DNA from: Leucobacter exalbidus
GTDB taxonomy: Bacteria; Actinomycetota; Actinomycetes; Actinomycetales; Microbacteriaceae
NCBI RefSeq assembly: GCF_017834145.1
Contig: NZ_JAFIDA010000001.1
Span: forward strand, 1,922,001-1,986,000
Direction of reading: 5' to 3'
Length of the DNA stretch: 64,000 nucleotides
The notes under the pieces were generated by a model that was given only the letters and a program-made list of their open reading frames with translations, made no database searches and had not been told where the DNA came from. Below are positions 1-64,000 of the stretch, one piece after another; position 1 is the stretch's first letter, and every line of letters begins with the position of its first letter. The position numbers and the translations under genes are program-made.

Positions 1-160
1 CTCCGGTGCCCTCGAGCGCGATCGATTCGCCCTCGGCGAGCCGTGCCACACGCAATCCGGTGTGTTCCCACCCGGGAACGCGCTCGTCTACAACGGTTTC
101 CCAACCGCCCTCGGCGAGTTCGCCGCGGCGGTGAAACCAGCGTTCGACCTGCTCAGTCAT
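1..160 (-). CDS. iolB: 5-deoxy-glucuronate isomerase, N-terminal fragment (runs off the left edge)
   Basis: Only the first 53 codons are in the window. The ATG at 160-158 reads MTEQVERWFHRRGELAEGG and continues with a segment (VPGWEHTGLRVARL) like the start of IolB, which converts 5-deoxy-glucuronate to 5-dehydro-2-deoxy-gluconate in myo-inositol breakdown. The call leans on position: it lies 28 bp downstream of iolA on the same strand, in the order iolC, aldolase, iolA, iolB expected of an actinobacterial iol operon. The conserved metal-binding part would lie outside the window, so the call rests on the short N-terminus plus context. Confidence 0.75.
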   Translation of the reverse strand, partial: MTEQVERWFHRRGELAEGGWETVVDERVPGWEHTGLRVARLAEGESIALEGTG

Positions 161-188
161 GTGCTCTACCCCTCGTACGGTGTACTAC

Positions 189-1709
189 TTAGTCGTTCTG
201 CGGGAAACCGAGGTTGATGCCGCCGTGCTTTGCGGGATCAAGCCAGCGGCTCGTGATGGCCTTCTCGCGGGTGAAGAAGTCGAAGCCCTGTACGCCGTAC
301 GCCTTTGCGTCACCGAACAGCGAAGCCTTCCAGCCGCCGAACGAGTGGTACGCAACGGGCACGGGGATCGGCACGTTGATGCCGATCATACCGACGTGGA
401 TCTCGTGCTGGAAGCGGCGAGCTGCGCCACCGTCGTTCGTGAAGATCGCGGTGCCGTTGCCGTACGCGCCCGAGTTGATGAGCTTGACGCCCTCTTCGAA
501 GGACTCGATGCGCACAATCTGCAGCACCGGCCCGAAGATCTCTTCGGTGTAGGCACGTGACTCGGTCGACAGGTTGTCGATGAGGGTGGGGCCGAAGAAG
601 AAGCCGTCCTCGTGGCCCTCGACCTTGAGGTCGCGGCCGTCAACAACGATGCGGCCGCCATCGGCCTCAGCAATGTCTACGTAGTTCTTAACCTTGGCGC
701 GGTGCTCAGCGGTGATCAGCGGGCCGAGATCGGGCTCACCCGCCTCGTTACCTGCACCGTTGCCGACGCGCAGCGTTGCGATGCGCTCCTTGATCTTCTC
801 GATCAGCTCGTCTGCGACGGGCTCAACAGCCAGCACGACCGAGAGGGCCATGCAGCGCTCGCCTGCGGCACCGTAACCGGCGTTTACGGCCTGGTCAGCG
901 ACGAGGTTGAGATCAGCGTCAGGGAGTACGAGCATATGGTTCTTGGCGCCGCCAAGAGCCTGAACGCGCTTGCCGTTCTTGGCAGCGGTCTCGTAGATGT
1001 ACTGAGCGATGGGCGTCGAGCCAACGAACGAGATCGACTGCACCTCGGGGGCGTTCAGCAGGCCGTCAACGGCCTCCTTGTCGCCGTTGAGAACGTTGAA
1101 GACACCGTCGGGCAGACCGGCTTCCTTCCACAGCTCAGCCATCCACAGGGCAGCTGAGGGATCCTTCTCAGAGGGCTTCACGATGACCGAGTTACCGGCC
1201 GCGATGGCGATGGGGAAGAACCACATCGGCACCATCACAGGGAAGTTGAAGGGCGAGATAATGCCCACAACGCCGAGGGGCTGCTTCAGCGAGTACACGT
1301 CGATGCCAGTCGATACGTTCTCTGAGAACGCACCCTTGATGAGGTGGGGGAAGCCCGTTGCGAGCTCCACAACTTCCTGGCCACGAGCGATTTCGCCCAT
1401 TGCGTCAGAAAGCACCTTGCCGTGCTCTTCGGTGACGATCGCGGCAAGCTCGGTCTTCTTGTTGTTCAGCAGCTCGCGGAACTTGAAGATGATCGCCTGG
1501 CGGCGAGCCATCGACATCTCGCTCCAGATCTCAAAACCCTTCTGCGCCGAAGCGACCGCTGCTGCGATCTCTGCTTCGTTCGCGAGGGCGACCTGTGCGA
1601 TGACCTCGCCCGTGGCGGGGTTGTGCACGGGTGCGGTGCGGCCACTCGTCGACTCGCTGCGCGCGCCGTCGATCCAGTGGGGAATCACGGGGGTGGTTGC
1701 ATTGCTCAT
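189..1709 (-). CDS. iolA: Methylmalonate-semialdehyde / malonate-semialdehyde dehydrogenase (CoA-acylating)
   Basis: A 506-residue aldehyde dehydrogenase of the MmsA/IolA group. It oxidises malonate semialdehyde to acetyl-CoA (and methylmalonate semialdehyde to propionyl-CoA), the last step of inositol breakdown. The NAD fold shows the FNFPV segment, and the catalytic cysteine is Cys286 in GAAGERCMA, the form typical of this group. The frame is open further upstream to 1874, but ATG 1709 (MSNATTPV) is preferred: it has GGAAGC just upstream, it matches the family N-terminus, and a longer start would overlap the aldolase gene. It sits between the aldolase gene (76 bp gap) and iolB, so it is one operon with them. 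Confidence 0.93.
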   Translation of the reverse strand: MSNATTPVIPHWIDGARSESTSGRTAPVHNPATGEVIAQVALANEAEIAAAVASAQKGFEIWSEMSMARRQAIIFKFRELLNNKKTELAAIVTEEHGKVLSDAMGEIARGQEVVELATGFPHLIKGAFSENVSTGIDVYSLKQPLGVVGIISPFNFPVMVPMWFFPIAIAAGNSVIVKPSEKDPSAALWMAELWKEAGLPDGVFNVLNGDKEAVDGLLNAPEVQSISFVGSTPIAQYIYETAAKNGKRVQALGGAKNHMLVLPDADLNLVADQAVNAGYGAAGERCMALSVVLAVEPVADELIEKIKERIATLRVGNGAGNEAGEPDLGPLITAEHRAKVKNYVDIAEADGGRIVVDGRDLKVEGHEDGFFFGPTLIDNLSTESRAYTEEIFGPVLQIVRIESFEEGVKLINSGAYGNGTAIFTNDGGAARRFQHEIHVGMIGINVPIPVPVAYHSFGGWKASLFGDAKAYGVQGFDFFTREKAITSRWLDPAKHGGINLGFPQND

Positions 1710-1785
1710 AATGTGTGCTTCCTTACTTGGAAAGGGTATTGATCCGGATCGATGCTTGCGCACCCAATAAAGCCCGGTGGTCTGA

Positions 1786-2670
1786 TTAAACGAGGCCCGA
1801 GTGCACGAGGCGTGCAGCGGTGTCGACGGCGTCTTCGACGCTGCCGCTCGCGGGGTAGAGCAGCGTGCGGCCAACGGTCAGGCCCCGCACACCGGGAAGC
1901 GCGAGGGCGCGTTCCCACTCAGCGAACGTGTCTTCGGGATCGCCGCCGTTGTCGCCGCCAAGCAGCAGCGTCGGCATGGTCGTTGCTTCCATGACGCGCT
2001 CCATTTCGGGCACGACGGGCAGCTTCATCCACGTGTAGGCGCTCGAGTTGCCAAGGCCTGAGGCGATCGCGGTCGACAGGATCACGGCGTCGGCGGTGAG
2101 GTCGTTGCCGACCTTGCCGTTGACGCGGCTGCTCAAGAACGGCTCGAGCATGATCGGCAGCTTGGCGGCCGCAGCAGCATCAACGGCGCGGGCGGTGGCC
2201 TCGAGCGTTGCTGCGGTGCCGGCGTCGTTCAGGTCAACGCGAATCAGCGTCTTCGCGAAGTCGAGGCCGTCGCGCACCATCGAGTCAACGTCGTAGGCGG
2301 TGTAGCGGTCGTCGAGTTCGAACGAGGCGCCGCGCAGGCCGCCGCGGTTCATCGAGCCGACGACGATCTTGTCGTCGAGCAGGCCGAGAGCCGCGAGGTC
2401 ATCGATGATGTCGGGGGTGCCGAGCACTCCGTCAACGCCGGGGCGTGACAGTGCGATCGCCATGCGCTCGAGCAGGTCGTAGCGGTTGGCCATGGCCGTC
2501 GGGTTCGAGCCGACCGCAATCGCACCGCGGGCCGGGTGATCGGCCGCAACGATGAAGAGGCGACCGTCGCCCTGCACGACGCTGCGGCGCTTGCGCGTCG
2601 CGAATCGCTCGGCGATGGTGTCGGGGGCAGCGGCGCGCAGTTCGCGCAGCGCGGCGAAGTCGAGGCTCAC
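1786..2670 (-). CDS. Cgl0159-family (beta/alpha)8 aldolase, probable 6-phospho-5-dehydro-2-deoxy-D-gluconate aldolase
   Basis: A 294-residue TIM-barrel protein of the DeoC/LacD-like Cgl0159 family. It shows the VAADHPARG segment near residue 42 and a glycine-rich LLLGGDNGGDP loop near residue 240. In Corynebacterium the homologue lies beside iolC; I infer it cleaves the IolC product to dihydroxyacetone phosphate and malonate semialdehyde, feeding IolA. The start is GTG at 2670-2668, which overlaps the iolC stop (GTGA), implying translational coupling. It is not a recognisable IolJ/FbaA class II aldolase, so it may be the actinobacterial replacement. Confident in family, moderate on the reaction. 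Confidence 0.8.
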   Translation of the reverse strand: MSLDFAALRELRAAAPDTIAERFATRKRRSVVQGDGRLFIVAADHPARGAIAVGSNPTAMANRYDLLERMAIALSRPGVDGVLGTPDIIDDLAALGLLDDKIVVGSMNRGGLRGASFELDDRYTAYDVDSMVRDGLDFAKTLIRVDLNDAGTAATLEATARAVDAAAAAKLPIMLEPFLSSRVNGKVGNDLTADAVILSTAIASGLGNSSAYTWMKLPVVPEMERVMEATTMPTLLLGGDNGGDPEDTFAEWERALALPGVRGLTVGRTLLYPASGSVEDAVDTAARLVHSGLV

Positions 2671-3626
2671 AGTGCAGCCCCGTTCAATACGGCTTCGATC
2701 TCTTCAGCGTTGGGCATCGCCGTGGAGCACTCGAGGCGAGTAGCGACGATGGCGCCAGCCACGTTCGCGAACTTCAGAATGCGCTCAAGATCCCAGCCCT
2801 GCAGCAGGCCGTGGCAGAGGGCGCCGCCGAAAGCGTCACCCGAGCCGAGCCCGTTGACGACATCAACGAAGTGGGGCGGCACCTCAACGCGCTCGTTGCG
2901 CGTCTTCGCCATAACACCCTTGGGGCCCTGCTTCACGATGGCAAGTTCGATGCCACGCTCAAGCAGGGCATCTGCGGCGCGATCCGGATCAGTCTCGCCG
3001 ACAGCCACCTCGCACTCTTCCTTATTGCCCACCGCGACCGTGACGCCCTCGAGCGCCTGTGCGACCTGCGCCGAAGCCTCGGCGGGATCGGCCCAGAACA
3101 TGGGGCGGTAGTCGAGATCAAGGATCGTGTGCGCGCGGCGGCCGCGGATAGCGAGTGCCGCGTGGTGTGCGGCGCGGCTGGGCTCCTGGCTCAGGCCGGT
3201 GACCGTGAGCCACAGGATCTTCGCGTTCTCGATCGCCGCGGCGTCGAGATCTGCGGGCGCGATCTCGAGATCGGGCGCCTTGGGCTCGCGGTAGAAGTAC
3301 AGCGGGAAGTCATCGGGCGGGAAAATCTCGCAGAACGTGACCGGGGTGCTGTACTGCGGGTCGGTCTTGACCTCGCGGGGATCGACGCCGAGGCGATCGA
3401 GCTCACGCAGCAGGTACTTACCGAAGGGGTCGTTGCCCACGCGCGAAATCAGCGCGCTGTTGTGGCCGTAGCGTGCCGCGGCAACAGACACGTTTGCCGC
3501 GCTGCCCCCGAGGTACTTCCCAAAGCTCGTTACGTCCTCGAGACCGACGCCACCTTGCAGAGGGTAGACATCTACTCCGAGGCGTCCCATAACCAGCACG
3601 TCATCAGGACGTCGTTGTTCCGACAT
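2667..3626 (-). CDS. iolC: 5-dehydro-2-deoxygluconokinase (PfkB family)
   Basis: A 319-residue PfkB/ribokinase-family sugar kinase that phosphorylates 5-dehydro-2-deoxy-D-gluconate in inositol catabolism. PfkB signature 1 is seen as GGSAANVSVAAARYG near residues 41-55. Signature 2 with the catalytic Asp is NGLGSGDAFGGALCHG near residue 260. The start MSEQRRPDDVLVMGRLGVD is typical of IolC. It is the first gene of the leftward iol operon, divergent from the GntR regulator across a gap of about 175 bp, and its stop overlaps the start of the aldolase gene. Confidence 0.92.
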   Translation of the reverse strand: MSEQRRPDDVLVMGRLGVDVYPLQGGVGLEDVTSFGKYLGGSAANVSVAAARYGHNSALISRVGNDPFGKYLLRELDRLGVDPREVKTDPQYSTPVTFCEIFPPDDFPLYFYREPKAPDLEIAPADLDAAAIENAKILWLTVTGLSQEPSRAAHHAALAIRGRRAHTILDLDYRPMFWADPAEASAQVAQALEGVTVAVGNKEECEVAVGETDPDRAADALLERGIELAIVKQGPKGVMAKTRNERVEVPPHFVDVVNGLGSGDAFGGALCHGLLQGWDLERILKFANVAGAIVATRLECSTAMPNAEEIEAVLNGAAL

Positions 3627-3676
3627 TCAGCCGCCGCCTTTCATAGCGCAATGCGACGCCTACCGCGTCGCTGCAT

Positions 3677-3750
3677 TTGTCCTAACAATAGCACGAAGAG
3701 CGTTCAACGACATAGTTGTTTCGGATTTGGCGGTAATGTTGTCAGCACAA
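3677..3750. promoter_or_regulatory. iolC/gntR divergent promoter region with two TTGT-N4-ACAA inverted repeats
   Basis: Two short dyads of the same form lie between the divergent genes: TTGTCCTAACAA at 3677-3688 and TTGTCAGCACAA at 3739-3750, with centres 62 bp apart (about six helical turns). A third, looser dyad CAAC-N6-GTTG lies between them. GntR-family proteins bind such dyads as dimers, so these are candidate operators for the adjacent regulator. This is inference from position and symmetry only. Confidence 0.45.
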
Positions 3751-3800
3751 TGCATCAATAGGACCGCACGATGTTGTGTTGTCCACCCAAGGAGCACCTT

Positions 3801-4559
3801 ATGAGCACCGAGCCAGTCTGGCCCGCAGAGCTATTCACCGATCTTGACCGCACCGGCCCGATCCCCCTCTACTACCAAATCTCGAGTCGCCTCGAACGCG
3901 CGATTCGCGTGGGCACGATCCCCGCGGGGGCCCGCCTCGAGAACGAGATCTCGATCGGAGAGCAGCTGGGCCTGTCGCGCCCCACCGTGCGCCGCGCCAT
4001 TCAAGAGCTCGTCGACAAGGGGCTCTTGGTGCGCCGCCGTGGCATCGGCACCCAGGTCGTGCAGGCGCGCGTCAGCCGCCCCGTCGAGCTGACGAGTTTG
4101 CATGAGGATCTCAACCGCAGCGGCATCAGCCCCACCACGCGGGTACTATCGCTCGAGCGGATGCCCGCAGACGCGGCCACCGCACAGCTGCTGAACGTCG
4201 CCGTGGGCACCGAAATTACGCGCATTCGCCGGCTGCGCAGCGCCGATGGCACCCCCATGGCCGTGCTTGAGAACATGCTGCCGCCCGAGTTCGCCGACAT
4301 CACTATTGAGCACCTTGAAGCCAAGGGACTCTACGAGATTCTGCGCGCACGCGGCATCACCATCAAGATCGCGAACCAGACGATCGGCGCGCGCCGCACC
4401 CACGGCGATGAGCACGAACTGCTCGATCTGCCCAAGGGCAGCCCGTTGCTCACCATGGAGCGCGTGGCGTTTGACCAGGGTGGCCGAGTGATCGAGGCGG
4501 GGCAGCACTGCTACCGCCCCGACCTCTACTCGTTCTCGACGACGCTGGTTGCGCGGTAG
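3801..4559 (+). CDS. GntR/HutC-family transcriptional regulator, probable inositol-operon repressor
   Basis: 252 residues. An N-terminal winged helix of GntR type (about residues 15-85, with PLYYQISSRLERAI and LGLSRPTVRRAIQELV, then RRRGIGTQV) is followed by a C-terminal UTRA ligand-binding domain (ending EAGQHCYRPDLYSFS). The frame is open from 3771, but ATG 3801 has AAGGAG 6 bp upstream and gives the usual family N-terminus. It is divergent from iolC, so the natural inference is a local regulator of inositol use, released by an inositol catabolite. It is in the position of, but not proven equal to, the corynebacterial IolR. Confidence 0.85.
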   Translation: MSTEPVWPAELFTDLDRTGPIPLYYQISSRLERAIRVGTIPAGARLENEISIGEQLGLSRPTVRRAIQELVDKGLLVRRRGIGTQVVQARVSRPVELTSLHEDLNRSGISPTTRVLSLERMPADAATAQLLNVAVGTEITRIRRLRSADGTPMAVLENMLPPEFADITIEHLEAKGLYEILRARGITIKIANQTIGARRTHGDEHELLDLPKGSPLLTMERVAFDQGGRVIEAGQHCYRPDLYSFSTTLVAR

Positions 4560-4625
4560 GGCTGTTTCGTTTAGGCTACCCGGCCTGAACTTCCTCGGCT
4601 CGGGGTTCTTTCACTCCGGGCTTCA

Positions 4626-5417
4626 TTAGCTCAGGTTGGTGGCGGCCCAGATTTTCATGGCGCCGTTGATGACCTCGGCGTTGGGCTGCCCACCGTAGGT
4701 CGCAGCAAACCGCGCGTCGGCGACATACAGCTCGGCCAGCCCCGTGTACTCCTCGAGGTTGGGTGCACGACCGCCCCAATATTCGGTGACCCACCGGTGA
4801 TGATGTGCAACCAGGGCCTGAAACGGTGCACCCGCGGGGTCATCGCCTGATTCGGCTGCGCTGCGCAGGGCGGCGTTCACGTCGAGGCTGCGTTGGTCGT
4901 CGTCGCGCTGCTGCTCGGCGCCCATATTGTCGCGGCGCTTGGCGCTTGCTTCCCAGGCACTGTCGCCCCAGCGCTCGCGCACCTCGCCCTCGTACTGGCC
5001 ATGGTCAAACCCGGCGAAGATCTCTTCAATGCTCATGGTGCGGCCCTTCTGCAAGGTGTCGAGGGTGAGCTGCACAGCGGCAATTTGTTGCGCGGTGGCT
5101 ACTTGCCGCGCTTCGAGCAGTGCGAGATGGTCAGCGATGGCCCGTTCAAGGGTCGATTCATCGGCAAGGGCGACCTGAATTGAGGCGAGCGGCAAGTCGA
5201 GCGCCCGCAGCGACAGGATGCGGTAGAGCCGAGAGAGCTCGGGCTCACCATAAAATCGGTACCCGTTGCTCGCCACCCGAGAGGGCAGCAGCAGGCCAAT
5301 CTTTTCGTAGTGGCGCAGCGCACGGCTCGTCGGCCCGGTCGCCCGCGCCACGTCTTTAATGGGCCATTCAGCCCCGCCGGCACGGTGTTGTTGGTTCGTC
5401 TTTTTGTTCATGCCCAT
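4626..5417 (-). CDS. MerR-family regulator with C-terminal TipAS-type drug-sensing domain
   Basis: 263 residues from the ATG at 5417-5415 (MGMNKK; the ATG six bases further in is an alternative). Residues about 18-90 form a MerR winged helix (IKDVARATGPTSRALRHYEK, then GYRFYGEPELSRLYRI). A coiled linker follows, and the C-terminal half resembles TipAS, the antibiotic-recognition domain (EEIFAGFDHGQYEGEVRERWG). TipA-type proteins are autoregulated activators responding to thiopeptides and other ligands. The gene stands alone, convergent with gntR across a 66-bp gap. The target genes and ligand cannot be read from the sequence. Confidence 0.85.
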   Translation of the reverse strand: MGMNKKTNQQHRAGGAEWPIKDVARATGPTSRALRHYEKIGLLLPSRVASNGYRFYGEPELSRLYRILSLRALDLPLASIQVALADESTLERAIADHLALLEARQVATAQQIAAVQLTLDTLQKGRTMSIEEIFAGFDHGQYEGEVRERWGDSAWEASAKRRDNMGAEQQRDDDQRSLDVNAALRSAAESGDDPAGAPFQALVAHHHRWVTEYWGGRAPNLEEYTGLAELYVADARFAATYGGQPNAEVINGAMKIWAATNLS

Positions 5418-5454
5418 CACTCTGCCGGTTGACGTTGCGGCAGAGTCAAGGCCG

Positions 5455-6690
5455 TTACGCGGTACGGCCGGCGCAGGCCAGCGAGTAGGCCTCGACGAGG
5501 CGCTCACCCGATGCGATCCAGCTGCTGTTCACGGCGTGCTCGCGTGCCGCGGCGCCCATACGCTCGAGGCGTTCGGCGTCGCCCAGCAGGTTGGCGACCT
5601 CGGTCGCCCATACCTGCGGGTCATCTCCGGTCACCAGTACACCAGTCGTGCCGTCGATGACGGCTTCGCGCAGGCCACCGGTGGCGCGGGCGATCACGGG
5701 AACGCCTGAGGCCGCGGCCTCGAGGGCGACGAGGCCAAAGGTTTCGGAGTGCGAGGGCACGACCATGATCGTCGCCGCGCGAATGCGCTCGGCGAGCTCT
5801 GAACGGCGCAGCGCACCATCAAAGGCGGTGGTGCTGAGCATGCCGTGGCGCGCGACGGCCTCGTGCAGACCCTGCGCGTACTCGTCGCCATCGGGCGGCG
5901 GTGCACCCACGAGGCGCAGCACCGGGCGGGTTTCGGCGGGCATGAGCGCAATGGCCTCGATGATCAGGTCGAATCCCTTGAGGGGGTGCAGCCGGCCCAC
6001 GACGATCACTTCGGGGCGGCCGCCGCGCTTCAGCCAGTCGCGCTGTTCGGCGCAGACGGTGGTGACGCACGGGTAGAACAGCTCGGTATCGACGCCCAGG
6101 GGCACAACTCGAATTTGATCCGGATCGCCACCCAGGCGGTCGATCACGGTCTGCCGTTCGGCTTCGCTCACCGCGATGATGAGGTCGGCTTCGCTGGCAA
6201 GAAGTTTCTCGCCCGCGAGGCGCCCCGGGGACTCGGGGCGTTCGCCGTCGGTCAGCGGCGAATCGGGCTCGGCCGCGATGGAGTGGTAGCTCTGCACGAG
6301 CGGAATCTTGCGGCCGCGCGCCACCGACAGCGCAGCGATGCCTGAGAACCAGTGCTCGGCGTGGAGCAGGTCGACGGGGTCAAGCTCGAGTTCGGCGTCA
6401 AGCAGGTGGCCGAACTCGTCCATCACTGCTTCGTGTTCGCCCTTGGCCAGCAGGCGGGCGGGGCCAGCGTCGAGGTGAATCACCGCGAGTCCGGGCTGCA
6501 CTTCGACCCGCTTGGGTACCGCAGCGTCGCTGCGGCGGGTGTAGATGCGCACGTCGTGGCCGGCGCGGGCAAGCGCCTCGGCCTGGGCTTGAACGACGAC
6601 GTTCATGCCCCCGGCGTCTTTGGTCCCCGGAATGTCGAGCGGTGATGTGTGCAGCATCACAAACCCGATCGTCAACGCTGCAGAGTTCAT
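5455..6690 (-). CDS. mshA: GT4 glycosyltransferase, MshA-like (D-inositol-3-phosphate glycosyltransferase)
   Basis: 411 residues with the GT-B fold of family GT4. Near the N-terminus it has HTSPLDIPGTKDAGGMNV, very close to the MshA donor/acceptor loop, and at the C-terminal nucleotide site PSHSETFGLVALEAAASG. MshA joins UDP-GlcNAc to 1L-myo-inositol-1-phosphate, the first step of mycothiol synthesis. It is slightly shorter than mycobacterial MshA. An MshB-like deacetylase lies at 45.1 kb, which supports a mycothiol role, but other GT4 enzymes share parts of these motifs. It ends 37 bp before the MerR gene start and is read in the same direction. Confidence 0.75.
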   Translation of the reverse strand: MNSAALTIGFVMLHTSPLDIPGTKDAGGMNVVVQAQAEALARAGHDVRIYTRRSDAAVPKRVEVQPGLAVIHLDAGPARLLAKGEHEAVMDEFGHLLDAELELDPVDLLHAEHWFSGIAALSVARGRKIPLVQSYHSIAAEPDSPLTDGERPESPGRLAGEKLLASEADLIIAVSEAERQTVIDRLGGDPDQIRVVPLGVDTELFYPCVTTVCAEQRDWLKRGGRPEVIVVGRLHPLKGFDLIIEAIALMPAETRPVLRLVGAPPPDGDEYAQGLHEAVARHGMLSTTAFDGALRRSELAERIRAATIMVVPSHSETFGLVALEAAASGVPVIARATGGLREAVIDGTTGVLVTGDDPQVWATEVANLLGDAERLERMGAAAREHAVNSSWIASGERLVEAYSLACAGRTA

Positions 6691-6860
6691 GGCTTTAGCG
6701 TACCCGGTGCGAACTACACGCCCGCTGGACTCAGGCCGCTCGGCGCGGCTTTGACTCGGTACATGGCCTCAATTTTCATTTACCTGCACCCGCAGTTGTC
6801 CTGCAGGCTTTGTCATGTGTGCTTTGTGACATGGAATGGCCATGGCGACCGCCAGCGGAA

Positions 6861-6897
6861 CGCTCTTGGCGCGGACTCAAGGTCCGCGCCAAGAGCG
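6861..6897 (-). terminator. Perfect 16-bp inverted repeat, likely terminator of the MHS transporter gene
   Basis: Arms 6861-6876 (CGCTCTTGGCGCGGAC) and 6882-6897 are perfectly complementary around a 5-nt loop. The hairpin lies 50 bp beyond the transporter stop in the 256-bp gap before mshA. There is no T run on either side, so rho-independent termination is not assured. The gap otherwise holds no gene I can see. Confidence 0.5.
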
Positions 6898-6946
6898 CCA
6901 AATATCGCCCGCACAATGTGGGATGGCTGCGTAGATTTCGCAGTGT

Positions 6947-8326
6947 TTACAGCTTCACGCCCACACCAGGTCGCCACCGGTCCCAGGCACCTGACCGCTC
7001 AAACTCATGGTCGAGAGGCACCCCCGTACGATCCTTCAGGAGAGACGTCCCTACGAGCCCAAGCGCTGTCATGAAGAGCAGATATGCGACGATCGCCCAG
7101 GTGCTACCGAAGGACTGCAGGAGGAGCTGTGCAATGGTTGGCGCGAAAGCGCCACCGAGAACTCCACCGAGTGCATAGCTGATAGAGATGCCCGAGTATC
7201 GGACGGATGCTGGGAATGACTCCGCATACCAAACGGCCTGGGGGCCATACGTGAGACCGAGACCTAGGGCGAGCAAGCAAGTACCAGTGAGTACTCCGAG
7301 CACGCCACCGCCAGTGACGAACTGGAAGAGGGGGATGACGCCTGCCGCCTGCACAAACCAGCCAACAGTCACGACTGGTTTACGGCCAAAACGATCTGTC
7401 AAAATACCAGAGAGCACGGTCGACGCTGCCCAGACCACAGCCGCAGTGAGTACCGCAAGTTGCACGTGAACCGGGTTGTAGCCCAGCCCTCCCTGGTCCT
7501 CGGGCCGAGAGGCGAGACCTTGCACGTAGCCGCCGGTCAGCATGTAACCAACGGAGTTGTTACCGGCGAAGAAGAGCGCACAGATGATGATAAGAGGCGT
7601 GTGGCGCTTGAACACCCGTGCGACGGGGGCGGATTCTTGTTGTTTGGTCTGTGCAATTTCCTCAAATACAGGGGACTCCTCGACAGAGCTACGAATCACA
7701 AATCCAACGATGATCAGCACAAGAGAGAACAAGAAGGGTACGCGCCATCCCCAAGCAATGAACGCGTCGCCAGGTGCGACGAACTGCATAATCGCGAGCA
7801 TCGCGGAAGCGAGCAGCATACCGAACGGCACTCCGAGCTGGGGAAAGATACCGTACAGGCCGCGTTTACGAACTGGCGCGTGTTCAACCGACATGAGCAC
7901 GGCGCCACCCCATTCACCACCGGCAGAAAGGCCCTGCAAGATCCTGAGGAACATCAGGATTATAGGAGCCGCCATACCGATCGTGTCGTAGGTGGGCAGC
8001 AGCCCTATTCCGGTTGTGGCCACCCCCATAAGCAGCAACGTGATGACGAGCATAGGCCGACGGCCAAGTTTGTCCCCAAAGTGGCCCGCGAGGAACGCAC
8101 CGAGCGGGCGGAAGAGGAAGGAGAGCCCAATCGTCACAAGAGACAGGATCTGCATCATTTCAGGCCCCGCGGGCTGGAAGAAGAGTTGGGCGAGCACTAA
8201 GTTCGCGGCGAACGCATAAATAAAGAAGTCGTACCACTCAATCGTGGTGCCAATAATAGAGGCCGCGACAACCTTACGGCGCTCGCGAGCACTGGTAGGC
8301 TGCGGCCGGGGTTGGGTGAGAGTCAT
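6947..8326 (-). CDS. MFS transporter, metabolite:H+ symporter (MHS) family
   Basis: 459 residues with about 12 membrane segments. The start SIIGTTIEWYDFFIYAFAAN is the hallmark of the MHS family (ShiA, ProP, KgtP), and the loop 2-3 motif GDKLGRRPM is present. These carry small organic acids, osmolytes or aromatic acids in with protons. The frame is open to 8698, but ATG 8326 (MTLTQPRP) has AAGGACG upstream and starts directly before the family N-terminus. It follows the P450 gene by 112 bp on the same strand, so it may import the P450 substrate. Codon use is more relaxed than in the flanking genes. Confidence 0.88.
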   Translation of the reverse strand: MTLTQPRPQPTSARERRKVVAASIIGTTIEWYDFFIYAFAANLVLAQLFFQPAGPEMMQILSLVTIGLSFLFRPLGAFLAGHFGDKLGRRPMLVITLLLMGVATTGIGLLPTYDTIGMAAPIILMFLRILQGLSAGGEWGGAVLMSVEHAPVRKRGLYGIFPQLGVPFGMLLASAMLAIMQFVAPGDAFIAWGWRVPFLFSLVLIIVGFVIRSSVEESPVFEEIAQTKQQESAPVARVFKRHTPLIIICALFFAGNNSVGYMLTGGYVQGLASRPEDQGGLGYNPVHVQLAVLTAAVVWAASTVLSGILTDRFGRKPVVTVGWFVQAAGVIPLFQFVTGGGVLGVLTGTCLLALGLGLTYGPQAVWYAESFPASVRYSGISISYALGGVLGGAFAPTIAQLLLQSFGSTWAIVAYLLFMTALGLVGTSLLKDRTGVPLDHEFERSGAWDRWRPGVGVKL

Positions 8327-8438
8327 GAGTGACGTCCTTGTCGAATCTGCATGGCGGGTGATGGATGCCCTGGCCTGACGGCCCGAACGGATGGAAAGGT
8401 GAAATAGGCGTGGGGTTATGAAACAGCCCCGAAAGGCG

Positions 8439-9638
8439 TTACCAGGTGATGGGAAGCTCGGTGATCCCGCGAAATACCCAACCGTCCCAGCTCGGCGAAC
8501 GATCCGGTGCCAGATCGATGCCGGGAATCCGTTCGTAGAGACGGGGCAGTGCGTGTTCAGCGATAGCGTCTTTCGCGGCCCAGCGCCCGGCACACATATG
8601 AACCCCGCTACCGAACGCGAGGTGTCCACGTGCGGTTCGGTGCACGTCGAATCGGTCTGCGTCGGAGAATATCGAGGTGTCACGATTGGCGCTCGCAAGC
8701 AGCAGTCCTACGTTCGTGCCGGCCGGGAGGAAGGTCCCTTGAATCTCGGTGTCGATCGCAACTTCCCGCGGCACCATGCCGATCGGTGACTGCCAACGTG
8801 CAGTTTCTTCGAACACATCACCCCAGTTGACCTCGCCAGCGAGCACCGTGGCACGCTGATCTGGGTGCATCGACAGGGCCCACACAAGGTTGGTGATCAT
8901 ATGCTGTGGCTCGTTCATGCCACCGGAGATAGTGAGCTGAACGTTGGCCCGCACTATTTCTTCCGAGAGGCCCACCTGTAACAAGTGAGACGTAATCGAC
9001 TCGTTGGGTTCGGTGCGAAGCCGAGGGAGGAGCTCGTCGAGAACTGCGTTGACCTCGGCTTGGCTTTGATCTGCACGACGCCAGATCTCGGGGTCATCGA
9101 GGAGATTTCCGATCCCCGCAATGTAAGAGGTCGACCACCGGCGCATATCCTCAACGGCGACGTCCGCGGGGAACCCCAGTAGATCAATCAGATTCTGACT
9201 GGCCAAGGGGGCCGCGAAGTCGCGGTTGAGATCGGCATCTGCAGGTCCAACCTCAAGCAGGTGCCCAATCCAACGTTCCACGTTCGCTTCAAAGCGCGGC
9301 GACCAAACCTGGGTTACGGCCCGGGGTCGCAGCGTCGGGTTAATTGCAGAGCGTTCGGCTGCGTGGCTTGGGTCATCTTTACGGAGCATCGGCCGCCCGC
9401 CGAGTGATCGAACCATGGTGAGATTGGTCTCGGAATACGAGCTAAAGATCTCAGGCCTGTGCTCAGCCTCGGCGACCGCAGCGTGCGTAGTCAAGAACAC
9501 TCGGTTCACAACGGGAGCGTTCACGACCGGACCGAGTGCCCGGAGGCGCTCAAACTGTGGATAAGGGTCCCTCATTGCAGATTGGGGATCAAACCACTCC
9601 GCAACGGGAACCTCGAGCGTGGTGGGCGTGTTCGTCAT
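8439..9638 (-). CDS. Cytochrome P450, bacterial class I, resembling the aromatic O-demethylase GcoA/AgcA group
   Basis: 399 residues. The heme-binding loop FGSGVHMCAG gives the thiolate ligand Cys349, and the K-helix ExxR is EETAR. The I helix reads GGMNEPQH instead of the usual acid-Thr pair, with Glu-Pro in its place. This, together with the tail WDGWVFRGITELPITW and ASANRDTSIF, recalls guaiacol/alkylguaiacol demethylases (CYP255), recalled from memory rather than aligned. Those use a fused reductase; here a separate ferredoxin and reductase lie 1.2 kb away. It probably hydroxylates or demethylates a small, perhaps aromatic, compound. The substrate is unknown. Confidence 0.9.
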   Translation of the reverse strand: MTNTPTTLEVPVAEWFDPQSAMRDPYPQFERLRALGPVVNAPVVNRVFLTTHAAVAEAEHRPEIFSSYSETNLTMVRSLGGRPMLRKDDPSHAAERSAINPTLRPRAVTQVWSPRFEANVERWIGHLLEVGPADADLNRDFAAPLASQNLIDLLGFPADVAVEDMRRWSTSYIAGIGNLLDDPEIWRRADQSQAEVNAVLDELLPRLRTEPNESITSHLLQVGLSEEIVRANVQLTISGGMNEPQHMITNLVWALSMHPDQRATVLAGEVNWGDVFEETARWQSPIGMVPREVAIDTEIQGTFLPAGTNVGLLLASANRDTSIFSDADRFDVHRTARGHLAFGSGVHMCAGRWAAKDAIAEHALPRLYERIPGIDLAPDRSPSWDGWVFRGITELPITW

Positions 9639-9727
9639 CGTGCGGCTCCTTTGCCATGTCGTCGACGGGAAGACCCGAGTTCATGACCATCATGGCCAGA
9701 AACCATCCACGGCTCAAACGGTCATTT

Positions 9728-9743
9728 CCGGGATCATTCCCGG
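9728..9743. promoter_or_regulatory. Palindrome CCGGGA-TCAT-TCCCGG upstream of the P450 gene
   Basis: A perfect 6-bp dyad with a 4-nt spacer lies about 90 bp upstream of the P450 start, in the 149-bp gap after lysR. A similar CCCG/CGGG dyad lies in the lysR-ferredoxin gap, so both may be sites for the LysR regulator. Inference from symmetry and placement. Confidence 0.4.
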
Positions 9744-9787
9744 AGCAAACCGGGGAACCCTTGCCGGTGCGCTGTCTTAGATAGGAG

Positions 9788-10750
9788 TCACCCGAAGGCG
9801 GCTTCAAACTCGGGGCGCAGCTGCTGGACGCATGCAAGCACCGCCGTAACGCGAGGCGGAATTGGATTGTGCGGCCACACCATAAGGATCTGTGTGGCGC
9901 GGGGCGGCGGATCGATATTCAAGTAGGCGAGCCGGCTGCCATCCCAGGCCTCAGTCGTCAGGTCGCGGCGCATCAGCAGCGTGTAGCCAAGGCCGCGTCC
10001 GACGAGTGCCCGGCAGAGCTCATAGTCAGTCGTGCGGTGTTGAATTCGGGGTGTGATGCCCTGCGTGGACATCAGCTCAAGTGTGTGCGTGCGACTCGCC
10101 ACGATGTCGAGCAACACCATAGGTTCATGAGCAACCTCGGCGAGAGAGACGGTTCCACGGGTAGCCAACGGATGCCCTGCAGCGACCACAAGCATGGCCT
10201 GAGTGGTCGTGATCGGGATCCGGGGGTATTCTGGCGGCACTCCGATATCAAACGTCACGACGAGGTCGAGTTCGCCGCTGTTTGTAGCCGTCAGCAAGCT
10301 CTCGAGGTCACCCGTTCGGTACTCAATGTGGATCCCTGGATAGGTGCGTTGCGTGGCGACAATGAGGCGAGGCAGGATCACGCTAGCAAGCGTTCCGATC
10401 ACGCCGATCCGCACGGGCCCCACGACCGCGCTCAGCTCGTGCCCTACAGACGCACTGAGCTCGGCACCCTCGGTGAGTATCCGGCGCGCGATCGGAACGA
10501 TCGTGATCCCGTCAGATGTGAGAGTGGCCCCACGGGAACGCTTCCGTCGGAATAGCTCCGCATCCAGCGCCCGTTCGAGCGCGGTAATGGAATCGGACAC
10601 AGCGGAGTCTGAGGCATTGAGCGCAACTGCGGCGCGCGCAATTGATCCGGATGCAGCTACAGCGAGGAAGCATTCGAGCTGCCGCAGTGTGTATGGCAGG
10701 GGTGGGGTTTTCGCGGCAGAACTCAGTGGAGTGGCATCGATGTCGCTCAT
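9788..10750 (-). CDS. LysR-family transcriptional regulator
   Basis: 320 residues. The N-terminal helix-turn-helix is clear (TLRQLECFLAVAASGSIARA, then ASDSAVSDSITALER), followed by a periplasmic-binding-type co-inducer domain (PVRIGVIGTLASVILPRLI onward). ATG 10750 (MSDIDATPL) is chosen because the longer frame to 10888 would run into the divergent ferredoxin gene; its ribosome site is weak. It is divergent from ferredoxin/reductase and upstream of P450 and transporter on its own strand, so it likely controls the whole module in response to the substrate. The effector is unknown. Confidence 0.9.
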   Translation of the reverse strand: MSDIDATPLSSAAKTPPLPYTLRQLECFLAVAASGSIARAAVALNASDSAVSDSITALERALDAELFRRKRSRGATLTSDGITIVPIARRILTEGAELSASVGHELSAVVGPVRIGVIGTLASVILPRLIVATQRTYPGIHIEYRTGDLESLLTATNSGELDLVVTFDIGVPPEYPRIPITTTQAMLVVAAGHPLATRGTVSLAEVAHEPMVLLDIVASRTHTLELMSTQGITPRIQHRTTDYELCRALVGRGLGYTLLMRRDLTTEAWDGSRLAYLNIDPPPRATQILMVWPHNPIPPRVTAVLACVQQLRPEFEAAFG

Positions 10751-10761
10751 ATGAATCAGTA

Positions 10762-10799
10762 TCCCGGATTCTTCGGGAAAGTACAGCGGGTATTCCCGC
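10762..10799. promoter_or_regulatory. Two dyads in the lysR-ferredoxin divergent promoter
   Basis: TCCCG-N7-CGGGA at 10762-10778 and GCGGG-TATT-CCCGC at 10786-10799 lie side by side in the 131-bp gap between divergent genes, where a LysR regulator would be expected to bind. The first resembles the palindrome before the P450 gene. Candidate operators, not demonstrated. Confidence 0.4.
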
Positions 10800-10881
10800 T
10801 TCCATAGAGGTAGGCAAGTGCATGAGGATAGGAGCAGCGCGGAGAACTCACCGCAGCACAGAGCAGTGCAAGGAGCCAACG

Positions 10882-11220
10882 ATGCCAAAAATTACCTATG
10901 TGGCAAAGGACGGGACCCCCGTCGAGATCACCGCCGAACCCGGGCAGAGCGTGATGCGCACGGCGATCCTCAACGGCGTTGACGGGATTGTAGGCGAATG
11001 TGGTGGCCAGGCAATGTGCGCCACCTGTCACGTTTTCGTCGAGCAGGTTAATGGAGGCGCTCCCGACCCCGGGGTCCTACCCGAGATCAGCGACGATGAG
11101 GACGAGATGCTTGACTGCACAGCCGATCCGCGTCAGCCCATCAGCCGATTAGGGTGTCAGCTCAAGGCTGGTACCGATTTCAACGACATCATTGTGCGAC
11201 TCCCCGAAACGCAGGTGTGA
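10882..11220 (+). CDS. [2Fe-2S] ferredoxin, adrenodoxin/putidaredoxin type
   Basis: 112 residues. The cluster ligands are Cys40, Cys46, Cys49 (C-x5-C-x2-C in ECGGQAMCATC) and Cys92 (RLGCQL), the pattern of vertebrate-type ferredoxins that pass electrons to P450s. ATG 10882 has AAGGAG 6 bp upstream, and the longer frame is rejected because it would overlap the lysR coding start. The reductase gene begins one base after its stop, so the two are cotranscribed. It should be the electron donor to the divergently arranged P450. Confidence 0.95.
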   Translation: MPKITYVAKDGTPVEITAEPGQSVMRTAILNGVDGIVGECGGQAMCATCHVFVEQVNGGAPDPGVLPEISDDEDEMLDCTADPRQPISRLGCQLKAGTDFNDIIVRLPETQV

Positions 11221-11221
11221 C

Positions 11222-12418
11222 ATGCGCGGCAACGTAGTTGTGATCGGTGCGGGCCAAGCAGGACTGACCGCGGCTGTAACGCTGCGAGAGCGTGGCTGGT
11301 CTGGCGAGATTCATCTCATCGGGGAAGAGGCAGAAGATCCGTACCAGCGGCCTCCGCTTTCGAAGGGCTATCTGCATGGGAGTGAGAGCCGTAGCGACCT
11401 CCTCCTGCGCTCCCCTGACGCGCTCGCCCGAGACGGGATTCTGTTCCATCGCGGGAGCCAGGCAATCAGCATTGATCGTAAAGCCTGTGTCGTGACTCTT
11501 GATTCCGGTGTAGCGCTGAAGTACGAGGCATTGATCCTTGCAACGGGGTCTCAGCCCAGGCAGCTCACCCTGCCAGGAAGCGAGCTGGCTGGAATCCACT
11601 CAGTGCGCACGATTGCCGACTGCGATGAGCTCCGCGCTGATCTCGCCAACGGCGGCGACACGGTGTTTATCGGCGGTGGTTTCCTCAACCTCGAGGTTGC
11701 CATAGAAGCCAAACGGTACGGGGCCGTCACTGTTCTCGAGATGGCCCCCCAGATCCTTGGTCGGGTGTTGAGTCGAGAAGCGGCAAATGTTCTCGCCGAA
11801 TACCACGAAGGGCTCGGGATTCGGATTAGCTGTGGCGCTGAGATCGTCGGCCTCACGGACTCACACGAGGGAGCAGATTCAGCGCCCCGCAGAGTCACCG
11901 GGGTGCAGCTGTCAGACGGCAGCGTAATCCAGGCTGAACGCGTAGTTGTGGCTATCGGTGCCGAACCACGTGATGAGCTTGCCCAGTCAACGGGCATCGA
12001 AGTCTCTGGCGGGATCGTAGTTAATTCGTCTCTGCGTACGAGCGATGAACGGATCTTCGCAATTGGGGACTGCGCCCGTTTCCCTAGTGTGCATGCCGGG
12101 GCGAAGATGCGTGTCGAATCGGTACAGAATGCGACGGATCAAGCTCGCTTCGTCGCCGCGCAACTCACCGGCACCGCATCAGACCGTTACGATGACGTGC
12201 CGTGGTTCTGGAGCACCCAGGGGGAACGACGGCTGCAGATCGCGGGCATCGCCCACCCCAGCGATGAGGCCAGGGTTACACTCGCCGAGGAGGGCGGCAA
12301 ACTAGTGGTCGAGCGCATCCGAGACGGAGAAGTGGTCGCAGTCGAAACGATCAATGCGCCCGGCCCGCACATGCGCGCGCGGCGAGCACTCGCCATATCG
12401 GAGGCGACAGTCGCATAA
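11222..12418 (+). CDS. NAD(P)H-dependent ferredoxin reductase (putidaredoxin-reductase-like flavoprotein)
   Basis: 398 residues with two Rossmann folds. The FAD site is VVIGAGQAGL near residue 5, the NAD site is FIGGGFLNLEVA near residue 150, and the second FAD motif is IFAIGDCARFP near residue 280. The PYQRPPLSKGYL segment is characteristic of ferredoxin/rubredoxin reductases acting with oxygenases. ATG 11222 lies one base after the ferredoxin stop; the earlier in-frame ATG at 11192 overlaps the ferredoxin and is less likely. It completes a class I P450 chain: NAD(P)H, reductase, ferredoxin, P450. Confidence 0.93.
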   Translation: MRGNVVVIGAGQAGLTAAVTLRERGWSGEIHLIGEEAEDPYQRPPLSKGYLHGSESRSDLLLRSPDALARDGILFHRGSQAISIDRKACVVTLDSGVALKYEALILATGSQPRQLTLPGSELAGIHSVRTIADCDELRADLANGGDTVFIGGGFLNLEVAIEAKRYGAVTVLEMAPQILGRVLSREAANVLAEYHEGLGIRISCGAEIVGLTDSHEGADSAPRRVTGVQLSDGSVIQAERVVVAIGAEPRDELAQSTGIEVSGGIVVNSSLRTSDERIFAIGDCARFPSVHAGAKMRVESVQNATDQARFVAAQLTGTASDRYDDVPWFWSTQGERRLQIAGIAHPSDEARVTLAEEGGKLVVERIRDGEVVAVETINAPGPHMRARRALAISEATVA

Positions 12419-12436
12419 CCGATGTAACAGGTCGAC

Positions 12437-12475
12437 CCCGAGCCGCAGCCTATCCATAGATAAGGTCGGCTCGGG
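12437..12475. terminator. Bidirectional hairpin between the reductase and HNH genes
   Basis: Arms CCCGAGCCG (12437-12445) and CGGCTCGGG (12467-12475) pair perfectly, with further partial pairing in the loop. It lies 18 bp after the reductase stop, between convergent genes. No clear T run, so termination strength is uncertain. Confidence 0.55.
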
Positions 12476-12593
12476 TACGCCAATGTTGATCCAACGTTGT
12501 CTCGCAAGCTTCACCGAATGAGCTTGTACTGCTCCGAAACAGCAAAGCTCCCTGTGCTTGGCACCTGGCATCCGGAACCCTACGCCCTGCACC

Positions 12594-14390
12594 CTAGAAG
12601 GGTTCGTCGTCGCACCAATCTGGTGGGGAATCGGCGGGGTCGTTCTCACTGGGATGACTCTTGATGGAGTCGCTCTGGGTGGAGTAATTCTCGGTGGAGT
12701 CACGCTCGGTGGAGTCATTCGCCATGCACTTTGCCCCGATACGCGGCACGAAAGGCTTGTCCCAGCCGGGCCCCCACACTGATTCCGCCGAGACCCGCTC
12801 CACCGGAGGCCGTTCCGCCACTTCAGTTATTTCAGTTGCTTCAGTTGCTTCAGTTGCTTCAGTCGAGGGTGATTGCCCTGCCCCAGGTGGTCGATCAGGG
12901 GATGGCCCATCGGGGGTTTCAGGCCCACCTGTCCCCTCACCCGGGGGATCTGGCCTGAATCTCACCGCACTCTCGGGTATATCCTCATATTTCCGTCCCG
13001 TAGGACTCGTCCACGTATACACGCCATTCTGGTCTTGGATCACTTCCCAGGGAGTGGCGTGTTTAAGGGTATGGTGTCGGCGACAGATGTGGCCCAAATT
13101 GTCACTGCTCGTCGCCCCACCCAGAGCCGCATCAATGGTGTGATCAATGTCGCATTTTCGTAACGGCATGCGACACCCAAAGAACCGGCAATGCTGATCC
13201 CTCGCCCCCAAGAACCTTCGCAACTCTGCCGAGGGCCGATACGTGTCCACGGTGATGATGGTGCCCGTCTCCGCATCCACCTTCACCTGTTCCCAGCTAC
13301 TGGTCGCGCAAGCCAGGTCTTTCGCGGTATCAGTATCGATGGGACCGTACCCCGCAAGCGAAGCCGGGTGACCCCTGTCACTTCCCGCCGTGTCTTCGGT
13401 CGCAGTTCCCGTGGTGGCCCCGGTCGCCTCTTCGGTCGCCGTCCCAGTGGCGGTTCCCGTGAGCCGGGTGATCGGCACGATCACCTGCACCCGCGCCGTG
13501 ATACCACCCATCGGGGTGCCCGTCGTCATCGTCTTCAAGGGATCACTCACCAACAACATGTCACACAACAGATCGGCACGCACCTGATCCGTGGTGCGGG
13601 TATCCACAATCTCGGGAGATCTTGTCTCCCCGGATTCGCTCACACCGTCCTCGGGTGCCGCGGCTTCTCCCCCAGCACCGCCCTTACCGGCGGTGTCGCC
13701 GAAGGTTTCGGTATTACGGTTCGCGATGATGTGGTGGGAAAGCTGATCAACCTTGTCCTTGATGCCATGCGCGAGGGCTGCGGGGAGATGGGCGATCAGA
13801 TCAGCCATCCCGTCTTCCCGGTCAATCACCATCACGTTGCGGCCCGCACACGCCCGCTCGTGACGTTCATCGATGGTCACTTCGGCACATCGCTCGGCCA
13901 GTTCCTTCACGATCGGGCGCACCCGCCCCACCGTTTCCGCCTCCGCCAACTGCAATGCTTCCCGCTCATACTTCTCGCGCCGCTTCGCGTCGGTAATAAT
14001 GACGCCCGCATCCACGATCGCGCGCACGTGCCCTTCAGATACCCGGCCCGCGGCCAATGCCCGGTATGTGCCGGGGTAGTCGGTGATGAGGTCGGTCGCG
14101 CGCTCCATTTTCGCGGCCACTGTGCGATCTGATTCATGTACCGCGGCCCCGATATCTGTGTGGACCATGCGGTAAGCCATCGCTTGGCTCTTCGCGAGCG
14201 AACGACCCGACTGCACCCCGTGGGGAATGCACTGCGCGATCCCCTCAGCAATCGTCGACCCTGCCTGAAGGAGAAGTGCTTCGGCTGCTTGCAGGGAACT
14301 GATTTGCGCACGCACTGCCTGGATTCCTGACACGACGTTATCGAGTGCAGCGAGCAACTCCGTCGGTGGTTCCAGCAGTGAGAACTTCAT
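12594..14390 (-). CDS. DUF222 / 13E12-repeat family protein with HNH nuclease domain
   Basis: 598 residues. An N-terminal DUF222 domain (about residues 5-320) is followed by an HNH module near residues 410-460, with zinc-type cysteines (CRFFGC), DIDHT and DNLGHICRRHH. Proteins of this type are multicopy in actinobacteria and their function is not settled; mobile-element or DNA-processing roles are suggested. Low-complexity stretches are striking: a Thr-Gly-Ala run near residue 320, a TEATEATEATE run near 535, and a degenerate Ser-Thr-Glu repeat (STERDSTENYSTQSDS) near the C-terminus. It is convergent with the reductase gene. Confidence 0.88.
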   Translation of the reverse strand: MKFSLLEPPTELLAALDNVVSGIQAVRAQISSLQAAEALLLQAGSTIAEGIAQCIPHGVQSGRSLAKSQAMAYRMVHTDIGAAVHESDRTVAAKMERATDLITDYPGTYRALAAGRVSEGHVRAIVDAGVIITDAKRREKYEREALQLAEAETVGRVRPIVKELAERCAEVTIDERHERACAGRNVMVIDREDGMADLIAHLPAALAHGIKDKVDQLSHHIIANRNTETFGDTAGKGGAGGEAAAPEDGVSESGETRSPEIVDTRTTDQVRADLLCDMLLVSDPLKTMTTGTPMGGITARVQVIVPITRLTGTATGTATEEATGATTGTATEDTAGSDRGHPASLAGYGPIDTDTAKDLACATSSWEQVKVDAETGTIITVDTYRPSAELRRFLGARDQHCRFFGCRMPLRKCDIDHTIDAALGGATSSDNLGHICRRHHTLKHATPWEVIQDQNGVYTWTSPTGRKYEDIPESAVRFRPDPPGEGTGGPETPDGPSPDRPPGAGQSPSTEATEATEATEITEVAERPPVERVSAESVWGPGWDKPFVPRIGAKCMANDSTERDSTENYSTQSDSIKSHPSENDPADSPPDWCDDEPF

Positions 14391-14509
14391 GTAAACATTG
14401 TCTCAGGGACCCCCGACATTCAACTTCGATGGGGCGTTCTGCCGCGAGAATCCGCGGAATACGGGCGGTCAAGGACCTCAGTAACCAACGCCCGGCACCA
14501 ACAACTGAC

Positions 14510-14836
14510 AAACTGAAATTCAAACTTCAAATCTCAGTTTGAAACTTTAAATTACAGTTTCGAAGTTCAAATTACAGTTTTCTGTTTCGGTCGGGTCAAC
14601 CACCCGGCATACGGTATTTCAGCGCCCCTGACCACTGGTCATTTCCACTTCGCCACCTGAAAGCGCTCGCTTTAACGCACAATCGGAGCTGTCCCGGCGA
14701 GAATCTCAACTCTTCGTGCAGTTCTCGCAAGCTTGCTTCCCCGCGCTGGCGAATTATCCCGAGAACTAGAGCCTCGTTTTAAAGTTCAAATTCAAACTTT
14801 AAATTGCGGTTTCACAGTTTCAATTGCAGTTTCACA
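14510..14836. repeat. AT-rich intergenic region with short degenerate TTCAAA/AAACTTT/CAGTTTC repeats
   Basis: The 487-bp gap between the divergent HNH and SNF2 genes holds no gene but has two AT-rich blocks, 14510-14590 and 14776-14836, in otherwise GC-rich DNA. A 20-base unit recurs: GAAACTTTAAATTACAGTTT at 14541 and CAAACTTTAAATTGCGGTTT at 14793. CAGTTT or its relatives appear about eight times. TTTAAAGTT (14778-14786) and AACTTTAAA (14795-14803) form a perfect dyad. The blocks may serve as divergent promoters, a nucleoid-protein target or a remnant of a mobile element. Confidence 0.6.
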
Positions 14837-14877
14837 TTTGAGCGATTTTACGTCTCATCGCAGCGAATGTCTGTGGC

Positions 14878-17800
14878 ATGCGCCAGACTGAAACCGTGAA
14901 CATCTCGTCGTATGCGCTTGAGATCGTCAAGCAGGTCACTCCCCGCCTCGCGGTCGAGGAGGCGATGAGGTATGTGGCTCGGCAGCAGGTCGAGCTCACC
15001 CGCGTGGTTCGGTCGGGCAAACAGCTCTCCGCGCACGTACTTATCTCGGCGCTCAGCGGCGAGGAATCCGTCGAGATCAGCATCTTCGCCGATAACAGCA
15101 TCGATTACACCTGCTCCTGCCAGGTTCAGCACCTCTGCGCGCACACCGCAGCCGGCCTACTGGTGCTCATTGCCGAGCACGGCACCGCGAGCTCACCTCG
15201 CACCCCGGCATCGACCGCCGAGGCAGTACCCAGCATGCCAGACGTAGACCGCTCACGATCACGGTCACTTGCAGGGCCAGGCTCCGGGCTATCGCGCCTC
15301 CAGCGCACCCAGCCACACCTGCCACCCCCGCCCCCACCACTGCCCGCTTGGCAGCGCGAGCTCGATCGCATTCTGCCGGGGGCACAGCGCGCCGCGCAGA
15401 CCGAACTCTGCCTGTTCCTCACCGTTTTGCCCGCCGACCGGTCAGAGCATCGCCGCTTCGCTGCCCCCGGCCTTTCTCTGCGCCCCGGAGTGCGTGGCAG
15501 CCGCAACAAATGGATTCGAGGGAATGCCCGCTGGAGCAGCCTCGAGCACTTGGGTGCTTCACGTGAAACAACCCGAGCGTTCTTGCGGTTGCGGCGAGCG
15601 CTTGAGCTATCTGGCCTCTATTACTGGAGTGAGCACGACTGGATTGATGTGCTCGAGGTTGCTGGCGCCGATCTGTGGCCCGCGCTGCAAGATCTTCATG
15701 CCGCGGGAATCCCCATCGTCTCGGCGGGGAAGGCGCAGCATCAGGTCGAGTTTGTCCCCGAGATGGCCCAGATTTCGGGGTCCATCGTGCGCAGGGAGCA
15801 CGGTCTCGAGATCACGGCGACGCTGCAGCTTGGTGATGATCAGATCGACGAGCGCACCGATGACACCTTTTGGTGGGTGGGTGCGCCCAGCACCGCGTTT
15901 GCCCTCGTTGCCGACGCTGCGGGGCCCACCGAGCACATCACGCTGGTCGGTCTCGATCGACCTGTCTCTGGGATCGCCGCGAAGCTGCTCGATTCGGCCG
16001 CCCCGCTCATCATTCCCGATGCTGACCTTGAGGCGTTCGAGGACCAGTATCTTCCCCGGTTCTTGGTGGCGCTGCCTTCGATCTCCCCCGACGGCAGTTT
16101 CGAGATGCCTGAGGCACCCCGGTCGCGGCTGCGCCTCACTGCCCGCTATGACGAGTGGCATACGCATCTTTCGTGGGCGTGGCATCACCCCGCGGGCCTC
16201 GCCCGCAATGCTGCCGCGGAGCGCGAGGTGCTGCAGGCCGTCGTGACCGCTGCGGGTGATCTGCTGCCCGAAATTTGGCCCGGGCAGGATCTGAGCGGGC
16301 CACCGCCGGCCTGCAAGTTGGGGCGGGCGCACAGTGTCCACTTCGTCACCGATCTGCTGCCTCAGCTGCGCGATCTTGACGGCGTCGAGATCCTCGAAGA
16401 GGCGGCTCCGCCCGAGTATCGCGCCGCCGAAATCGCACCGTTTGTCACCATTCGTCCCGAGGCCACCGGCGATTGGTTCGATCTGCACGTGACGATCGAT
16501 ATTGCGGGCGAAACGGTCGAGTTTGCTGAGCTCTTCACGGCCCTCGCGCTCAACGAGCCACTGTTTGTGTTGCCCAGCGGCACTTATTTCTCCCTGATGG
16601 CACCCGAGTTCGACAAGTTGCGAGAGATCCTCGACGAGGCCCGCGCGCTCACCGATGGCAGCACCGCGGCCTTCGCCCATGGGGTGCGCGTCAACCGCCA
16701 CAATGTCGATCTGTGGGCCGAGCTGAGCGAACTCGGCATTGTGGCCGCGCAAGAGGCCGACTGGTGGCGGGCAATGAAGTCGCTCGCGCCCGGCACCGCG
16801 ATCGCCCCCGTCGCCACTCCCCACGGAATCCACGCGACCCTGCGCGACTACCAAGAGCAGGGCCTCGCCTGGCTCCATTTTCTGCGCACCCACGGCCTCG
16901 GCGGCATCCTCGCCGACGATATGGGGCTGGGCAAGACGCTGCAGACCATTGCGATGATGGAAATTGCGCGCGAAGAGGATCCGGATCGCGCCCCGTTTCT
17001 CGTCGTTGCCCCCACGAGCGTCGTCAGTAATTGGGCGAGCGAGTGCGAGAAATTTGCGCCCGAGCTGCGCGTGGCCGTGATTGCGGGGATGGAAAGCAAG
17101 CGCGGGAAGCCGCTAGCCGAGGCCGTGGGTGACGCCCACGTCGTGCTCACGAGCTATGCCCTGTTTCGCGGTGAGGCTGAGGCTTATCGCGAGCTCGAAT
17201 GGTCGGGGCTCATCCTTGATGAGGCCCAGCAGATTAAGAACCATGCCTCACATGGGCACCGCGCAGCCCGCACTCTGGGCGCTCCGTTCACGCTCGTGGT
17301 GACTGGAACTCCGCTCGAGAATAACCTGCTTGAACTGTGGTCGCTGGCGTCACTCGCGGCGCCTGGGCTGCTCGGTAATCGCACGAAGTTCACCGAGTTT
17401 TATCGCAACCCCATTGAGAAAGACCGCGATGCGGGCCGGCTTGCGCTGCTGCAGCGTCGCCTCGCCCCGTTCCTGCTGCGCAGAACTAAAGATCTGGTCG
17501 CCGCTGATCTACCGCCCAAGCAGGAGCAGGTGCTTGAGATCGAGCTGCACCCCAAGCATCGCAAGCAGTATGACCTGCGGTTTCAGCGCGAGCGGCAGAA
17601 AATTTTGGGGCTCGTGGGCGATATGGAGTCGAATCGGTTTCAGATCTTCTCGGCGCTCACCACGCTGCGGCAGCTCGCTCTCGACCCCGAGCTCGTCGGT
17701 GCGGGCAGTGCCCCGTCGGCGAAGCTTGATGCCCTCGTTGATCTGCTCACCGAGGCCGCCGACGAGGGGCACCGTGTGCTCGTGCTGAGCCAGTTCACGC

Positions 17801-18219
17801 GGTTCTTGGGGTCGGCCCGCGATCGCACCGAAGCGGCTGGCCTCGCCTCGTGTTATCTCGACGGCTCAACCACCAATCGGGGCGATGTGATCGCCGAGTT
17901 TCGCACCGGCGATGCTCCCGTCTTTTTCGTATCGCTCAAGGCCGGTGGCTTCGGCCTCAACCTGGTTGAGGCCGACTATGTGGTGTTGCTCGATCCGTGG
18001 TGGAACCCCGCGGTCGAGGCGCAGGCGATCGATCGCACCCACCGCATCGGGCAAGAGCGGCCCGTGTTCGTGTACCGCCTCGTGGCCGCCAACACGATTG
18101 AGCGCAAGGTGATCGCCCTGCGTGAGGCGAAGGCTGATCTCTTTAACCGCGTGCTCGACGGTGGCACGGGCGCCCCCAGCGGGCTTACCGCCGACGACAT
18201 TCGCGACCTACTCGCGTAG
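14878..18219 (+). CDS. SNF2-family ATPase/helicase with N-terminal SWIM zinc finger
   Basis: 1113 residues. A SWIM finger (C79-x-C81-x5-C87-x-H89) is followed by a Pro-rich linker, then a long bacterial SNF2-associated region. The motor follows: LRDYQEQGLAWL (Q-type motif), DDMGLGKT Walker A at 680-687, DEAQ motif II, VTGTPLEN motif III, and a helicase-C half with SLKAGGFGLNL, DPWWNP and DRTHRIGQ. Such proteins (HepA/RapA-like) remodel nucleoprotein or transcription complexes. No MTase or nuclease partner is adjacent, so a restriction or defence role is not supported. The ribosome site before ATG 14878 is weak; GTG 14896 is a possible alternative. Confidence 0.9.
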   Translation: MRQTETVNISSYALEIVKQVTPRLAVEEAMRYVARQQVELTRVVRSGKQLSAHVLISALSGEESVEISIFADNSIDYTCSCQVQHLCAHTAAGLLVLIAEHGTASSPRTPASTAEAVPSMPDVDRSRSRSLAGPGSGLSRLQRTQPHLPPPPPPLPAWQRELDRILPGAQRAAQTELCLFLTVLPADRSEHRRFAAPGLSLRPGVRGSRNKWIRGNARWSSLEHLGASRETTRAFLRLRRALELSGLYYWSEHDWIDVLEVAGADLWPALQDLHAAGIPIVSAGKAQHQVEFVPEMAQISGSIVRREHGLEITATLQLGDDQIDERTDDTFWWVGAPSTAFALVADAAGPTEHITLVGLDRPVSGIAAKLLDSAAPLIIPDADLEAFEDQYLPRFLVALPSISPDGSFEMPEAPRSRLRLTARYDEWHTHLSWAWHHPAGLARNAAAEREVLQAVVTAAGDLLPEIWPGQDLSGPPPACKLGRAHSVHFVTDLLPQLRDLDGVEILEEAAPPEYRAAEIAPFVTIRPEATGDWFDLHVTIDIAGETVEFAELFTALALNEPLFVLPSGTYFSLMAPEFDKLREILDEARALTDGSTAAFAHGVRVNRHNVDLWAELSELGIVAAQEADWWRAMKSLAPGTAIAPVATPHGIHATLRDYQEQGLAWLHFLRTHGLGGILADDMGLGKTLQTIAMMEIAREEDPDRAPFLVVAPTSVVSNWASECEKFAPELRVAVIAGMESKRGKPLAEAVGDAHVVLTSYALFRGEAEAYRELEWSGLILDEAQQIKNHASHGHRAARTLGAPFTLVVTGTPLENNLLELWSLASLAAPGLLGNRTKFTEFYRNPIEKDRDAGRLALLQRRLAPFLLRRTKDLVAADLPPKQEQVLEIELHPKHRKQYDLRFQRERQKILGLVGDMESNRFQIFSALTTLRQLALDPELVGAGSAPSAKLDALVDLLTEAADEGHRVLVLSQFTRFLGSARDRTEAAGLASCYLDGSTTNRGDVIAEFRTGDAPVFFVSLKAGGFGLNLVEADYVVLLDPWWNPAVEAQAIDRTHRIGQERPVFVYRLVAANTIERKVIALREAKADLFNRVLDGGTGAPSGLTADDIRDLLA
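15555..15570. promoter_or_regulatory. parS-like site inside the SNF2 gene
   Basis: TGCTTCACGTGAAACA differs by one base from the consensus parS palindrome TGTTTCACGTGAAACA. It lies about 44 kb from oriC, in codons for ASRETT. It may be a true distal ParB site or chance; the sites near oriC are stronger. Confidence 0.5.
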
Positions 18220-18353
18220 CCGGGTCACGAGCCGTCCGGGTTGCGAATCATCGGAGCGCTAGCTGGCCGGGCGCCACAGCAGCGCACGCCGGCTGAGTCG
18301 CGAGCAAAACTTCAGCGTTTCAGCCAGATTCTTGTCATTTCCGCTTTACTTAG

Positions 18354-18370
18354 ATACCCCCCGGGGGTAT
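18354..18370. promoter_or_regulatory. CsoR-type copper operator upstream of copZ
   Basis: ATACCCC-CCG-GGGGTAT is a near-perfect dyad matching the known form of CsoR operators (ATACCCC/GGGGTAT around a short G/C spacer). It lies 79 bp before the copZ start in the 229-bp gap after the SNF2 gene. Copper-bound CsoR would release it and allow transcription of copZ, copA and the CDF gene. No csoR gene is in this window. Confidence 0.8.
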
Positions 18371-18448
18371 TGTTGGGAGCGTCGGGCCCCTCGTGTTCTC
18401 CACAGGAGCTTGAACGCAACCCAAATCTTGAGAAATACAGGGAGCATC

Positions 18449-18661
18449 ATGAGCACCACCACCGAATTTCAGGTCACCGGCATGACCTGCGGCCACTGCG
18501 AGCAGGCCGTACGCGAAGAGCTTGGCGCCGTTGAAGGCATCACCGAGATCGCGGTCAGCGCCGAAACCGGCAAGCTCACCATCACGCACGACGCCCCGAT
18601 CGCTGACGACGCCGTCATCGCGGCCGTCGATGAAGCCGGCTACGTGGCGGTGCGTAGCTAA
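18449..18661 (+). CDS. copZ: Copper chaperone, heavy-metal-associated (HMA) domain protein
   Basis: 70 residues, a single HMA domain with the metal-binding motif GMTCGHC near residues 11-17 and the closing DEAGYVAV strand. CopZ carries Cu(I) to the exporter CopA and to the CsoR regulator in the cytoplasm. ATG 18449 has GGGAGC just upstream; longer in-frame starts lack the domain register. copA follows after 183 bp in the same direction, and a CsoR-type operator lies in front. That 183-bp gap shows no further gene. Confidence 0.93.
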   Translation: MSTTTEFQVTGMTCGHCEQAVREELGAVEGITEIAVSAETGKLTITHDAPIADDAVIAAVDEAGYVAVRS

Positions 18662-18844
18662 CACGCTGGCTCGCTGACCCGGTGTGCTTCCTGCGCCCGC
18701 AGCACAACGCGCACGGCAGCACCACGTGCACCGTAGTACTGCCGCACCGCTACATCAGCACCCACGGCGGCACCACCGCACGAGCGTCTCTCGGCCCCAT
18801 CCACCTCGACTCCCCCGCGTTTCTCTCCACGTAAGGATCACACC

Positions 18845-21115
18845 ATGTCACTCGCCAACTCCTTCGACCTCGAAATCGGCGGAATGACGTGTGCCTCCTG
18901 CGCGAACCGCATCGAGAAAAAGCTGAACAAGCTCGAGGGCGTTGAAGCCTCCGTGAACTACGCGACCGAGAAGGCGCGCGTGCATACCCCCGAGGGGTAC
19001 GACCCGCAGCTGCTCATCGCCGAGATCGAGAAGACGGGGTACACGGCCGAGCTGCCCCCGCCGCCCGCAAGCGCACAAGCGGGCGATTCTGGCGCAAACG
19101 CGACAACTCCCCCAGTAGACCCCGAGCTCGTCTCGCTGCGCCAGCGCCTCATCGGCTCGGTGTGGCTGTCGGTGCCCGTGATCGTCATCTCGATGGTGCC
19201 GGCGCTGCAGTTCACGTACTGGCAGTGGGCGATGCTCGCCCTCACCTCACCCGTGATCGTGTGGGCGGCCTGGCCGTTCCACCGCGCCGCCTGGATCAAC
19301 GCCCGACACGGCGCCGCCACGATGGACACCTTGGTGTCGGTGGGCACGGGCGCCGCCTACCTGTGGTCGCTGTACGCCCTCTTCTTGGGCACGGCCGGCG
19401 AAAAGGGCATGACCCACGCCTTTGAACTCACCATCCACCCGCACGACGGCGCCGGCAACATGTATCTCGAGGTTGCCGCGGGCGTCACCATGTTCTTGCT
19501 TGCGGGCCGCTACTTCGAAAAGCGAGCCAAGCGCCAGGCTGGCGCGGCCCTCCGCGCGCTCCTCGAGGTGGGCGCGAAAGACGTCGCCGCCATCAAAAAC
19601 GGTGTCGAGACCCGCATCCCCGTGTCAGAGCTGCAGGTCGGCGACCACTTTGTGGTGCGCCCGGGCGAAAAGATCGCCACCGACGGCGTGATCATGAGCG
19701 GCGCGACCGCGATCGATGCGTCGATGCTCACCGGCGAATCGGTGCCCGTCGAGGCGACCGCGGGTGACCCCGTCACTGGCGGCACCGTCTCCACGAGCGG
19801 CCGCATCGAGGTGCGCGCGACCGCCGTCGGCGCTGACACGCAGCTCGCCCACATGGCCCAACTGGTGGAGGATGCGCAGTCGGGCAAGGCCGATGTGCAG
19901 CGCCTCGCCGACCGCGTCTCGGGCGTCTTTGTGCCCATCGTGATCGTGATCGCACTCGGCACACTCATCACCTGGCTCGCCCTCGGCTTCTCGGTGGCTG
20001 CGGCCTTCACCGCGGCCGTTGCCGTGCTGATCATCGCCTGCCCCTGCGCGCTCGGCCTCGCCACCCCCACGGCGCTGCTCGTGGGCACGGGCCGCGGTGC
20101 CCAGCTCGGCACGCTCATCAAGGGGCCTGAGGTGCTCGAGTCCACGCGCCGCGTCGACACGATCGTGCTCGACAAGACCGGCACCGTCACGACCGGCAAG
20201 ATGACCCTCACCGATGCCGTGCCCGCCGCGGGCCAGAACCGCGATGAGCTGCTGCGTCTCGCCGGAGCCCTCGAGGCCGCCTCCGAGCACCCCATCGCCC
20301 AGGCGATTGCGCGCGGGGCCGCCACTGAATTGGGCGCTGCCCTCCCCGCTGTCGCCAACTTCGCCAATATCGCGGGCAAGGGCGTCACCGGCATGGTCGA
20401 CGACCGCACGGTGCTGGTGGGGCGCGAGACGCTGCTGGCTGAGTGGGCCATTGATCCGGATCCCTCGCTGCTCGCCGAGCGCGACCGTCTCGAGCTCACG
20501 GGCCGCACCGTGGCCCTCGTGGCGTGGGATGGTGCGGTGCGTGGGCTCGTCGCGGTGGCCGACACCGTGAAGCCGACGAGCGCAGAGGCCATCGGCCAGC
20601 TCATCAAGCTTGGCCTCACCCCGATTCTGCTCACCGGCGACAACCGGGCTGTCGCCGAGCAGGTCGCTGCCGAGGTGGGTATCGAGCGCGTGCACGCCCA
20701 GGTGCTGCCGGGCGAGAAGGTCGACGTCATCAAGCAGTTGCAGGCCGAGGGTCGTGTCGTGGCCATGGTCGGTGACGGCGTCAATGACGCCGCGGCGCTC
20801 GCGCAGGCCGACCTCGGGCTCGCCATGGGCACCGGCACCGACGCCGCCATCGAGGCCGCCGACATTACCCTGGTGCGCGGCGATCTGCGCAGTGCCGCCG
20901 ACGCGATCAGGCTCTCGCGCCGCACGCTCGGCACGATCAAGGGCAACCTGTTTTGGGCGTTCGCGTACAACGTTGCAGCGATTCCGCTCGCGGCCATGGG
21001 CCTGTTGAACCCGATGATCGCGGGGGCGGCGATGGCGTTTTCGAGCGTGTTCGTGGTGGGCAACAGCCTGCGGCTGCGCGGGTTTAAGAGTGTGACGCAA
21101 AAGGCATCTGTATGA
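18845..21115 (+). CDS. copA: P1B-type copper-translocating ATPase
   Basis: 756 residues. One N-terminal HMA domain (MTCASC, residues 14-19) is followed by about eight membrane helices. The ion-path motif is CPC at 399-401, the phosphorylated aspartate is Asp443 in DKTGT, the HP motif is SEHPIAQA, and the hinge is [14 protein letters not shown]. Together these mark a Cu(I) exporter of the inner membrane. The start has AAGGA upstream. The gene stop overlaps the start of the CDF gene (ATGA), so the two are coupled. Confidence 0.96.
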
Positions 21116-22200
21116 CCCCACCAACCAATCACGACTCGCAGAGCCCCGCACCCGGGGGCGACTGCGACCCTGATTTCAGTGCCGGGCACCCCGCCCGGCC
21201 AGCGGCCGCGGCCGCAGCGAGCGGGCACTCACACAGCCATTCCCACTCACATACCCACGGGCCTGATGCAGATCTCGCTCCGGCGGCCGGGGCAGACCTG
21301 CAGGGCGCGGCCACCGCGACCGGCAAGCACCGCAAGCGGCTCATCTGGGTGCTGTCGATCACCCTCGGGGTGTTCGTCGTGCAGCTCATCGGCGCGTTCA
21401 TCTCGAACTCTCTGTCGCTGCTCGCCGACGCCGGGCACATGCTCACCGATGCAACCGGCGTCGCGATCGCGCTGATCGCGAGCCTGATTGCGGCGCTGCC
21501 CGCGACATCGAAGCGCACCTTTGGGTACCTGCGCGTCGAAGTACTCGCGGCCCTCGCCAACGGCATCGTGTTGGGCGTCATCGCGGTCGTGATTCTCGTG
21601 CAAGCGATTTCGCGCTTCGGCAGCGAGGTCGAGGTGCACTCGACCCCCATGCTCATCGCGGCCATTATTGGCGCCGTCGCCAACCTGATCTCACTGCTCG
21701 TACTGCAGTCTGCGCAGAAGGAAAGCCTGAACGTGCGGGGCGCCTACCTCGAGGTGCTGGGTGACCTACTCGGCTCGATCGCCGTCATCGTGGCCGGCCT
21801 CATCATCATGTACACGGGATGGAATATGGTCGATCAGATCGCTTCGATCCTGATCGCGCTGCTCATCTTCCCCCGCGCCGTGAGCCTGCTGCGCGAGGTG
21901 GTCAACGTGCTGCTCGAAGCTTCGCCCAAGAACCTCGACGTCGAGGTGGCGCGAAAGCACATGCTCGCGGTGCCCGGCGTCGCCGAGGTGCACGACCTGC
22001 ACGCGTGGACGATCACCTCGGGGGTGCCGGCGTTCTCGGCGCACGTCACCGTCACCGATGATGCGTGGGATGAGCGCGGTTACCACGCCATTCTCGACGA
22101 GTTGAAAGCCTGCCTTATGACCCACTTCGACGTGGATCACTCAACCATCCAGCTCGAGCCCGCGAGTCACCACATCGCGACGAAGAACCCGCACGCCTAG
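21112..22200 (+). CDS. Cation diffusion facilitator family exporter (CzcD/ZitB-like)
   Basis: 362 residues with six predicted membrane helices and a His-rich N-terminal arm ([13 protein letters not shown]) that can bind Zn2+ or similar ions. The metal site of helix 2 is seen as [12 protein letters not shown], and helix 5 has the partner HxxxD-type pattern (GDLLGS in place of the common HVLGD form). A C-terminal cytoplasmic domain carries VHDLHAWTI. It exports divalent cations, usually zinc, against protons. Being coupled to copA suggests joint metal-stress control. Confidence 0.92.
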
Positions 22201-22294
22201 CTGGTTGGATCGCGGGCACAGCGGGCCGGCCCAGCGGGGTGGGCGATCCGGAGCAGCAGGCTCAGCGAACCAGCACAGCACCCCAGAACCAAGA

Positions 22295-22332
22295 CAGCGG
22301 GGCCGGAGGAAATGATTCCTCCGGCCCCGCTG
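22295..22332. terminator. Strong bidirectional hairpin between the CDF gene and katA
   Basis: Arms 22295-22311 and 22316-22332 are 17 bp of perfect complement around a 4-nt loop (ATGA). It lies in the 150-bp gap between convergent genes, so it can stop transcription from both sides, though T runs are short. Confidence 0.75.
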
Positions 22333-22350
22333 CGGTACTGCAACTAGAAC

Positions 22351-23814
22351 TTAGTTAGCTGCGTACTGGTCGCGCAGGATCTGACCCAGGTTCGCGTCAA
22401 CGTTCGTCCAGTACTGGAAGAAGCGCTCGCGAATCTCGTCGATCGTGATCGACTGAGCCTGGCCGCCGAGGGTCGCGTGGAAGCGAGCCTTCTCGTCTGC
22501 CGAGTACACGTCGCGGTAGAGGATGCCGGCCTGACCGAAGTCGCCGTCATCTTCGCGCAGCGTGTAGGCGGTGCGCATGAGCTCGCCGTCTGACTCGAAG
22601 TTGCCCTCGACGCCAGCCTGTGCGTCAGCTGCGGGTCCACCGGCTGCACCAAACGAGTTGGGGTGGTAGACGCGCTGAGCTGCACTGGGGAAGTGGTACT
22701 GCATGTTGCCCTGGTGCATGTAGTTGTTCGCCTCGGTTGCGTGAGGCTGGTTCACGGGCAGCTGGTTGTAGTTCGTGCCGATGCGGTAACGCTGTGCATC
22801 GGGGTACGAGAATACGCGAGCCATGAGCATCTTGTCGGGCGAGATGCCGGTGCCGGGAACCTGGTTTCCGGGTGAGAACGCTGCCTGCTCGATCTCAGCG
22901 AAGAAGTTCTCGGGGTTGCGGTTCAGCGTGAACGTGCCCACCTTGATGCGGGGGTAGTCAGCCTTGGGCCAGGTCTTCGTGAGGTCGAAGGGGTTGATGC
23001 GGTACGTCTTTGCATCTTCGTTCGACATGATCTGCACGTAGACATCCCACGACGGGAAGTTGCCCTCGGCGATGGCGTTGAACAGGTCGCGACGGTGGAA
23101 GTCAGCATCGGTGCCCGCAAGCGCGTCTGCCTCTTCGCCCGAGATGTTCTTGACACCCTGCTGCGACATGAAGTGGTACTTGACCCAGAACTTCTCACCC
23201 TCAGCGTTGATCCACTGGTAGGTGTGTGAGCCGTAGCCGTTGACCTCGCGCCAGCTGGCGGGCAGACCACGGTCGCCCATGAGGTAGGTCACCTGGTGAG
23301 CCGACTCGGGTGAGAGGGTCCAGAAATCCCACTGCATGTCGGCGTCGCGCAGACCCGAGTCAGCCAGACGCTTCTGCGAGTGGATGAAGTCGGGGAACTT
23401 GATGCCGTCACGGATGAAGAACGTGGGGGTGTTGTTGCCCACAATGTCGAGGTTGCCCTCGGTCGTGTAGAAACGCAGCGAGAAGCCGCGCACGTCGCGC
23501 CAGGTGTCGGGTGAACCCTGCTCGCCGGCAACGGTCGAGAAACGGATCAGCGTCTCTGACTTAGCGCCGGGCTGGAACACAGCCGCGCGGGTGTACTTCG
23601 AAACATCTTCGGTGACTACGAACTCACCGAAGGCTCCGCCGCCCTTGGCGTGCGGGTTGCGCTCGGGGGTGCGCTCGCGGTTGAACGCGGCCAGCTTCTC
23701 AACGAGGTAGCGGTCGTGCAGCACGGTGGGGCCATTGGCGCCGACGGTGAGCGAGTGCTCGTCGTTGGCGATGGGCGTGCCAGTCTGCGTGGTGGTCAGC
23801 TTCTGATCTGTCAT
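22351..23814 (-). CDS. katA: Monofunctional heme catalase
   Basis: 487 residues, a small-subunit (clade 3 type) catalase that decomposes hydrogen peroxide in the cytoplasm. The distal histidine region is [16 protein letters not shown], the conserved [20 protein letters not shown] follows, and the proximal heme tyrosine is in [12 protein letters not shown]. The start ATG 23814 has GGAGAGG upstream. The Fur-family gene precedes it on the same strand by 72 bp, the common actinobacterial furA-katA arrangement. Confidence 0.96.
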
Positions 23815-23886
23815 GAGACCTCTCCTGATTAGGTGAACAATGGTGAATGAAAACTTGTGGGGCCGCGGTGCCGCACCGGGTGGGCG

Positions 23887-24336
23887 CTAGGCCGCGGCGT
23901 TCGCGCGACAGCTGGGACAGATGCCCCGGTAGGTGACGTCTGCGGCAACAATCTCGTAGCCGTGGTCGTCGCTTGCGGTGAGGCAGGGTGCCTCGCCAAT
24001 GGCGCAGGGCACATCGCGCAGCTCGCCGCACTCCACGCACACGATGTGGTGGTGGTTGTCACCCTCGTGCATCTCGAACAGCGCGGCGCCGCCCGATGTC
24101 TCGATCTTGCGCACCAGCCGCACCTCGGTGAGGGCGTTCAAGATGCCGTAGATCGCCTGCACCGAGGTGCCCGGCAGCTCAACGCGCACCGCTTCGAACA
24201 CGTCGGTGGCGCTCCAGTGGCTGCCCCCATTGAGCAGCCGCAGCACGGCCGCTCGTGGTGTCGTGGAACGCAGCCCGGTCGCCCGCAAACGGTCGCGCAG
24301 TTCTGCGTCCGTTGCTGGGGTCAAGGTGTGTTCCAT
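23887..24336 (-). CDS. Fur-family metalloregulator (FurA/PerR-like), likely controls katA
   Basis: 149 residues. A winged-helix DNA-binding half (LRATGLRSTTPRAAVLRLL, near residues 15-35) is followed by the metal-binding dimer half with HEGDNHHHIVCVECGEL and a second Cys pair near the C-terminus (GICPSC). Its place directly before katA, with a Fur-box-like dyad 22 bp upstream of its own start, suggests peroxide- or iron-responsive autoregulation as for mycobacterial FurA. Distinguishing PerR from Fur is not possible from the sequence alone. Confidence 0.9.
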   Translation of the reverse strand: MEHTLTPATDAELRDRLRATGLRSTTPRAAVLRLLNGGSHWSATDVFEAVRVELPGTSVQAIYGILNALTEVRLVRKIETSGGAALFEMHEGDNHHHIVCVECGELRDVPCAIGEAPCLTASDDHGYEIVAADVTYRGICPSCRANAAA

Positions 24337-24357
24337 AGTTTCCAGTCTATCCGTTAT

Positions 24358-24372
24358 TTTGAGTAATTCAAA
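24358..24372. promoter_or_regulatory. Fur/PerR-box-like dyad upstream of the Fur-family gene
   Basis: TTTGA-GTAAT-TCAAA is a perfect 5+5 dyad in a locally AT-rich stretch, placed 22-36 bp before the regulator start. This matches the position of an autoregulatory operator. The rest of the 135-bp gap to the phosphodiesterase stop shows no gene. Confidence 0.55.
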
Positions 24373-24471
24373 TTAACTTTTGCACCGTGTTTCGCATTCC
24401 ATGGGCTCTCTGGCGCGCAAAAGGCGAACACAAGCGGCCCTGGCGGCCACGAACACACTGCTTTGGCACGC

Positions 24472-25419
24472 TCACGATCGCGCCGCCACGGCGGGCTTGG
24501 GCTGGGCAGCGCCAGGCACCTCACCGGCCTGTCCAACGGGGCTCGCGTCACCGCCCAATTCCTCACGCACCTCCAGCAGCCAGCGCACAAACTCGCGGGG
24601 TGCGAGCTGCGTCGGCAGCTCACCAGCCAGCGCGCCAGGCAGCGAAGCACCGCGCACCACGGTCAGCAAGAACGTCTGCGTCTCTTCGGGGCTGTCGCCG
24701 CCGTGCCCGCCGGCATCAACGTGCCCGTGATCGGTGGTGATCGCCACGATCCAGGTCTCGCCGTGCTCTTTCACGCGCGCATCAACCGCCGCGAGCAGGC
24801 CCGCCACCCGCGCATCGGTCGAGGCGATGGCCTCCTCATACTGCGGCGTGAATGTGCCGTAGTAGTGGCCGGCATCGTCGGTCTCGCAGAAGTACACGAA
24901 TGACAGATCGGGGCCGCCGTGCCGCACCGCGAGCTGTGCACGCGCCGAAATCTCGGGGTCGATAACGCGGTAGCCGTAGAGCTCACCGTTCAGGCTGATG
25001 ACGTGGTGCTGCCCCGTGCCAATCTGCTCGGGGCGCAGCCGAATGATCGGGCCAAGCCCGGCAGGGTCGGTGATGTTCGGCCATCCCGCAGCGGCATATG
25101 TGGTGGTCGCCGGGTTGCGCTGCCACTCACGCGTGAGAAAGTCGGGGTGGTCGGCGAGCCGGTGCTCGCGCATCATATTGTCGGATATGCCATGTTCGGC
25201 ATGTGTCGCGCCGGTGAGGATGGTGGCCCAGCTCGGGCCCGAGATCGTCGGCCCCTCCACCTCCGAGCGCACGAAGTGACCCGCCTCACGCAGCGCGTCG
25301 AGGGTGGGCGCGAGACCCGTGCCGAAAGCGCGGTCGATGCGCAGCCCATCGATGCCGATCAGCAGCAGCTTGACGGCGCCAACGGGTGCAGCCTGGCTGA
25401 CGTCGGTCACGGCGCTCAT
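24472..25419 (-). CDS. Alkaline-phosphatase-superfamily phosphodiesterase/nucleotide pyrophosphatase
   Basis: 315 residues of the type I phosphodiesterase (NPP-like) group. Metal ligands are seen as LLIGIDGLR (first Asp, near residue 23), the nucleophile loop GPTISGPSWATILTG, ETDDAGHYYG, and TTDHGHVDAGGHGG. No signal peptide is evident, so it probably acts in the cytoplasm. The start overlaps the stop of the ABC ATPase gene (ATGA), making it the last gene of an uptake operon. It likely cleaves the imported solute, for instance a phosphodiester or phosphonate, but the substrate is not readable. Confidence 0.85.
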   Translation of the reverse strand: MSAVTDVSQAAPVGAVKLLLIGIDGLRIDRAFGTGLAPTLDALREAGHFVRSEVEGPTISGPSWATILTGATHAEHGISDNMMREHRLADHPDFLTREWQRNPATTTYAAAGWPNITDPAGLGPIIRLRPEQIGTGQHHVISLNGELYGYRVIDPEISARAQLAVRHGGPDLSFVYFCETDDAGHYYGTFTPQYEEAIASTDARVAGLLAAVDARVKEHGETWIVAITTDHGHVDAGGHGGDSPEETQTFLLTVVRGASLPGALAGELPTQLAPREFVRWLLEVREELGGDASPVGQAGEVPGAAQPKPAVAARS

Positions 25420-26510
25420 GCGTGCACCCCGCCCTCGGTGGCGAGCACACGCGTGCTCGATTCCATCGGCCGCGCCAGCGTCACCCGCACCCGGTCGCCC
25501 GTGCGCAGCGCGGTTGCGCGGCTCGTGGGCAGGTCGACGCGCACGCTGTGCTCGAGGTCGGCCAGCATCACGGTCGCGCTCGTCAGCCCGCCGCGCAGGG
25601 TGATGTCGGTGACGAGCCCGCCGCCGTCGATCTGCGAGGTGAGTTCGAGGTCTTCGGGGCGCATCAGCACGGCGCCGTCAGCGGTGACCGTCACCGAGGC
25701 TCGCGGCACCGTCGAACCAAACAGCCGCACCTCGGTCGAGGTGATGAAGCGCGGCGTCACCCGGTTCATGACACCGATGAAGCCCGCCACAAAGCCGGGC
25801 TCGGGTGAGCGGTAGATCGCCTGCGGAGTGTCGAACTGGGCGATGCGCCCCTCGTTCATCACGGCGACGCGGTCGGCCATGGCGAGGGCTTCTTCTTGGT
25901 CGTGGGTGACCATGATGGTGGTCGTGCCGCGCTCGCGGTGGATGCGCACGATCTCTTCGCGCAGGCGCTCGCGCACGAGCGCGTCGAGCGCCGACAGCGG
26001 CTCATCAAGCAGCAGCACCCGGGGTGCCACCGCGAGGGCGCGCGCCAGGGCGATGCGCTGCTGCTGCCCGCCCGAGAGCTGGTGCGGGTACTTCGCGCCG
26101 TGTTCTTCAAGCCCCACGAGGGCCAGCAGCTCTTCAACGCGTGAGCGGCGCTCGGGCCGGGCCATGCGCTGCACCTTCAACCCAAACTCGATGTTTTGTG
26201 CCGCCGTGATGTGGGGAAACAGCGAGTACTGCTGAAACACGATGCCGGTGCCGCGCGAGCGTGCGGGCAGCTGCGTGACATCGGTGTTGCCGATGGTGAC
26301 CCGGCCGGCGTCTGCCCGCTCGAACCCACCGATGATCTTCAGCGCCGTCGACTTACCGCAGCCCGAGGGGCCCAGCAGCGACACCAGTTCGCCCGGGCGC
26401 ACATCGAGATCGATCGCGCGCAGCACGGTCTTATCGCCGTACGTCTTTGAGACGCCGGTCAGCGACAGGCCCTCGGGGGTGGGGCCTTGTACGGGGTAGT
26501 GCGAGTTCAC
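25416..26510 (-). CDS. ABC transporter ATP-binding protein (PotA/FbpC/PhnT-like)
   Basis: 364 residues. Walker A is GPSGCGKST, the Q-loop is FQQYSLFPH, the signature is LSGGQQQRIALARAL, Walker B is LLLDEPLSALD, and a C-terminal TOBE domain follows. This architecture belongs to importers for polyamines, Fe3+ or phosphonates. The frame is open to 26663, but GTG 26510 is preferred: it follows AAAGG and avoids overlap with the permease gene, which ends 10 bp upstream. Confidence 0.93.
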   Translation of the reverse strand: MNSHYPVQGPTPEGLSLTGVSKTYGDKTVLRAIDLDVRPGELVSLLGPSGCGKSTALKIIGGFERADAGRVTIGNTDVTQLPARSRGTGIVFQQYSLFPHITAAQNIEFGLKVQRMARPERRSRVEELLALVGLEEHGAKYPHQLSGGQQQRIALARALAVAPRVLLLDEPLSALDALVRERLREEIVRIHRERGTTTIMVTHDQEEALAMADRVAVMNEGRIAQFDTPQAIYRSPEPGFVAGFIGVMNRVTPRFITSTEVRLFGSTVPRASVTVTADGAVLMRPEDLELTSQIDGGGLVTDITLRGGLTSATVMLADLEHSVRVDLPTSRATALRTGDRVRVTLARPMESSTRVLATEGGVHA

Positions 26511-26520
26511 GGGAAGCCTT

Positions 26521-27462
26521 TCAAATGGAGAACTGGGTGGCCCGGTGCGCGGTGCCGCGGCGGCTGCCCGCAAACACCATGGCGGCCATAAGCAGCCACG
26601 ATCCAACGATCGTGATGAAACTGAGGGCGGCCGCGAGCCGCACCTGCGATTGCCCCAGCTCAACGAGCAGGGTGGGGAAGGTGGTGTGCAGCAGCAGCGA
26701 GGCCATCACGAGCTCACCCGATGACATCATCACGACGAGCAGCGAGCCCGACACGATTGCGGGCCACAAGTTCGGCAGCACGACCCGAAAGAACGTGGTG
26801 AAGATGCCGCAGCCGAGGCTTTCGCTCGCCCGCATCAGGGTAGGCAGATCGAGCGCGCGCAGCCCCGAATCAATCGTGCGAAACATGAAGGGCAGCGTCA
26901 TCAGCACGTAAAACGGCAGCAGGCTGTACAGGCTCACGAAGAACCCGGGGGCGAGCGGCCGCAGCACGAGATTCACGCCGCCCACGAGCGCAATCGCGGG
27001 GATCACGTAGGGCAGCAGCGAGGCCGTTTCGGCGGCGGGCAGCAGCTTGGGGGCGCGCAGGTGCATCCACACGAGCGTGGGAATCACGAGCGCGTACCCG
27101 ATCACGACCGTGAGCAGTGTCAGCACCACCGTGTTAGTGACGGCCTTCACCGCTTTGGCCTCGCCAAAGAGTTCGAGCACCGGAGCGATCGTGAATCCGT
27201 CGACGACGTTGGTGAACCCGAAGACGCCCACCGACGCGAGCGGCAGAATTGCCACGACGAGAAACGTGATCAAGATGATGCGCGGCAGCGCATGCTTCGT
27301 GAAACTGCGCTTGGCGGCGAGCGGTGCCAGGGGCGCTGACGGCGCCGGCGGGGTGAACGGCCGAGGCTCTGCTGACAGGTCTTGCTGGGCGAACGGCGCA
27401 AGCAGATCCGGATCAACAAGCGCGCCCGCAGCGGGAGATGGGGTGTAAGTGGGCTGGGTCAT
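26521..27462 (-). CDS. ABC transporter permease, second inner-membrane subunit
   Basis: 313 residues with about six membrane segments and the permease EAA-type loop (LMRASESLGCGIFTTFFRVV). A Pro/Ala-rich N-terminal tail of about 50 residues precedes the first helix. The start ATG 27462 overlaps the stop of the first permease (ATGA). It pairs with the other permease to form the transmembrane channel of the importer. Confidence 0.92.
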   Translation of the reverse strand: MTQPTYTPSPAAGALVDPDLLAPFAQQDLSAEPRPFTPPAPSAPLAPLAAKRSFTKHALPRIILITFLVVAILPLASVGVFGFTNVVDGFTIAPVLELFGEAKAVKAVTNTVVLTLLTVVIGYALVIPTLVWMHLRAPKLLPAAETASLLPYVIPAIALVGGVNLVLRPLAPGFFVSLYSLLPFYVLMTLPFMFRTIDSGLRALDLPTLMRASESLGCGIFTTFFRVVLPNLWPAIVSGSLLVVMMSSGELVMASLLLHTTFPTLLVELGQSQVRLAAALSFITIVGSWLLMAAMVFAGSRRGTAHRATQFSI

Positions 27463-28412
27463 GATCCGGCGCTCCATCGGGTTGCACGCTTGAGCAGCAG
27501 GCTTCGCAAGCCCATCGCGACCAGCATGATCGCGACCATGCCCGTGATCAGCGCGGAGGCGAGGCCCTGGTTGACGAGCACGTTGCCCGATAGGAAGAAG
27601 CCGATGAGAATCGGTACGAGGTTCGCGCCGCTGCCCGCCATGGCGTAGGCCGCGGCGTACCCGCTGAACGCGTTGGCGAACAGCAGCAAGAAGCCGCCCA
27701 CGAGCGAGGGTGCGAGGATCGGCAGCGTCACCGTGAACAGGATGCGTGCGCGGCCCGCTCCGAGGCTCATGCCGCCGTCGAGCCATTCGCGCCGCACGCC
27801 CTGCAGCGCGGGAATAGACAGAATCGTCATCAGCGGGATTTGAAAATATAGGTAGGCGAGCACAATGCCCCAGAACGAGCTGACGGGAATCACCTGGTTG
27901 AGTTCGAAGCCAAACAGTTCGCGCAACCAGACCGTGAGGATGCCCTGCGCACCGATGAAGGCGATGAACGCGTACGCGAGCGGCGGGCCACCCATTTGTG
28001 AGGCGACGGCCGCGAGCGAGGTGACGCAGCGGTCGAGCCAGGCGGGCCCACGCAGATTGATGAGTGCCCAGCCGAGCACGAGGCCCACAATCGCGCCGAT
28101 CACCGAGGTGACGAGCGAGAGGTTGATCGAGTTCATGAAGGCGTTGCGGTACTGCGCTTCACCCAGGGCGGCGAAGTTCGCGAGCGTGAATTCGCCCTCG
28201 GCGCCGATAAACGCCTTGGCCGTGGTCACGATCACGGGCACGACCAGAAACACACCGATGAAGAGGAAGTAGGGCAGCGTGCCGAGGGCGTTCACTGCGG
28301 CCCGCAGCCGCCAGCGCGGTGCAGCTGGTGCCGCGCCAGCGGCTGCGGGCTGCGCGGCGGGGGCAGCCCGGTGGGGCTGCCCCTCGCGTTCAGCGGTGAG
28401 GGTGTCGGGCAT
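27459..28412 (-). CDS. ABC transporter permease, first inner-membrane subunit
   Basis: 317 residues with about six membrane segments after an Ala/Pro-rich cytoplasmic start (MPDTLTAEREG). The EAA-type loop is seen as WLDGGMSLGAGRARILFTVTL. ATG 28412 is chosen over the open frame to 28520, because that would overlap the substrate-binding gene that ends at 28420. It lies 7 bp from it, within the same operon. Confidence 0.92.
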   Translation of the reverse strand: MPDTLTAEREGQPHRAAPAAQPAAAGAAPAAPRWRLRAAVNALGTLPYFLFIGVFLVVPVIVTTAKAFIGAEGEFTLANFAALGEAQYRNAFMNSINLSLVTSVIGAIVGLVLGWALINLRGPAWLDRCVTSLAAVASQMGGPPLAYAFIAFIGAQGILTVWLRELFGFELNQVIPVSSFWGIVLAYLYFQIPLMTILSIPALQGVRREWLDGGMSLGAGRARILFTVTLPILAPSLVGGFLLLFANAFSGYAAAYAMAGSGANLVPILIGFFLSGNVLVNQGLASALITGMVAIMLVAMGLRSLLLKRATRWSAGS

Positions 28413-28419
28413 GAGCGTG

Positions 28420-29562
28420 CTAGAAGCCCGTCTTCGAGGCGACCTTTTCGCCCCAGCCGGCCATGATGGCTTCGGTGGCGGCGTCGTTCTCGCTCGGCGA
28501 GGGGAACACGATCTGCTCAACGATTTCGGCGGGCGGCAGCTGCTTCAGCACGTCGGCCGGAATCGCGTCGTTCTCGACGAGGGTCTGGTAGCGAGCGGGA
28601 ATCGCGCCCGACTTCGCGTACGACACCGCTCCCTCATCGCTCAAGAGCCACTCGATCCAGAGGGCGCCTGCGTTCGGCTGCGGGCTATCGATCGTGAGCG
28701 GCTGCGCGTAGTAGGTGCCGAAGACGCCGTCTGACGGGGTCGCAACCTGCAGGTCAACGCCCGACTTGGCCATCTCCTCGACAATGCCGGGGAAGTTGAA
28801 GTTCCAGTCGAGCATGACCGCGGCTTCACCGGTCGACAGTGCCTGCGCGCCCGACTCTGCCGAGACAAGGTAGCCGTCGTCAGCGAGGCCCGCGAAGAAT
28901 TCGATGCCCTTGCTGATGTCGTCGAGCGAGCCACCGTTTGCGAGGCCCGCGGCGAACACCGCGGCGAGCTGCGAGGCACCCTCGCGCGGGTCGCCGATGT
29001 AGATCTTGCCCTTGTACTGGGGATCCTTCAGGTCTTCCCATGTCTGAGGCACGTCGACCTCGTTCGCGTTGACGCCGATGCTCATGACACCGTAGTATGC
29101 GGCGGTCCAGTTGCCGTCGGCGTCCTTCAAATTCTCGGGGATCTCGTCGAACGTTGACGGCTTGTACGGTTCGATGAGATCTTCGTCGATGGCCTGCTTC
29201 GTGAACGTCGCGCCGATGTCAAGCACGTCGGGCTGCGTGGCCTGACCCTTGAGCGTGCGCACGGCTTCGAGCTCTTCTGCGCTCGAGCCGTCGGGGTTTG
29301 AGACCTCAACCTCAATGCCGAACTTCTCGGTGAAGCCCTCGAAAGATTCGCCGTAGTTCGCCCACGTCTTGGGGTAGGCGATGAGGTGCACCGAGCCCTC
29401 GTCTTTGGCGAACGTGGTGATCTCTTCGAGCGATGAGCCGAGCTCAGCCGAGGCTGCAGTTTCTGCTCCTGCAGCACTGCTGCATGCCGTGAGGCCGATG
29501 AGTCCAGCGGCAATTGCGGCCGCAATGAACATGCGAGCGCTGGAGGTCTTCGTCTGACGCAA
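28420..29562 (-). CDS. ABC transporter extracellular solute-binding lipoprotein
   Basis: 380 residues. A signal peptide with lipobox LTACSS anchors it by the cysteine near residue 27; the rest is a type 1/2 periplasmic-binding fold of the polyamine/iron/phosphonate group (for example VHLIAYPKTWANYGESF and LKDPQYKGKIYIGDP). The start is an unusual TTG at 29562-29560: it gives a basic n-region (MRQTKTSSAR), while the first ATG inside would lack it. It is the first gene of the five-gene operon. The ligand is not identified. Confidence 0.9.
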   Translation of the reverse strand: MRQTKTSSARMFIAAAIAAGLIGLTACSSAAGAETAASAELGSSLEEITTFAKDEGSVHLIAYPKTWANYGESFEGFTEKFGIEVEVSNPDGSSAEELEAVRTLKGQATQPDVLDIGATFTKQAIDEDLIEPYKPSTFDEIPENLKDADGNWTAAYYGVMSIGVNANEVDVPQTWEDLKDPQYKGKIYIGDPREGASQLAAVFAAGLANGGSLDDISKGIEFFAGLADDGYLVSAESGAQALSTGEAAVMLDWNFNFPGIVEEMAKSGVDLQVATPSDGVFGTYYAQPLTIDSPQPNAGALWIEWLLSDEGAVSYAKSGAIPARYQTLVENDAIPADVLKQLPPAEIVEQIVFPSPSENDAATEAIMAGWGEKVASKTGF

Positions 29563-29660
29563 TGTGGGTTCTTTCTCTCAGAAAACTGATGACTATTTCA
29601 GTGTGAGAGGGCAACCTAACCGGTGAGCAACAACGGGGTTGCCACACGGTGAACAGCGCA

Positions 29661-29710
29661 TGGAGGGTGGACGGGAGAGGAGCTCCCTCAGAGTGAGCCG
29701 CCACCCTCCA
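29661..29710 (-). promoter_or_regulatory. Long hairpin in the leader before the solute-binding gene
   Basis: TGGAGGGTGG (29661-29670) pairs exactly with CCACCCTCCA (29701-29710) around a loop that can fold again (GGGAG/CTCCC). It lies in the 178-bp gap after the CarD-family gene. It may terminate that gene or act in the operon leader. No T run is present and no known riboswitch fits. Confidence 0.45.
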
Positions 29711-29740
29711 AAGATCGCTACCCGTGAGCGTCTATACCGC

Positions 29741-30241
29741 TTATGCCGCCTGGGCGACCATTCCCGTTGCCGCGGCCTCGTCGATCATGCGCGCCGCCTC
29801 ATCCTCGGTCACCTGCAGCGCCAAGCTCAGCTCGACGGCGACGCGCGCACGGGCCTGGCGCAGCATCTGGCCCTCAGCCGATGCGGGAGGCTTCGGCCCG
29901 GCGAGGGTGATTTCGCGAATCACACGGCAGGTTTCTTTAATGTCGCCGCCGCTCAGTCGTTCGTTAAAATCCTTGATTCGGCGGGTCCACTGCAGGGGCT
30001 TGCCGCTGGGCGTTGCGGCGAGCAGGCCGAGATACTCAGACACCTGCTCGGGCGAGGAGACGGGGCGCAACCCGATCTCGTCTGCCCGGTGCACCGGCAC
30101 CGCGATATCCAGGTCGATGGTGAGCACTCTGAGCTGCAGAAATGGGATCGTTTGACCGTTCACCTTGCGGTCGATGACCCCCTCCACCAGCACCGGGCCG
30201 TGGAAAGGGTGGACGATGGTCTGACCTTCGCTGAAGGGCAC
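29741..30241 (-). CDS. CarD-family transcriptional regulator
   Basis: 166 residues. The N-terminal CarD/TRCF RNA-polymerase-interaction domain is seen from residue 1 (FSEGQTIVHPFHGPVLVEGV), and a helical C-terminal DNA-binding domain follows, with RRIKDFNERLSGGDIKE. CarD binds the polymerase beta subunit and stabilises promoter opening at rRNA and other promoters. The start is GTG 30241-30239 with GAGGTGAAGA upstream. It lies between the E2 gene (264-bp gap) and the ABC operon, and looks like a separate unit. Confidence 0.9.
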   Translation of the reverse strand: MPFSEGQTIVHPFHGPVLVEGVIDRKVNGQTIPFLQLRVLTIDLDIAVPVHRADEIGLRPVSSPEQVSEYLGLLAATPSGKPLQWTRRIKDFNERLSGGDIKETCRVIREITLAGPKPPASAEGQMLRQARARVAVELSLALQVTEDEAARMIDEAAATGMVAQAA

Positions 30242-30448
30242 TCTTCACCTCGTACGTTAGGCGTAAATATCCGTCTCGTCATCTCTCGCCTGCGGGTCAG
30301 CAGGCGGAGTCGGCAACTGCGGCGTGGCTAGCGCCAGCGGGCACGGAACACTCTCACAAAGCATGGGCTTTGCACGAGTGCACTGCGAGTTCGACAGTTC
30401 CTATTGTATCGGGGCGCGCCGAAAAATGCCCGGTGCGGGCAGCAAAAA

Positions 30449-30481
30449 ACGCGCGATGCAGGTTTCCCCCGCATCGCGCGT
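30449..30481 (-). terminator. Rho-independent terminator of the branched-chain oxoacid dehydrogenase operon
   Basis: ACGCGCGATGC (30449-30459) and GCATCGCGCGT (30471-30481) pair perfectly with an 11-nt loop. On the minus strand the stem is followed by a run of six T's (30449-30444 as A's on the plus strand). It lies 25 bp after the E2 stop. The remaining gap to the CarD gene shows nothing else. Confidence 0.85.
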
Positions 30482-30505
30482 CTTATTGTGTGTACCGCGA
30501 GAACT

Positions 30506-31825
30506 TTAGTCGAGCAGCAGCGCCGGCTCCTCGAGCACCGAGGCCACGTCGGCCACGAAACGCGAGATCACGTCGCCGTCCACCACGCGGTGATCGAACG
30601 ATCCGCCGACCGTGGTGACCATGCGCGGGCGCACCTCGCCGTCAACGACCCACGGCTTCAGCTTGATGGTGCCCATCGCCATGATGCCCACCTCGCCGGG
30701 GTTCAGAATGGGGGTACCGAAGTCCATGCCGAACACGCCAATGTTCGAGATGGTGATGGTGCCCTTCTGCATGTCGGCGGGCGGTGTGCGGCCGTCACGG
30801 GCCGTCAGCGTGAGCTGCTCGATCGCGCGCGCCAGGTCGAGCAGGCTGAGATCCTGCGCGTCCTTAATGTTGGGCACGATGAGGCCGCGCGGCGTTGCGG
30901 CCGCGATGCCGAGGTTCACGAAGTTGTGCCGAATGATCTCGGTTTCGGTGAACGACGAGTTGATCTCGGGGTTGCGGCGTACCGCCCACAGCATCGCCTT
31001 TGCGAAGATCAGCAATGGCGACACCTTCACGCCAGCAAAATCGGTGGACGACTTGAGGCGCTTCACGAACTCCATGGTGCGGGTCGCGTCGACGTCGGTA
31101 AATACGCTGACATGGGGAGCCTCGAACGCGCTCGTCACCATCGCCTGCGCGGTGATCTTGCGAATGCCCTTGAGGGGAATGCGCACCTCGCGCTCGGCGG
31201 CCGGCTCGGGCGTCTCGATGTTGCGAAACACCCGCACCTGCGATGCGTTGCGCACCACGTCATCGCGCAGAATCTCGCCCGCGATGCCCGTGCCCTCGAT
31301 GCCGGCGAGGTCAACGCCGAGATCCTTCGCAAGCTTGCGAATCGGGGGCTTTGCGATCACCGGCGCGGCATCTGCCACGGGAATCACGCTGGGCTTCGAG
31401 GCCGCGAGCAGCGGTTCTCCGCCGCTGCGGCGGCGCGACTTCACTGCACCGCCCGTGCCGTAGCCGACGAGCACCGCGTTACCCGCGGGTGCCTCAGCAG
31501 CCGGAGCGGCAGCGTCAGCAGCAGGAGCGGCGGCCTGCGCGGGGGCCGCCGGTGCGGCAGCGGCCGGCTCAGCGGCCGACTCCCCTGCCACGGTGACGCG
31601 CAAGATGCCCTCGCCCACCGGCACGGTCTGTCCGATCTCGACCAGCAGCTCGGTGACCACGCCCGCGAAGGGCGACGGCAGCTCGACGAGCGACTTGGCG
31701 GTCTCGATCTCACAGATCACCTGGTTGAGGGTGACCGTGTCGCCGGGGGCGACGAACCAGCTGACGATCTCGGCCTCGGTGAGGCCCTCGCCTACGTCAG
31801 GGAGGGGGAAGGTCATCTCGCTCAT
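30506..31825 (-). CDS. bkdC: Branched-chain 2-oxoacid dehydrogenase E2 (dihydrolipoamide acyltransferase)
   Basis: 439 residues. One lipoyl domain with the lipoyl lysine in [11 protein letters not shown] (near residue 43), a long Ala-rich linker, a peripheral-subunit-binding domain ([18 protein letters not shown], near 165-200), and the catalytic acyltransferase ending with the active-site DHRVVDGD motif. It transfers the branched-chain acyl group to CoA. ATG 31825 has AAGGAG upstream. It is last in the operon E1alpha-E1beta-E2. Single-lipoyl E2 next to separate E1alpha/beta favours the branched-chain complex over pyruvate dehydrogenase. Confidence 0.92.
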
Positions 31826-31915
31826 GTCGGCTCCTTCGTGCGGTGCTGCAGGCAAACGCTGCGGCAGGGGTACTGTGGGTGGGTAGAAAAGTGGGCGGTA
31901 CGCCGGGGCGTCCGC

Positions 31916-32920
31916 CTAGTAGTGCATGGTGCGGTCGACCGCTTCGAGGATGCGGTCGGCATCGGGCAAGAACACACCCTCAAGGTGTGCGGGCGGGAAG
32001 GGTACGTCGTAGCTCGATACCCGCAGCACGGGCGCTTCGAGCGAGTAGAACGCATGCTCGGCAACGTATGCGGCGATCTCGCTGCCGACGCTCGAATTAC
32101 CCGAGGCCTCCTGCGCAACGACCAGGCGGCCGGTCTTGCGCACCGAGGCGAGCAGCGGCTCGTAATCGATGGGCGAGATGCTGCGCAGATCGACGACCTC
32201 GAGGCTCGTGCCCTCGGCGCCGGCCACCTCTGCGGCCTGCATCAGCGTGGTGACCATTGCGCCGTAGCCGACGACGGTGCAGTCGGTGCCGGTGCGGGCT
32301 ACGCGGGCCGCGTGCAGCTCAGCGATGGGCTCTGCAAAGTTCACATCGCCCTTCTGCCAATACTTCGCCTTGGGCTCAAAAAACAGCACCGGATCAGGTG
32401 ACTCGATCGCCTGCTGCATCATCCAATAGGCGTCGTTCGCGGTCGACGGGGCAACCACGCGCAGGCCCGGGGTGTGCGCAAAGTACGCCTCGGGGCTTTC
32501 TTGGTGGTGCTCGATCGCGCCGATGTGCCCGCCGTAGGGCACCCGAATCACAATCGGCATTTGGTAGGCGCCATCGTGGCGGCTCGTGATCTTGGCGAGC
32601 TGCGTGACGATCTGGTTGAAGGCGGGGAAGATGAAGCCGTCGAACTGAATCTCGATGACGGGGCGGTAGCCGCGCATTGCCAGCCCAATCGCGCTGCCCA
32701 CAATGCCGGCTTCGGCGAGGGGGGTGTCGAGCACGCGAGCCGAACCGAACTCTTCCTGCAGCTTGTCGGTGACGCGAAAGACGCCGCCGAGGGGGCCGAT
32801 GTCTTCGCCCATCAAGATGACCTTGTCGTTGGCGGTCATCGCCGCGCGCAGGCCCTCATTGATGGCCTTGGCGATGGGAAGCTCGCGCACCTGGGGTGCC
32901 GTAATCGTGGGGTCGCTCAT
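31916..32920 (-). CDS. bkdB: Branched-chain 2-oxoacid dehydrogenase E1 beta
   Basis: 334 residues of the transketolase pyrimidine-binding type (GEDIGPLGGVFRVT, then DTPLAEAGIVGSAIG) with a C-terminal transketolase half (VVGYGAMV, VVDLRSISP). With E1alpha it decarboxylates 2-oxoisovalerate-type acids with thiamine diphosphate. Its start overlaps the E1alpha stop (ATGA), and a 90-bp gap precedes E2. Confidence 0.92.
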   Translation of the reverse strand: MSDPTITAPQVRELPIAKAINEGLRAAMTANDKVILMGEDIGPLGGVFRVTDKLQEEFGSARVLDTPLAEAGIVGSAIGLAMRGYRPVIEIQFDGFIFPAFNQIVTQLAKITSRHDGAYQMPIVIRVPYGGHIGAIEHHQESPEAYFAHTPGLRVVAPSTANDAYWMMQQAIESPDPVLFFEPKAKYWQKGDVNFAEPIAELHAARVARTGTDCTVVGYGAMVTTLMQAAEVAGAEGTSLEVVDLRSISPIDYEPLLASVRKTGRLVVAQEASGNSSVGSEIAAYVAEHAFYSLEAPVLRVSSYDVPFPPAHLEGVFLPDADRILEAVDRTMHY

Positions 32921-34146
32921 GCTCCCGCCTCCTGATCTTCAAACGATGCTTCGTAGTGGGCGAGCCATTCACGCTGCTCTTCAATGCGAGGATGCGCCTC
33001 GGAGTATACGTTTGCGAACATCGAGTCAGCGTCAGGGGTGGGCAGGGTCAAGATGGCCTCGCGCACGCGCTTGGCCTCGTGGTCTGCGGCTTCGTGGGTC
33101 TCGGTGAAGAACTCCTCGGTGACCCCCAGTGAGCGAAGGTATGCCTCAAAGCGCATAAGCGGATCTTTGAGCTTCCACTCCTCGAGCTCTGACGCCTCAC
33201 GGTAGCGGGTGGGGTCATCACTCGTGGTGTGCGCACCGATGCGGTAGGTGAGGGCCTCGATGTAGCCGGGGCCGCCGCCGTTGCGTGCCTCACGCAGGTA
33301 CTTGCGCCCGACCGCGAATGCGGCGAGCGGGTCGTTGCCGTCGATCTGCACGGCACGCAGGCCGAAGCCGAGCGCGCGACGGTACAGCGGCGTGCGCGAC
33401 TGACGCGCGACGGGCACCGAGATCGCCCAGCCGTTGTTCTGCACTACGAACACCTCGGGCGTCTGGTAGCTCGCCGCGAAGATCATCGACTCGTTCGAGT
33501 CGCCCTGGCTTGAGGTACCATCGCCGTAGAACACGATGGTGGCTTCGCCCGTTGAAGTCGCGGCCTCGCCAGCGTCGAGCTGCGTGCCGACCGGGTCGCC
33601 AGCGGCGGCAAGCCGCTGCTTCGCATCAAGCAGCTGCCCCAGCGCGTACCCGGTGGCGTGCTGCGTCTGCGCAGCGAGCACCAGCGTGTACAGGTGGAAG
33701 TTGCCGTTGGCGGGATCCGTGGGATCCCAGCCGCCGTGCGTGACCCCGCGAAACAGCGCGGCAATGCGCTCAAACGGCACACCGCGCACGTGACCGACGG
33801 TGTGCTCGCGGTATGCGGGGAAGATGTGGTCTTGGGGTTCGCTCGCGTGTGCGATGCCAACCTGGCAGCCTTCTTGGCCGACGCTCGGCACCCAGAGTGC
33901 GAGCTGGCCCTGGCGTTGCAGGTGCGTGCACTCGGTGTCGAAGGCGCGAGTCCACGCCATATCGCGGTACCACTGCTTGAAGTCGTCGACACCGACGCCC
34001 TCAAGTTCGGCCGCAAATTCTGCTGCCGAACCGGTGGGCGCATACGTGCCTGACTCGTCGAGAAAACGAATCGGCTCGGGGTCTATGCCTGTGTGCAGGG
34101 GTCCCGTTGGGGGGCGCTGGGCGCTCGAAGTAGTCTGCTCAGTCAT
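32917..34146 (-). CDS. bkdA: Branched-chain 2-oxoacid dehydrogenase E1 alpha
   Basis: 409 residues. The thiamine diphosphate motif is seen as YGDGTSSQGDSNESM running to VVQNNGWAIS, and the N-terminal extension (TGIDPEPIRFLDESGTYAP) is typical of the branched-chain enzyme rather than pyruvate dehydrogenase. The loop YRIGAHTTSDDPTRYR carries the conserved histidine. It is the first gene of the operon. The 94-bp gap on its upstream side holds a TCCCGG/CCGGGA dyad at 34209-34226 that may end the aminotransferase gene. Confidence 0.93.
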   Translation of the reverse strand: MTEQTTSSAQRPPTGPLHTGIDPEPIRFLDESGTYAPTGSAAEFAAELEGVGVDDFKQWYRDMAWTRAFDTECTHLQRQGQLALWVPSVGQEGCQVGIAHASEPQDHIFPAYREHTVGHVRGVPFERIAALFRGVTHGGWDPTDPANGNFHLYTLVLAAQTQHATGYALGQLLDAKQRLAAAGDPVGTQLDAGEAATSTGEATIVFYGDGTSSQGDSNESMIFAASYQTPEVFVVQNNGWAISVPVARQSRTPLYRRALGFGLRAVQIDGNDPLAAFAVGRKYLREARNGGGPGYIEALTYRIGAHTTSDDPTRYREASELEEWKLKDPLMRFEAYLRSLGVTEEFFTETHEAADHEAKRVREAILTLPTPDADSMFANVYSEAHPRIEEQREWLAHYEASFEDQEAGA

Positions 34147-34240
34147 CTAGGCCAGTGTAATCGGGCCCTATGCGCGCGGCCGGATATGCTCGGCGATCCG
34201 GGGTAAATTCCCGGTGAGTGCCGGGATCCGGATCATCGCG

Positions 34241-35344
34241 CTAGCGCGCGATCGTCGCGAGATGCGCGCGTATGATGCGCAGCACCTCGGGCAGGCTTTC
34301 GGGCTCGCCGATCGAGATGCGCACGCCGTGGCCGGGGAAGGGGCGCACGAGCGTTCCCGCCTCAGAGAAGTCTGCGGCGAGCGCCTGGGCACTGGGCACG
34401 CCGGCGCCAGATTCGGGGATCCACACGAAGTTGCCCTGTGCGGCGGGAATCTGCAGGCCAAGGTCGCGCAGCGCGGTCGCGAGTTCGTCGCGGCGTGCGG
34501 CGAGGGCGGCGATGCGGTCGTCGTTGGTGGCGCGGGCGGCGGGGGCGAGGGAGGCAATCGCGGCCGATTCGGCGATGCCGGTGACCGAGAGCGGAATGCC
34601 GACGCTGGCCGCGGCGGCGATGATCGAGGGCTCGCCGATGCCGTAGCCGATGCGCAGGCCGGCGAGGCCGTACGCCTTTGAGAAGGTGCGCAGCACGACG
34701 AGGTTCTTGTGCGCTCCGATGACATCGGCGCCGCGCACTGCCTCGGGGTCGGTGACGAATTCGGCGTAGGCCTCGTCGAGAATGACGAGCACGTCGGCGG
34801 GCACCCGCGCCATGAACCGGTCGAAGTCGCCGCGGCGAATGATCGGGCCCGTGGGGTTGTTGGGGGTGCACAGCAAGATCGCGCGGGTGCGGTCGGTGAT
34901 CGCGTCGGCCATGGCGTCGAGGTCGTGCTCGCTGCGCTCAGTGAGCGGCACCCCGATGGCGGTGGCGCCCGAGGCGAGGCCCAGCGAGGGGTACGCCTCG
35001 AAGCTCGGCCAGGCGTGCAGGTACTCGTCGCCGGGGCCCGCGGCCGCCTGCACGAGCTGGAAGAGGATGGTGACTGACCCGGCGCCGAAGTGCACGTGGT
35101 CGGGGGAGACTGACCATTCGGCGGCGAGTAGGCCCCGCAGCTCGGTCATTGCGGCCGCCGCGTACCGGTTGCTGTCTTCGGCGCGGGCCGCGATCGCGGC
35201 AACGACCTCGGGGAGGGTGTCAAACGGGTTCTCGTTACTCGAGAGTTTGAAGCCGGGCTTCGTGGGCGCCGCCCCCTGTCGGTATGCGGGCACCGCGAGT
35301 ACGCTCTCGCGGAGTTTGACGGGGGGAGTCGCCTGTTCGCTCAT
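34241..35344 (-). CDS. Histidinol-phosphate / aromatic aminotransferase (class I/II, PLP)
   Basis: 367 residues of the HisC family. The PLP lysine is in RTFSKAYGLAGLRIGYG (near residue 231), the aspartate is in VILDEAYAEF, and CTPNNPTGP is the cofactor loop. HisC makes L-histidinol phosphate from imidazole acetol phosphate; in corynebacteria the close paralogue Pat acts on aromatic amino acids. No other his genes are here, so the Pat-like role is quite possible. ATG 35344 (MSEQATPPVKLRE) is chosen; the frame extends further but without a ribosome site. Confidence 0.85.
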   Translation of the reverse strand: MSEQATPPVKLRESVLAVPAYRQGAAPTKPGFKLSSNENPFDTLPEVVAAIAARAEDSNRYAAAAMTELRGLLAAEWSVSPDHVHFGAGSVTILFQLVQAAAGPGDEYLHAWPSFEAYPSLGLASGATAIGVPLTERSEHDLDAMADAITDRTRAILLCTPNNPTGPIIRRGDFDRFMARVPADVLVILDEAYAEFVTDPEAVRGADVIGAHKNLVVLRTFSKAYGLAGLRIGYGIGEPSIIAAAASVGIPLSVTGIAESAAIASLAPAARATNDDRIAALAARRDELATALRDLGLQIPAAQGNFVWIPESGAGVPSAQALAADFSEAGTLVRPFPGHGVRISIGEPESLPEVLRIIRAHLATIAR

Positions 35345-35444
35345 GAGCACCAGTGTAGTGATGGCGGGCCGCTGTTTTGTGCACGGGGCGGTGGCGGTCG
35401 CGTACCTGAGAGCCGGGTTCGTGGGGCAGTGGAAGAATAACCCC

Positions 35445-35858
35445 ATGCGTACCATTATTCGAGTGCTCGTAGGCGCGTTCGCGCTGTGGCTGACCATCCT
35501 CTTCATGGGCGGCGAGGGTGATCAGCGCGTCTGGATCGTGCCGATCCCGTCTGACCACTTTCCACAGGTGCTCACGCTGCTGTTGGTGGCGCTCGTCTTT
35601 GGTCTCGTCAACAGCACGCTCGGCCGCATCGTGCGGTTCGTCTCGATTCCGCTGTACATCATCACGCTGGGGCTGTTCGGCCTGATTATCAACGGCGCGA
35701 TGCTCGCGCTCGTCGCCTGGATCTCAGACCAGGTCGGTTTTGGCCTGCGCATCGAGACCTTCTGGTGGGGAGTCGTGGCGGCACTCGTGATGTCGATTCT
35801 GTCGGGCATCATGAACGCACTGCTCGGCACCAACAAGAAGAAGCGCCGCGGCGCATAA
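35445..35858 (+). CDS. Phage-holin-family (DUF/PspC-neighbour type) integral membrane protein
   Basis: 137 residues with four hydrophobic segments and a basic C-terminus (NKKKRRGA). It belongs to the actinobacterial family annotated as phage holin family protein (LGRIVRFVSIPLYIITLGLFG), a chromosomal membrane protein not tied to a phage here. Function is unknown. It is divergent from the aminotransferase gene, with 100 bp between. ATG 35445 is chosen since longer starts overlap that gene. Confidence 0.8.
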   Translation: MRTIIRVLVGAFALWLTILFMGGEGDQRVWIVPIPSDHFPQVLTLLLVALVFGLVNSTLGRIVRFVSIPLYIITLGLFGLIINGAMLALVAWISDQVGFGLRIETFWWGVVAALVMSILSGIMNALLGTNKKKRRGA

Positions 35859-35900
35859 ATCGCGGCCACGGCGCTCCGTTTCACCCGGCCCTCACGGTGG

Positions 35901-35928
35901 GCTGCTGCCGGTCGTTACCGGCAGCAGC
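35901..35928. terminator. Bidirectional hairpin between convergent membrane-protein genes
   Basis: GCTGCTGCCGGT (35901-35912) pairs perfectly with ACCGGCAGCAGC (35917-35928) around CGTT. It lies midway in the 95-bp gap between convergent genes and can serve both. Confidence 0.75.
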
Positions 35929-35953
35929 GGCTCGCCTGGGGCCGGTCAGCTCG

Positions 35954-37297
35954 TTACCAACCGCTGAACGAGGCGTCCACAATGCTGGGCTTGCCATCAC
36001 GCCAGCTGATGGAGCCCGAGAGCGATGAGTGGGCGGTGTCGAGCCGCGCACTCGCCGAGCTGCTGCGCACCTCGAACTCGTAGCTGTCAGTGGTGAAGTA
36101 CTTTGCGTCGATCCCCGAGAAACTGCTCGGGTACTTCAGCACCCGCAGCTCAGATAGGCGCGTGTTGCGGGTGATGCTCGGGCAGGCCGCATCCATGTTG
36201 CTCGTGACGACCGAATTGCCGCCGATCGAGACGCAGCCGTCAGCGTAGCTCGTGGCCTGCGACAGGATCTCGGCCTCGAATGCCTCGTTGAGGAACGCGC
36301 TCAGCTCGACCGTGGCGAGCGAACCATCGAGCCTCGTGGTCAGCGACTGGCTGGTGCCCTCGAGGTAGGTGCCCAGATCGCCCGCGGCCACCGGGTACAC
36401 ACCGGGGTACACCCACACAGTGGTGGAATCTGCGCCCGTCATCGTTTCTGCGAGCAACACCTCGGTGCCCGCGAAATCAACCGCGGCCGGCACGTTGCCC
36501 GCGCTCACGGGCCCGGTGAGCGCGACGGTGGCTTCGACGACGAGCGGATCGTTGAGCTCCCACGTCTCGAGCACCAGCATCTCGTTGTCGCCGTGGTCGA
36601 CCGTAAATTCGCGCTCGAATTCTTCGCCCGCGAGCGAGAGCTGCGCGATCACACGGGCACCCTCGGCATCGCGTTCAACGGTCTCGACCGAACGCACCAG
36701 CAGGCGCTCCTCGGCCGCACCGAGCACCTCGTCGGTGAGCAACGCATCGTTGTCGACGCCCGGGCTCACCAGCTTCGAGGCGGCCTGTGCCTTGCCGCTC
36801 GCGAGCAGGTCAAGATACTCCTCAACCTGCGCCGCCGGATCGCGGGAATCGTTCATCGATTTCACCGCAATAGCCGCACCGCCCGCAAGCAGCGCAACCC
36901 CCACGCCCACACTCACCCAGGTGATGAGGCGGCGCCGTGCCCTGCGCGACTCGGGGGTGGGTGCGGGGCGTGCCTGCGGCATCGGCAGCGGCCCGGCCGG
37001 TGGCCCCTGCGGCGGCGCCATCAAGCCCACCACGGGCGGGGCCAGCTGCGCGGGCGGAGTGCTCAACGGCGCGGTGGGCGGGGCAGCGGCCGGTGCAGCC
37101 ATCGGTTGGCCCACGGGCGGCGGCATCGTGGGCGGCTCCCAGGCCCCCGTGGTCGGCGGCGCAATCTGGGGTGCGGGCGGCGCCGGAGGTGGGGGCGGCC
37201 CCGTCGGCGAAACCGTCGGCCCTTCAGACTGCGCGGGCACCGGGAGCGGCTGCGGGGGAAGCCAGGGCTTGGGTTCAGTCGGCGGGGGCTGCGTCAT
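35954..37297 (-). CDS. Proline-rich membrane-anchored protein of unknown function
   Basis: 447 residues. Residues 1-115 are Pro/Ala-rich and cytoplasmic, then basic ESRRARRRL and a membrane helix near 120-145 (LITWVSVGVGVALLAGGAA). The C-terminal 300 residues are extracellular, starting with a short helical DUF4878-like stretch (AAQVEEYLDLLASGKAQAASKLV) and then beta-rich domains with a pair of cysteines. This looks like a cell-envelope sensor or lipoprotein-like protein. No enzymatic motif is seen. It is divergent from purB, 185 bp away. Confidence 0.65.
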   Translation of the reverse strand: MTQPPPTEPKPWLPPQPLPVPAQSEGPTVSPTGPPPPPAPPAPQIAPPTTGAWEPPTMPPPVGQPMAAPAAAPPTAPLSTPPAQLAPPVVGLMAPPQGPPAGPLPMPQARPAPTPESRRARRRLITWVSVGVGVALLAGGAAIAVKSMNDSRDPAAQVEEYLDLLASGKAQAASKLVSPGVDNDALLTDEVLGAAEERLLVRSVETVERDAEGARVIAQLSLAGEEFEREFTVDHGDNEMLVLETWELNDPLVVEATVALTGPVSAGNVPAAVDFAGTEVLLAETMTGADSTTVWVYPGVYPVAAGDLGTYLEGTSQSLTTRLDGSLATVELSAFLNEAFEAEILSQATSYADGCVSIGGNSVVTSNMDAACPSITRNTRLSELRVLKYPSSFSGIDAKYFTTDSYEFEVRSSSASARLDTAHSSLSGSISWRDGKPSIVDASFSGW

Positions 37298-37482
37298 ACG
37301 CCGAGCTTAGCAACGGGCACGCACCGCCCACCGATTCAGTGTGCACACCCCGCACGGGCACGAAATGGGCATGTGGGGGGATCCGGAGCGAGCCCATGAG
37401 CCGCCCCGGGCGCAGGCGGCCGCAGAGAGTGGGACAATAGGGGGAGCTTTGCCCGATATTCGCCGATTTGCACGGAGACATC

Positions 37483-38868
37483 ATGACGCCTTTGCCCCCT
37501 CAGCCCATCAGCCCCCTCGACGGCCGGTATCGCGCCGCGGTCACCGAGCTTGGCAACACGCTTTCAGAAGCGGGCCTGAACAAGGCACGCGTGCACGTCG
37601 AGGTGGAGTGGCTGGCCTACCTCACCGAGCACTCGCTGCTGGGTGGGGCTCCGATGCCCGCCGAGCAGCTCGCGAGCCTGCGCGAGTGGGCCGCAAACTT
37701 CGGCCAGTCAGAAATTGACGAGCTAGCCGAGACCGAGAAGACCACGCAGCACGACGTCAAGGCCGTGGAGTACCTCGTGCGCGCACGCCTCGCGAAGCAG
37801 GGCCTGGGTCACCTCGCCGAGCTCACCCACGTGTGCTGCACCAGCGAAGATATCAACAACCTGTCATACGCGCTCACCGTGAAGCAGGCCGTCGCCGATG
37901 TGTGGCGCCCCCGCTTCGAGCGCGTCATCGCAGAGATCGCGCGCCAGGCCGAAGAGTACCGCGAGCTGCCCATGATGAGCCGCACGCACGGTCAGCCGGC
38001 GACGCCGACCACCCTGGGCAAGGAGCTCGCGGTGTTCGTCTACCGTCTCGAGCGCCAGCTCAACCAGATCGACGACAACGAGTACCTCGGTAAGTTTTCG
38101 GGCGCGACCGGCACGTTTGCCGCGCACCTCGCCGCAGACCCCGACACCGATTGGGCGCAGGTCTCGCAGGAGTTCGTTGAGGGCCTCGGCCTTGACTGGA
38201 ACCCGCTGACCACGCAAATCGAGTCGCACGACTGGCAGGCCGAGCTCTACGGTCGCATCGCGCACGCCAACCGCATTCTGCACAACCTGGCCACCGATAT
38301 CTGGAGCTACATCTCCATCGGCTACTTCCGCCAGATTCCCGTTGCGGGCGCCACCGGTTCTTCGACCATGCCCCACAAGGTGAACCCGATTCGCTTCGAG
38401 AACGCCGAGGCCAACCTCGAGCTCTCGAACGCGATTCTTGATTCGCTGTCTGAAACGCTCGTCACGAGCCGCTGGCAGCGCGACCTCACCGACTCGTCGG
38501 CACAGCGCAACATCGGTGTCGGCTTCGGTCACTCGGTGCTCGCCCTCGACAACATCCTCAAGGGCCTCGGCCAGATCTCGGCAGCGCCCGAGGTGCTCGC
38601 CGCTGATCTCGACTCAAACTGGGAGGTGCTCGGCGAGGCGATCCAGACGGTGATTCGCGCTGAGGTGGCCGCCGGCCGGTCAACGATCTCTGACCCGTAC
38701 GCGGCACTCAAGGAGCTCACGCGCGGTCGCCGCATCGGCCAAGCCGAGCTCGTCGAGTTCGTCTCGGCGCTCGAAATTGGTGCCGAAGCGAAGCAGCGCC
38801 TGCTCGAACTGACGCCCGCCACCTACATCGGTGACGCTGTGCGTCTGGTTGATTTCCTGCAGCGCTAA
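37483..38868 (+). CDS. purB: Adenylosuccinate lyase
   Basis: 461 residues of the fumarase/aspartase superfamily. It removes fumarate from SAICAR and adenylosuccinate in purine synthesis. The signature is GATGSSTMPHKVNPIRFENAE, with the catalytic serine in the SS loop, and MSRTHGQPATPTT carries the general histidine. ATG 37483 (MTPLPPQPISPLDGRY) has ACGGAG 5 bp upstream; ATG 37468 in frame is less likely. It stands alone between divergent and downstream genes. Confidence 0.95.
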   Translation: MTPLPPQPISPLDGRYRAAVTELGNTLSEAGLNKARVHVEVEWLAYLTEHSLLGGAPMPAEQLASLREWAANFGQSEIDELAETEKTTQHDVKAVEYLVRARLAKQGLGHLAELTHVCCTSEDINNLSYALTVKQAVADVWRPRFERVIAEIARQAEEYRELPMMSRTHGQPATPTTLGKELAVFVYRLERQLNQIDDNEYLGKFSGATGTFAAHLAADPDTDWAQVSQEFVEGLGLDWNPLTTQIESHDWQAELYGRIAHANRILHNLATDIWSYISIGYFRQIPVAGATGSSTMPHKVNPIRFENAEANLELSNAILDSLSETLVTSRWQRDLTDSSAQRNIGVGFGHSVLALDNILKGLGQISAAPEVLAADLDSNWEVLGEAIQTVIRAEVAAGRSTISDPYAALKELTRGRRIGQAELVEFVSALEIGAEAKQRLLELTPATYIGDAVRLVDFLQR

Positions 38869-38994
38869 CCTCTCGCGGTTCGCTGGTGTGCGGTCCTGGG
38901 GTGCCCCTGGGGTCGCACACTAGCTCTCGCATCCGGCCTGGCCTCGTGTTTGATTGGGCCGCAGTTCGCCCCCTTCGCGGCACCCGTCTTGGGA

Positions 38995-39017
38995 GCCCCC
39001 GCAGGGGGCGAATTTTT
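38995..39017 (+). terminator. Short GC hairpin with T-run after purB
   Basis: GCCCCC-GCA-GGGGGC (38995-39009) is followed by GAATTTTTG, the standard rho-independent form. It lies about 130 bp past the purB stop and just before the next gene on the same strand. Confidence 0.65.
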
Positions 39018-39030
39018 GTGCACGGCTACG

Positions 39031-39894
39031 ATGGATCCCATGGAGAGCTTCCCAAGCCAGAAGCGACGACGCTTCTCGGTCACCACCTTTCTCGACGAAT
39101 TTTTCTTCATCGTCGCGGGGGTCGCGGCGGTGTGGCTCGGTTGGCTGCTGCTGAGCGACAGCCTCAGATTTGGCTGGTTCGGCATCCTCTATTTCTTCGT
39201 GTTCTGGGTGGTGCTCGCCTACCTCACCCTGCCGCGCCTGCACCGCATCCTCACGAACATCTACGTGCCCGACTACTTCATCGGCCGCACCCGCACGAGT
39301 GACGGGCTGCTCGGCGACCCCGTCAACCTCGCGCTGCGCGGCACTGAAGCCGATCTGCATGCGACCCTCGCGCGTGCCGGCTGGACCCGCGCCGACGACG
39401 TCACGCTGCGTTCGAGCCTGCGCATCGTCACCTCGACGGTGTCGCGCTCGAGCTACCCCGAAGCCCCGGTCAGCCCTCTGTTTCTCTTCGGCCGCATGCA
39501 GTCCTTTGCGTACCAGCAAGAGGTGGCTGGCAACCCGGCCAAGCGTCACCATGTGCGGTTCTGGCGCACTCCCGATGGCTGGCTACTGCCCGGCGGCGCC
39601 CTGGTCGACTGGCTGGCCGCGGGTACCTTTGACCGGGCCGTCGGCTTCTCGCTGTTTACGCTGCAAATCACGCACCGGATCGACGCCAACATTGACGTCG
39701 AACGCGATTTTGTGGTGCAGAGCCTTACCGCCGCAGGCCCCCACGTCAGCGTCGAGCACCTGCGCGATTTCTCCACGGGCTATCACTCGCGCAACGGTGG
39801 CGGCGATAGTGTGCACACGGATGGAGATCTGCCCATCATTGAAGTCGCTGCGGCAGCAACCGAAGCGATCGAAGGGGCGACGCACCATGGCTGA
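39031..39894 (+). CDS. LssY_C-domain membrane protein
   Basis: 287 residues. Two N-terminal membrane helices (about residues 20-75) are followed by an LssY C-terminal-type domain (DPVNLALRGTEADLHATLARAGW, near 90-115; later RFWRTPDG). The domain is named after Legionella LssY and often occurs with PAP2 phosphatases, but the molecular role is unknown. ATG 39031 is chosen (ATG 39040 is also possible); the ribosome site is weak. It overlaps the next gene by 8 bp, so the two are probably translated together. Confidence 0.75.
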   Translation: MDPMESFPSQKRRRFSVTTFLDEFFFIVAGVAAVWLGWLLLSDSLRFGWFGILYFFVFWVVLAYLTLPRLHRILTNIYVPDYFIGRTRTSDGLLGDPVNLALRGTEADLHATLARAGWTRADDVTLRSSLRIVTSTVSRSSYPEAPVSPLFLFGRMQSFAYQQEVAGNPAKRHHVRFWRTPDGWLLPGGALVDWLAAGTFDRAVGFSLFTLQITHRIDANIDVERDFVVQSLTAAGPHVSVEHLRDFSTGYHSRNGGGDSVHTDGDLPIIEVAAAATEAIEGATHHG

Positions 39895-40402
39895 GTTGCA
39901 GCAGAAACGAAGCGCTGCGCCAGACGCGGCTTCGCAGCGGGATGACGCGGCGACCCCTGGTTCTAAGCGCCCCACGGTGCTCACGCTCGGTGCACTGCTC
40001 GTGTTTTTGCGCGCCGCGGGCGGAGTCATTTGGACAGTCAGCTTCATCCTGAATTGGCATCACGTAGCCAAGACGTACGACCTCGACAATGAGCTCGGTG
40101 CGGTGCTGTTCACGATCGTGTGCGTTACTGAGGCGATCTGGCTCGTGGTGCTCGTACTGCTGGCGTGGCTCGTGCTGCGTGGTTCTACGGTCGCGCGCAT
40201 GCTCGTCATGGTGGGTTCGACGATCGGTATTTCGGTGGCCGCGTTCGACTATTTCACGGCCGGCCAAGAAATCACGATGCGCACCACGCTGTTGACGCTC
40301 ACGCTCGATATTCTGCTGCTTTTGGCGTTGTCAAGCAGAGACACGCGCGCTTGGACCAGGGGTCGCAAGCGCGCGCGTCAGTTACCGCGTCGTAAGGCTT
40401 AG
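39887..40402 (+). CDS. Small integral membrane protein, unknown
   Basis: 171 residues with about four hydrophobic segments after a 30-residue polar start and a basic C-terminal tail (TRGRKRARQLPRRKA). Coupled to the LssY-domain gene by overlap of 8 bp. No family is recognised. Its stop overlaps the convergent downstream gene stop in TTAG. Confidence 0.65.
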   Translation: MAELQQKRSAAPDAASQRDDAATPGSKRPTVLTLGALLVFLRAAGGVIWTVSFILNWHHVAKTYDLDNELGAVLFTIVCVTEAIWLVVLVLLAWLVLRGSTVARMLVMVGSTIGISVAAFDYFTAGQEITMRTTLLTLTLDILLLLALSSRDTRAWTRGRKRARQLPRRKA

Positions 40403-40686
40403 TGCCAAACGTCGTCGGGGCGCTGCAGATCTTTGCGGGCCGCTTCGTCTTCTGCGCTGGGCTTACCGCCCAGGCCGATGAGGGCGACCATCATGACGGT
40501 CACGATGAAGGCGACCGCCGCGAAGATTCCGCCGAGCACGATATCGCGCGTGGTGAGGAGAACAACTACGCCGGCAAAAACGGCGAGGACTGTCGAGAAG
40601 CCGACCAGCTCAAGCGGTCGCAGCCGGTCCTTGCGTGACGGGGTCACGGGCTCGGGAGTTGCGGCGGGCTCAGGTGTGCGAGGCAT
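40399..40686 (-). CDS. Small two-helix membrane protein, unknown
   Basis: 95 residues. A Pro-rich N-terminus precedes two helices (ELVGFSTVLAVFAGVVVLL and a second from GIFAAVAFIVTVMM), ending in an acidic tail. Such short ABC-like two-helix proteins are frequent next to membrane genes in Microbacteriaceae but are not characterised. It lies 18 bp after the 196-residue membrane gene, same strand, so one unit. Confidence 0.65.
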   Translation of the reverse strand: MPRTPEPAATPEPVTPSRKDRLRPLELVGFSTVLAVFAGVVVLLTTRDIVLGGIFAAVAFIVTVMMVALIGLGGKPSAEDEAARKDLQRPDDVWH

Positions 40687-40704
40687 CGTGTGCTTTCTTG
40701 GCTA

Positions 40705-41295
40705 TCAGCTAGGGGAGTTGGTGTCGAGAAGAGCGGAGGATTTGGCCGCAGCACCGCGACCATCAAAAGCTGAAATACCGAGGAATACGCCGGTGATAAT
40801 CGCGTATGCGCCAAAGAATCCGACCACGGCTACGGGGTCTTCTCGTGCGAGCAGCGTAAACAGGGCGAGCAGTATGCCGGCGCCGCCGACGATCGTTGTG
40901 TCTTGGCGTACGCCCGGGTTTACTACGGCGCTCAAAAACTCGAGCAGCGAAGAAATCAGTGCCCACGCGGCGATCACCAGTGCATAACCCACCACCGACA
41001 CCGTGAACGGTACGGCGATGGCTGCGGCTAGGCTAACGATGCCGAGCGAAAGCGCCACTCCGCTGCCCACGCGACCGCGGCAGACCATCGCGTGCGCCAG
41101 GTGAGCAAGTGCGATACCAGCCAGCCCGCACACGGTGACCGCCACATCGAACGCGAGGCGTTCGTGCTGGGTCGCTGTGAAGGTGATGGCCATGCCGACC
41201 GCGAGCAACATCGCCACACGAGTGAGACGGATAGCGCGCGGAGTCGCAGAATCAGGGGTCACCGATGTCACACTCTGAGATACAGCCGTGGTCAT
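40705..41295 (-). CDS. Six-helix integral membrane protein (DUF308-like), unknown
   Basis: 196 residues with about six hydrophobic helices and little else; the spacing of paired helices resembles DUF308/HdeD-like proteins, but I cannot confirm it. ATG 41295 has AAAGGGG just upstream; the longer frame to 41343 lacks one. It is upstream of the 95-residue gene and follows the dnaB stop on the same strand by 70 bp. Confidence 0.65.
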   Translation of the reverse strand: MTTAVSQSVTSVTPDSATPRAIRLTRVAMLLAVGMAITFTATQHERLAFDVAVTVCGLAGIALAHLAHAMVCRGRVGSGVALSLGIVSLAAAIAVPFTVSVVGYALVIAAWALISSLLEFLSAVVNPGVRQDTTIVGGAGILLALFTLLAREDPVAVVGFFGAYAIITGVFLGISAFDGRGAAAKSSALLDTNSPS

Positions 41296-41365
41296 GAGGC
41301 CCCTTTCAACACATTTATTGTATCGCTTGCCCGCACCTGTCACCTGGGTGACGTGTGAGGCACGT

Positions 41366-42742
41366 TTAGATGCCGCTGGGCATGTCTTGGAATCTCGAGT
41401 AGTGACCCTGGAATGCGACGGTCACGGTGCCCGTGGGGCCGTTACGCTGCTTCGCAAGAATGAAGTCGGCCTCACCGGCGCGGGGGCTATCGCGGTCGCC
41501 CACGGCCTCGCGGTGCAGCAGGATCACCATATCGGCGTCTTGCTCGAGCGAGCCCGATTCACGCAGGTCGCTAATGGCGGGCATCTTGTCGGCGCGCTGC
41601 TCTGAGGCACGGTTCAGCTGTGACAGCGCAATCACGGGCACGTCGAGCTCTTTGGAGAGCAGTTTCAGTGCACGAGAGAACTCACTGACCTCTTGCTGGC
41701 GGCTCTCGACCTTTTTACCGCTCGACAGCAGCTGCAGGTAGTCAATGACGACCATGCGTAGACCGTGCTGCTGCTTCAGACGGCGGCACTTCGCGCGAAT
41801 CTCAACGAGGGTGAGGTTGGGGCTGTCGTCGATGAACAGCGGCTTCTCGGCAATGCGCGCCTGGGTGGCGGCGAGCTTTTGAAAGTCACGGTTATCGAGC
41901 GTGCCCTTACGCAGGGTCTGCATGGGGATCGTGGCTTCGGCCGCGAGCAGACGCATCGCGATCTCGGCACGGCCCATCTCGAGCGAGAAGAAAACGGTGG
42001 GGGCGTCGGCGTGCACCGAAGCGTTGCGGGCGACATCGAGAGCAAGCGTCGACTTACCCATTGCGGGTCGCGCCGCGATGATGATCATCTGGCCGCCAGC
42101 AAAACCGTTCGTCATGGCGTCGAGCTCACTGAAGCCAGTGGGCACACCCATCATGCCGCCCGTGGCGCTGTTGGCCTTGTTAATTTCTTCAAGCGCCGCG
42201 TCGACCGCGAGCGACAGGGGGACATAGTCCTCGCCCTGGGCTTCGCCCGTGACACCGTAGATCTCAGACTGGGCAACGTTCACCAGGTCAATGGCTTCGC
42301 CCTCGCCCGCATAGCCCATCTGCACGATGCGGGTGCCCGCCTCAACGAGGCGACGCAGCAGCGCCTTCTCGGCGACGATCTCGGCGTAGAAGCTCGCGTT
42401 TGCCGCGGTCGGCACGATACTCGTGACCGTGTGCAGGTAATCCATACCGCCCGCGCGCTGCAGTTCACCGGCTTTGGTGAGCGCATCGGTGACAGTAATA
42501 ACGTCGGTGGGTTCGCCGCGTGAGTAGAGCGACAGCACGGCTTCATAAATGACCTCGTGCTTGGGCACGTAGAAGTCGTTGCCCTTCAGGATGCCGGTGA
42601 CGTCGGCGACCGCGTCCTTTGAGAGCAGCATGCCGCCGAGCGCACTCTGCTCGGCGAGGAGGTCGTAGGGCGGCGTGCGTTCGAAGCCGCGTGATTCTTC
42701 CTGCTCAAATTCGTCGGGGATCCCGAGGTGTGCGTTCGACAC
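41366..42742 (-). CDS. dnaB: Replicative DNA helicase
   Basis: 458 residues. An N-terminal DnaB domain (ERTPPYDLLAEQSALGGML) is followed by a RecA-like motor: Walker A ARPAMGKSTLAL, Walker B MVVIDYLQLL, and the C-terminal RAGEADFILAKQRNGPTG. It is the hexameric helicase at the fork, loaded at oriC. No intein is present. The start is GTG (42742-42740) with AAGGAG upstream. Three DnaA-box-like sites lie in the 461-bp gap before it. Confidence 0.96.
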   Translation of the reverse strand: MSNAHLGIPDEFEQEESRGFERTPPYDLLAEQSALGGMLLSKDAVADVTGILKGNDFYVPKHEVIYEAVLSLYSRGEPTDVITVTDALTKAGELQRAGGMDYLHTVTSIVPTAANASFYAEIVAEKALLRRLVEAGTRIVQMGYAGEGEAIDLVNVAQSEIYGVTGEAQGEDYVPLSLAVDAALEEINKANSATGGMMGVPTGFSELDAMTNGFAGGQMIIIAARPAMGKSTLALDVARNASVHADAPTVFFSLEMGRAEIAMRLLAAEATIPMQTLRKGTLDNRDFQKLAATQARIAEKPLFIDDSPNLTLVEIRAKCRRLKQQHGLRMVVIDYLQLLSSGKKVESRQQEVSEFSRALKLLSKELDVPVIALSQLNRASEQRADKMPAISDLRESGSLEQDADMVILLHREAVGDRDSPRAGEADFILAKQRNGPTGTVTVAFQGHYSRFQDMPSGI

Positions 42743-42853
42743 GCGACTGCTCCTTACACTGCAGATGGGGCGGTGCGCGCCCCGTGACTACTGGACCCCT
42801 CTGGTTCACGCTAGGCGTCAACAACAAAGAGGGCAACACCCACCAATTTAGCC

Positions 42854-42982
42854 TGTGGATAACTTTGTGCACAACTCCCGAGATTTCGCGGGATTCTGTC
42901 CACATGCTTGGGGATAACCTGTGGAGGAGTTTTATGCGACTCGCTAAAACTTGCTCTTGATCAGGTATTTACACTATCCACA
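42854..42982. promoter_or_regulatory. DnaA-box cluster upstream of dnaB
   Basis: TGTGGATAA at 42854-42862 is an exact DnaA box. TGGGGATAA at 42909-42917 and CTATCCACA at 42974-42982 differ by one base. The 461-bp gap between rplI and dnaB is otherwise free of genes and is locally AT-rich. DnaA control of dnaB or a titration site are possible. Confidence 0.65.
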
Positions 42983-43148
42983 GGGGAGAAAGTTATTCAA
43001 CCTTCAGGCGTGAGGTGAAATGTTGTGTGCTGTGCATCATTGTGGAGAACTCGTACACATATTCGGATCATCCACACGCGACAGCACCGAGCTTCACCGG
43101 TACTACTTCATGCGCTGTTCTCTTAATATTGAGGGGAGAAAACGCAAA

Positions 43149-43182
43149 CGGGGCGACAGTTCCATACAGAACCATCGCCCCG
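43149..43182 (-). terminator. Hairpin after rplI, likely end of the ribosomal operon
   Basis: CGGGGCGA (43149-43156) and TCGCCCCG (43175-43182) pair across an 18-nt loop; on the minus strand a T-rich stretch follows. It lies 22 bp after the rplI stop. Confidence 0.6.
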
Positions 43183-43203
43183 AGAGGCTGCTACTGAGCG
43201 GGA

Positions 43204-43653
43204 TTAGCGCTGAGCAATAACCTGCAGCGTGATCCGCGCGTCAACGCCCTCGTGCAGGTGCACGACAGCCTTGTACTCGCCAGTCGTCTTGATCGCGGGA
43301 AGCACGACCTTACGCTTGTCGATCTCGCCGATGCCGGCTTCCGATACGGCTGCAGCCACCGAAGCGGGCTTTACCGAACCGAACAGGCGTCCACCAACGC
43401 CAGCCTTAGCGAACAGACGGATCTTGCCGTCCTGGAGCTTCGCCTTGAGCGCCTGAGCGTCCTCGGCCGAAGCGAGCGCACGTGCGTCGCGAGCTGCGCG
43501 CAACAGCGCAACCTGAGCTTCGCCACCGCGGGTCCAGTGGGCCGCGAAGCCCTGAGGAACCAGGTAGTTACGTGCGTAACCGGTCTTGACGTCAACAACG
43601 TCACCGGCGGATCCGAGGCCCTGGACCTCGTGAGTAAGAATTACCTTCGCCAT
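43204..43653 (-). CDS. rplI: 50S ribosomal protein L9
   Basis: 149 residues. The N-terminal KOW-like lobe ([20 protein letters not shown]) and the long basic helix ([13 protein letters not shown]) are clear; the C-terminal lobe follows. L9 binds the 23S rRNA L1 side. It is the last gene of the rpsF-ssb-rpsR-rplI operon, with a hairpin behind it. Confidence 0.97.
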
Positions 43654-43667
43654 GATTGCGCTTCTCC

Positions 43668-43928
43668 TTAGCGGCCAGAGCCGGCGTAGGGGAGGAGTGC
43701 CATCTCGCGGGCGTTCTTCACGGCCTTCGCGATCAGTCGCTGCTCCTGGACGGACACACCGGTGATACGGCGGGCGCGGATCTTTCCACGCTCAGAGATG
43801 AACTTGCGCAGCGTTGCGACATCTTTGTAATCGATGACGCCGACGGTCTGCTTTTTAGCGGGTGCGATGGTCTTCGCGTTCTTGCCGCGAGTCGGCTTGC
43901 GGCTTGCGCCGCTAGACTTGCCTGCCAT
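43668..43928 (-). CDS. rpsR: 30S ribosomal protein S18
   Basis: 86 residues with the typical [19 protein letters not shown]-type core and the tail AREMALLPY. It binds S6 in the 30S platform. It lies 62 bp after ssb and 14 bp before rplI in the standard operon. Confidence 0.97.
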
Positions 43929-43990
43929 TTTGGTCTCTTTTCGTGATGCGTTCCGGTTAAGGGAACAAGAAGTAAATCGAAGCTCGTGCC

Positions 43991-44545
43991 CTAGAAGGGC
44001 TGCTCGTCGTCAAAACCGCCGCCGAAGCCACCAGTAGCTGCGCCCTGACCAGAGTTGGTCCAGGGGTTATCTACGGGAGCTGCGGGTGCAGGCTGAGCCT
44101 GCGGTGCGGCTGCCGGCTGTCCCCAGCTCGGCTGACCAGCGGGCTGCGCGCCGCCGCCAAAGCCACCCACCTGGCCACGCGCTTGACCGCGTGACACCTG
44201 TGTAGTTGCAAAGCGGAGCGACGGGCCCACCTCTTCGACCTCAAGGTCGAGAGAGGTGCGCTGCTGCCCTTGGTTATCCGTGTAGCTGCGCTGAGTCAAA
44301 CGACCCTGCACAATTACGCGCATGCCCTTCGTGAGCGATGCCGCGATGTTGTCGGCGTATTCGCCGTACGCGCGGCATCCGAGCCACAGCGGTTCGCCGT
44401 CCGACCAGTCACCCGACTGGCGGTCACGCACGCGCGGCGTCGAGGCGATCCGGAAGGTCACCCACGACTTGCCGGCCTGGCTTACGCGAGGCTCGGGGTC
44501 GGCAACTAGGTTCCCGACAACTGTGATCAGCGGCTCTCCGGCCAT
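43991..44545 (-). CDS. ssb: Single-stranded DNA-binding protein
   Basis: 184 residues. An OB fold spans about residues 1-110 ([19 protein letters not shown] through [19 protein letters not shown]), followed by a flexible Gly/Gln/Pro linker and the acidic protein-interaction tip FDDEQPF at the C-terminus. It protects ssDNA and recruits repair and fork proteins. It lies three bases downstream of rpsF. Confidence 0.97.
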
Positions 44546-44548
44546 GGG

Positions 44549-44911
44549 CTACGCGCCAGCCTTAGCGGCGGCGCGAGCTGCCTTAGCCTGGTCGCGCTTC
44601 GTCTGTGCAGCGCGCTGAGCGATGAGCTCGTCAGAGCGGAGCACCTTCGTGCGCAGAACGGCCTCTGAAAGGCCCAGCTGACGATCGAGCTCAGCAGTGG
44701 CTTCGTAGGTTGCCGTGAAGTTCACAACAACGTAGATGCCCTCGGTCTGCTTCTTGATCTCGTATGCGAGGCGACGCTTGCCCCAGATGTCGATGTTCTC
44801 GATAACGCCTTCCGCATTGCGGATAACGCTCAGGAACTTCTCCATGCTGGGAGCTACGGTACGCTCGTCGATACCCGGATCGAGGATCACCATGAGTTCG
44901 TACGGATGCAT
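44549..44911 (-). CDS. rpsF: 30S ribosomal protein S6
   Basis: 120 residues, slightly extended by an Ala/Lys-rich C-terminal tail. The S6 core begins [18 protein letters not shown] and contains [17 protein letters not shown]. It is the first gene of the operon. AAGGAGGTGGG precedes the start, and a hairpin with a nearby CCG lies in the leader. Confidence 0.96.
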
Positions 44912-44939
44912 GTACTACCCACCTCCTTCGGACTTCACG

Positions 44940-44958
44940 GCCACAGGATTTCTGTGGC
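44940..44958 (-). promoter_or_regulatory. Leader hairpin upstream of rpsF
   Basis: On the minus strand GCCACAG pairs with CTGTGGC around a 5-nt loop (44958-44940), 29 bp before the rpsF start, followed by GTCCGAAGGAGG that carries a CCG next to the ribosome site. S6:S18 complexes autoregulate some rpsF operons through a CCG-containing RNA, so this is a candidate. The rest of the 168-bp leader shows no gene. Confidence 0.4.
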
Positions 44959-45079
44959 AGGAGGGTGTTTGTGCATCGTGCCAACGTGCGACAAGGACCG
45001 TCACACGCAGACAACCTGTCCATACTATCACCTCTTGCCCCGCTTTTCAGGTCGGGAGAGGATCTAATTATGCAGAAGG

Positions 45080-45895
45080 TTATTCGGCCTGGCTGTCTCG
45101 CCCGGTGACCAGGCGAAATGATTCCAGATGTTCGATGCGCTCACGCTGACCGCCGACGTGCACGATCGAGTCACCGTCAACGGTGAGCTGCGTACCGTAC
45201 GCGTGCATCGCCGAAATCTTGCGCCCCATCCACGGCGTCACGTCGTGGATTTCGACGCGTGCGGTGTCATCGACCGGGGCCGCGGGGGAGTCTTCTGACA
45301 CGATCTCCCAGAACGGCAGGCCAAGCGCATCGGCGATCGCGCGCGACAGCCGGTGTGCGAGCACGTGATCGGGGTGGCCATACCCGCCACCGTCGTCGTA
45401 GCTCACAATGGCCTGCGCGCCTGCGAGCTGCGCGGCGGTGAGCAAATCGGTGAGCGGCTCAACGACCGGCACGCTGGTGAGCGCATCGGGGCCGACGTTG
45501 CTGGCGGGAATCGCGCGCGGGGGAGTTTCGGGGTGAGCCGGGTCGATCTCTGCCCACTCCATGCCCGAATCCTCATAGATGTAGGGGGCGCGGCCCTCGG
45601 CACGCGCCGGATCAACACCCAAGAAGACGTGTCGTTCGAGGCCCAGCATCACAAGCGCCGCAGTCAGCTCGGCCTGGCGGTGCGGGGCAAGCCCATCGGT
45701 GCCCTCGAGAGACGAGAAGGGGCCTGGCACAACCTCGCCGCGTTCGCCGCGCGTCAGCGTGACGAGCAACGGCTCGCGGCCGGCCTCGGCGAGGGCGGCG
45801 AGCGTGCCGCCCGTGGTGATGGTCTCGTCATCGGGGTGCGCGTGCACAAACATTACGCGTGCGCGGCCGTCAAACCAGTCTTGTGCATTCGTCAT
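45080..45895 (-). CDS. PIG-L family deacetylase, MshB/Mca-like
   Basis: 271 residues. The zinc-binding motif AHPDDE sits at residues 19-24 and the second histidine is in GYGHPDH near residue 175, as in MshB. MshB deacetylates GlcNAc-Ins in mycothiol synthesis; the related Mca is a mycothiol S-conjugate amidase. With the MshA-like gene at 5.5 kb, a mycothiol function is likely; MshB versus Mca is uncertain. Its start shares one base with the cca stop (TAATG). Confidence 0.85.
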   Translation of the reverse strand: MTNAQDWFDGRARVMFVHAHPDDETITTGGTLAALAEAGREPLLVTLTRGERGEVVPGPFSSLEGTDGLAPHRQAELTAALVMLGLERHVFLGVDPARAEGRAPYIYEDSGMEWAEIDPAHPETPPRAIPASNVGPDALTSVPVVEPLTDLLTAAQLAGAQAIVSYDDGGGYGHPDHVLAHRLSRAIADALGLPFWEIVSEDSPAAPVDDTARVEIHDVTPWMGRKISAMHAYGTQLTVDGDSIVHVGGQRERIEHLESFRLVTGRDSQAE

Positions 45896-47337
45896 TACTG
45901 CGCATCCTTTTCAATCGTCGCCCACCAGGCCAAGAGGCGCTCAGTGGCAACCTCTTCGCCCACGGGGCCCTCATCGAGTCGCAGCTCGAGCAAAAATTTG
46001 TATGCCTGGCCGATAACCGGCCCGGGCTTGACGCCGAGCAGCGCCATAATCTGTTCGCCATCGAGCTCGGGGCGCACCGCCGCAAGCTCCTCAGCCTCGG
46101 CGAGCTCATCGATCCGGCGCTCGATATCGTCGTATGCGTGGTCGAGCCGCTCGGCCTTGCGCCGGTTGCGCGTGGTGACGTCAGCGCGGGTAAGAATGTG
46201 CAGCTGGCCGAGCTCGGTGCCGGCGTCGCGCACGTAGCGGCGCACGGCCGAGTCGGTCCAGGGCTGGTCACTGTAGCCGAAGAAGCGCAGGTGCAGCTCA
46301 ATCAGCCGGGCCACACGCTTCACCGTGTCGTTATCGAAGCGCAACTCGCGCAGCCGCTTCTTCGCGAGTTTCGCGCCCACCATGTCGTGGTGGTGAAAAG
46401 TGACGCCGCTGGGTTCGAAGCGACGCGTCGCGGGCTTGCCGATGTCGTGCAGCAGCGCAGCGAGGCGCAGCACGATATCGGGGCCGGCCTCGGGGTCTTC
46501 GCGGCGCGCGATCTCCATCTCGATGGTCTGCGTGAGCACGGTGAGGCTGTGCTCGTACACGTCTTTATGGCGGCCGTGATCGTCTTGGGTGGCGACGAGC
46601 GCGGTGAGTTCGGGCAGAAAACGCTCGGCGAGCGTCGTGTCCACGAGCAGCCTGATGCCGGGGATCGGGTCGTGCGCGCACAGCAGCTTCACGAGCTCGT
46701 CTCTGATGCGTTCGGCCGAGATGATGTCGAGACGGTCGGCGAGACGCACCATCGCCTCTTGCGTATCGGGCACGACCTCGAAGCCGAGCTGGGCCGCGAA
46801 CCGGGCCGCGCGCAGCATGCGCAGCGGATCATCAGAGAACGATGATTCTGCTGAGCCCGGGGTACGAATCTTGCGCGCGAGCAGATCTTCGACACCGCCC
46901 GACACGTCAACGAGCCGCATCTCGGGCAGCATCAGCGCCATCGAGTTGATCGTGAAGTCGCGTCGCACGAGGTCACCCTCGATGGTGTCGCCAAACGTGA
47001 CCTCGGGTTTGCGCGAGTCGTCGCGGTAGATCTCGGCGCGGTAGGTCGTGATCTCGACGGTCTCACCCAGCACACGCGCGGCGATGGTGCCGAAGTCGCG
47101 GCCCACATCCCAAATCTTTGCGCCCATCTCGGTGAGAATGGCGCTGGTTTCCTCGGGTTGGGCCGAGGTCGTGAAATCGAGGTCGGTGACGGGGCGCCCG
47201 AGCATCGCATCGCGCACGGGGCCGCCCACGAGCGCAAACTCGTGCTCGTGGCGGGCGAAGGCGTTGGCGAGTGCAACAACGGGAGCGGCCGCGGCGATCT
47301 CTCGCAGCGCGACCATGGAATCGGCAACAGAGGGCAT
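45895..47337 (-). CDS. cca: CCA tRNA nucleotidyltransferase
   Basis: 480 residues. The head carries the nucleotidyltransferase motif ALVGGPVRDAMLGRPVTDLD with the two metal aspartates, then RRDFTINSMAL; the rest is the RNA-binding and HD-type domain (ALLHDIGKPATRRF, with FHHHDMVGAKLAKKRL). It adds or repairs the 3' CCA of tRNAs. It is divergent from the DUF6049-like gene, 52 bp away, and coupled to the PIG-L gene. Confidence 0.95.
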   Translation of the reverse strand: MPSVADSMVALREIAAAAPVVALANAFARHEHEFALVGGPVRDAMLGRPVTDLDFTTSAQPEETSAILTEMGAKIWDVGRDFGTIAARVLGETVEITTYRAEIYRDDSRKPEVTFGDTIEGDLVRRDFTINSMALMLPEMRLVDVSGGVEDLLARKIRTPGSAESSFSDDPLRMLRAARFAAQLGFEVVPDTQEAMVRLADRLDIISAERIRDELVKLLCAHDPIPGIRLLVDTTLAERFLPELTALVATQDDHGRHKDVYEHSLTVLTQTIEMEIARREDPEAGPDIVLRLAALLHDIGKPATRRFEPSGVTFHHHDMVGAKLAKKRLRELRFDNDTVKRVARLIELHLRFFGYSDQPWTDSAVRRYVRDAGTELGQLHILTRADVTTRNRRKAERLDHAYDDIERRIDELAEAEELAAVRPELDGEQIMALLGVKPGPVIGQAYKFLLELRLDEGPVGEEVATERLLAWWATIEKDAQ

Positions 47338-47389
47338 CTAGTTATCGTACCTGGGGGTGATGGCTCGGCACGCTCCTTACACTGGGTGC

Positions 47390-50068
47390 ATGCGCATTCG
47401 CTCCCTCTTCACGGCCGCTCTGTCGGTCGCGCTCGTTCTTGGCGGCACGCTTTCGGCGCACGCGGTTCTTCCTATGGCCCCGGATCGCCCCGCGAATAGC
47501 GCCCGCACCGAAGCACGTGTCTCGCCGGCCGAGGCTACCGATGCCGAGATCGAGACTGATTCCGAGGGGTCGGGGGCCAAGGCCGATCGTGCGGCGGCAA
47601 AAGCCGAGGCTACAGCTGAAGATGACGCGGTTGCGCCCGCACCCTCGCTGATGGTGGCCCCGTCGCAGCCGATTCTGGCCGACGCAAAAACCAATCTCGA
47701 GCTCAGTGCGCAGCTGACAAACCCCACTGAGACCGAGGTTGCAGCCGGCGAACTGCTGATCGAGGTGAGTGAGGAGCCCGTCAAGAGCGTCGCCGCGCTC
47801 ACCGACGCCGTGAACACCGCGATCCCTGGCGACAGCGCCGCTACCGACGCCGCTGCTGCCGACTCCGGCGCGCCCGGCACCGCGTTCACCACGCTGAAGA
47901 CCGCTCACTTGGGGGCGACCGGGCCTGAGAGTGAACAGCGCACCACCGTCAATGTCACGCCCGAAGAGCTGCCGTTCACCGATCTGACGCCCCCGGGAAC
48001 CTATCTCGTGCGCGCCAGCCTCACGCTCGAGGGCGCGTCCACCCCACACTCCGCCGCGACGACCCCTGTGGTGTGGCGCGGCACCGGCAAAACCAAAATC
48101 GATCTGAGCATGATCGTGCCGTTCGTACTGCCAGCCAAGATTCAAGCGATGCCCTCGCGTGAGCAGCTCTCTGACCTGGTGCGCGAGTGGGATGCGCTGC
48201 TCACCGCAGCCGAACAGGCGAAGGCAACCCTCGCGATCGACCCCCGCATCGTCGCCGGCATTCGCAGCTACGGCGTCGAGGCTTCGGGGCCGGCGCGCGA
48301 ATTCTTGGCTCGCCTCGAGGCGAGCCCCAACCCGAGCTTTCTGCTGCAGTTCGCTGATGCCGATGTCGCCGCGCAGGCCGCCATAGGATTCACCTCGCTC
48401 GTCGAACCCACGAACCTTGATTTCGTGACGCGCTTTGGCAAGTTCGAGGCGCCGGTTCCTGCAGCTGACGCTGATGGGAAAGATACGGGCGGGGAAGATG
48501 CTAGTGGGGAAACCACTGACGCAGACACCACGGGCACCGAAGCCGCTGACGTAGACACTGACGTAGCGAACACCGAAGCCGCCAATGCGGAGGGTGCCGC
48601 CGAGGCACCCGTGGAAGCAGAAGCTCCTGCCGGGGTTGAAGCCGGCAGCGCGACCGAAACCGGTGCTGAGGCCAACGCTGACACCGACGCCAACGGCGAG
48701 CCCAGCACCAGCAACGGCGCTGAGGTTGACGCTGACGCCAAGCCTGAAACCAACGCAGAAACCGACAGCGATACCACCCCCGACGCAAATACCGGCGCCG
48801 AAACCGACGGTGAGGTGACCGAGGTTGCCCCGCCCACCCTCGCTGAGCTGCTCCAGTGGAAGACCGCGAGCGGCGAACCCGGCAGCAATAACAGTAACAA
48901 CGCAGGCACAAGCAGCGGCAGCACAGACAGCGGCAGCGGCACCGCCGCGGGCACCGTGACCGGCGAGGTCGCTACCGCAGCGTGGCCCGCCGAGGGCGAT
49001 GTTGACCGGGGCACCCTCGGTCTGCTCGCAGAGTCGAATATCACCTCGGTGGTGCTCGACTCGAGCAACGTGCGGCACTCGGGCGGCCCCCGCATCGCGC
49101 TCAACGACGGCGAAGCCATCATCACCGAGGCCTCCCTCGCTGATTCGGCGACCGCCGCGCTCGCGGGCGACACCGAGATTGAACGCGCGGCCGGCCTCTC
49201 GGCGCTCGCGGGCGAACTGTTCGTGCGCGCCCAGGCCGAAAGCACCGGGGTAGTGCTCGGGCTGAATCGGGGCAGTGTCGCCGATACGCAGGATCCGGCG
49301 TCGCTGCTTACCGCCATTGCCGAGCTCTCGTTCGTGCGCGCCACCAGCGTGGCCGATCAGCCCGAGGGCACCGGCACGCTGCGGGCCGCGGGGCCGCTTG
49401 AGCCCCGGCTCGCGCTGCTGCGTTCGGCCGCCAACCGTGAGGCGTCGGTGAACGAGGTGGGCGCGGTGCTCGTGCACCCGCAGTACCTCAGCGGCTACCA
49501 GCGCGTGCGCCTGATGTCGCTGTTCAGCACGCGATACGCGCCCGCCGAAAGCAACTTCGATGAGGTCTCGACGAAGTTTCGCACCCGAGATTCGAAGCTG
49601 CTCGAGGGCGTGCAGGCCATCAGCACCGAGCACACCCAACTCGTGGGCGTGTCAACGAGCGTGCCCGTGCAGCTGCACAACTCGCTGCCCTTTGACGCCA
49701 ATGTCACCGTCGGCGTCGTGCCCGTCTCTGCCGCGATCGAGCTCGAAGAGCGCGTGTTCAGCGGGGTCATCGTGGGTGCTGAAGCCAACGAACGCGTGCT
49801 CGTGCCCGTGCGCAGCCGCGTGTCATCGGGGGAGTCGGGGCTCGTCGTCACCGTCAGCGCACACGGCGGCGAACCGACCGTCTACACCGGCACGCTCGAC
49901 CTGAGCATCAGCAGCAGCGTCGAAGCCGTCGCCCTGTGGGTGCTCGGTGTGAGCGCCTCGCTGCTGCTGATCTTCGGCGTCTATCGCAGCGTGCGCAAAC
50001 GCCGTAAGGCCTCAGCTGCCGCTCAGCCGAGCATCGCCACCAGCGAAACGGAAACCCCCGCGGAATAG
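47390..50068 (+). CDS. Large secreted/membrane-anchored protein, DUF6049-like, with acidic low-complexity insert
   Basis: 892 residues. An N-terminal signal sequence (MRIRSLFTAALSVALVLGG) and a C-terminal membrane helix near 845-870 followed by basic RSVRKRRK give an extracytoplasmic bulk, as in the DUF6049 family usually found beside cca and murJ in actinobacteria. A very acidic Ala/Thr/Asp/Glu/Gly-rich stretch of about 120 residues lies near 360-480, and another acidic run (TDAEIETDSEGSG) near 45. No murJ follows; trxB comes next, 78 bp away. Function unknown, probably envelope related. Confidence 0.8.
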   Translation: MRIRSLFTAALSVALVLGGTLSAHAVLPMAPDRPANSARTEARVSPAEATDAEIETDSEGSGAKADRAAAKAEATAEDDAVAPAPSLMVAPSQPILADAKTNLELSAQLTNPTETEVAAGELLIEVSEEPVKSVAALTDAVNTAIPGDSAATDAAAADSGAPGTAFTTLKTAHLGATGPESEQRTTVNVTPEELPFTDLTPPGTYLVRASLTLEGASTPHSAATTPVVWRGTGKTKIDLSMIVPFVLPAKIQAMPSREQLSDLVREWDALLTAAEQAKATLAIDPRIVAGIRSYGVEASGPAREFLARLEASPNPSFLLQFADADVAAQAAIGFTSLVEPTNLDFVTRFGKFEAPVPAADADGKDTGGEDASGETTDADTTGTEAADVDTDVANTEAANAEGAAEAPVEAEAPAGVEAGSATETGAEANADTDANGEPSTSNGAEVDADAKPETNAETDSDTTPDANTGAETDGEVTEVAPPTLAELLQWKTASGEPGSNNSNNAGTSSGSTDSGSGTAAGTVTGEVATAAWPAEGDVDRGTLGLLAESNITSVVLDSSNVRHSGGPRIALNDGEAIITEASLADSATAALAGDTEIERAAGLSALAGELFVRAQAESTGVVLGLNRGSVADTQDPASLLTAIAELSFVRATSVADQPEGTGTLRAAGPLEPRLALLRSAANREASVNEVGAVLVHPQYLSGYQRVRLMSLFSTRYAPAESNFDEVSTKFRTRDSKLLEGVQAISTEHTQLVGVSTSVPVQLHNSLPFDANVTVGVVPVSAAIELEERVFSGVIVGAEANERVLVPVRSRVSSGESGLVVTVSAHGGEPTVYTGTLDLSISSSVEAVALWVLGVSASLLLIFGVYRSVRKRRKASAAAQPSIATSETETPAE

Positions 50069-50146
50069 TCCGCACCTAGGATGGGTTATATCGGAGGCGA
50101 CGGGCATCGTGCGTCGCTTAGATCCGTCACACAAGCGAGGAGCCTC

Positions 50147-51094
50147 ATGCGCCAGATCATCATCATCGGATCCGGTCCCGCCGGTTTTACTGCCGCCATT
50201 TACGCGGCGCGTGCGGGTCTCGAGCCGCTGATGTTCGCGAGCTCGGTCGGTATCGGTGGCGAGCTCATGAACACCACCGACGTCGAGAACTTCCCCGGGT
50301 TCCCCGAGGGCATTCAGGGCCCCGAGCTCATGCAGCGGATGCAAGAGCAGGCCGAGAAGTTTGGCACCGAGGTCGTCTACGACGACATCACCGACGTTGA
50401 TTTCTCGGGCGACGTGAAGCGCGTCACCTCGGGTGACGGCGTCGTTCACGAGGCCAGCGCAGTGATCTATGCCACCGGTTCGGCGTACCGCAAGCTCGGC
50501 GTCGAGGGCGAAGAGAAGCTTTCTGGCCACGGCGTCTCATGGTGCGCAACCTGCGACGGTTTCTTCTTCCGCCAGAAGACGATCGCCGTGGTTGGCGGCG
50601 GCGACTCGGCGATGGAAGAGGCCACGTTCCTCACCCGCTTCGCCGACAAGGTGTACGTGATTCACCGTCGCGACGAGCTCAAGGCGTCGAAGATCATGCA
50701 GCAGCGTGCCTTCGACAACGAGAAGATCGAGTTCGTGTGGAACTCTGAGGTCGCAGAGGTTGTGGGCGACACCGAGGTGACCGGCGTGAAGCTGCGCAAC
50801 ACGGTCGATGGCACCGAGAGCGATCTCGCCATCGAGGGCCTGTTCGTCGCGGTCGGCAACGACCCGCGCACCCACCTGGTGCACGGCAAGCTGGATCTCA
50901 CGTCTGAGGGCACGATCGCCGTTGACGGCCGCAGCTCACGCACATCGGCCGCGGGCGTTTTCGCCGCGGGCGATGTCATCGATGCTTCGTACCGCCAGGC
51001 CATCACGGCCGCCGGATCGGGCACCGCGGCCGCCCTTGACGCCGAGCACTACCTCGCAGCGCTCGACCAGGCCGCACTCGCGGCTGCCAAGTAA
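50147..51094 (+). CDS. trxB: Thioredoxin-disulfide reductase
   Basis: 315 residues. The FAD site is IIIGSGPAGFTAA, the redox pair is Cys133-Ala-Thr-Cys136, the NADPH site is VVGGGDSAME, and the second FAD motif is GVFAAGDVID. It reduces thioredoxin with NADPH in the cytoplasm. ATG 50147 has GCGAGGAGCC upstream. trxA follows after 35 bp with its own strong ribosome site. Confidence 0.97.
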   Translation: MRQIIIIGSGPAGFTAAIYAARAGLEPLMFASSVGIGGELMNTTDVENFPGFPEGIQGPELMQRMQEQAEKFGTEVVYDDITDVDFSGDVKRVTSGDGVVHEASAVIYATGSAYRKLGVEGEEKLSGHGVSWCATCDGFFFRQKTIAVVGGGDSAMEEATFLTRFADKVYVIHRRDELKASKIMQQRAFDNEKIEFVWNSEVAEVVGDTEVTGVKLRNTVDGTESDLAIEGLFVAVGNDPRTHLVHGKLDLTSEGTIAVDGRSSRTSAAGVFAAGDVIDASYRQAITAAGSGTAAALDAEHYLAALDQAALAAAK

Positions 51095-51129
51095 TTCTCT
51101 GACACTTTCTCACCGACCAGGAGGTCACC

Positions 51130-51453
51130 ATGAACGAACCGATTATCGTCGACGAGCAGTCCTTCGACAAGCTTGTTATGCAGAGCGAAGTTCCCGTGCT
51201 GGTGGATTTCTGGGCCGCTTGGTGCGGGCCGTGCCGCGCAGTCTCGCCCATCCTCGACAAGATCGCGGCTGAGCAAGAGGGCAAGATCATCATTGCGAAG
51301 CTCAACATTGATGAGAACCCCAACATTGCGGCAAAGTTCCGCATCACTTCGATCCCCGCGATGAAGGTCTTCCAGGGCGGCGAAGAGGTGCGCGAGATCA
51401 TCGGCGCCATGCCCAAGCAGATGATCGAGGAGCACCTCAAGGGAATCATTTAA
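51130..51453 (+). CDS. trxA: Thioredoxin
   Basis: 107 residues with the thioredoxin fold; active site WCGPC with Cys32 and Cys35, and the cis-proline loop FRITSIPAMKVF. It reduces protein disulfides. AGGAGGTCACC precedes the start. A strong terminator follows 20 bp after the stop. Confidence 0.97.
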   Translation: MNEPIIVDEQSFDKLVMQSEVPVLVDFWAAWCGPCRAVSPILDKIAAEQEGKIIIAKLNIDENPNIAAKFRITSIPAMKVFQGGEEVREIIGAMPKQMIEEHLKGII

Positions 51454-51472
51454 TCCCTGTGGATTGATCCGG

Positions 51473-51513
51473 ATCCCCTTCGCTCAGCTGCGTGCTGAGC
51501 GAAGGGGATTTTT
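51473..51513 (+). terminator. Strong rho-independent terminator of trxB-trxA
   Basis: ATCCCCTTCGCTCAGC (51473-51488) pairs perfectly (16 bp) with 51494-51509 around TGCGT and is followed by TTTTTG. The palindrome GATCCGGATC overlaps the left arm. Confidence 0.93.
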
Positions 51514-51560
51514 GTTTAATTGGGGGCGCTGAATATTAACGGCTGCGATCTCGTCGCCTG

Positions 51561-52925
51561 TTATCGGGCGTAGTGCCAGTCAGCAAGGTGCCGAAGCTCT
51601 TTGGCGGCGCCCCAGCTGCCGCCTTCTGGGTAGGCCGCCTGCGATGTTGGCGCAGGGTGTGCCTGCGCGATCCGGCGCATCCAAGGTCTCTTTTCGATGG
51701 AGTGGACCCATGTCGCACTGCGGCCGGTGCGGCGCGGCTGCACCGCCGTGACGATGTCCTTTGCGGTGGGCATCTCGGGGAACGTTCCGGCCAGAAACTC
51801 TGCGTAGGCGTAAGGCCGACCACTTTCTTGGACTTCGTGGAGGTAGACGGTCACCCATTTTCCCGGCTGGATACGGATGGCCCACACGTCGCCCGCTGCG
51901 GCCGGGCCGCTGCCTGTGGACGCTGCGGGCTTGTCGGCTTTGGGAACGAGTCTGCGCATGCGTGCGCTGAGCCCGCCACTGAGCAGGTCTTTGAGGGCAG
52001 GGTGCGGAGCGGGTCGAGGAGCATCAAGGTGGACGGGTGGAATATTGAGTGGGCCGAAAATAGCATCTACTACTTCAGTGCGAATACCTGCGTCACCAGC
52101 TGTCGTGTCCCACCATGCCAACGGTGCTTGCACTTCGACTTTGATATTGGGGCGCTGATCGCGCTCCCGATAGGTGGTAAATTTCTCCCACATGCCGGGG
52201 CGGTCTGTGGGCGCCAGCACTCCGATGAGGGCGAGGTCTTCGAGCACCGCGTTGACCGCGCGTTTGTCGGGGAGAATTTTGGCCGCGGTGATCGCTTTGG
52301 CAGCCGCGGTGTAGCGAGATCCGGCTGGCAAAGAACGAATCACGGATATGATCGCGCCCAGCGCCCAGCGGTCATATTCAGTTGGCTCGGGTCGTTCTGC
52401 CGCCAGCCAGGCGAGCGCCTGAGCGTAGCCGGAAGGTTCACCGTCGAGCGGCGTACCCTCGGTGAGATAGGACGACCAGGCCGCTACCAGCTGCTGGGGT
52501 CGGTCACGATACCCGCACACTTGGCACAGATCTGTAACGGAGTTGCTCCACGGGGTAAACGGGTGTTCTGGAAGCTGCCGTTCGATCAGTACGCCCAGCA
52601 GTACCGCGCGCCACGCAGCCGGAGCGGACCATAGGCCAGCGACAAAAGCAGCGGCCGCATCGGGGACCGCCCAGTCTGCCGCTGCGACTCGGAGCTGCTG
52701 AATCGAGTCGCCGTGTGTGGGCCATTCGACTACATGCGGGTCGATCCCAGCTGCGGTGAGCGCTTCGATCAGTGGCGCATACTGCGGCAGTACCGGTGGA
52801 CGATGCCACGAACCACCGATCTGCGCGTCCCAAGTGAGCGGCGATGCTTTCTCCAGGAGGCGCCAGCGTGCAACGTGGTCACCTAACGCACAGTCATGGG
52901 TCTCAGGTATCAAGAATCCGCTCAT
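51561..52925 (-). CDS. Unrecognised 454-residue protein between trxA and parB
   Basis: No family is recognised. Visible features are a CQVCGY-type CxxC near residue 136, a WLAAERPEPTEYDRWALGAI segment, and a C-terminal part (GDVWAIRIQPGKWVTVYLH) that faintly recalls immunity/Imm26-like beta domains; this last point is a guess. The start MSGFLIPETHD at ATG 52925 has AGGAAGG upstream; an in-frame ATG at 52964 is less supported. It is convergent with trxA, and codes on the parB strand but with 214 bp between. In related genomes this gap between trxA and parB normally is not filled by such a gene, so it may be an accessory insertion. Confidence 0.7.
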   Translation of the reverse strand: MSGFLIPETHDCALGDHVARWRLLEKASPLTWDAQIGGSWHRPPVLPQYAPLIEALTAAGIDPHVVEWPTHGDSIQQLRVAAADWAVPDAAAAFVAGLWSAPAAWRAVLLGVLIERQLPEHPFTPWSNSVTDLCQVCGYRDRPQQLVAAWSSYLTEGTPLDGEPSGYAQALAWLAAERPEPTEYDRWALGAIISVIRSLPAGSRYTAAAKAITAAKILPDKRAVNAVLEDLALIGVLAPTDRPGMWEKFTTYRERDQRPNIKVEVQAPLAWWDTTAGDAGIRTEVVDAIFGPLNIPPVHLDAPRPAPHPALKDLLSGGLSARMRRLVPKADKPAASTGSGPAAAGDVWAIRIQPGKWVTVYLHEVQESGRPYAYAEFLAGTFPEMPTAKDIVTAVQPRRTGRSATWVHSIEKRPWMRRIAQAHPAPTSQAAYPEGGSWGAAKELRHLADWHYAR

Positions 52926-53072
52926 TACTGCGCCTTCCTGCTGAGATAAGCGTTGGCTTGTCATTCATGATTGAAGTCAATCACAACGGTGAGCACCGCG
53001 TGAGGGGAGCAGGGCGTGGATCTTGTGCCTCGTTCCTTGCGCAGAACCGCAATTTGGCACGAACACGCAAAA

Positions 53073-53114
53073 TGGCCCTGCTGCACCGACAATGAAGTCG
53101 GCGAAGCAGGGCCA
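53073..53114 (-). terminator. Nested hairpin terminator after parB
   Basis: TGGCCCTGCT (53073-53082) pairs with AGCAGGGCCA (53105-53114), with an inner CCGAC/GTCGG stem. T-rich stretches flank both sides, and it lies 25 bp after the parB stop. The rest of the 214-bp gap shows no gene. Confidence 0.85.
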
Positions 53115-53139
53115 GTTTTAGCAGTGCTAAAGGTTTTCG

Positions 53140-54129
53140 CTACCCAAACCCGGGGTCACCCAGGTTGCTCAGCACGCGCTTGAGATCAGCGATCGTCGCG
53201 AAGTCGATAATAATCTGCCCCTTCTTCGCGCCCAGCTTCACCGCCACGCGTGTGTCGAAGCGGTCACCCAGGCGGTCAGCAATCTCGCCGAGCTGCGCCT
53301 GCACGCCGCCGGCACGCGCCTTGGGCACCTTCGGCTTGGGTTGTTCGGCGGCAAGGGCTTCGGCGGCACGCACCGACAGGCCCTCGTTCACGATCTTGTC
53401 TGCGAGGTGCAGCATCGCTTCGTAGTCACCATCGAGCGACAGGATCGCGCGCGCATGGCCTGCCGAGAGGACACCAGCGGCGACCTTGGCCTGCACCGAT
53501 TCGGGCAGGCGCAGCAGGCGGATCGTGTTCGAGATCTGCGGGCGCGAGCGACCGATGCGGGTCGCGAGCTGCTCTTGAGTAATACCAAAGTCACCGAGCA
53601 GCTGCTGGTACGCCGAAGCTTCTTCGAGCGGGTTCAGCTGTGCGCGGTGGAGGTTCTCGAGCAGCGCATCACGCAGCATGTGCTCGTCGGCGGTGCTGCG
53701 CACGATCGCGGGAATCGTATCCAGCCCGGCACGACGCGATGCACGCAGACGACGCTCACCCATGATGAGTTCAAACCGCGGGCCCTCAGCTGGCGCGGGG
53801 TCGATCTCGCGCACCACGATGGGCTGGAACACACCGAACTCGCGCACGCTGTGCGTGAGCTCGTCGAGCGCATCCTCATCGAACTCGCGACGCGGCTGCA
53901 GCCGGTTCGGAACAATGTCGGCAACCGGCAGGCGAGTAAGCCGCGCACCGGGTACGTCTTGCAGATCGTCGGTCGCGGTGACCTCGGGAGCTTCAACGGG
54001 CTCGGGCGTCGCGCTCGAGGATCCGCTCGCAGGGAAGAACACATCGACCGGGCGTTCGCCACTCGTCGACGACTGCGGAATCAGGGCGCCAATACCGCGC
54101 CCCAGCCCGCTTCGTTTCTTAGCCGTCAT
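53140..54129 (-). CDS. parB: Chromosome-partitioning protein ParB
   Basis: 329 residues. The CTPase/ParB-N domain holds GERRLRASRRAGL, a helix-turn-helix follows (TQEQLATRIGRSRPQISNTIRLL), and a short dimerising C-terminal domain (GQIIIDFATIADLKRVLSNL) ends it. It binds parS sites, spreads and loads the ParA/SMC machinery. It lies 3 bp after parA. Confidence 0.96.
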   Translation of the reverse strand: MTAKKRSGLGRGIGALIPQSSTSGERPVDVFFPASGSSSATPEPVEAPEVTATDDLQDVPGARLTRLPVADIVPNRLQPRREFDEDALDELTHSVREFGVFQPIVVREIDPAPAEGPRFELIMGERRLRASRRAGLDTIPAIVRSTADEHMLRDALLENLHRAQLNPLEEASAYQQLLGDFGITQEQLATRIGRSRPQISNTIRLLRLPESVQAKVAAGVLSAGHARAILSLDGDYEAMLHLADKIVNEGLSVRAAEALAAEQPKPKVPKARAGGVQAQLGEIADRLGDRFDTRVAVKLGAKKGQIIIDFATIADLKRVLSNLGDPGFG

Positions 54130-54132
54130 CGG

Positions 54133-55038
54133 TTAAGCCCCTTCCATCACTTGAGTCTGCGCGGGTGCGCCGCGCTCGGCCACCTCAGCTGCGGCTTCGA
54201 GATACGCCAGGGCGCCAATCGATGCCGGATCATACGCGTGCACGGTTTGACCGTAGCTTGGTGCCTCAGAGATACGAACCGAACGCGGAATAACCGCGCC
54301 GATGACCTCAGCGGGGAAGTGTGCGCGAACCTCGCTGGCGACCTCGTGTGCAAGGTTGGTGCGAGCGTCATACATGGTCAGCATGATCGTCGACACGTGC
54401 AGGTCGGGGTTCAGGTGCTTCTGAATGAGCTTGATGTTGCTGAGTAGCTGACTCAGCCCCTCGAGTGCGTAGTACTCACACTGAATCGGAATCAGTACCT
54501 CGTCAGCGGCCACAAACGCGTTCACCGTGAGCAGGCCCAGCGAGGGCGGGCAGTCGATGAAGACGTAGTGGTAGGTGCGCTCAGAGGCATCCAAGAAGGT
54601 CTGCAGTGCGGTGCGCAGTCGCTGCTCACGTGCCACGAGTGACACGAGCTCGATCTCGGCGCCGGCCAGGTGGATGGTCGAGGGCACGCACGTCAGGTTC
54701 TCGTGATCCGTGGTGGGTGCCTCGGCGTCGGCGATCTCAGCATCGCCCAGTAACACGTCGTAGACGCTCGTCACTTCGGGGCGGTGGGGGACACCGAGCG
54801 CGGTCGAGGAGTTGCCCTGGGGGTCGAGATCGATCACTAAGACGTTGGCGCCACGACGAGCGAGCGCCGAGGCCAGGTTGACGGTCGTCGTGGTTTTACC
54901 CACGCCGCCCTTCTGGTTAGACACCGTGATGATGCGGGTGTGCTCGGGCAGCGGCGAAACTGTCTCGGCAAGCTTTCGGCGTCGCCGAATCTTGTCAACG
55001 AGGTGGTCGCCAACGATGGACTTCTCAGCTTCAGCCAT
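54133..55038 (-). CDS. parA: Chromosome-partitioning ATPase ParA
   Basis: 301 residues of the Walker-type ParA/Soj family. The deviant Walker A is SNQKGGVGKTTTTVNLA, followed by VLVIDLDPQGN and FIDCPPSLGLLTVNA. A basic N-terminal extension (KIRRRRKLAETV) fits nonspecific DNA binding. It positions and segregates origins with ParB. Its start overlaps the rsmG end by 8 bp, so the genes are coupled. Confidence 0.96.
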   Translation of the reverse strand: MAEAEKSIVGDHLVDKIRRRRKLAETVSPLPEHTRIITVSNQKGGVGKTTTTVNLASALARRGANVLVIDLDPQGNSSTALGVPHRPEVTSVYDVLLGDAEIADAEAPTTDHENLTCVPSTIHLAGAEIELVSLVAREQRLRTALQTFLDASERTYHYVFIDCPPSLGLLTVNAFVAADEVLIPIQCEYYALEGLSQLLSNIKLIQKHLNPDLHVSTIMLTMYDARTNLAHEVASEVRAHFPAEVIGAVIPRSVRISEAPSYGQTVHAYDPASIGALAYLEAAAEVAERGAPAQTQVMEGA

Positions 55039-55693
55039 GTCTCACGATTTTAGCTCGAAATACTCGGGTGGTCTCTACGTCTAGGCCCGCGCCAAGCTCT
55101 TCCACGGCGATTTCACGCACGCGGTGCTTGCGCAGCGCCTTCTCGGCCGCCTCGATCTCAGTCTGAATCGAGGCGCCCTTCAAGAAGAGCATCTCGCCGC
55201 CGTCGCGCAGCAGCGGCGCGGTCAGGGGGACGAGCTTCTTCAGCGCGGTGACCGCGCGTGCGGTCACCTGGTCGACCTCGAAGGCGTCGTGGAACTCTTC
55301 GACGCGACCGCGGCGCACCTCGGCGTTGGTAAGACCCAAGCGCTCGATCTGCTCGGTCAGCCAAGCGCAGCGGCGCTCCATCGGCTCGATGAAGAGGAAA
55401 TGTGCATCGGGGCGCACAATCGCCAGGATCAGCCCGGGCATACCGCCGCCGGTGCCGATGTCGGCAACCGTCGCGCCTGACTGCACCAGGGGAGCGAGCA
55501 GCGCGCTATTAACAATGTGCCGGCTCCACAGTCGTGGGGCCTCGAGCGGACCAATCAGGCCCAGCTCTTCTCCGCGCTCACCCAGATCCTGGGTGAAGGC
55601 GCGCAGTACATCGATCCGGTCGCCAGCGAGCACAGCAGCCGCTGCGGGCTCTGGCTCAATGGCGGCCGGATCGGTTTCACGTGAAACGGTCAC
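55031..55693 (-). CDS. rsmG: 16S rRNA (guanine527-N7)-methyltransferase
   Basis: 220 residues. The SAM-binding motif is VADIGTGGGMPGLILAI, and VRRGRVEEF lies in motif order. It methylates G527 of 16S rRNA. The start is GTG 55693-55691; codons 3-7 form a parS site. Upstream is jag (11 bp), downstream parA overlaps by 8 bp. Confidence 0.95.
   Translation of the reverse strand: MTVSRETDPAAIEPEPAAAAVLAGDRIDVLRAFTQDLGERGEELGLIGPLEAPRLWSRHIVNSALLAPLVQSGATVADIGTGGGMPGLILAIVRPDAHFLFIEPMERRCAWLTEQIERLGLTNAEVRRGRVEEFHDAFEVDQVTARAVTALKKLVPLTAPLLRDGGEMLFLKGASIQTEIEAAEKALRKHRVREIAVEELGAGLDVETTRVFRAKIVRHG
55674..55687. promoter_or_regulatory. parS: parS site in the rsmG start
   Basis: GTTTCACGTGAAAC is a perfect copy of the core parS palindrome, bound by ParB. 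It lies in rsmG codons 3-7 (VSRET), about 4 kb from oriC, as in many bacteria. Confidence 0.92.
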
Positions 55694-55704
55694 GACACCC
55701 TCTA

Positions 55705-56205
55705 CTAAGACGCAGTGATGACGAGGCGGCGGTCGCGGCCTTCGCCTTGAGATTCTGAGCGGTACCCGCGCGAGGCGACCTCGTCGTGCACGAGCTTGCG
55801 CTCGTATGACGACATCGGCTCGAGCGCTACCTGTTCGCGGCCCGCGGCGATCTGTGCGATCGCCGCGTCTACGAGCCCGCGCAGCTGAATCGTGCGCGCG
55901 TCTCGTGAGCCACCAACATCAACAATGAGGCGTGAAAACCGGCCCGTGTGGGTCTGCACCGTGAGACGCGTAAGATCTTGCAGCGCCTGCACCACGTCGG
56001 GCGTGGCGATGCGCTCAAGCTCTGCGTCGCCGCCGGTCACCGAGACGTAGACGCGGCCGTTGGCCACGTCAATGTCGATATCGCCATCAAGATCAGCGAT
56101 ATCGAGCAAGCCCTCGATGTAGTCTGCGGCGCGATCGCCATCGGCCTCAAGCTCTTCGAGCGTCAGGTCTTCAGCGGGTCGGTCCTGTGGTGAACCAGTT
56201 GTCAC
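55705..56205 (-). CDS. jag: Jag / R3H-domain RNA-binding protein
   Basis: 166 residues. A KH-like beta-rich part (DGDIDIDVANGRVYVSV) precedes the R3H-type end (PMSSYERKLVHDEVASRGY). It is the short form lacking the Jag-N domain. It likely binds RNA and acts near the YidC insertase. GTG 56205 is chosen with GAGGCACCC upstream; the longer frame to 56391 overlaps yidC. Confidence 0.88.
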   Translation of the reverse strand: MTTGSPQDRPAEDLTLEELEADGDRAADYIEGLLDIADLDGDIDIDVANGRVYVSVTGGDAELERIATPDVVQALQDLTRLTVQTHTGRFSRLIVDVGGSRDARTIQLRGLVDAAIAQIAAGREQVALEPMSSYERKLVHDEVASRGYRSESQGEGRDRRLVITAS

Positions 56206-56212
56206 GGGTGCC

Positions 56213-57181
56213 TCACTTGTTTTTCTTCTTCTTAGCGCGCTTGGCGCTGACGGGCTGCTGGCGCTGGCCCGCGTCAAGCTGCTCAGATGCGGGAGCCGCA
56301 TCATCTTCCTTGAGCTTACCCTTTGCCTTGAGCCTGGCCTGGCGTGCGCGCCAGGCTTCGCTGCCGGGAGTGGGCATGCTGCGAATAACAATGAACTGCT
56401 GACCCATGGTCCACAGGTTCGATGAGAACCAGTAAATGTTCAGTGCGAGCGGGAACGTAACGCCCGAGAACAGGAACGCGAAGGGGATGATGTACAGCAT
56501 GATCTTCTGCTGGCGGTACATCGAGGAGTTCTTCGTTTCATCAGAAACGTTCTTCGACATGATCTGCAGCTGAGTGAAGAACTGCGAGGCGATCATCAGC
56601 AGCATGATGGCGCCGAGCATGACGACAACCATCCAGTTGCCCTGCTCCCAGCCCTGGGTGAAGGTCATCTTGATGGGCGCACCGAAGATGGTGGCCGCGT
56701 TGAAGCTCTCGGTGAGCTCCTGCGTCATCATGCCGATGCCGGCCTGGCCGGTGCCGTCGCCGCCGCTGCCCGCAGCGCCCGAAGCCTGGCGCAGCACGTA
56801 GAACAGTGAGAAGAAGATCGGCATCTGGATCAAGATGGGCAGGCACGAAGCGAACGGGTTCGTACCGTGCTTCTTGTACAGGCCCATCGTCTCGCGGCTC
56901 ATGGCTTCGCGAGAGAACTGGTCCTTCTTGCCCTTGTACTTGTCCTGGATCTTCTTCATCTCGGGCGCAAGATCCATCATGCGTCGCTGAGATTTGATCT
57001 GTCGCACCGTCACAGGGATCAGCGCCGAGCGCACCACAACCACCAGGCCGATAATTGCGAGCACCCAGGTGGCGCCCGCAGCCGGGTCCATCCCCACCCA
57101 CGTCAGCAGCTGATGCCAGACCGCAAGCACGAGCTCAACGAGCCAGCGCAGCGGCCACAATATGGTTTCGATGAATTCCAC
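56213..57181 (-). CDS. yidC: Membrane protein insertase YidC
   Basis: 322 residues in the Oxa1/YidC family, about five membrane helices. The conserved arginine in helix 2 is in VVVVRSALIPVTVRQIKSQR, followed by the cytoplasmic loop KKIQDKYKGKKDQFSREAM and PILIQMPIFFSLFYVL. The C-terminal tail is basic (KRAKKKKNK). It inserts membrane proteins. It follows yidD by 4 bp and precedes jag by 7 bp. Confidence 0.96.
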   Translation of the reverse strand: MEFIETILWPLRWLVELVLAVWHQLLTWVGMDPAAGATWVLAIIGLVVVVRSALIPVTVRQIKSQRRMMDLAPEMKKIQDKYKGKKDQFSREAMSRETMGLYKKHGTNPFASCLPILIQMPIFFSLFYVLRQASGAAGSGGDGTGQAGIGMMTQELTESFNAATIFGAPIKMTFTQGWEQGNWMVVVMLGAIMLLMIASQFFTQLQIMSKNVSDETKNSSMYRQQKIMLYIIPFAFLFSGVTFPLALNIYWFSSNLWTMGQQFIVIRSMPTPGSEAWRARQARLKAKGKLKEDDAAPASEQLDAGQRQQPVSAKRAKKKKNK

Positions 57182-57185
57182 CGGA

Positions 57186-57491
57186 TTAGGCCTTTCGATG
57201 AGGGGAGCGGACGAAGCCGCGTGGTGAAAGCGTAAAGCGTGGGTGCGCGACTACCGGTACGTCATCGATACCGCCACCACTAAAGGGGTTGCAGCGCACA
57301 AGTCGCCACGCAGTCAGAGCGACGCCAATGATGAAACCTCGCTGCTGGTATGCCTCAAGAGAATATCGGGAGCACGATGGGTAATACCTGCACACCTCAC
57401 CGTAGAGCGGGGAGATGAGTTTGCGATAGCAAATCATGAATCCGATCATCAGGTTTCGCGGCAGCAAGTAGCACTCAATCAGGGCTCGCAC
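57186..57491 (-). CDS. yidD: Membrane protein insertion efficiency factor YidD
   Basis: 101 residues. The family core is seen as CYRKLISPLYGEVCRYYPSC and then RCNPFSGGGIDDVP. It assists YidC. The start is GTG (57491-57489) with GGAAGC upstream, 5 bp after the rnpA stop, in the standard rpmH-rnpA-yidD-yidC order. Confidence 0.93.
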   Translation of the reverse strand: MRALIECYLLPRNLMIGFMICYRKLISPLYGEVCRYYPSCSRYSLEAYQQRGFIIGVALTAWRLVRCNPFSGGGIDDVPVVAHPRFTLSPRGFVRSPHRKA

Positions 57492-57496
57492 GGCGG

Positions 57497-57850
57497 TTAC
57501 GCTTCCGCGGGCCGTGCGCGCAAGGCGCGCGTGAGCGCGCGATTGACTTCAGTCTCGAGTTCTTCGAAGCTGGCTTCGGTAATCGAGGGGAACGCGCGAA
57601 AGACAATGTCGACGCCCGCGGTGCCCTCAGCGATGCGGCGCTCGACAATCGTCTTCAGTCTGCGCCGAATCAGATTGCGGGTCACGGCATTGCCCACTGC
57701 CTTCGTGATGATGAATCCGAAGCGAGCGGGAGACGTGGGGGCAGAGAAAACCGCGTGGGTGATGCAATAAGCACCACCCACGCGGCGGCCGGAACGCACA
57801 GTGCGCCGGTAATCCTCTCCCCGAATAATTCGATGCTGCCTCGCGGGCAT
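57497..57850 (-). CDS. rnpA: Ribonuclease P protein component
   Basis: 117 residues from ATG 57850 (MPARQHRI). The RNR-box motif KAVGNAVTRNLIRRRLK is clear. It supports RNA-catalysed tRNA 5' processing. The longer frame to 58054 runs through rpmH and is rejected. It lies 23 bp after rpmH. Confidence 0.95.
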   Translation of the reverse strand: MPARQHRIIRGEDYRRTVRSGRRVGGAYCITHAVFSAPTSPARFGFIITKAVGNAVTRNLIRRRLKTIVERRIAEGTAGVDIVFRAFPSITEASFEELETEVNRALTRALRARPAEA

Positions 57851-57873
57851 GATCGTAAAGGGGAGGCTGCTAG

Positions 57874-58011
57874 TTACGCGCTGAGCTTCGTGCGGCCCTT
57901 GCCGCGACGCGCAGCGAGGATGGCACGGCCGGCGCGGGTACGCATGCGGGTACGGAAACCGTGGACCTTTGCGCGGCGACGGTTGTTGGGCTGGAAAGTG
58001 CGCTTGCTCAT
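57874..58011 (-). CDS. rpmH: 50S ribosomal protein L34
   Basis: 45 residues: [20 protein letters not shown] onward, with a basic C-terminus (GRTKLSA). It is the first gene of the leftward rpmH-rnpA-yidD-yidC-jag-rsmG-parAB run and marks the dnaA boundary. Confidence 0.97.
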
Positions 58012-58398
58012 AGTTGTACAGACTCCGTGACTTTTGGAACAGATCCCCAAGCACTCATTTGATGCTGAGGAAGTCGATTTTGGGCAGGACAGCGGAAAGC
58101 TGTCGCCCATACAAGATTGACACTCTACGCGCTTTTACGCGCAGCGTCAATGCAAGTGGTTTTGTCTCGATTCTAGCGTGCATATACATGAGAACAAACC
58201 TGGCGCCTGAAATAGGCATCAACCCTCGAATGAAAAGCCGAAACTTGCCTGTGGACAAATCTGTGACTAACGTTGGCGCAGGTGTTTTATCGGCGCGAGT
58301 AACTCACGGGTTTATGCGCCACAAGCCCCTCTGGCTTGTGGATAACTCTGGGTATAACATTGAATCATCTCACCCCACAATTAGAGTCGAGAAAACGC
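58012..58398. promoter_or_regulatory. rpmH-dnaA divergent promoter region with DnaA boxes
   Basis: The 387-bp gap holds no gene. DnaA-box-like sites are TGTGGACAA (58250-58258) and TTGTGGATAA (58336-58345), the latter an exact box 54 bp before the dnaA start and thus placed for autorepression. Confidence 0.75.
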
Positions 58399-59847
58399 GT
58401 GACAGACGACGAAATTCAGCAGATCTGGGAACGGGTCACCCAAGCGGTGATGGGCGACCCCAGTGTGGGTGCCCCCGTCGGCGCCCAGCTCGCACTTGCA
58501 CTTCCTCGAGGTGTCGCTGCGGGAACGCTGTACCTCGCTGTGCAGCTTGACTTCACCCTCAAGCTGCTCGAGAACCGACTGCGCCCGGCGATCATGGCCG
58601 CCCTCGCGAGCATCCCCGAAGCATCAGGGATCGATAACTACATTGTGATCGTTGACGAAGACGCTCACCCCTCGCTTGATCCGGAGCCGGTCGAAACGAT
58701 CGCTCCCCCCGCGCCCCTCAACCATGCGGCATCGGCCCCGGCCGAATTTCGCGGTGAGCCGGCAGCGCGCCCTGTGTCTGAGCCCCGCACGCGCCACGGC
58801 GCGGGTGAGCCTGGCGAGGGTCGTCTCAACGCCAAGTACCTGTTCGAGAGTTTCGTCATCGGGCAGTCGAACCGGTTTGCCCACGCGGCTGCCGTCGCCG
58901 TCGCCGAGGCGCCGGCCCGAGCGTACAACCCGCTCTTCATCTATGGTGATTCGGGCCTGGGCAAAACCCACCTGTTGCACGCCATCGGTCACTACGCCCG
59001 TGAGCTCTTCCCTGACGTGCGCGTGCGCTACGTCAGCTCTGAAGATTTCACCAACGACTTCATTAACTCCATTGCCAATAACCAGGGCGCAGCTTTTCAC
59101 GCCCGGTACCGCAGTGTCGATATTTTGCTCGTGGATGATATTCAGTTCTTGGCCGACAAGGTTGAGACGCAGGAAGCTTTCTTTCACACGTTCAACACCC
59201 TGCACGACCACAACAAGCAGGTTGTCATCACGAGTGATGTGCAGCCCAAGCAGCTGCGTGGCTTTGAAGAGCGCATGCTGTCGCGCTTCGAGTGGGGCCT
59301 GCTCACTGATATTCAGGTGCCTGACCTCGAAACGCGTATTGCGATCCTGCGCAAGAAGGCACAGCGCGAGAACCTCGAGATCGATCACAACATTCTCGAA
59401 TTCATCGCTAGCAAGCTCACCTCGAATATTCGTGAGCTCGAGGGCACCCTCATTCGCGTCACCGCCTATGCGAGCTTGAACCAGCAGCGCATCGATATGC
59501 CTCTCGTGCACACGGTGCTCAAGGATCTCATCACCCTTGACGCCGACAACGAAGTGCAGCCGGCAGACATCATCACCCGCACAGCTGAATACTTTGAGCT
59601 GTCGGTCGATGATCTGTACGGGCCCACCCGTGCACAGCAGATCGCGACGGCCCGTCAGATTGCGATGTACCTGTGCCGCGAACTGACTCCGCTGTCGCTG
59701 CCCAAGATCGGACAGCTCTTTGGTGGCCGCGATCACACGACCGTGATGTACGCCCACAAGAAGATCTCGCAGCTGATCGCTGAGCGTCGCTCGATCTACA
59801 ACCAGGTCACAGAGCTCACGACCCGCATCAAGCAGGCGTCGAAGTAA
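58399..59847 (+). CDS. dnaA: Chromosomal replication initiator DnaA
   Basis: 482 residues. An N-terminal interaction domain starts with GTG 58399 ([13 protein letters not shown]); the frame is open further upstream, but this start fits the family. A Pro-rich linker follows, then the AAA+ domain (GDSGLGKTH Walker [10 protein letters not shown] Walker B) and domain IV with the DnaA-box helix [14 protein letters not shown]. It binds oriC boxes and opens the duplex. Confidence 0.97.
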
Positions 59848-60252
59848 ATGCCCATGGCACGCCAGAGCACAAGTTACCCCCAGGTTTATACCCCCCTGTG
59901 GATAACTGTGGATAGCTCGCGTGTCGCTGTGGACAACTTTGCTGACCCTGTGAGGGAGGGCTCGAGCCCCTCGAACTGGTCCCCAACCGAGTTTCCACAT
60001 TTTTCAATTTCAGTGCACACCCGAGATACCCCCGGATCCCTTGCGTCATATGGCCCCTCGGGAGTTATCCACAGACTCCACAAGCGTTAACACTGTTAAC
60101 ACATCAATCTTTATACACGGGCACTCGATCACAAGATCCGAAAAATCGTGTTAACAGCTCTTGAGCCTGTGGAACAGCGCTTCACGGGGAGAGTGTGCAA
60201 AGATTGTGACGCTAGAACTACACGCGGGCTGTAGTTCACCGAAGGGAGCGAG
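59848..60252. other. oriC: Chromosomal origin of replication (oriC) between dnaA and dnaN
   Basis: The 405-bp gap carries several DnaA boxes: TGTGGATAA (59897-59905), TGTGGATAG (59907-59915), TGTGGACAA (59928-59936) and TTATCCACA (60065-60073, exact on the other strand). An AT-richer part follows at about 60086-60157 with GTTAACAC at 60086 and 60095 (9 bp apart) and GTTAACAG at 60150. Gene context and boxes make oriC assignment firm; the exact unwinding element is inferred. Confidence 0.9.
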
Positions 60253-61395
60253 ATGCGATTCACCGTTAATCGTGACGTGTTCAGCGAGGCCGTCTCGTTC
60301 GCGGTCAAGTTGCTACCTCAGCGACCCACCCAACCTTTGTTGAGTGGTGCACTTATCGAGGCTCAGAACGGCGAGCTCACTGTCTCGACGTTCGACTATG
60401 AAGTGTCATCACGAACTGTCATTACGGCAGAGATCGTCGAAGCCGGTCGCGCACTGGTCTCAGGCAAGATGCTGAGTGAGATTGCGCAGCGCTTGCCGCA
60501 CTCAGACGTAGAAGTGACGCTGATTGAAAATCGCGTTGAAGTTCGATGTGGTTCGGTGTCATTCAGCCTTCCCGCAATGCCCGTGGAAGAATACCCACAG
60601 CTGCCGAACATCACAGCCGTGTCTGGCTCAGTGCCGGCTGATGCTTTCTCAGAAGCTATTGCACAGGTTTCACTCGCGGCGTCAAAGGATGACGTCACGC
60701 CCGTGATCACTGGTGTGCAGCTCGAAATCCAGGAAAACTCGCTCACGCTGACGGCAACTGACCGTTACCGCGTAGCGACCCGCAGCATTGACTGGGAGAA
60801 CCAGTCGGATCAGGGCGCCCTGAGCGCACTGGTTCCTGCGAAGATTGTGACCGAGGTCGGTAAAACCTTCGGTAACGATGGCATTGTGAAGATTGCCATT
60901 GTGAAGGACGACGATCGTGAGGTTATCGCGTTCACCGGTGGCAACAAGACCGTGACGTCGCTGTTGATCAAGGGCAACTACCCGCCGGTTGGCCGCCTGT
61001 TTCCCAGCAACGTTGATAACTACGCTGTGATGAGCACGAGTGAACTGGTTGACGCTGTCGGACGCGTGGGCATTGTGCTCGAGCGTGAGGCTGCGCTGCG
61101 GTTCTCATTCGCTGATGGTAACGTCACGCTCGAAGCAGCCGGCAACGAATCTGCGAAGGCTGTGGAAACCGTTGATGTGCACCTGATGGGGGAGGAGATG
61201 ACGGTTTCATTGAAGCCTCAGTACCTGCTCGACGGTTTGCGCTCAACGCACTCTGAGTTTGCGCGCATTTCGTTTACTCGCACCGATAACCCTGCAAAGC
61301 CGGGTCCTGTGCTCATCACGAGCCAGCGCAGCAAGGAAGACTCTGACGACACGAGCTTCCGTTACTTGCTGCAGCCCAACTTGCTGCTGCGGTAG
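60253..61395 (+). CDS. dnaN: DNA polymerase III sliding clamp (beta subunit)
   Basis: 380 residues of the three-domain clamp. Signs are MRFTVNRDVFSEAVSFAVKL at the start, PVITGVQLEI, TDRYRVATR, and the end SFRYLLQPNLLLR. It tethers the polymerase. GGGAGC precedes ATG 60253. recF follows 6 bp downstream. Confidence 0.97.
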   Translation: MRFTVNRDVFSEAVSFAVKLLPQRPTQPLLSGALIEAQNGELTVSTFDYEVSSRTVITAEIVEAGRALVSGKMLSEIAQRLPHSDVEVTLIENRVEVRCGSVSFSLPAMPVEEYPQLPNITAVSGSVPADAFSEAIAQVSLAASKDDVTPVITGVQLEIQENSLTLTATDRYRVATRSIDWENQSDQGALSALVPAKIVTEVGKTFGNDGIVKIAIVKDDDREVIAFTGGNKTVTSLLIKGNYPPVGRLFPSNVDNYAVMSTSELVDAVGRVGIVLEREAALRFSFADGNVTLEAAGNESAKAVETVDVHLMGEEMTVSLKPQYLLDGLRSTHSEFARISFTRTDNPAKPGPVLITSQRSKEDSDDTSFRYLLQPNLLLR

Positions 61396-61401
61396 ATCCT
61401 T

Positions 61402-62559
61402 ATGCGCGTCGCGCATCTTTCGCTTCGAGATTTTCGAAACTACGTCACCGCGGAGCTTCCCCTCGAAGCGGGAGCAAACCTCTTAGTCGGTCGCAACGGC
61501 CAGGGTAAAACAAACCTGGCCGAAGCGATCGGCTATTTTTCAAGCCTTCGCTCTCACCGCGTATCCAATGACGGGCCGCTCGTGAGATTTGGAGAGCAGG
61601 CCGCATTTTTGCGGCTGCGCGTCGAAGCCAATCAGCGCACGGTGTTGCTTGACCTGCAGATTAATCGCGACGGCGCCAATCGCGCGCAGGTGAATGGCAA
61701 CTCGGTGCCACCACGCGAGCTCATGCGATGGTTCGCAGCGGTAGCTTTTGTGCCAGAAGACCTCAGTATCGTTCGTGGAGAGCCCTCCGTTCGTCGGCGG
61801 TTCCTCGACGACGCACTCACTTCTCGCCATCCGGCGGCTGCGGGCGTGCTGCAGGACTACGATCGAGTGCTGCGACAGCGCACCGCGCTACTGAAATCTG
61901 CACGCGGCCGCTTGGCGCAGATTGAATCCACGCTGAGCGTTTGGGACGAGCAGCTCGTGTCGCTCGGCACTCAGATCATGTTGGCGCGACGAGAGTATGT
62001 CGCGGATTCGGCACCGCACCTCGTCGAATCGTATGCCGCTCTCGTGGGGGAGGACCACCACCCTCGCTGCGGCATGGTCGAGTCTGCGCTGGGCAATGTT
62101 TCACGTGGAACACTGCCCGTGGCCGATTCCGTTGATGTTTCACGTGAAACTCTCGAGTCGAAGTTTCGCGAAACCCTCGCACTTGTGCGCGGCAAAGAGG
62201 TCGATCGCGGTATGACGCTCGCCGGCCCGCACCGCGATGATCTCGAGATGTCTCTCAACGGGCTCCCCGTGAAGGGGTTTGCGAGCCATGGAGAATCATG
62301 GTCATTTGCGCTGGGGTTGAAGCTCGCGCTCGCTCAAGTACTGAAGGAGCAGTCATCGGCGGGCGATCCGGTGATGATTCTTGATGACGTATTTGCTGAG
62401 CTTGATAGCGAACGGCGGTCGAGACTCATGCGCTCAGTGAGCGCTTTTGAGCAGGTAATTGTCACCGCGGCCGTCGAAAGCGACGTGCCCAGCGACGTGG
62501 AATGGCACAAGGTACACGTCAGCGCCGGCACACTCTCGACTGAGGATCTCAGCCTATGA
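61402..62559 (+). CDS. recF: DNA replication/repair protein RecF
   Basis: 385 residues of the SMC-like ATPase type: Walker A GRNGQGKTNLAEAI, then the LRSHR sensor, the signature and Walker B MILDDVFAELDSERR. It loads RecA at gaps. Two parS-like sites lie within it at 62097-62112 and 62136-62151. It overlaps the DciA gene start by 4 bp (ATGA). Confidence 0.96.
   Translation: MRVAHLSLRDFRNYVTAELPLEAGANLLVGRNGQGKTNLAEAIGYFSSLRSHRVSNDGPLVRFGEQAAFLRLRVEANQRTVLLDLQINRDGANRAQVNGNSVPPRELMRWFAAVAFVPEDLSIVRGEPSVRRRFLDDALTSRHPAAAGVLQDYDRVLRQRTALLKSARGRLAQIESTLSVWDEQLVSLGTQIMLARREYVADSAPHLVESYAALVGEDHHPRCGMVESALGNVSRGTLPVADSVDVSRETLESKFRETLALVRGKEVDRGMTLAGPHRDDLEMSLNGLPVKGFASHGESWSFALGLKLALAQVLKEQSSAGDPVMILDDVFAELDSERRSRLMRSVSAFEQVIVTAAVESDVPSDVEWHKVHVSAGTLSTEDLSL
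62097..62151. promoter_or_regulatory. parS: Two parS sites inside recF
   Basis: TGTTTCACGTGAAACT (62136-62151) holds the perfect 14-bp core. TGTTTCACGTGGAACA (62097-62112) has one mismatch in the right arm. Centres are 39 bp apart. These sit about 2 kb from oriC. Confidence 0.9.
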
Positions 62560-63047
62560 AATCCGCAAAACAGGGACCGTCATTTCCTACCGAAGCCTAT
62601 CTGCGGGCGAAATCGGTGTGGCGCGGCGTCCCTGCACACATTCGCCGGAAGCGACTGGGGCAGGAGCCCGGGGGGAGTGCGTTCAGCAAGGGCCGCGATC
62701 CTAAAGCTTTGAGCGACGTGCTGCTGGTGATCTCTAACGACATGGGTTGGAGTGCCGATCTTGAGCGCGCTCGCCTGATCGAGGAGTGGCCCGTATTTGC
62801 TGGGGAAAGCACCGCCGAGCACACCACAATCATTGGCATCACGAACGATGTGTTGCACGTGCAATGTGACTCCACGACCTGGGCGACTGAGCTGCGCCGG
62901 CTGCGCGGTGAGATTTACTCGCGCATGCTGAAGGAGTATCCCGAGATCGACGTGAAGGACATTCGGTTCCTATCGCCGGGCGCACCCACCTGGCGTCATG
63001 GTCCACGCACGGTACAGGGGCGTGGGCCCCGAGACACCTACGGATAA
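62556..63047 (+). CDS. dciA: DciA-like DUF721 protein
   Basis: 163 residues. The DUF721/DciA core is seen at LIEEWPVFAGESTAEHTTI and LHVQCDSTTWATELRRLRG, with a basic N-terminal half. DciA helps load the DnaB helicase at the origin in bacteria lacking DnaC. Its start overlaps recF, so it is translated with it. It is followed by a 187-bp gap and gyrB. Confidence 0.9.
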   Translation: MKSAKQGPSFPTEAYLRAKSVWRGVPAHIRRKRLGQEPGGSAFSKGRDPKALSDVLLVISNDMGWSADLERARLIEEWPVFAGESTAEHTTIIGITNDVLHVQCDSTTWATELRRLRGEIYSRMLKEYPEIDVKDIRFLSPGAPTWRHGPRTVQGRGPRDTYG

Positions 63048-63116
63048 CGGCCAAATTTGCGCAGAACGAGGGTTCCTGTGCAGTGGCCCTCATGAATGCC
63101 CGAGACCAGGGAAAAG

Positions 63117-63159
63117 ATTACCCCGCTAACGCCCGCTAACCGGGGTTTCGCGGGGTAAT
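63117..63159 (+). promoter_or_regulatory. Hairpin with repeated CGCTAAC between dciA and gyrB
   Basis: ATTACCCCGC (63117-63126) and GCGGGGTAAT (63150-63159) pair perfectly across a 23-nt loop holding a CCCGCTAAC direct repeat. TTTTGATAGG follows, so it could end recF-dciA transcripts or attenuate gyrB. It lies about 75 bp before gyrB. Confidence 0.55.
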
Positions 63160-63234
63160 TTTGATAGGCTGGAGTGGGGAAGTGTTCCGGGTGGGAAAAC
63201 GCCCTGAAACGGCCAGAAAAGGATTATTCAACGT

Positions 63235-64000
63235 ATGAACTCAGAACAGGCCGCTGCCGCGGAAAGTTATGGCGCTGGAGCGATCCAGGTGCTGGAAGGC
63301 CTCGAGGCGGTTCGCAAGCGTCCGGGTATGTACATTGGATCAACCGGTCCTCGTGGTTTGCACCACCTCGTGTACGAGATCGTTGATAACTCAGTGGACG
63401 AGGCGCTTGCCGGCCACTGCGACAAGATCTTGGTGACGATCCTTGAAGATGGTGGCGTTCGCGTCATCGATAACGGGCGTGGTATTCCCGTCGATATGCA
63501 CCCAACGGAGGGGCGTTCGACGGTTGAAGTTGTTTTGACGGTGCTGCACGCTGGTGGCAAGTTCGGTGGCGGCGGTTATGCCGTTTCGGGCGGCCTGCAC
63601 GGTGTGGGCTCCTCGGTCGTGAACGCGCTCTCGAGCAAGTTCACAGTCGCCGTGAAGCGTCAAGGTTTCACGTGGAACATGTCATTTACCGATAGCGTTC
63701 CCGATGCCCCGCTTGCGAAGGGGGAGGCCAGTGAAGACACTGGCACCACGATTAACTTCTGGCCCAGCGCCGAAATTTTCGAAACTGTAGAGTTCGATTA
63801 CGAGACGCTGCGTACGCGATTCCAGCAGATGGCCTTCTTGAACAAGGGCCTCACGATTGAGCTCACTGACCTGCGCCCGCGCGAGGCCGTTGAGAACGAA
63901 GCTGGCGAGCTGGTTCAGCCCGAGCCTCAGCACCACTCGTTCTGCTACGAAAAGGGCATCGAGGACTACGTACGCCACATCAACTCAGCCAAGCGCGCTG
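63235..64000 (+). CDS. gyrB: DNA gyrase subunit B, N-terminal part (runs off the right edge)
   Basis: The first 255 residues. The GHKL ATPase motifs are visible: [27 protein letters not shown], and the lid [22 protein letters not shown]. It supplies the energy for negative supercoiling by gyrase. ATG 63235 has AAAGGA upstream. A parS-like site lies at 63664. Confidence 0.96.
63664..63679. promoter_or_regulatory. parS: parS-like site inside gyrB
   Basis: GGTTTCACGTGGAACA matches the parS consensus apart from the first base and one right-arm base. It has the same GTGGAAC variant as the recF site. About 3.6 kb from oriC. Confidence 0.7.

What the first reader, a model, noticed from the sequence alone, without database searches (positions are those of the whole stretch)
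51561..52925. Orphan gene in the conserved trxA-parB interval
A 454-residue protein with no family I recognise lies between two otherwise conserved origin genes. It has its own ribosome site and neighbours with strong terminators on both sides, so it seems an independent unit. A CxxC pair and a beta-rich C-terminal part are the only hints.
Basis: partly seen in the sequence, partly recalled or inferred. Interest (0 to 1): 0.5.

Follow-up and report, generated by a model that had tools for sequence, protein, structure and literature searches.

The report
Horizontally acquired, unnamed two-domain protein
The gene is real but is not an orphan: full-length relatives sit in a fixed chromosomal place in one group of Bacilli, this Leucobacter-type genome most likely gained its copy by gene transfer, and what the protein does is still unknown.

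Summary
The ORF at 51561-52925 (minus, 454 aa) is real: good ribosome site, strong hairpins on both sides, conserved CxxC. Pfam, NCBIfam, PHROGs, PADLOC and PDB sequence searches find nothing. But it is no orphan. Full-length homologues (39-42% identity, E down to 3e-96) occur in 13 of 148 genomes of one Bacilli family; in the 9 loci fetched the gene sits between ribD and ppiB/lysA. Shorter relatives, with only the N-terminal ~270-residue module, occur in Bacilli (34 of 299 genomes have a family match), two congeners, and Streptomyces and Niallia plasmids. The full-length form was found only in the window's own genome among 54 of its genus, 398 of its family and 396 of its phylum. The trxA-parB interval is not conserved: in 48 measurable congeners it spans 83-5533 bp, and 34 of them hold an SRPBCC-like sequence there. 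Horizontal gain is likely, donor unsampled. Function is open: perhaps a winged helix in the middle and a small beta barrel at the end. Some neighbours of short members are immunity-type, but the control test was not significant. An ordinary accessory gene from an unnamed family.

The parts
51561..52925 (-). CDS, 454 aa, full-length member of an unnamed two-domain family
   Evidence: 39-42% identity to Bacilli proteins, E to 3e-96
52026..52805 (-). N-terminal module (about residues 41-300) shared with the short relatives
   Evidence: hhalign 99.3% probability, E 1e-20 between the long and short alignments
52515..52526 (-). CxxC (C134-C137), with H121 conserved upstream; putative metal site
   Evidence: invariant columns; C137 also invariant in the small mixed alignments
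52038..52388 (-). residues about 180-296, possible winged-helix region
   Evidence: pLDDT 74-87 for residues 181-230 only; weak Z 3.5-4.5 matches to winged-helix proteins
51564..51908 (-). C-terminal beta-rich domain (residues 340-454), seen only in the full-length form
   Evidence: no significant match of its own in PDB sequences or plasmids
52933..52939 (-). ribosome-binding site AGGAAGG, 7 nt before the ATG
   Evidence: sequence
51471..51511 (+). trxA intrinsic terminator hairpin
53069..53118 (-). hairpin after parB, terminator-like on the minus strand

Best explanation
The gene is a full-length member of an undescribed two-domain protein family: a helical N-terminal module with a CxxC site and a possible winged helix, plus a C-terminal small beta barrel. 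Its closest known relatives are a syntenic chromosomal gene of one clade of Bacilli. The window's lineage most likely gained it horizontally at a gene-turnover site between trxA and parB, where most congeners carry an SRPBCC-like gene. Shown: homology, architecture, distribution, interval variability. Inferred: transfer rather than repeated loss (about 0.85), and the folds (about 0.5). Mechanism, inferred only: a stand-alone cytoplasmic protein that binds a macromolecular target through the module and the barrel; my best guess is an immunity- or protection-type binder of an incoming toxin or effector (about 0.25). The score below is for the statement as a whole.
For: Full-length homologues at 39-42% identity, E from 8e-85 to 3e-96, in 13 of 148 genomes. 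Same ribD-ppiB/lysA slot in 9 of 9 fetched full-length loci, L106-L114. dN/dS about 0.05-0.18 in 5 pairs, dS above 1.7 in two of them, so the gene is a protein under constraint. The window protein groups with the Bacilli long forms at 100/99 support, while the two other congeners' proteins fall elsewhere, G020's with Streptomyces at 100/99 and G017's with only 85/81. Full-length form only in the own genome among 54 of the genus, 398 of the family and 396 of the phylum. SRPBCC-like sequence in the interval of 34 of 48 congeners, none found in the own genome. GC3 0.66, below nine neighbouring genes at 0.69-0.84. For the mechanism: near some short members lie SUKH, DUF2716, DUF4240 with a sub-threshold Imm26 start, DUF4272, DUF1963, DUF4259 and DUF4274 genes.
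Against: The full-length form itself sits beside housekeeping genes, with no toxin seen near it in the loci read (window 47-57 kb, L106, L114). Of 20 immediate neighbours tested from 11 context types, only 2 (DUF4259 and DUF4274, both in one context) are of that type, against 0 of 10 control proteins: not significant. Base composition is only mildly odd: among 38 unfiltered ORFs of the window the gene is within the lowest six for GC3; my first comparison, lowest of 27, used a filter that favoured high GC3. Structure models are poor (mean pLDDT 48 and 40). The empty SRPBCC search of the own genome used one congener's protein at E <= 0.001 and had no positive control in that call; the same query does find the gene in 34 congeners' intervals. 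Only one actinobacterial full-length copy is known, so repeated loss is not excluded.
Confidence: 0.5

Rival explanations
1. A nucleic-acid-binding regulator: the winged helix binds DNA or RNA and the Tudor/SH3-like barrel contacts a partner.
For: Residues 181-230 are the best-modelled part (pLDDT 74-87), and many of the weak structural rows over residues 180-296 are winged-helix proteins (SlyA, IclR type, KAT6A WH, BusR, RovA; Z 3.6-4.5; that these are winged-helix proteins is recalled or from their titles). Weak Foldseek rows include Tudor domains (E 2.4 and worse).
Against: The Z values lie below the level that means anything for such models (note). Winged helices are also common in proteins that do not bind DNA. 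No HTH or Tudor family of Pfam matches.
Confidence: 0.25
2. Vertical inheritance from an old common ancestor with loss in nearly all Actinomycetota.
For: The end branch is long (0.98), so a transfer, if any, is not recent or the donor is unsampled; composition is only mildly unusual.
Against: Only the own genome carries the full-length form in 396 phylum and 398 family genomes; three genomes of one genus hold three different members of the family.
Confidence: 0.12
3. A spurious or decaying frame.
For: No curated family matches.
Against: Full-length homology over 448 residues without a stop; low dN/dS among the Bacilli relatives.
Confidence: 0.01

Closest known systems
Unnamed 437-444 aa proteins of a Bacilli family, ribD-ppiB interval (L106-L114)
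   Same: both domains, full length, 39-42% identity
   Different: different phylum and genomic slot; the Bacilli copies are syntenic with one another
Short module-only proteins (WP_237944392.1 of Niallia, WP_327311784.1 of Streptomyces, Leucobacter sp. Ag1 L073)
   Same: N-terminal module; CxxC in the Niallia and Leucobacter proteins, one C in the Streptomyces one
   Different: no C-terminal barrel; 23-30% identity to the window protein; the Niallia and Streptomyces ones lie on plasmids
Imm26 (PF15428)
   Same: only the short GDVxA start of the C-terminal domain looks alike (hhalign probability 5.8% to a weak Imm26 match)
   Different: no Pfam match to Imm26 for any of the 10 members at E <= 10

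Membership tests
Unnamed two-domain family (long form, Bacilli) | full-length homology over both domains | tested here: met
Unnamed two-domain family (long form, Bacilli) | invariant H121 and CxxC | tested here: met
Unnamed two-domain family (long form, Bacilli) | position between ribD and ppiB | tested here: not met
   window gene lies between trxA and parB; Bacilli loci. A position, not a requirement of homology
Imm26 (PF15428) | profile match above the gathering score | tested here: not met
   no match at E <= 10; hhalign to a protein that is itself only a sub-threshold Imm26 match (15.3 bits, cut-off 23.3) gave 5.8%
SUKH / SMI1-KNR4 | profile match above the gathering score | tested here: not met
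Immunity protein of a polymorphic toxin system | gene next to a cognate toxin | tested here: not met
   ORF lists of the window (47-57 kb) and of L106 and L114, read by eye and recall; no toxin seen
Immunity protein of a polymorphic toxin system | neutralises a toxin | not testable with these tools
   needs an assay
Winged-helix proteins | winged-helix fold of residues about 180-296 | tested here: inconclusive
   weak Z 3.5-4.5 on a low-confidence model
Zinc-ribbon or zinc-finger proteins | four metal ligands | tested here: inconclusive
   one CxxC plus a conserved His seen; fourth ligand not identified; no metal test

The most novel reading that the evidence does not exclude
An undescribed, widely scattered family of stand-alone protective proteins, in which a zinc-stabilised winged-helix module (alone, or fused to a Tudor/SH3-like barrel) recognises incoming effectors. 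It moves between phyla and settles at chromosomal turnover sites such as trxA-parB.
Probability: 0.15. Interest if true: 0.5.

Novelty: new member of a known kind. Interest (0 to 1): 0.25.

Why it matters
It turns an apparent orphan into a family with dozens of traceable members in two phyla, two architectures and conserved residues that can be tested. It also shows that the trxA-parB interval beside the origin is a site of gene turnover in this genus rather than a conserved block. The functional consequence is modest until someone assays the protein.

Tried and rejected
Match in G247 (E 5.7e-5; L004): its frame lies inside an ORF that reads as an aminotransferase in another frame (naming by recall), so chance. 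Scans of genome contigs with the window protein (nothing) and with A4 (Niallia taxi, Neobacillus mesonae, Leucobacter sp. Ag1); scans of viral contigs with A2, the window protein, A4, A5 and one motif pattern: nothing. Phage records: no match for the window protein, P0003 or the Bacilli protein. A Bacilli order sample with the Niallia protein: 1 of 249, the centre genome itself. PF15428 in the own genome: empty, but its 14 controls were empty too, so it shows nothing. Foldseek: no match with E <= 0.001; VIA-align best Z 5.2, to a receptor, meaningless for such a model. Codon-usage outlier claim: first made with a biased filter, then weakened without it. Immunity-type neighbours: 2 of 20 against 0 of 10, not significant. 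The 20 came from one chosen locus for each of 11 context types and leave out two immediate neighbours (one without a match, one untested); the 10 controls were chosen from 108 listed; the proteins were hand-picked. Papers: four searches; I saw listings and starts of abstracts only and opened no paper; none of the titles or abstract starts shown speaks of this gene; two searches listed nothing.

Full report
Observation. The minus-strand ORF at 51561-52925 encodes 454 residues. AGGAAGG stands 7 nt before its ATG. The trxA hairpin has its T-rich tail on the + strand only, so it is trxA's terminator and not clearly this gene's own. The upstream ATG at 52964 would give 467 aa, but the Bacilli homologues align from about residue 16 on.

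No named family. For the window protein, Pfam, NCBIfam, PHROGs, PADLOC and PDB sequences gave nothing at E <= 10. Cut into two parts it gave only an insignificant Type_ISP_C match in Pfam (E 0.071) and nothing in NCBIfam. All 10 rows of the full-length alignment scanned singly gave only matches with E >= 0.19.

The relatives. In 60 relatives the protein matched weakly in two congeners, G017 (33% identity, E 1e-9) and G020 (34%, E 4e-7), both away from the trxA-parB interval. From the window protein and these, Streptomyces and Niallia plasmid proteins were found. A two-row profile then matched 34 of 299 genomes of class Bacilli (the class). Eleven of these also hold a second match in an open frame of 438-462 aa. 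The nine of those that I fetched (L106-L114) align over the whole window protein, including the C-terminal domain (BLASTP with L106: 40% over 448 columns). Searched directly, the window protein matches 15 of 148 genomes of that Bacilli family: thirteen over nearly the whole length with E from 8e-85 to 3e-96 (one of them with a stop inside), and two weak and partial. In the nine fetched loci the gene lies between ribD of a riboflavin operon and ppiB/lysA. Its product is 73-95% identical to that of L106, while nine neighbouring proteins are 86-100% (gene names by recall). dN/dS is well below 1 in the five pairs computed; dS is above 1.7 in two.

Distribution. The full-length form is in the own genome only among all 54 genomes held of the genus (the two other matches are the partial ones of G017 and G020), 398 of the family (one further match, in G247, is chance) and 396 of the phylum; an earlier phylum sample of 296 with a looser profile also gave only the own genome. 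The window's genus is Leucobacter in the GTDB sense by inference: G017 is 'same genus', and its contig equals one of Leucobacter sp. Ag1 in length and place of the match. The tree groups the window protein with the Bacilli long forms at 100/99; G020's protein groups with Streptomyces at 100/99; G017's stands alone at a weaker fork (85/81). Long branches and uneven composition were flagged. I read this as horizontal gain, from a lineage not sampled here.

The interval. trxA was sought in 54 genomes and found in each, though in G006 only at the level of a paralogue. Of 53 other genomes, 48 gave a trxA-parB distance: 8 have 83-270 bp and no ORF of 90 codons or more, 33 carry a homologous minus-strand ORF of about 150-190 codons, and 7 have something else; by tblastn one of those 7 (G021) also holds a piece like that ORF, so 34 of 48 in all. 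By eye and recall this gene is SRPBCC-like, and others look like PPK2, MFS transporters, a flavin monooxygenase, a BASS-type transporter and an epimerase; these names were not tested against Pfam. None of the congeners' interval loci matches the window's protein. The own genome has no match to one SRPBCC-like protein at E <= 0.001 (no positive control in that call). So this is a turnover site, not a conserved block.

Composition. GC3 is 0.66, against 0.69-0.84 for nine neighbouring genes. Among 38 unfiltered ORFs of 200 or more codons it is within the lowest six. An earlier figure, lowest of 27, is biased by my filter. Composition therefore supports foreign origin only mildly.

Structure. A model from four sequences has mean pLDDT 48. 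Residues 181-230 reach 74-87, and three strands lie within 347-378. The C-terminal part alone was poor (40). Foldseek found nothing significant. VIA-align gave many weak winged-helix rows over residues 180-296, below the level that means anything alone.

Mechanism. The Niallia short member is flanked by DUF2716 and SUKH genes. One Bacilli context has DUF4272 next to the short member, one has DUF1963 two ORFs away, one has DUF4259 and DUF4274 on either side, and Neobacillus has a DUF4240 protein with a sub-threshold Imm26 start about 5 kb away. I recall such families as immunity-type. But of 20 immediate neighbours from 11 context types only 2 are of that kind, against 0 of 10 control proteins. 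Other contexts are SelO with an AAA/HD protein (6 of 20 loci by clustering), DUF2357/PDDEXK_7, dehydroquinate synthase and others. The full-length form stands next to housekeeping genes. Protection or immunity remains my first guess at about 0.25, with a nucleic-acid-binding role close behind.

Verdict. A real, constrained, unnamed accessory gene, probably horizontally gained; not an orphan and not in a conserved interval.

Noticed in passing
window 62097-62151, 63664-63679, 55673-55688, 15555-15570: Near-perfect parS-like sites (consensus typed from recall): 13 strand-wise matches with up to 3 mismatches against 1.0 expected; three lie near the right end of the window and one at the 5' end of the rsmG-like gene.
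   Followed up: no
trxA-parB interval of 48 congeners (L011-L068): Gene turnover site: no ORF in 8, SRPBCC-like gene in 33 (34 by tblastn), other contents in the rest, length 83 to 5533 bp.
   Followed up: partly
L070:6001-6822 and L005 (Streptomyces plasmids): The annotated start of the short relatives looks too late: homology to the congener protein begins about 140 bp upstream of it in both records.
   Followed up: no
L129 (G1333): One Bacilli full-length homologue has an internal TAG stop, so this copy may be decaying or hold a sequencing error.
   Followed up: no
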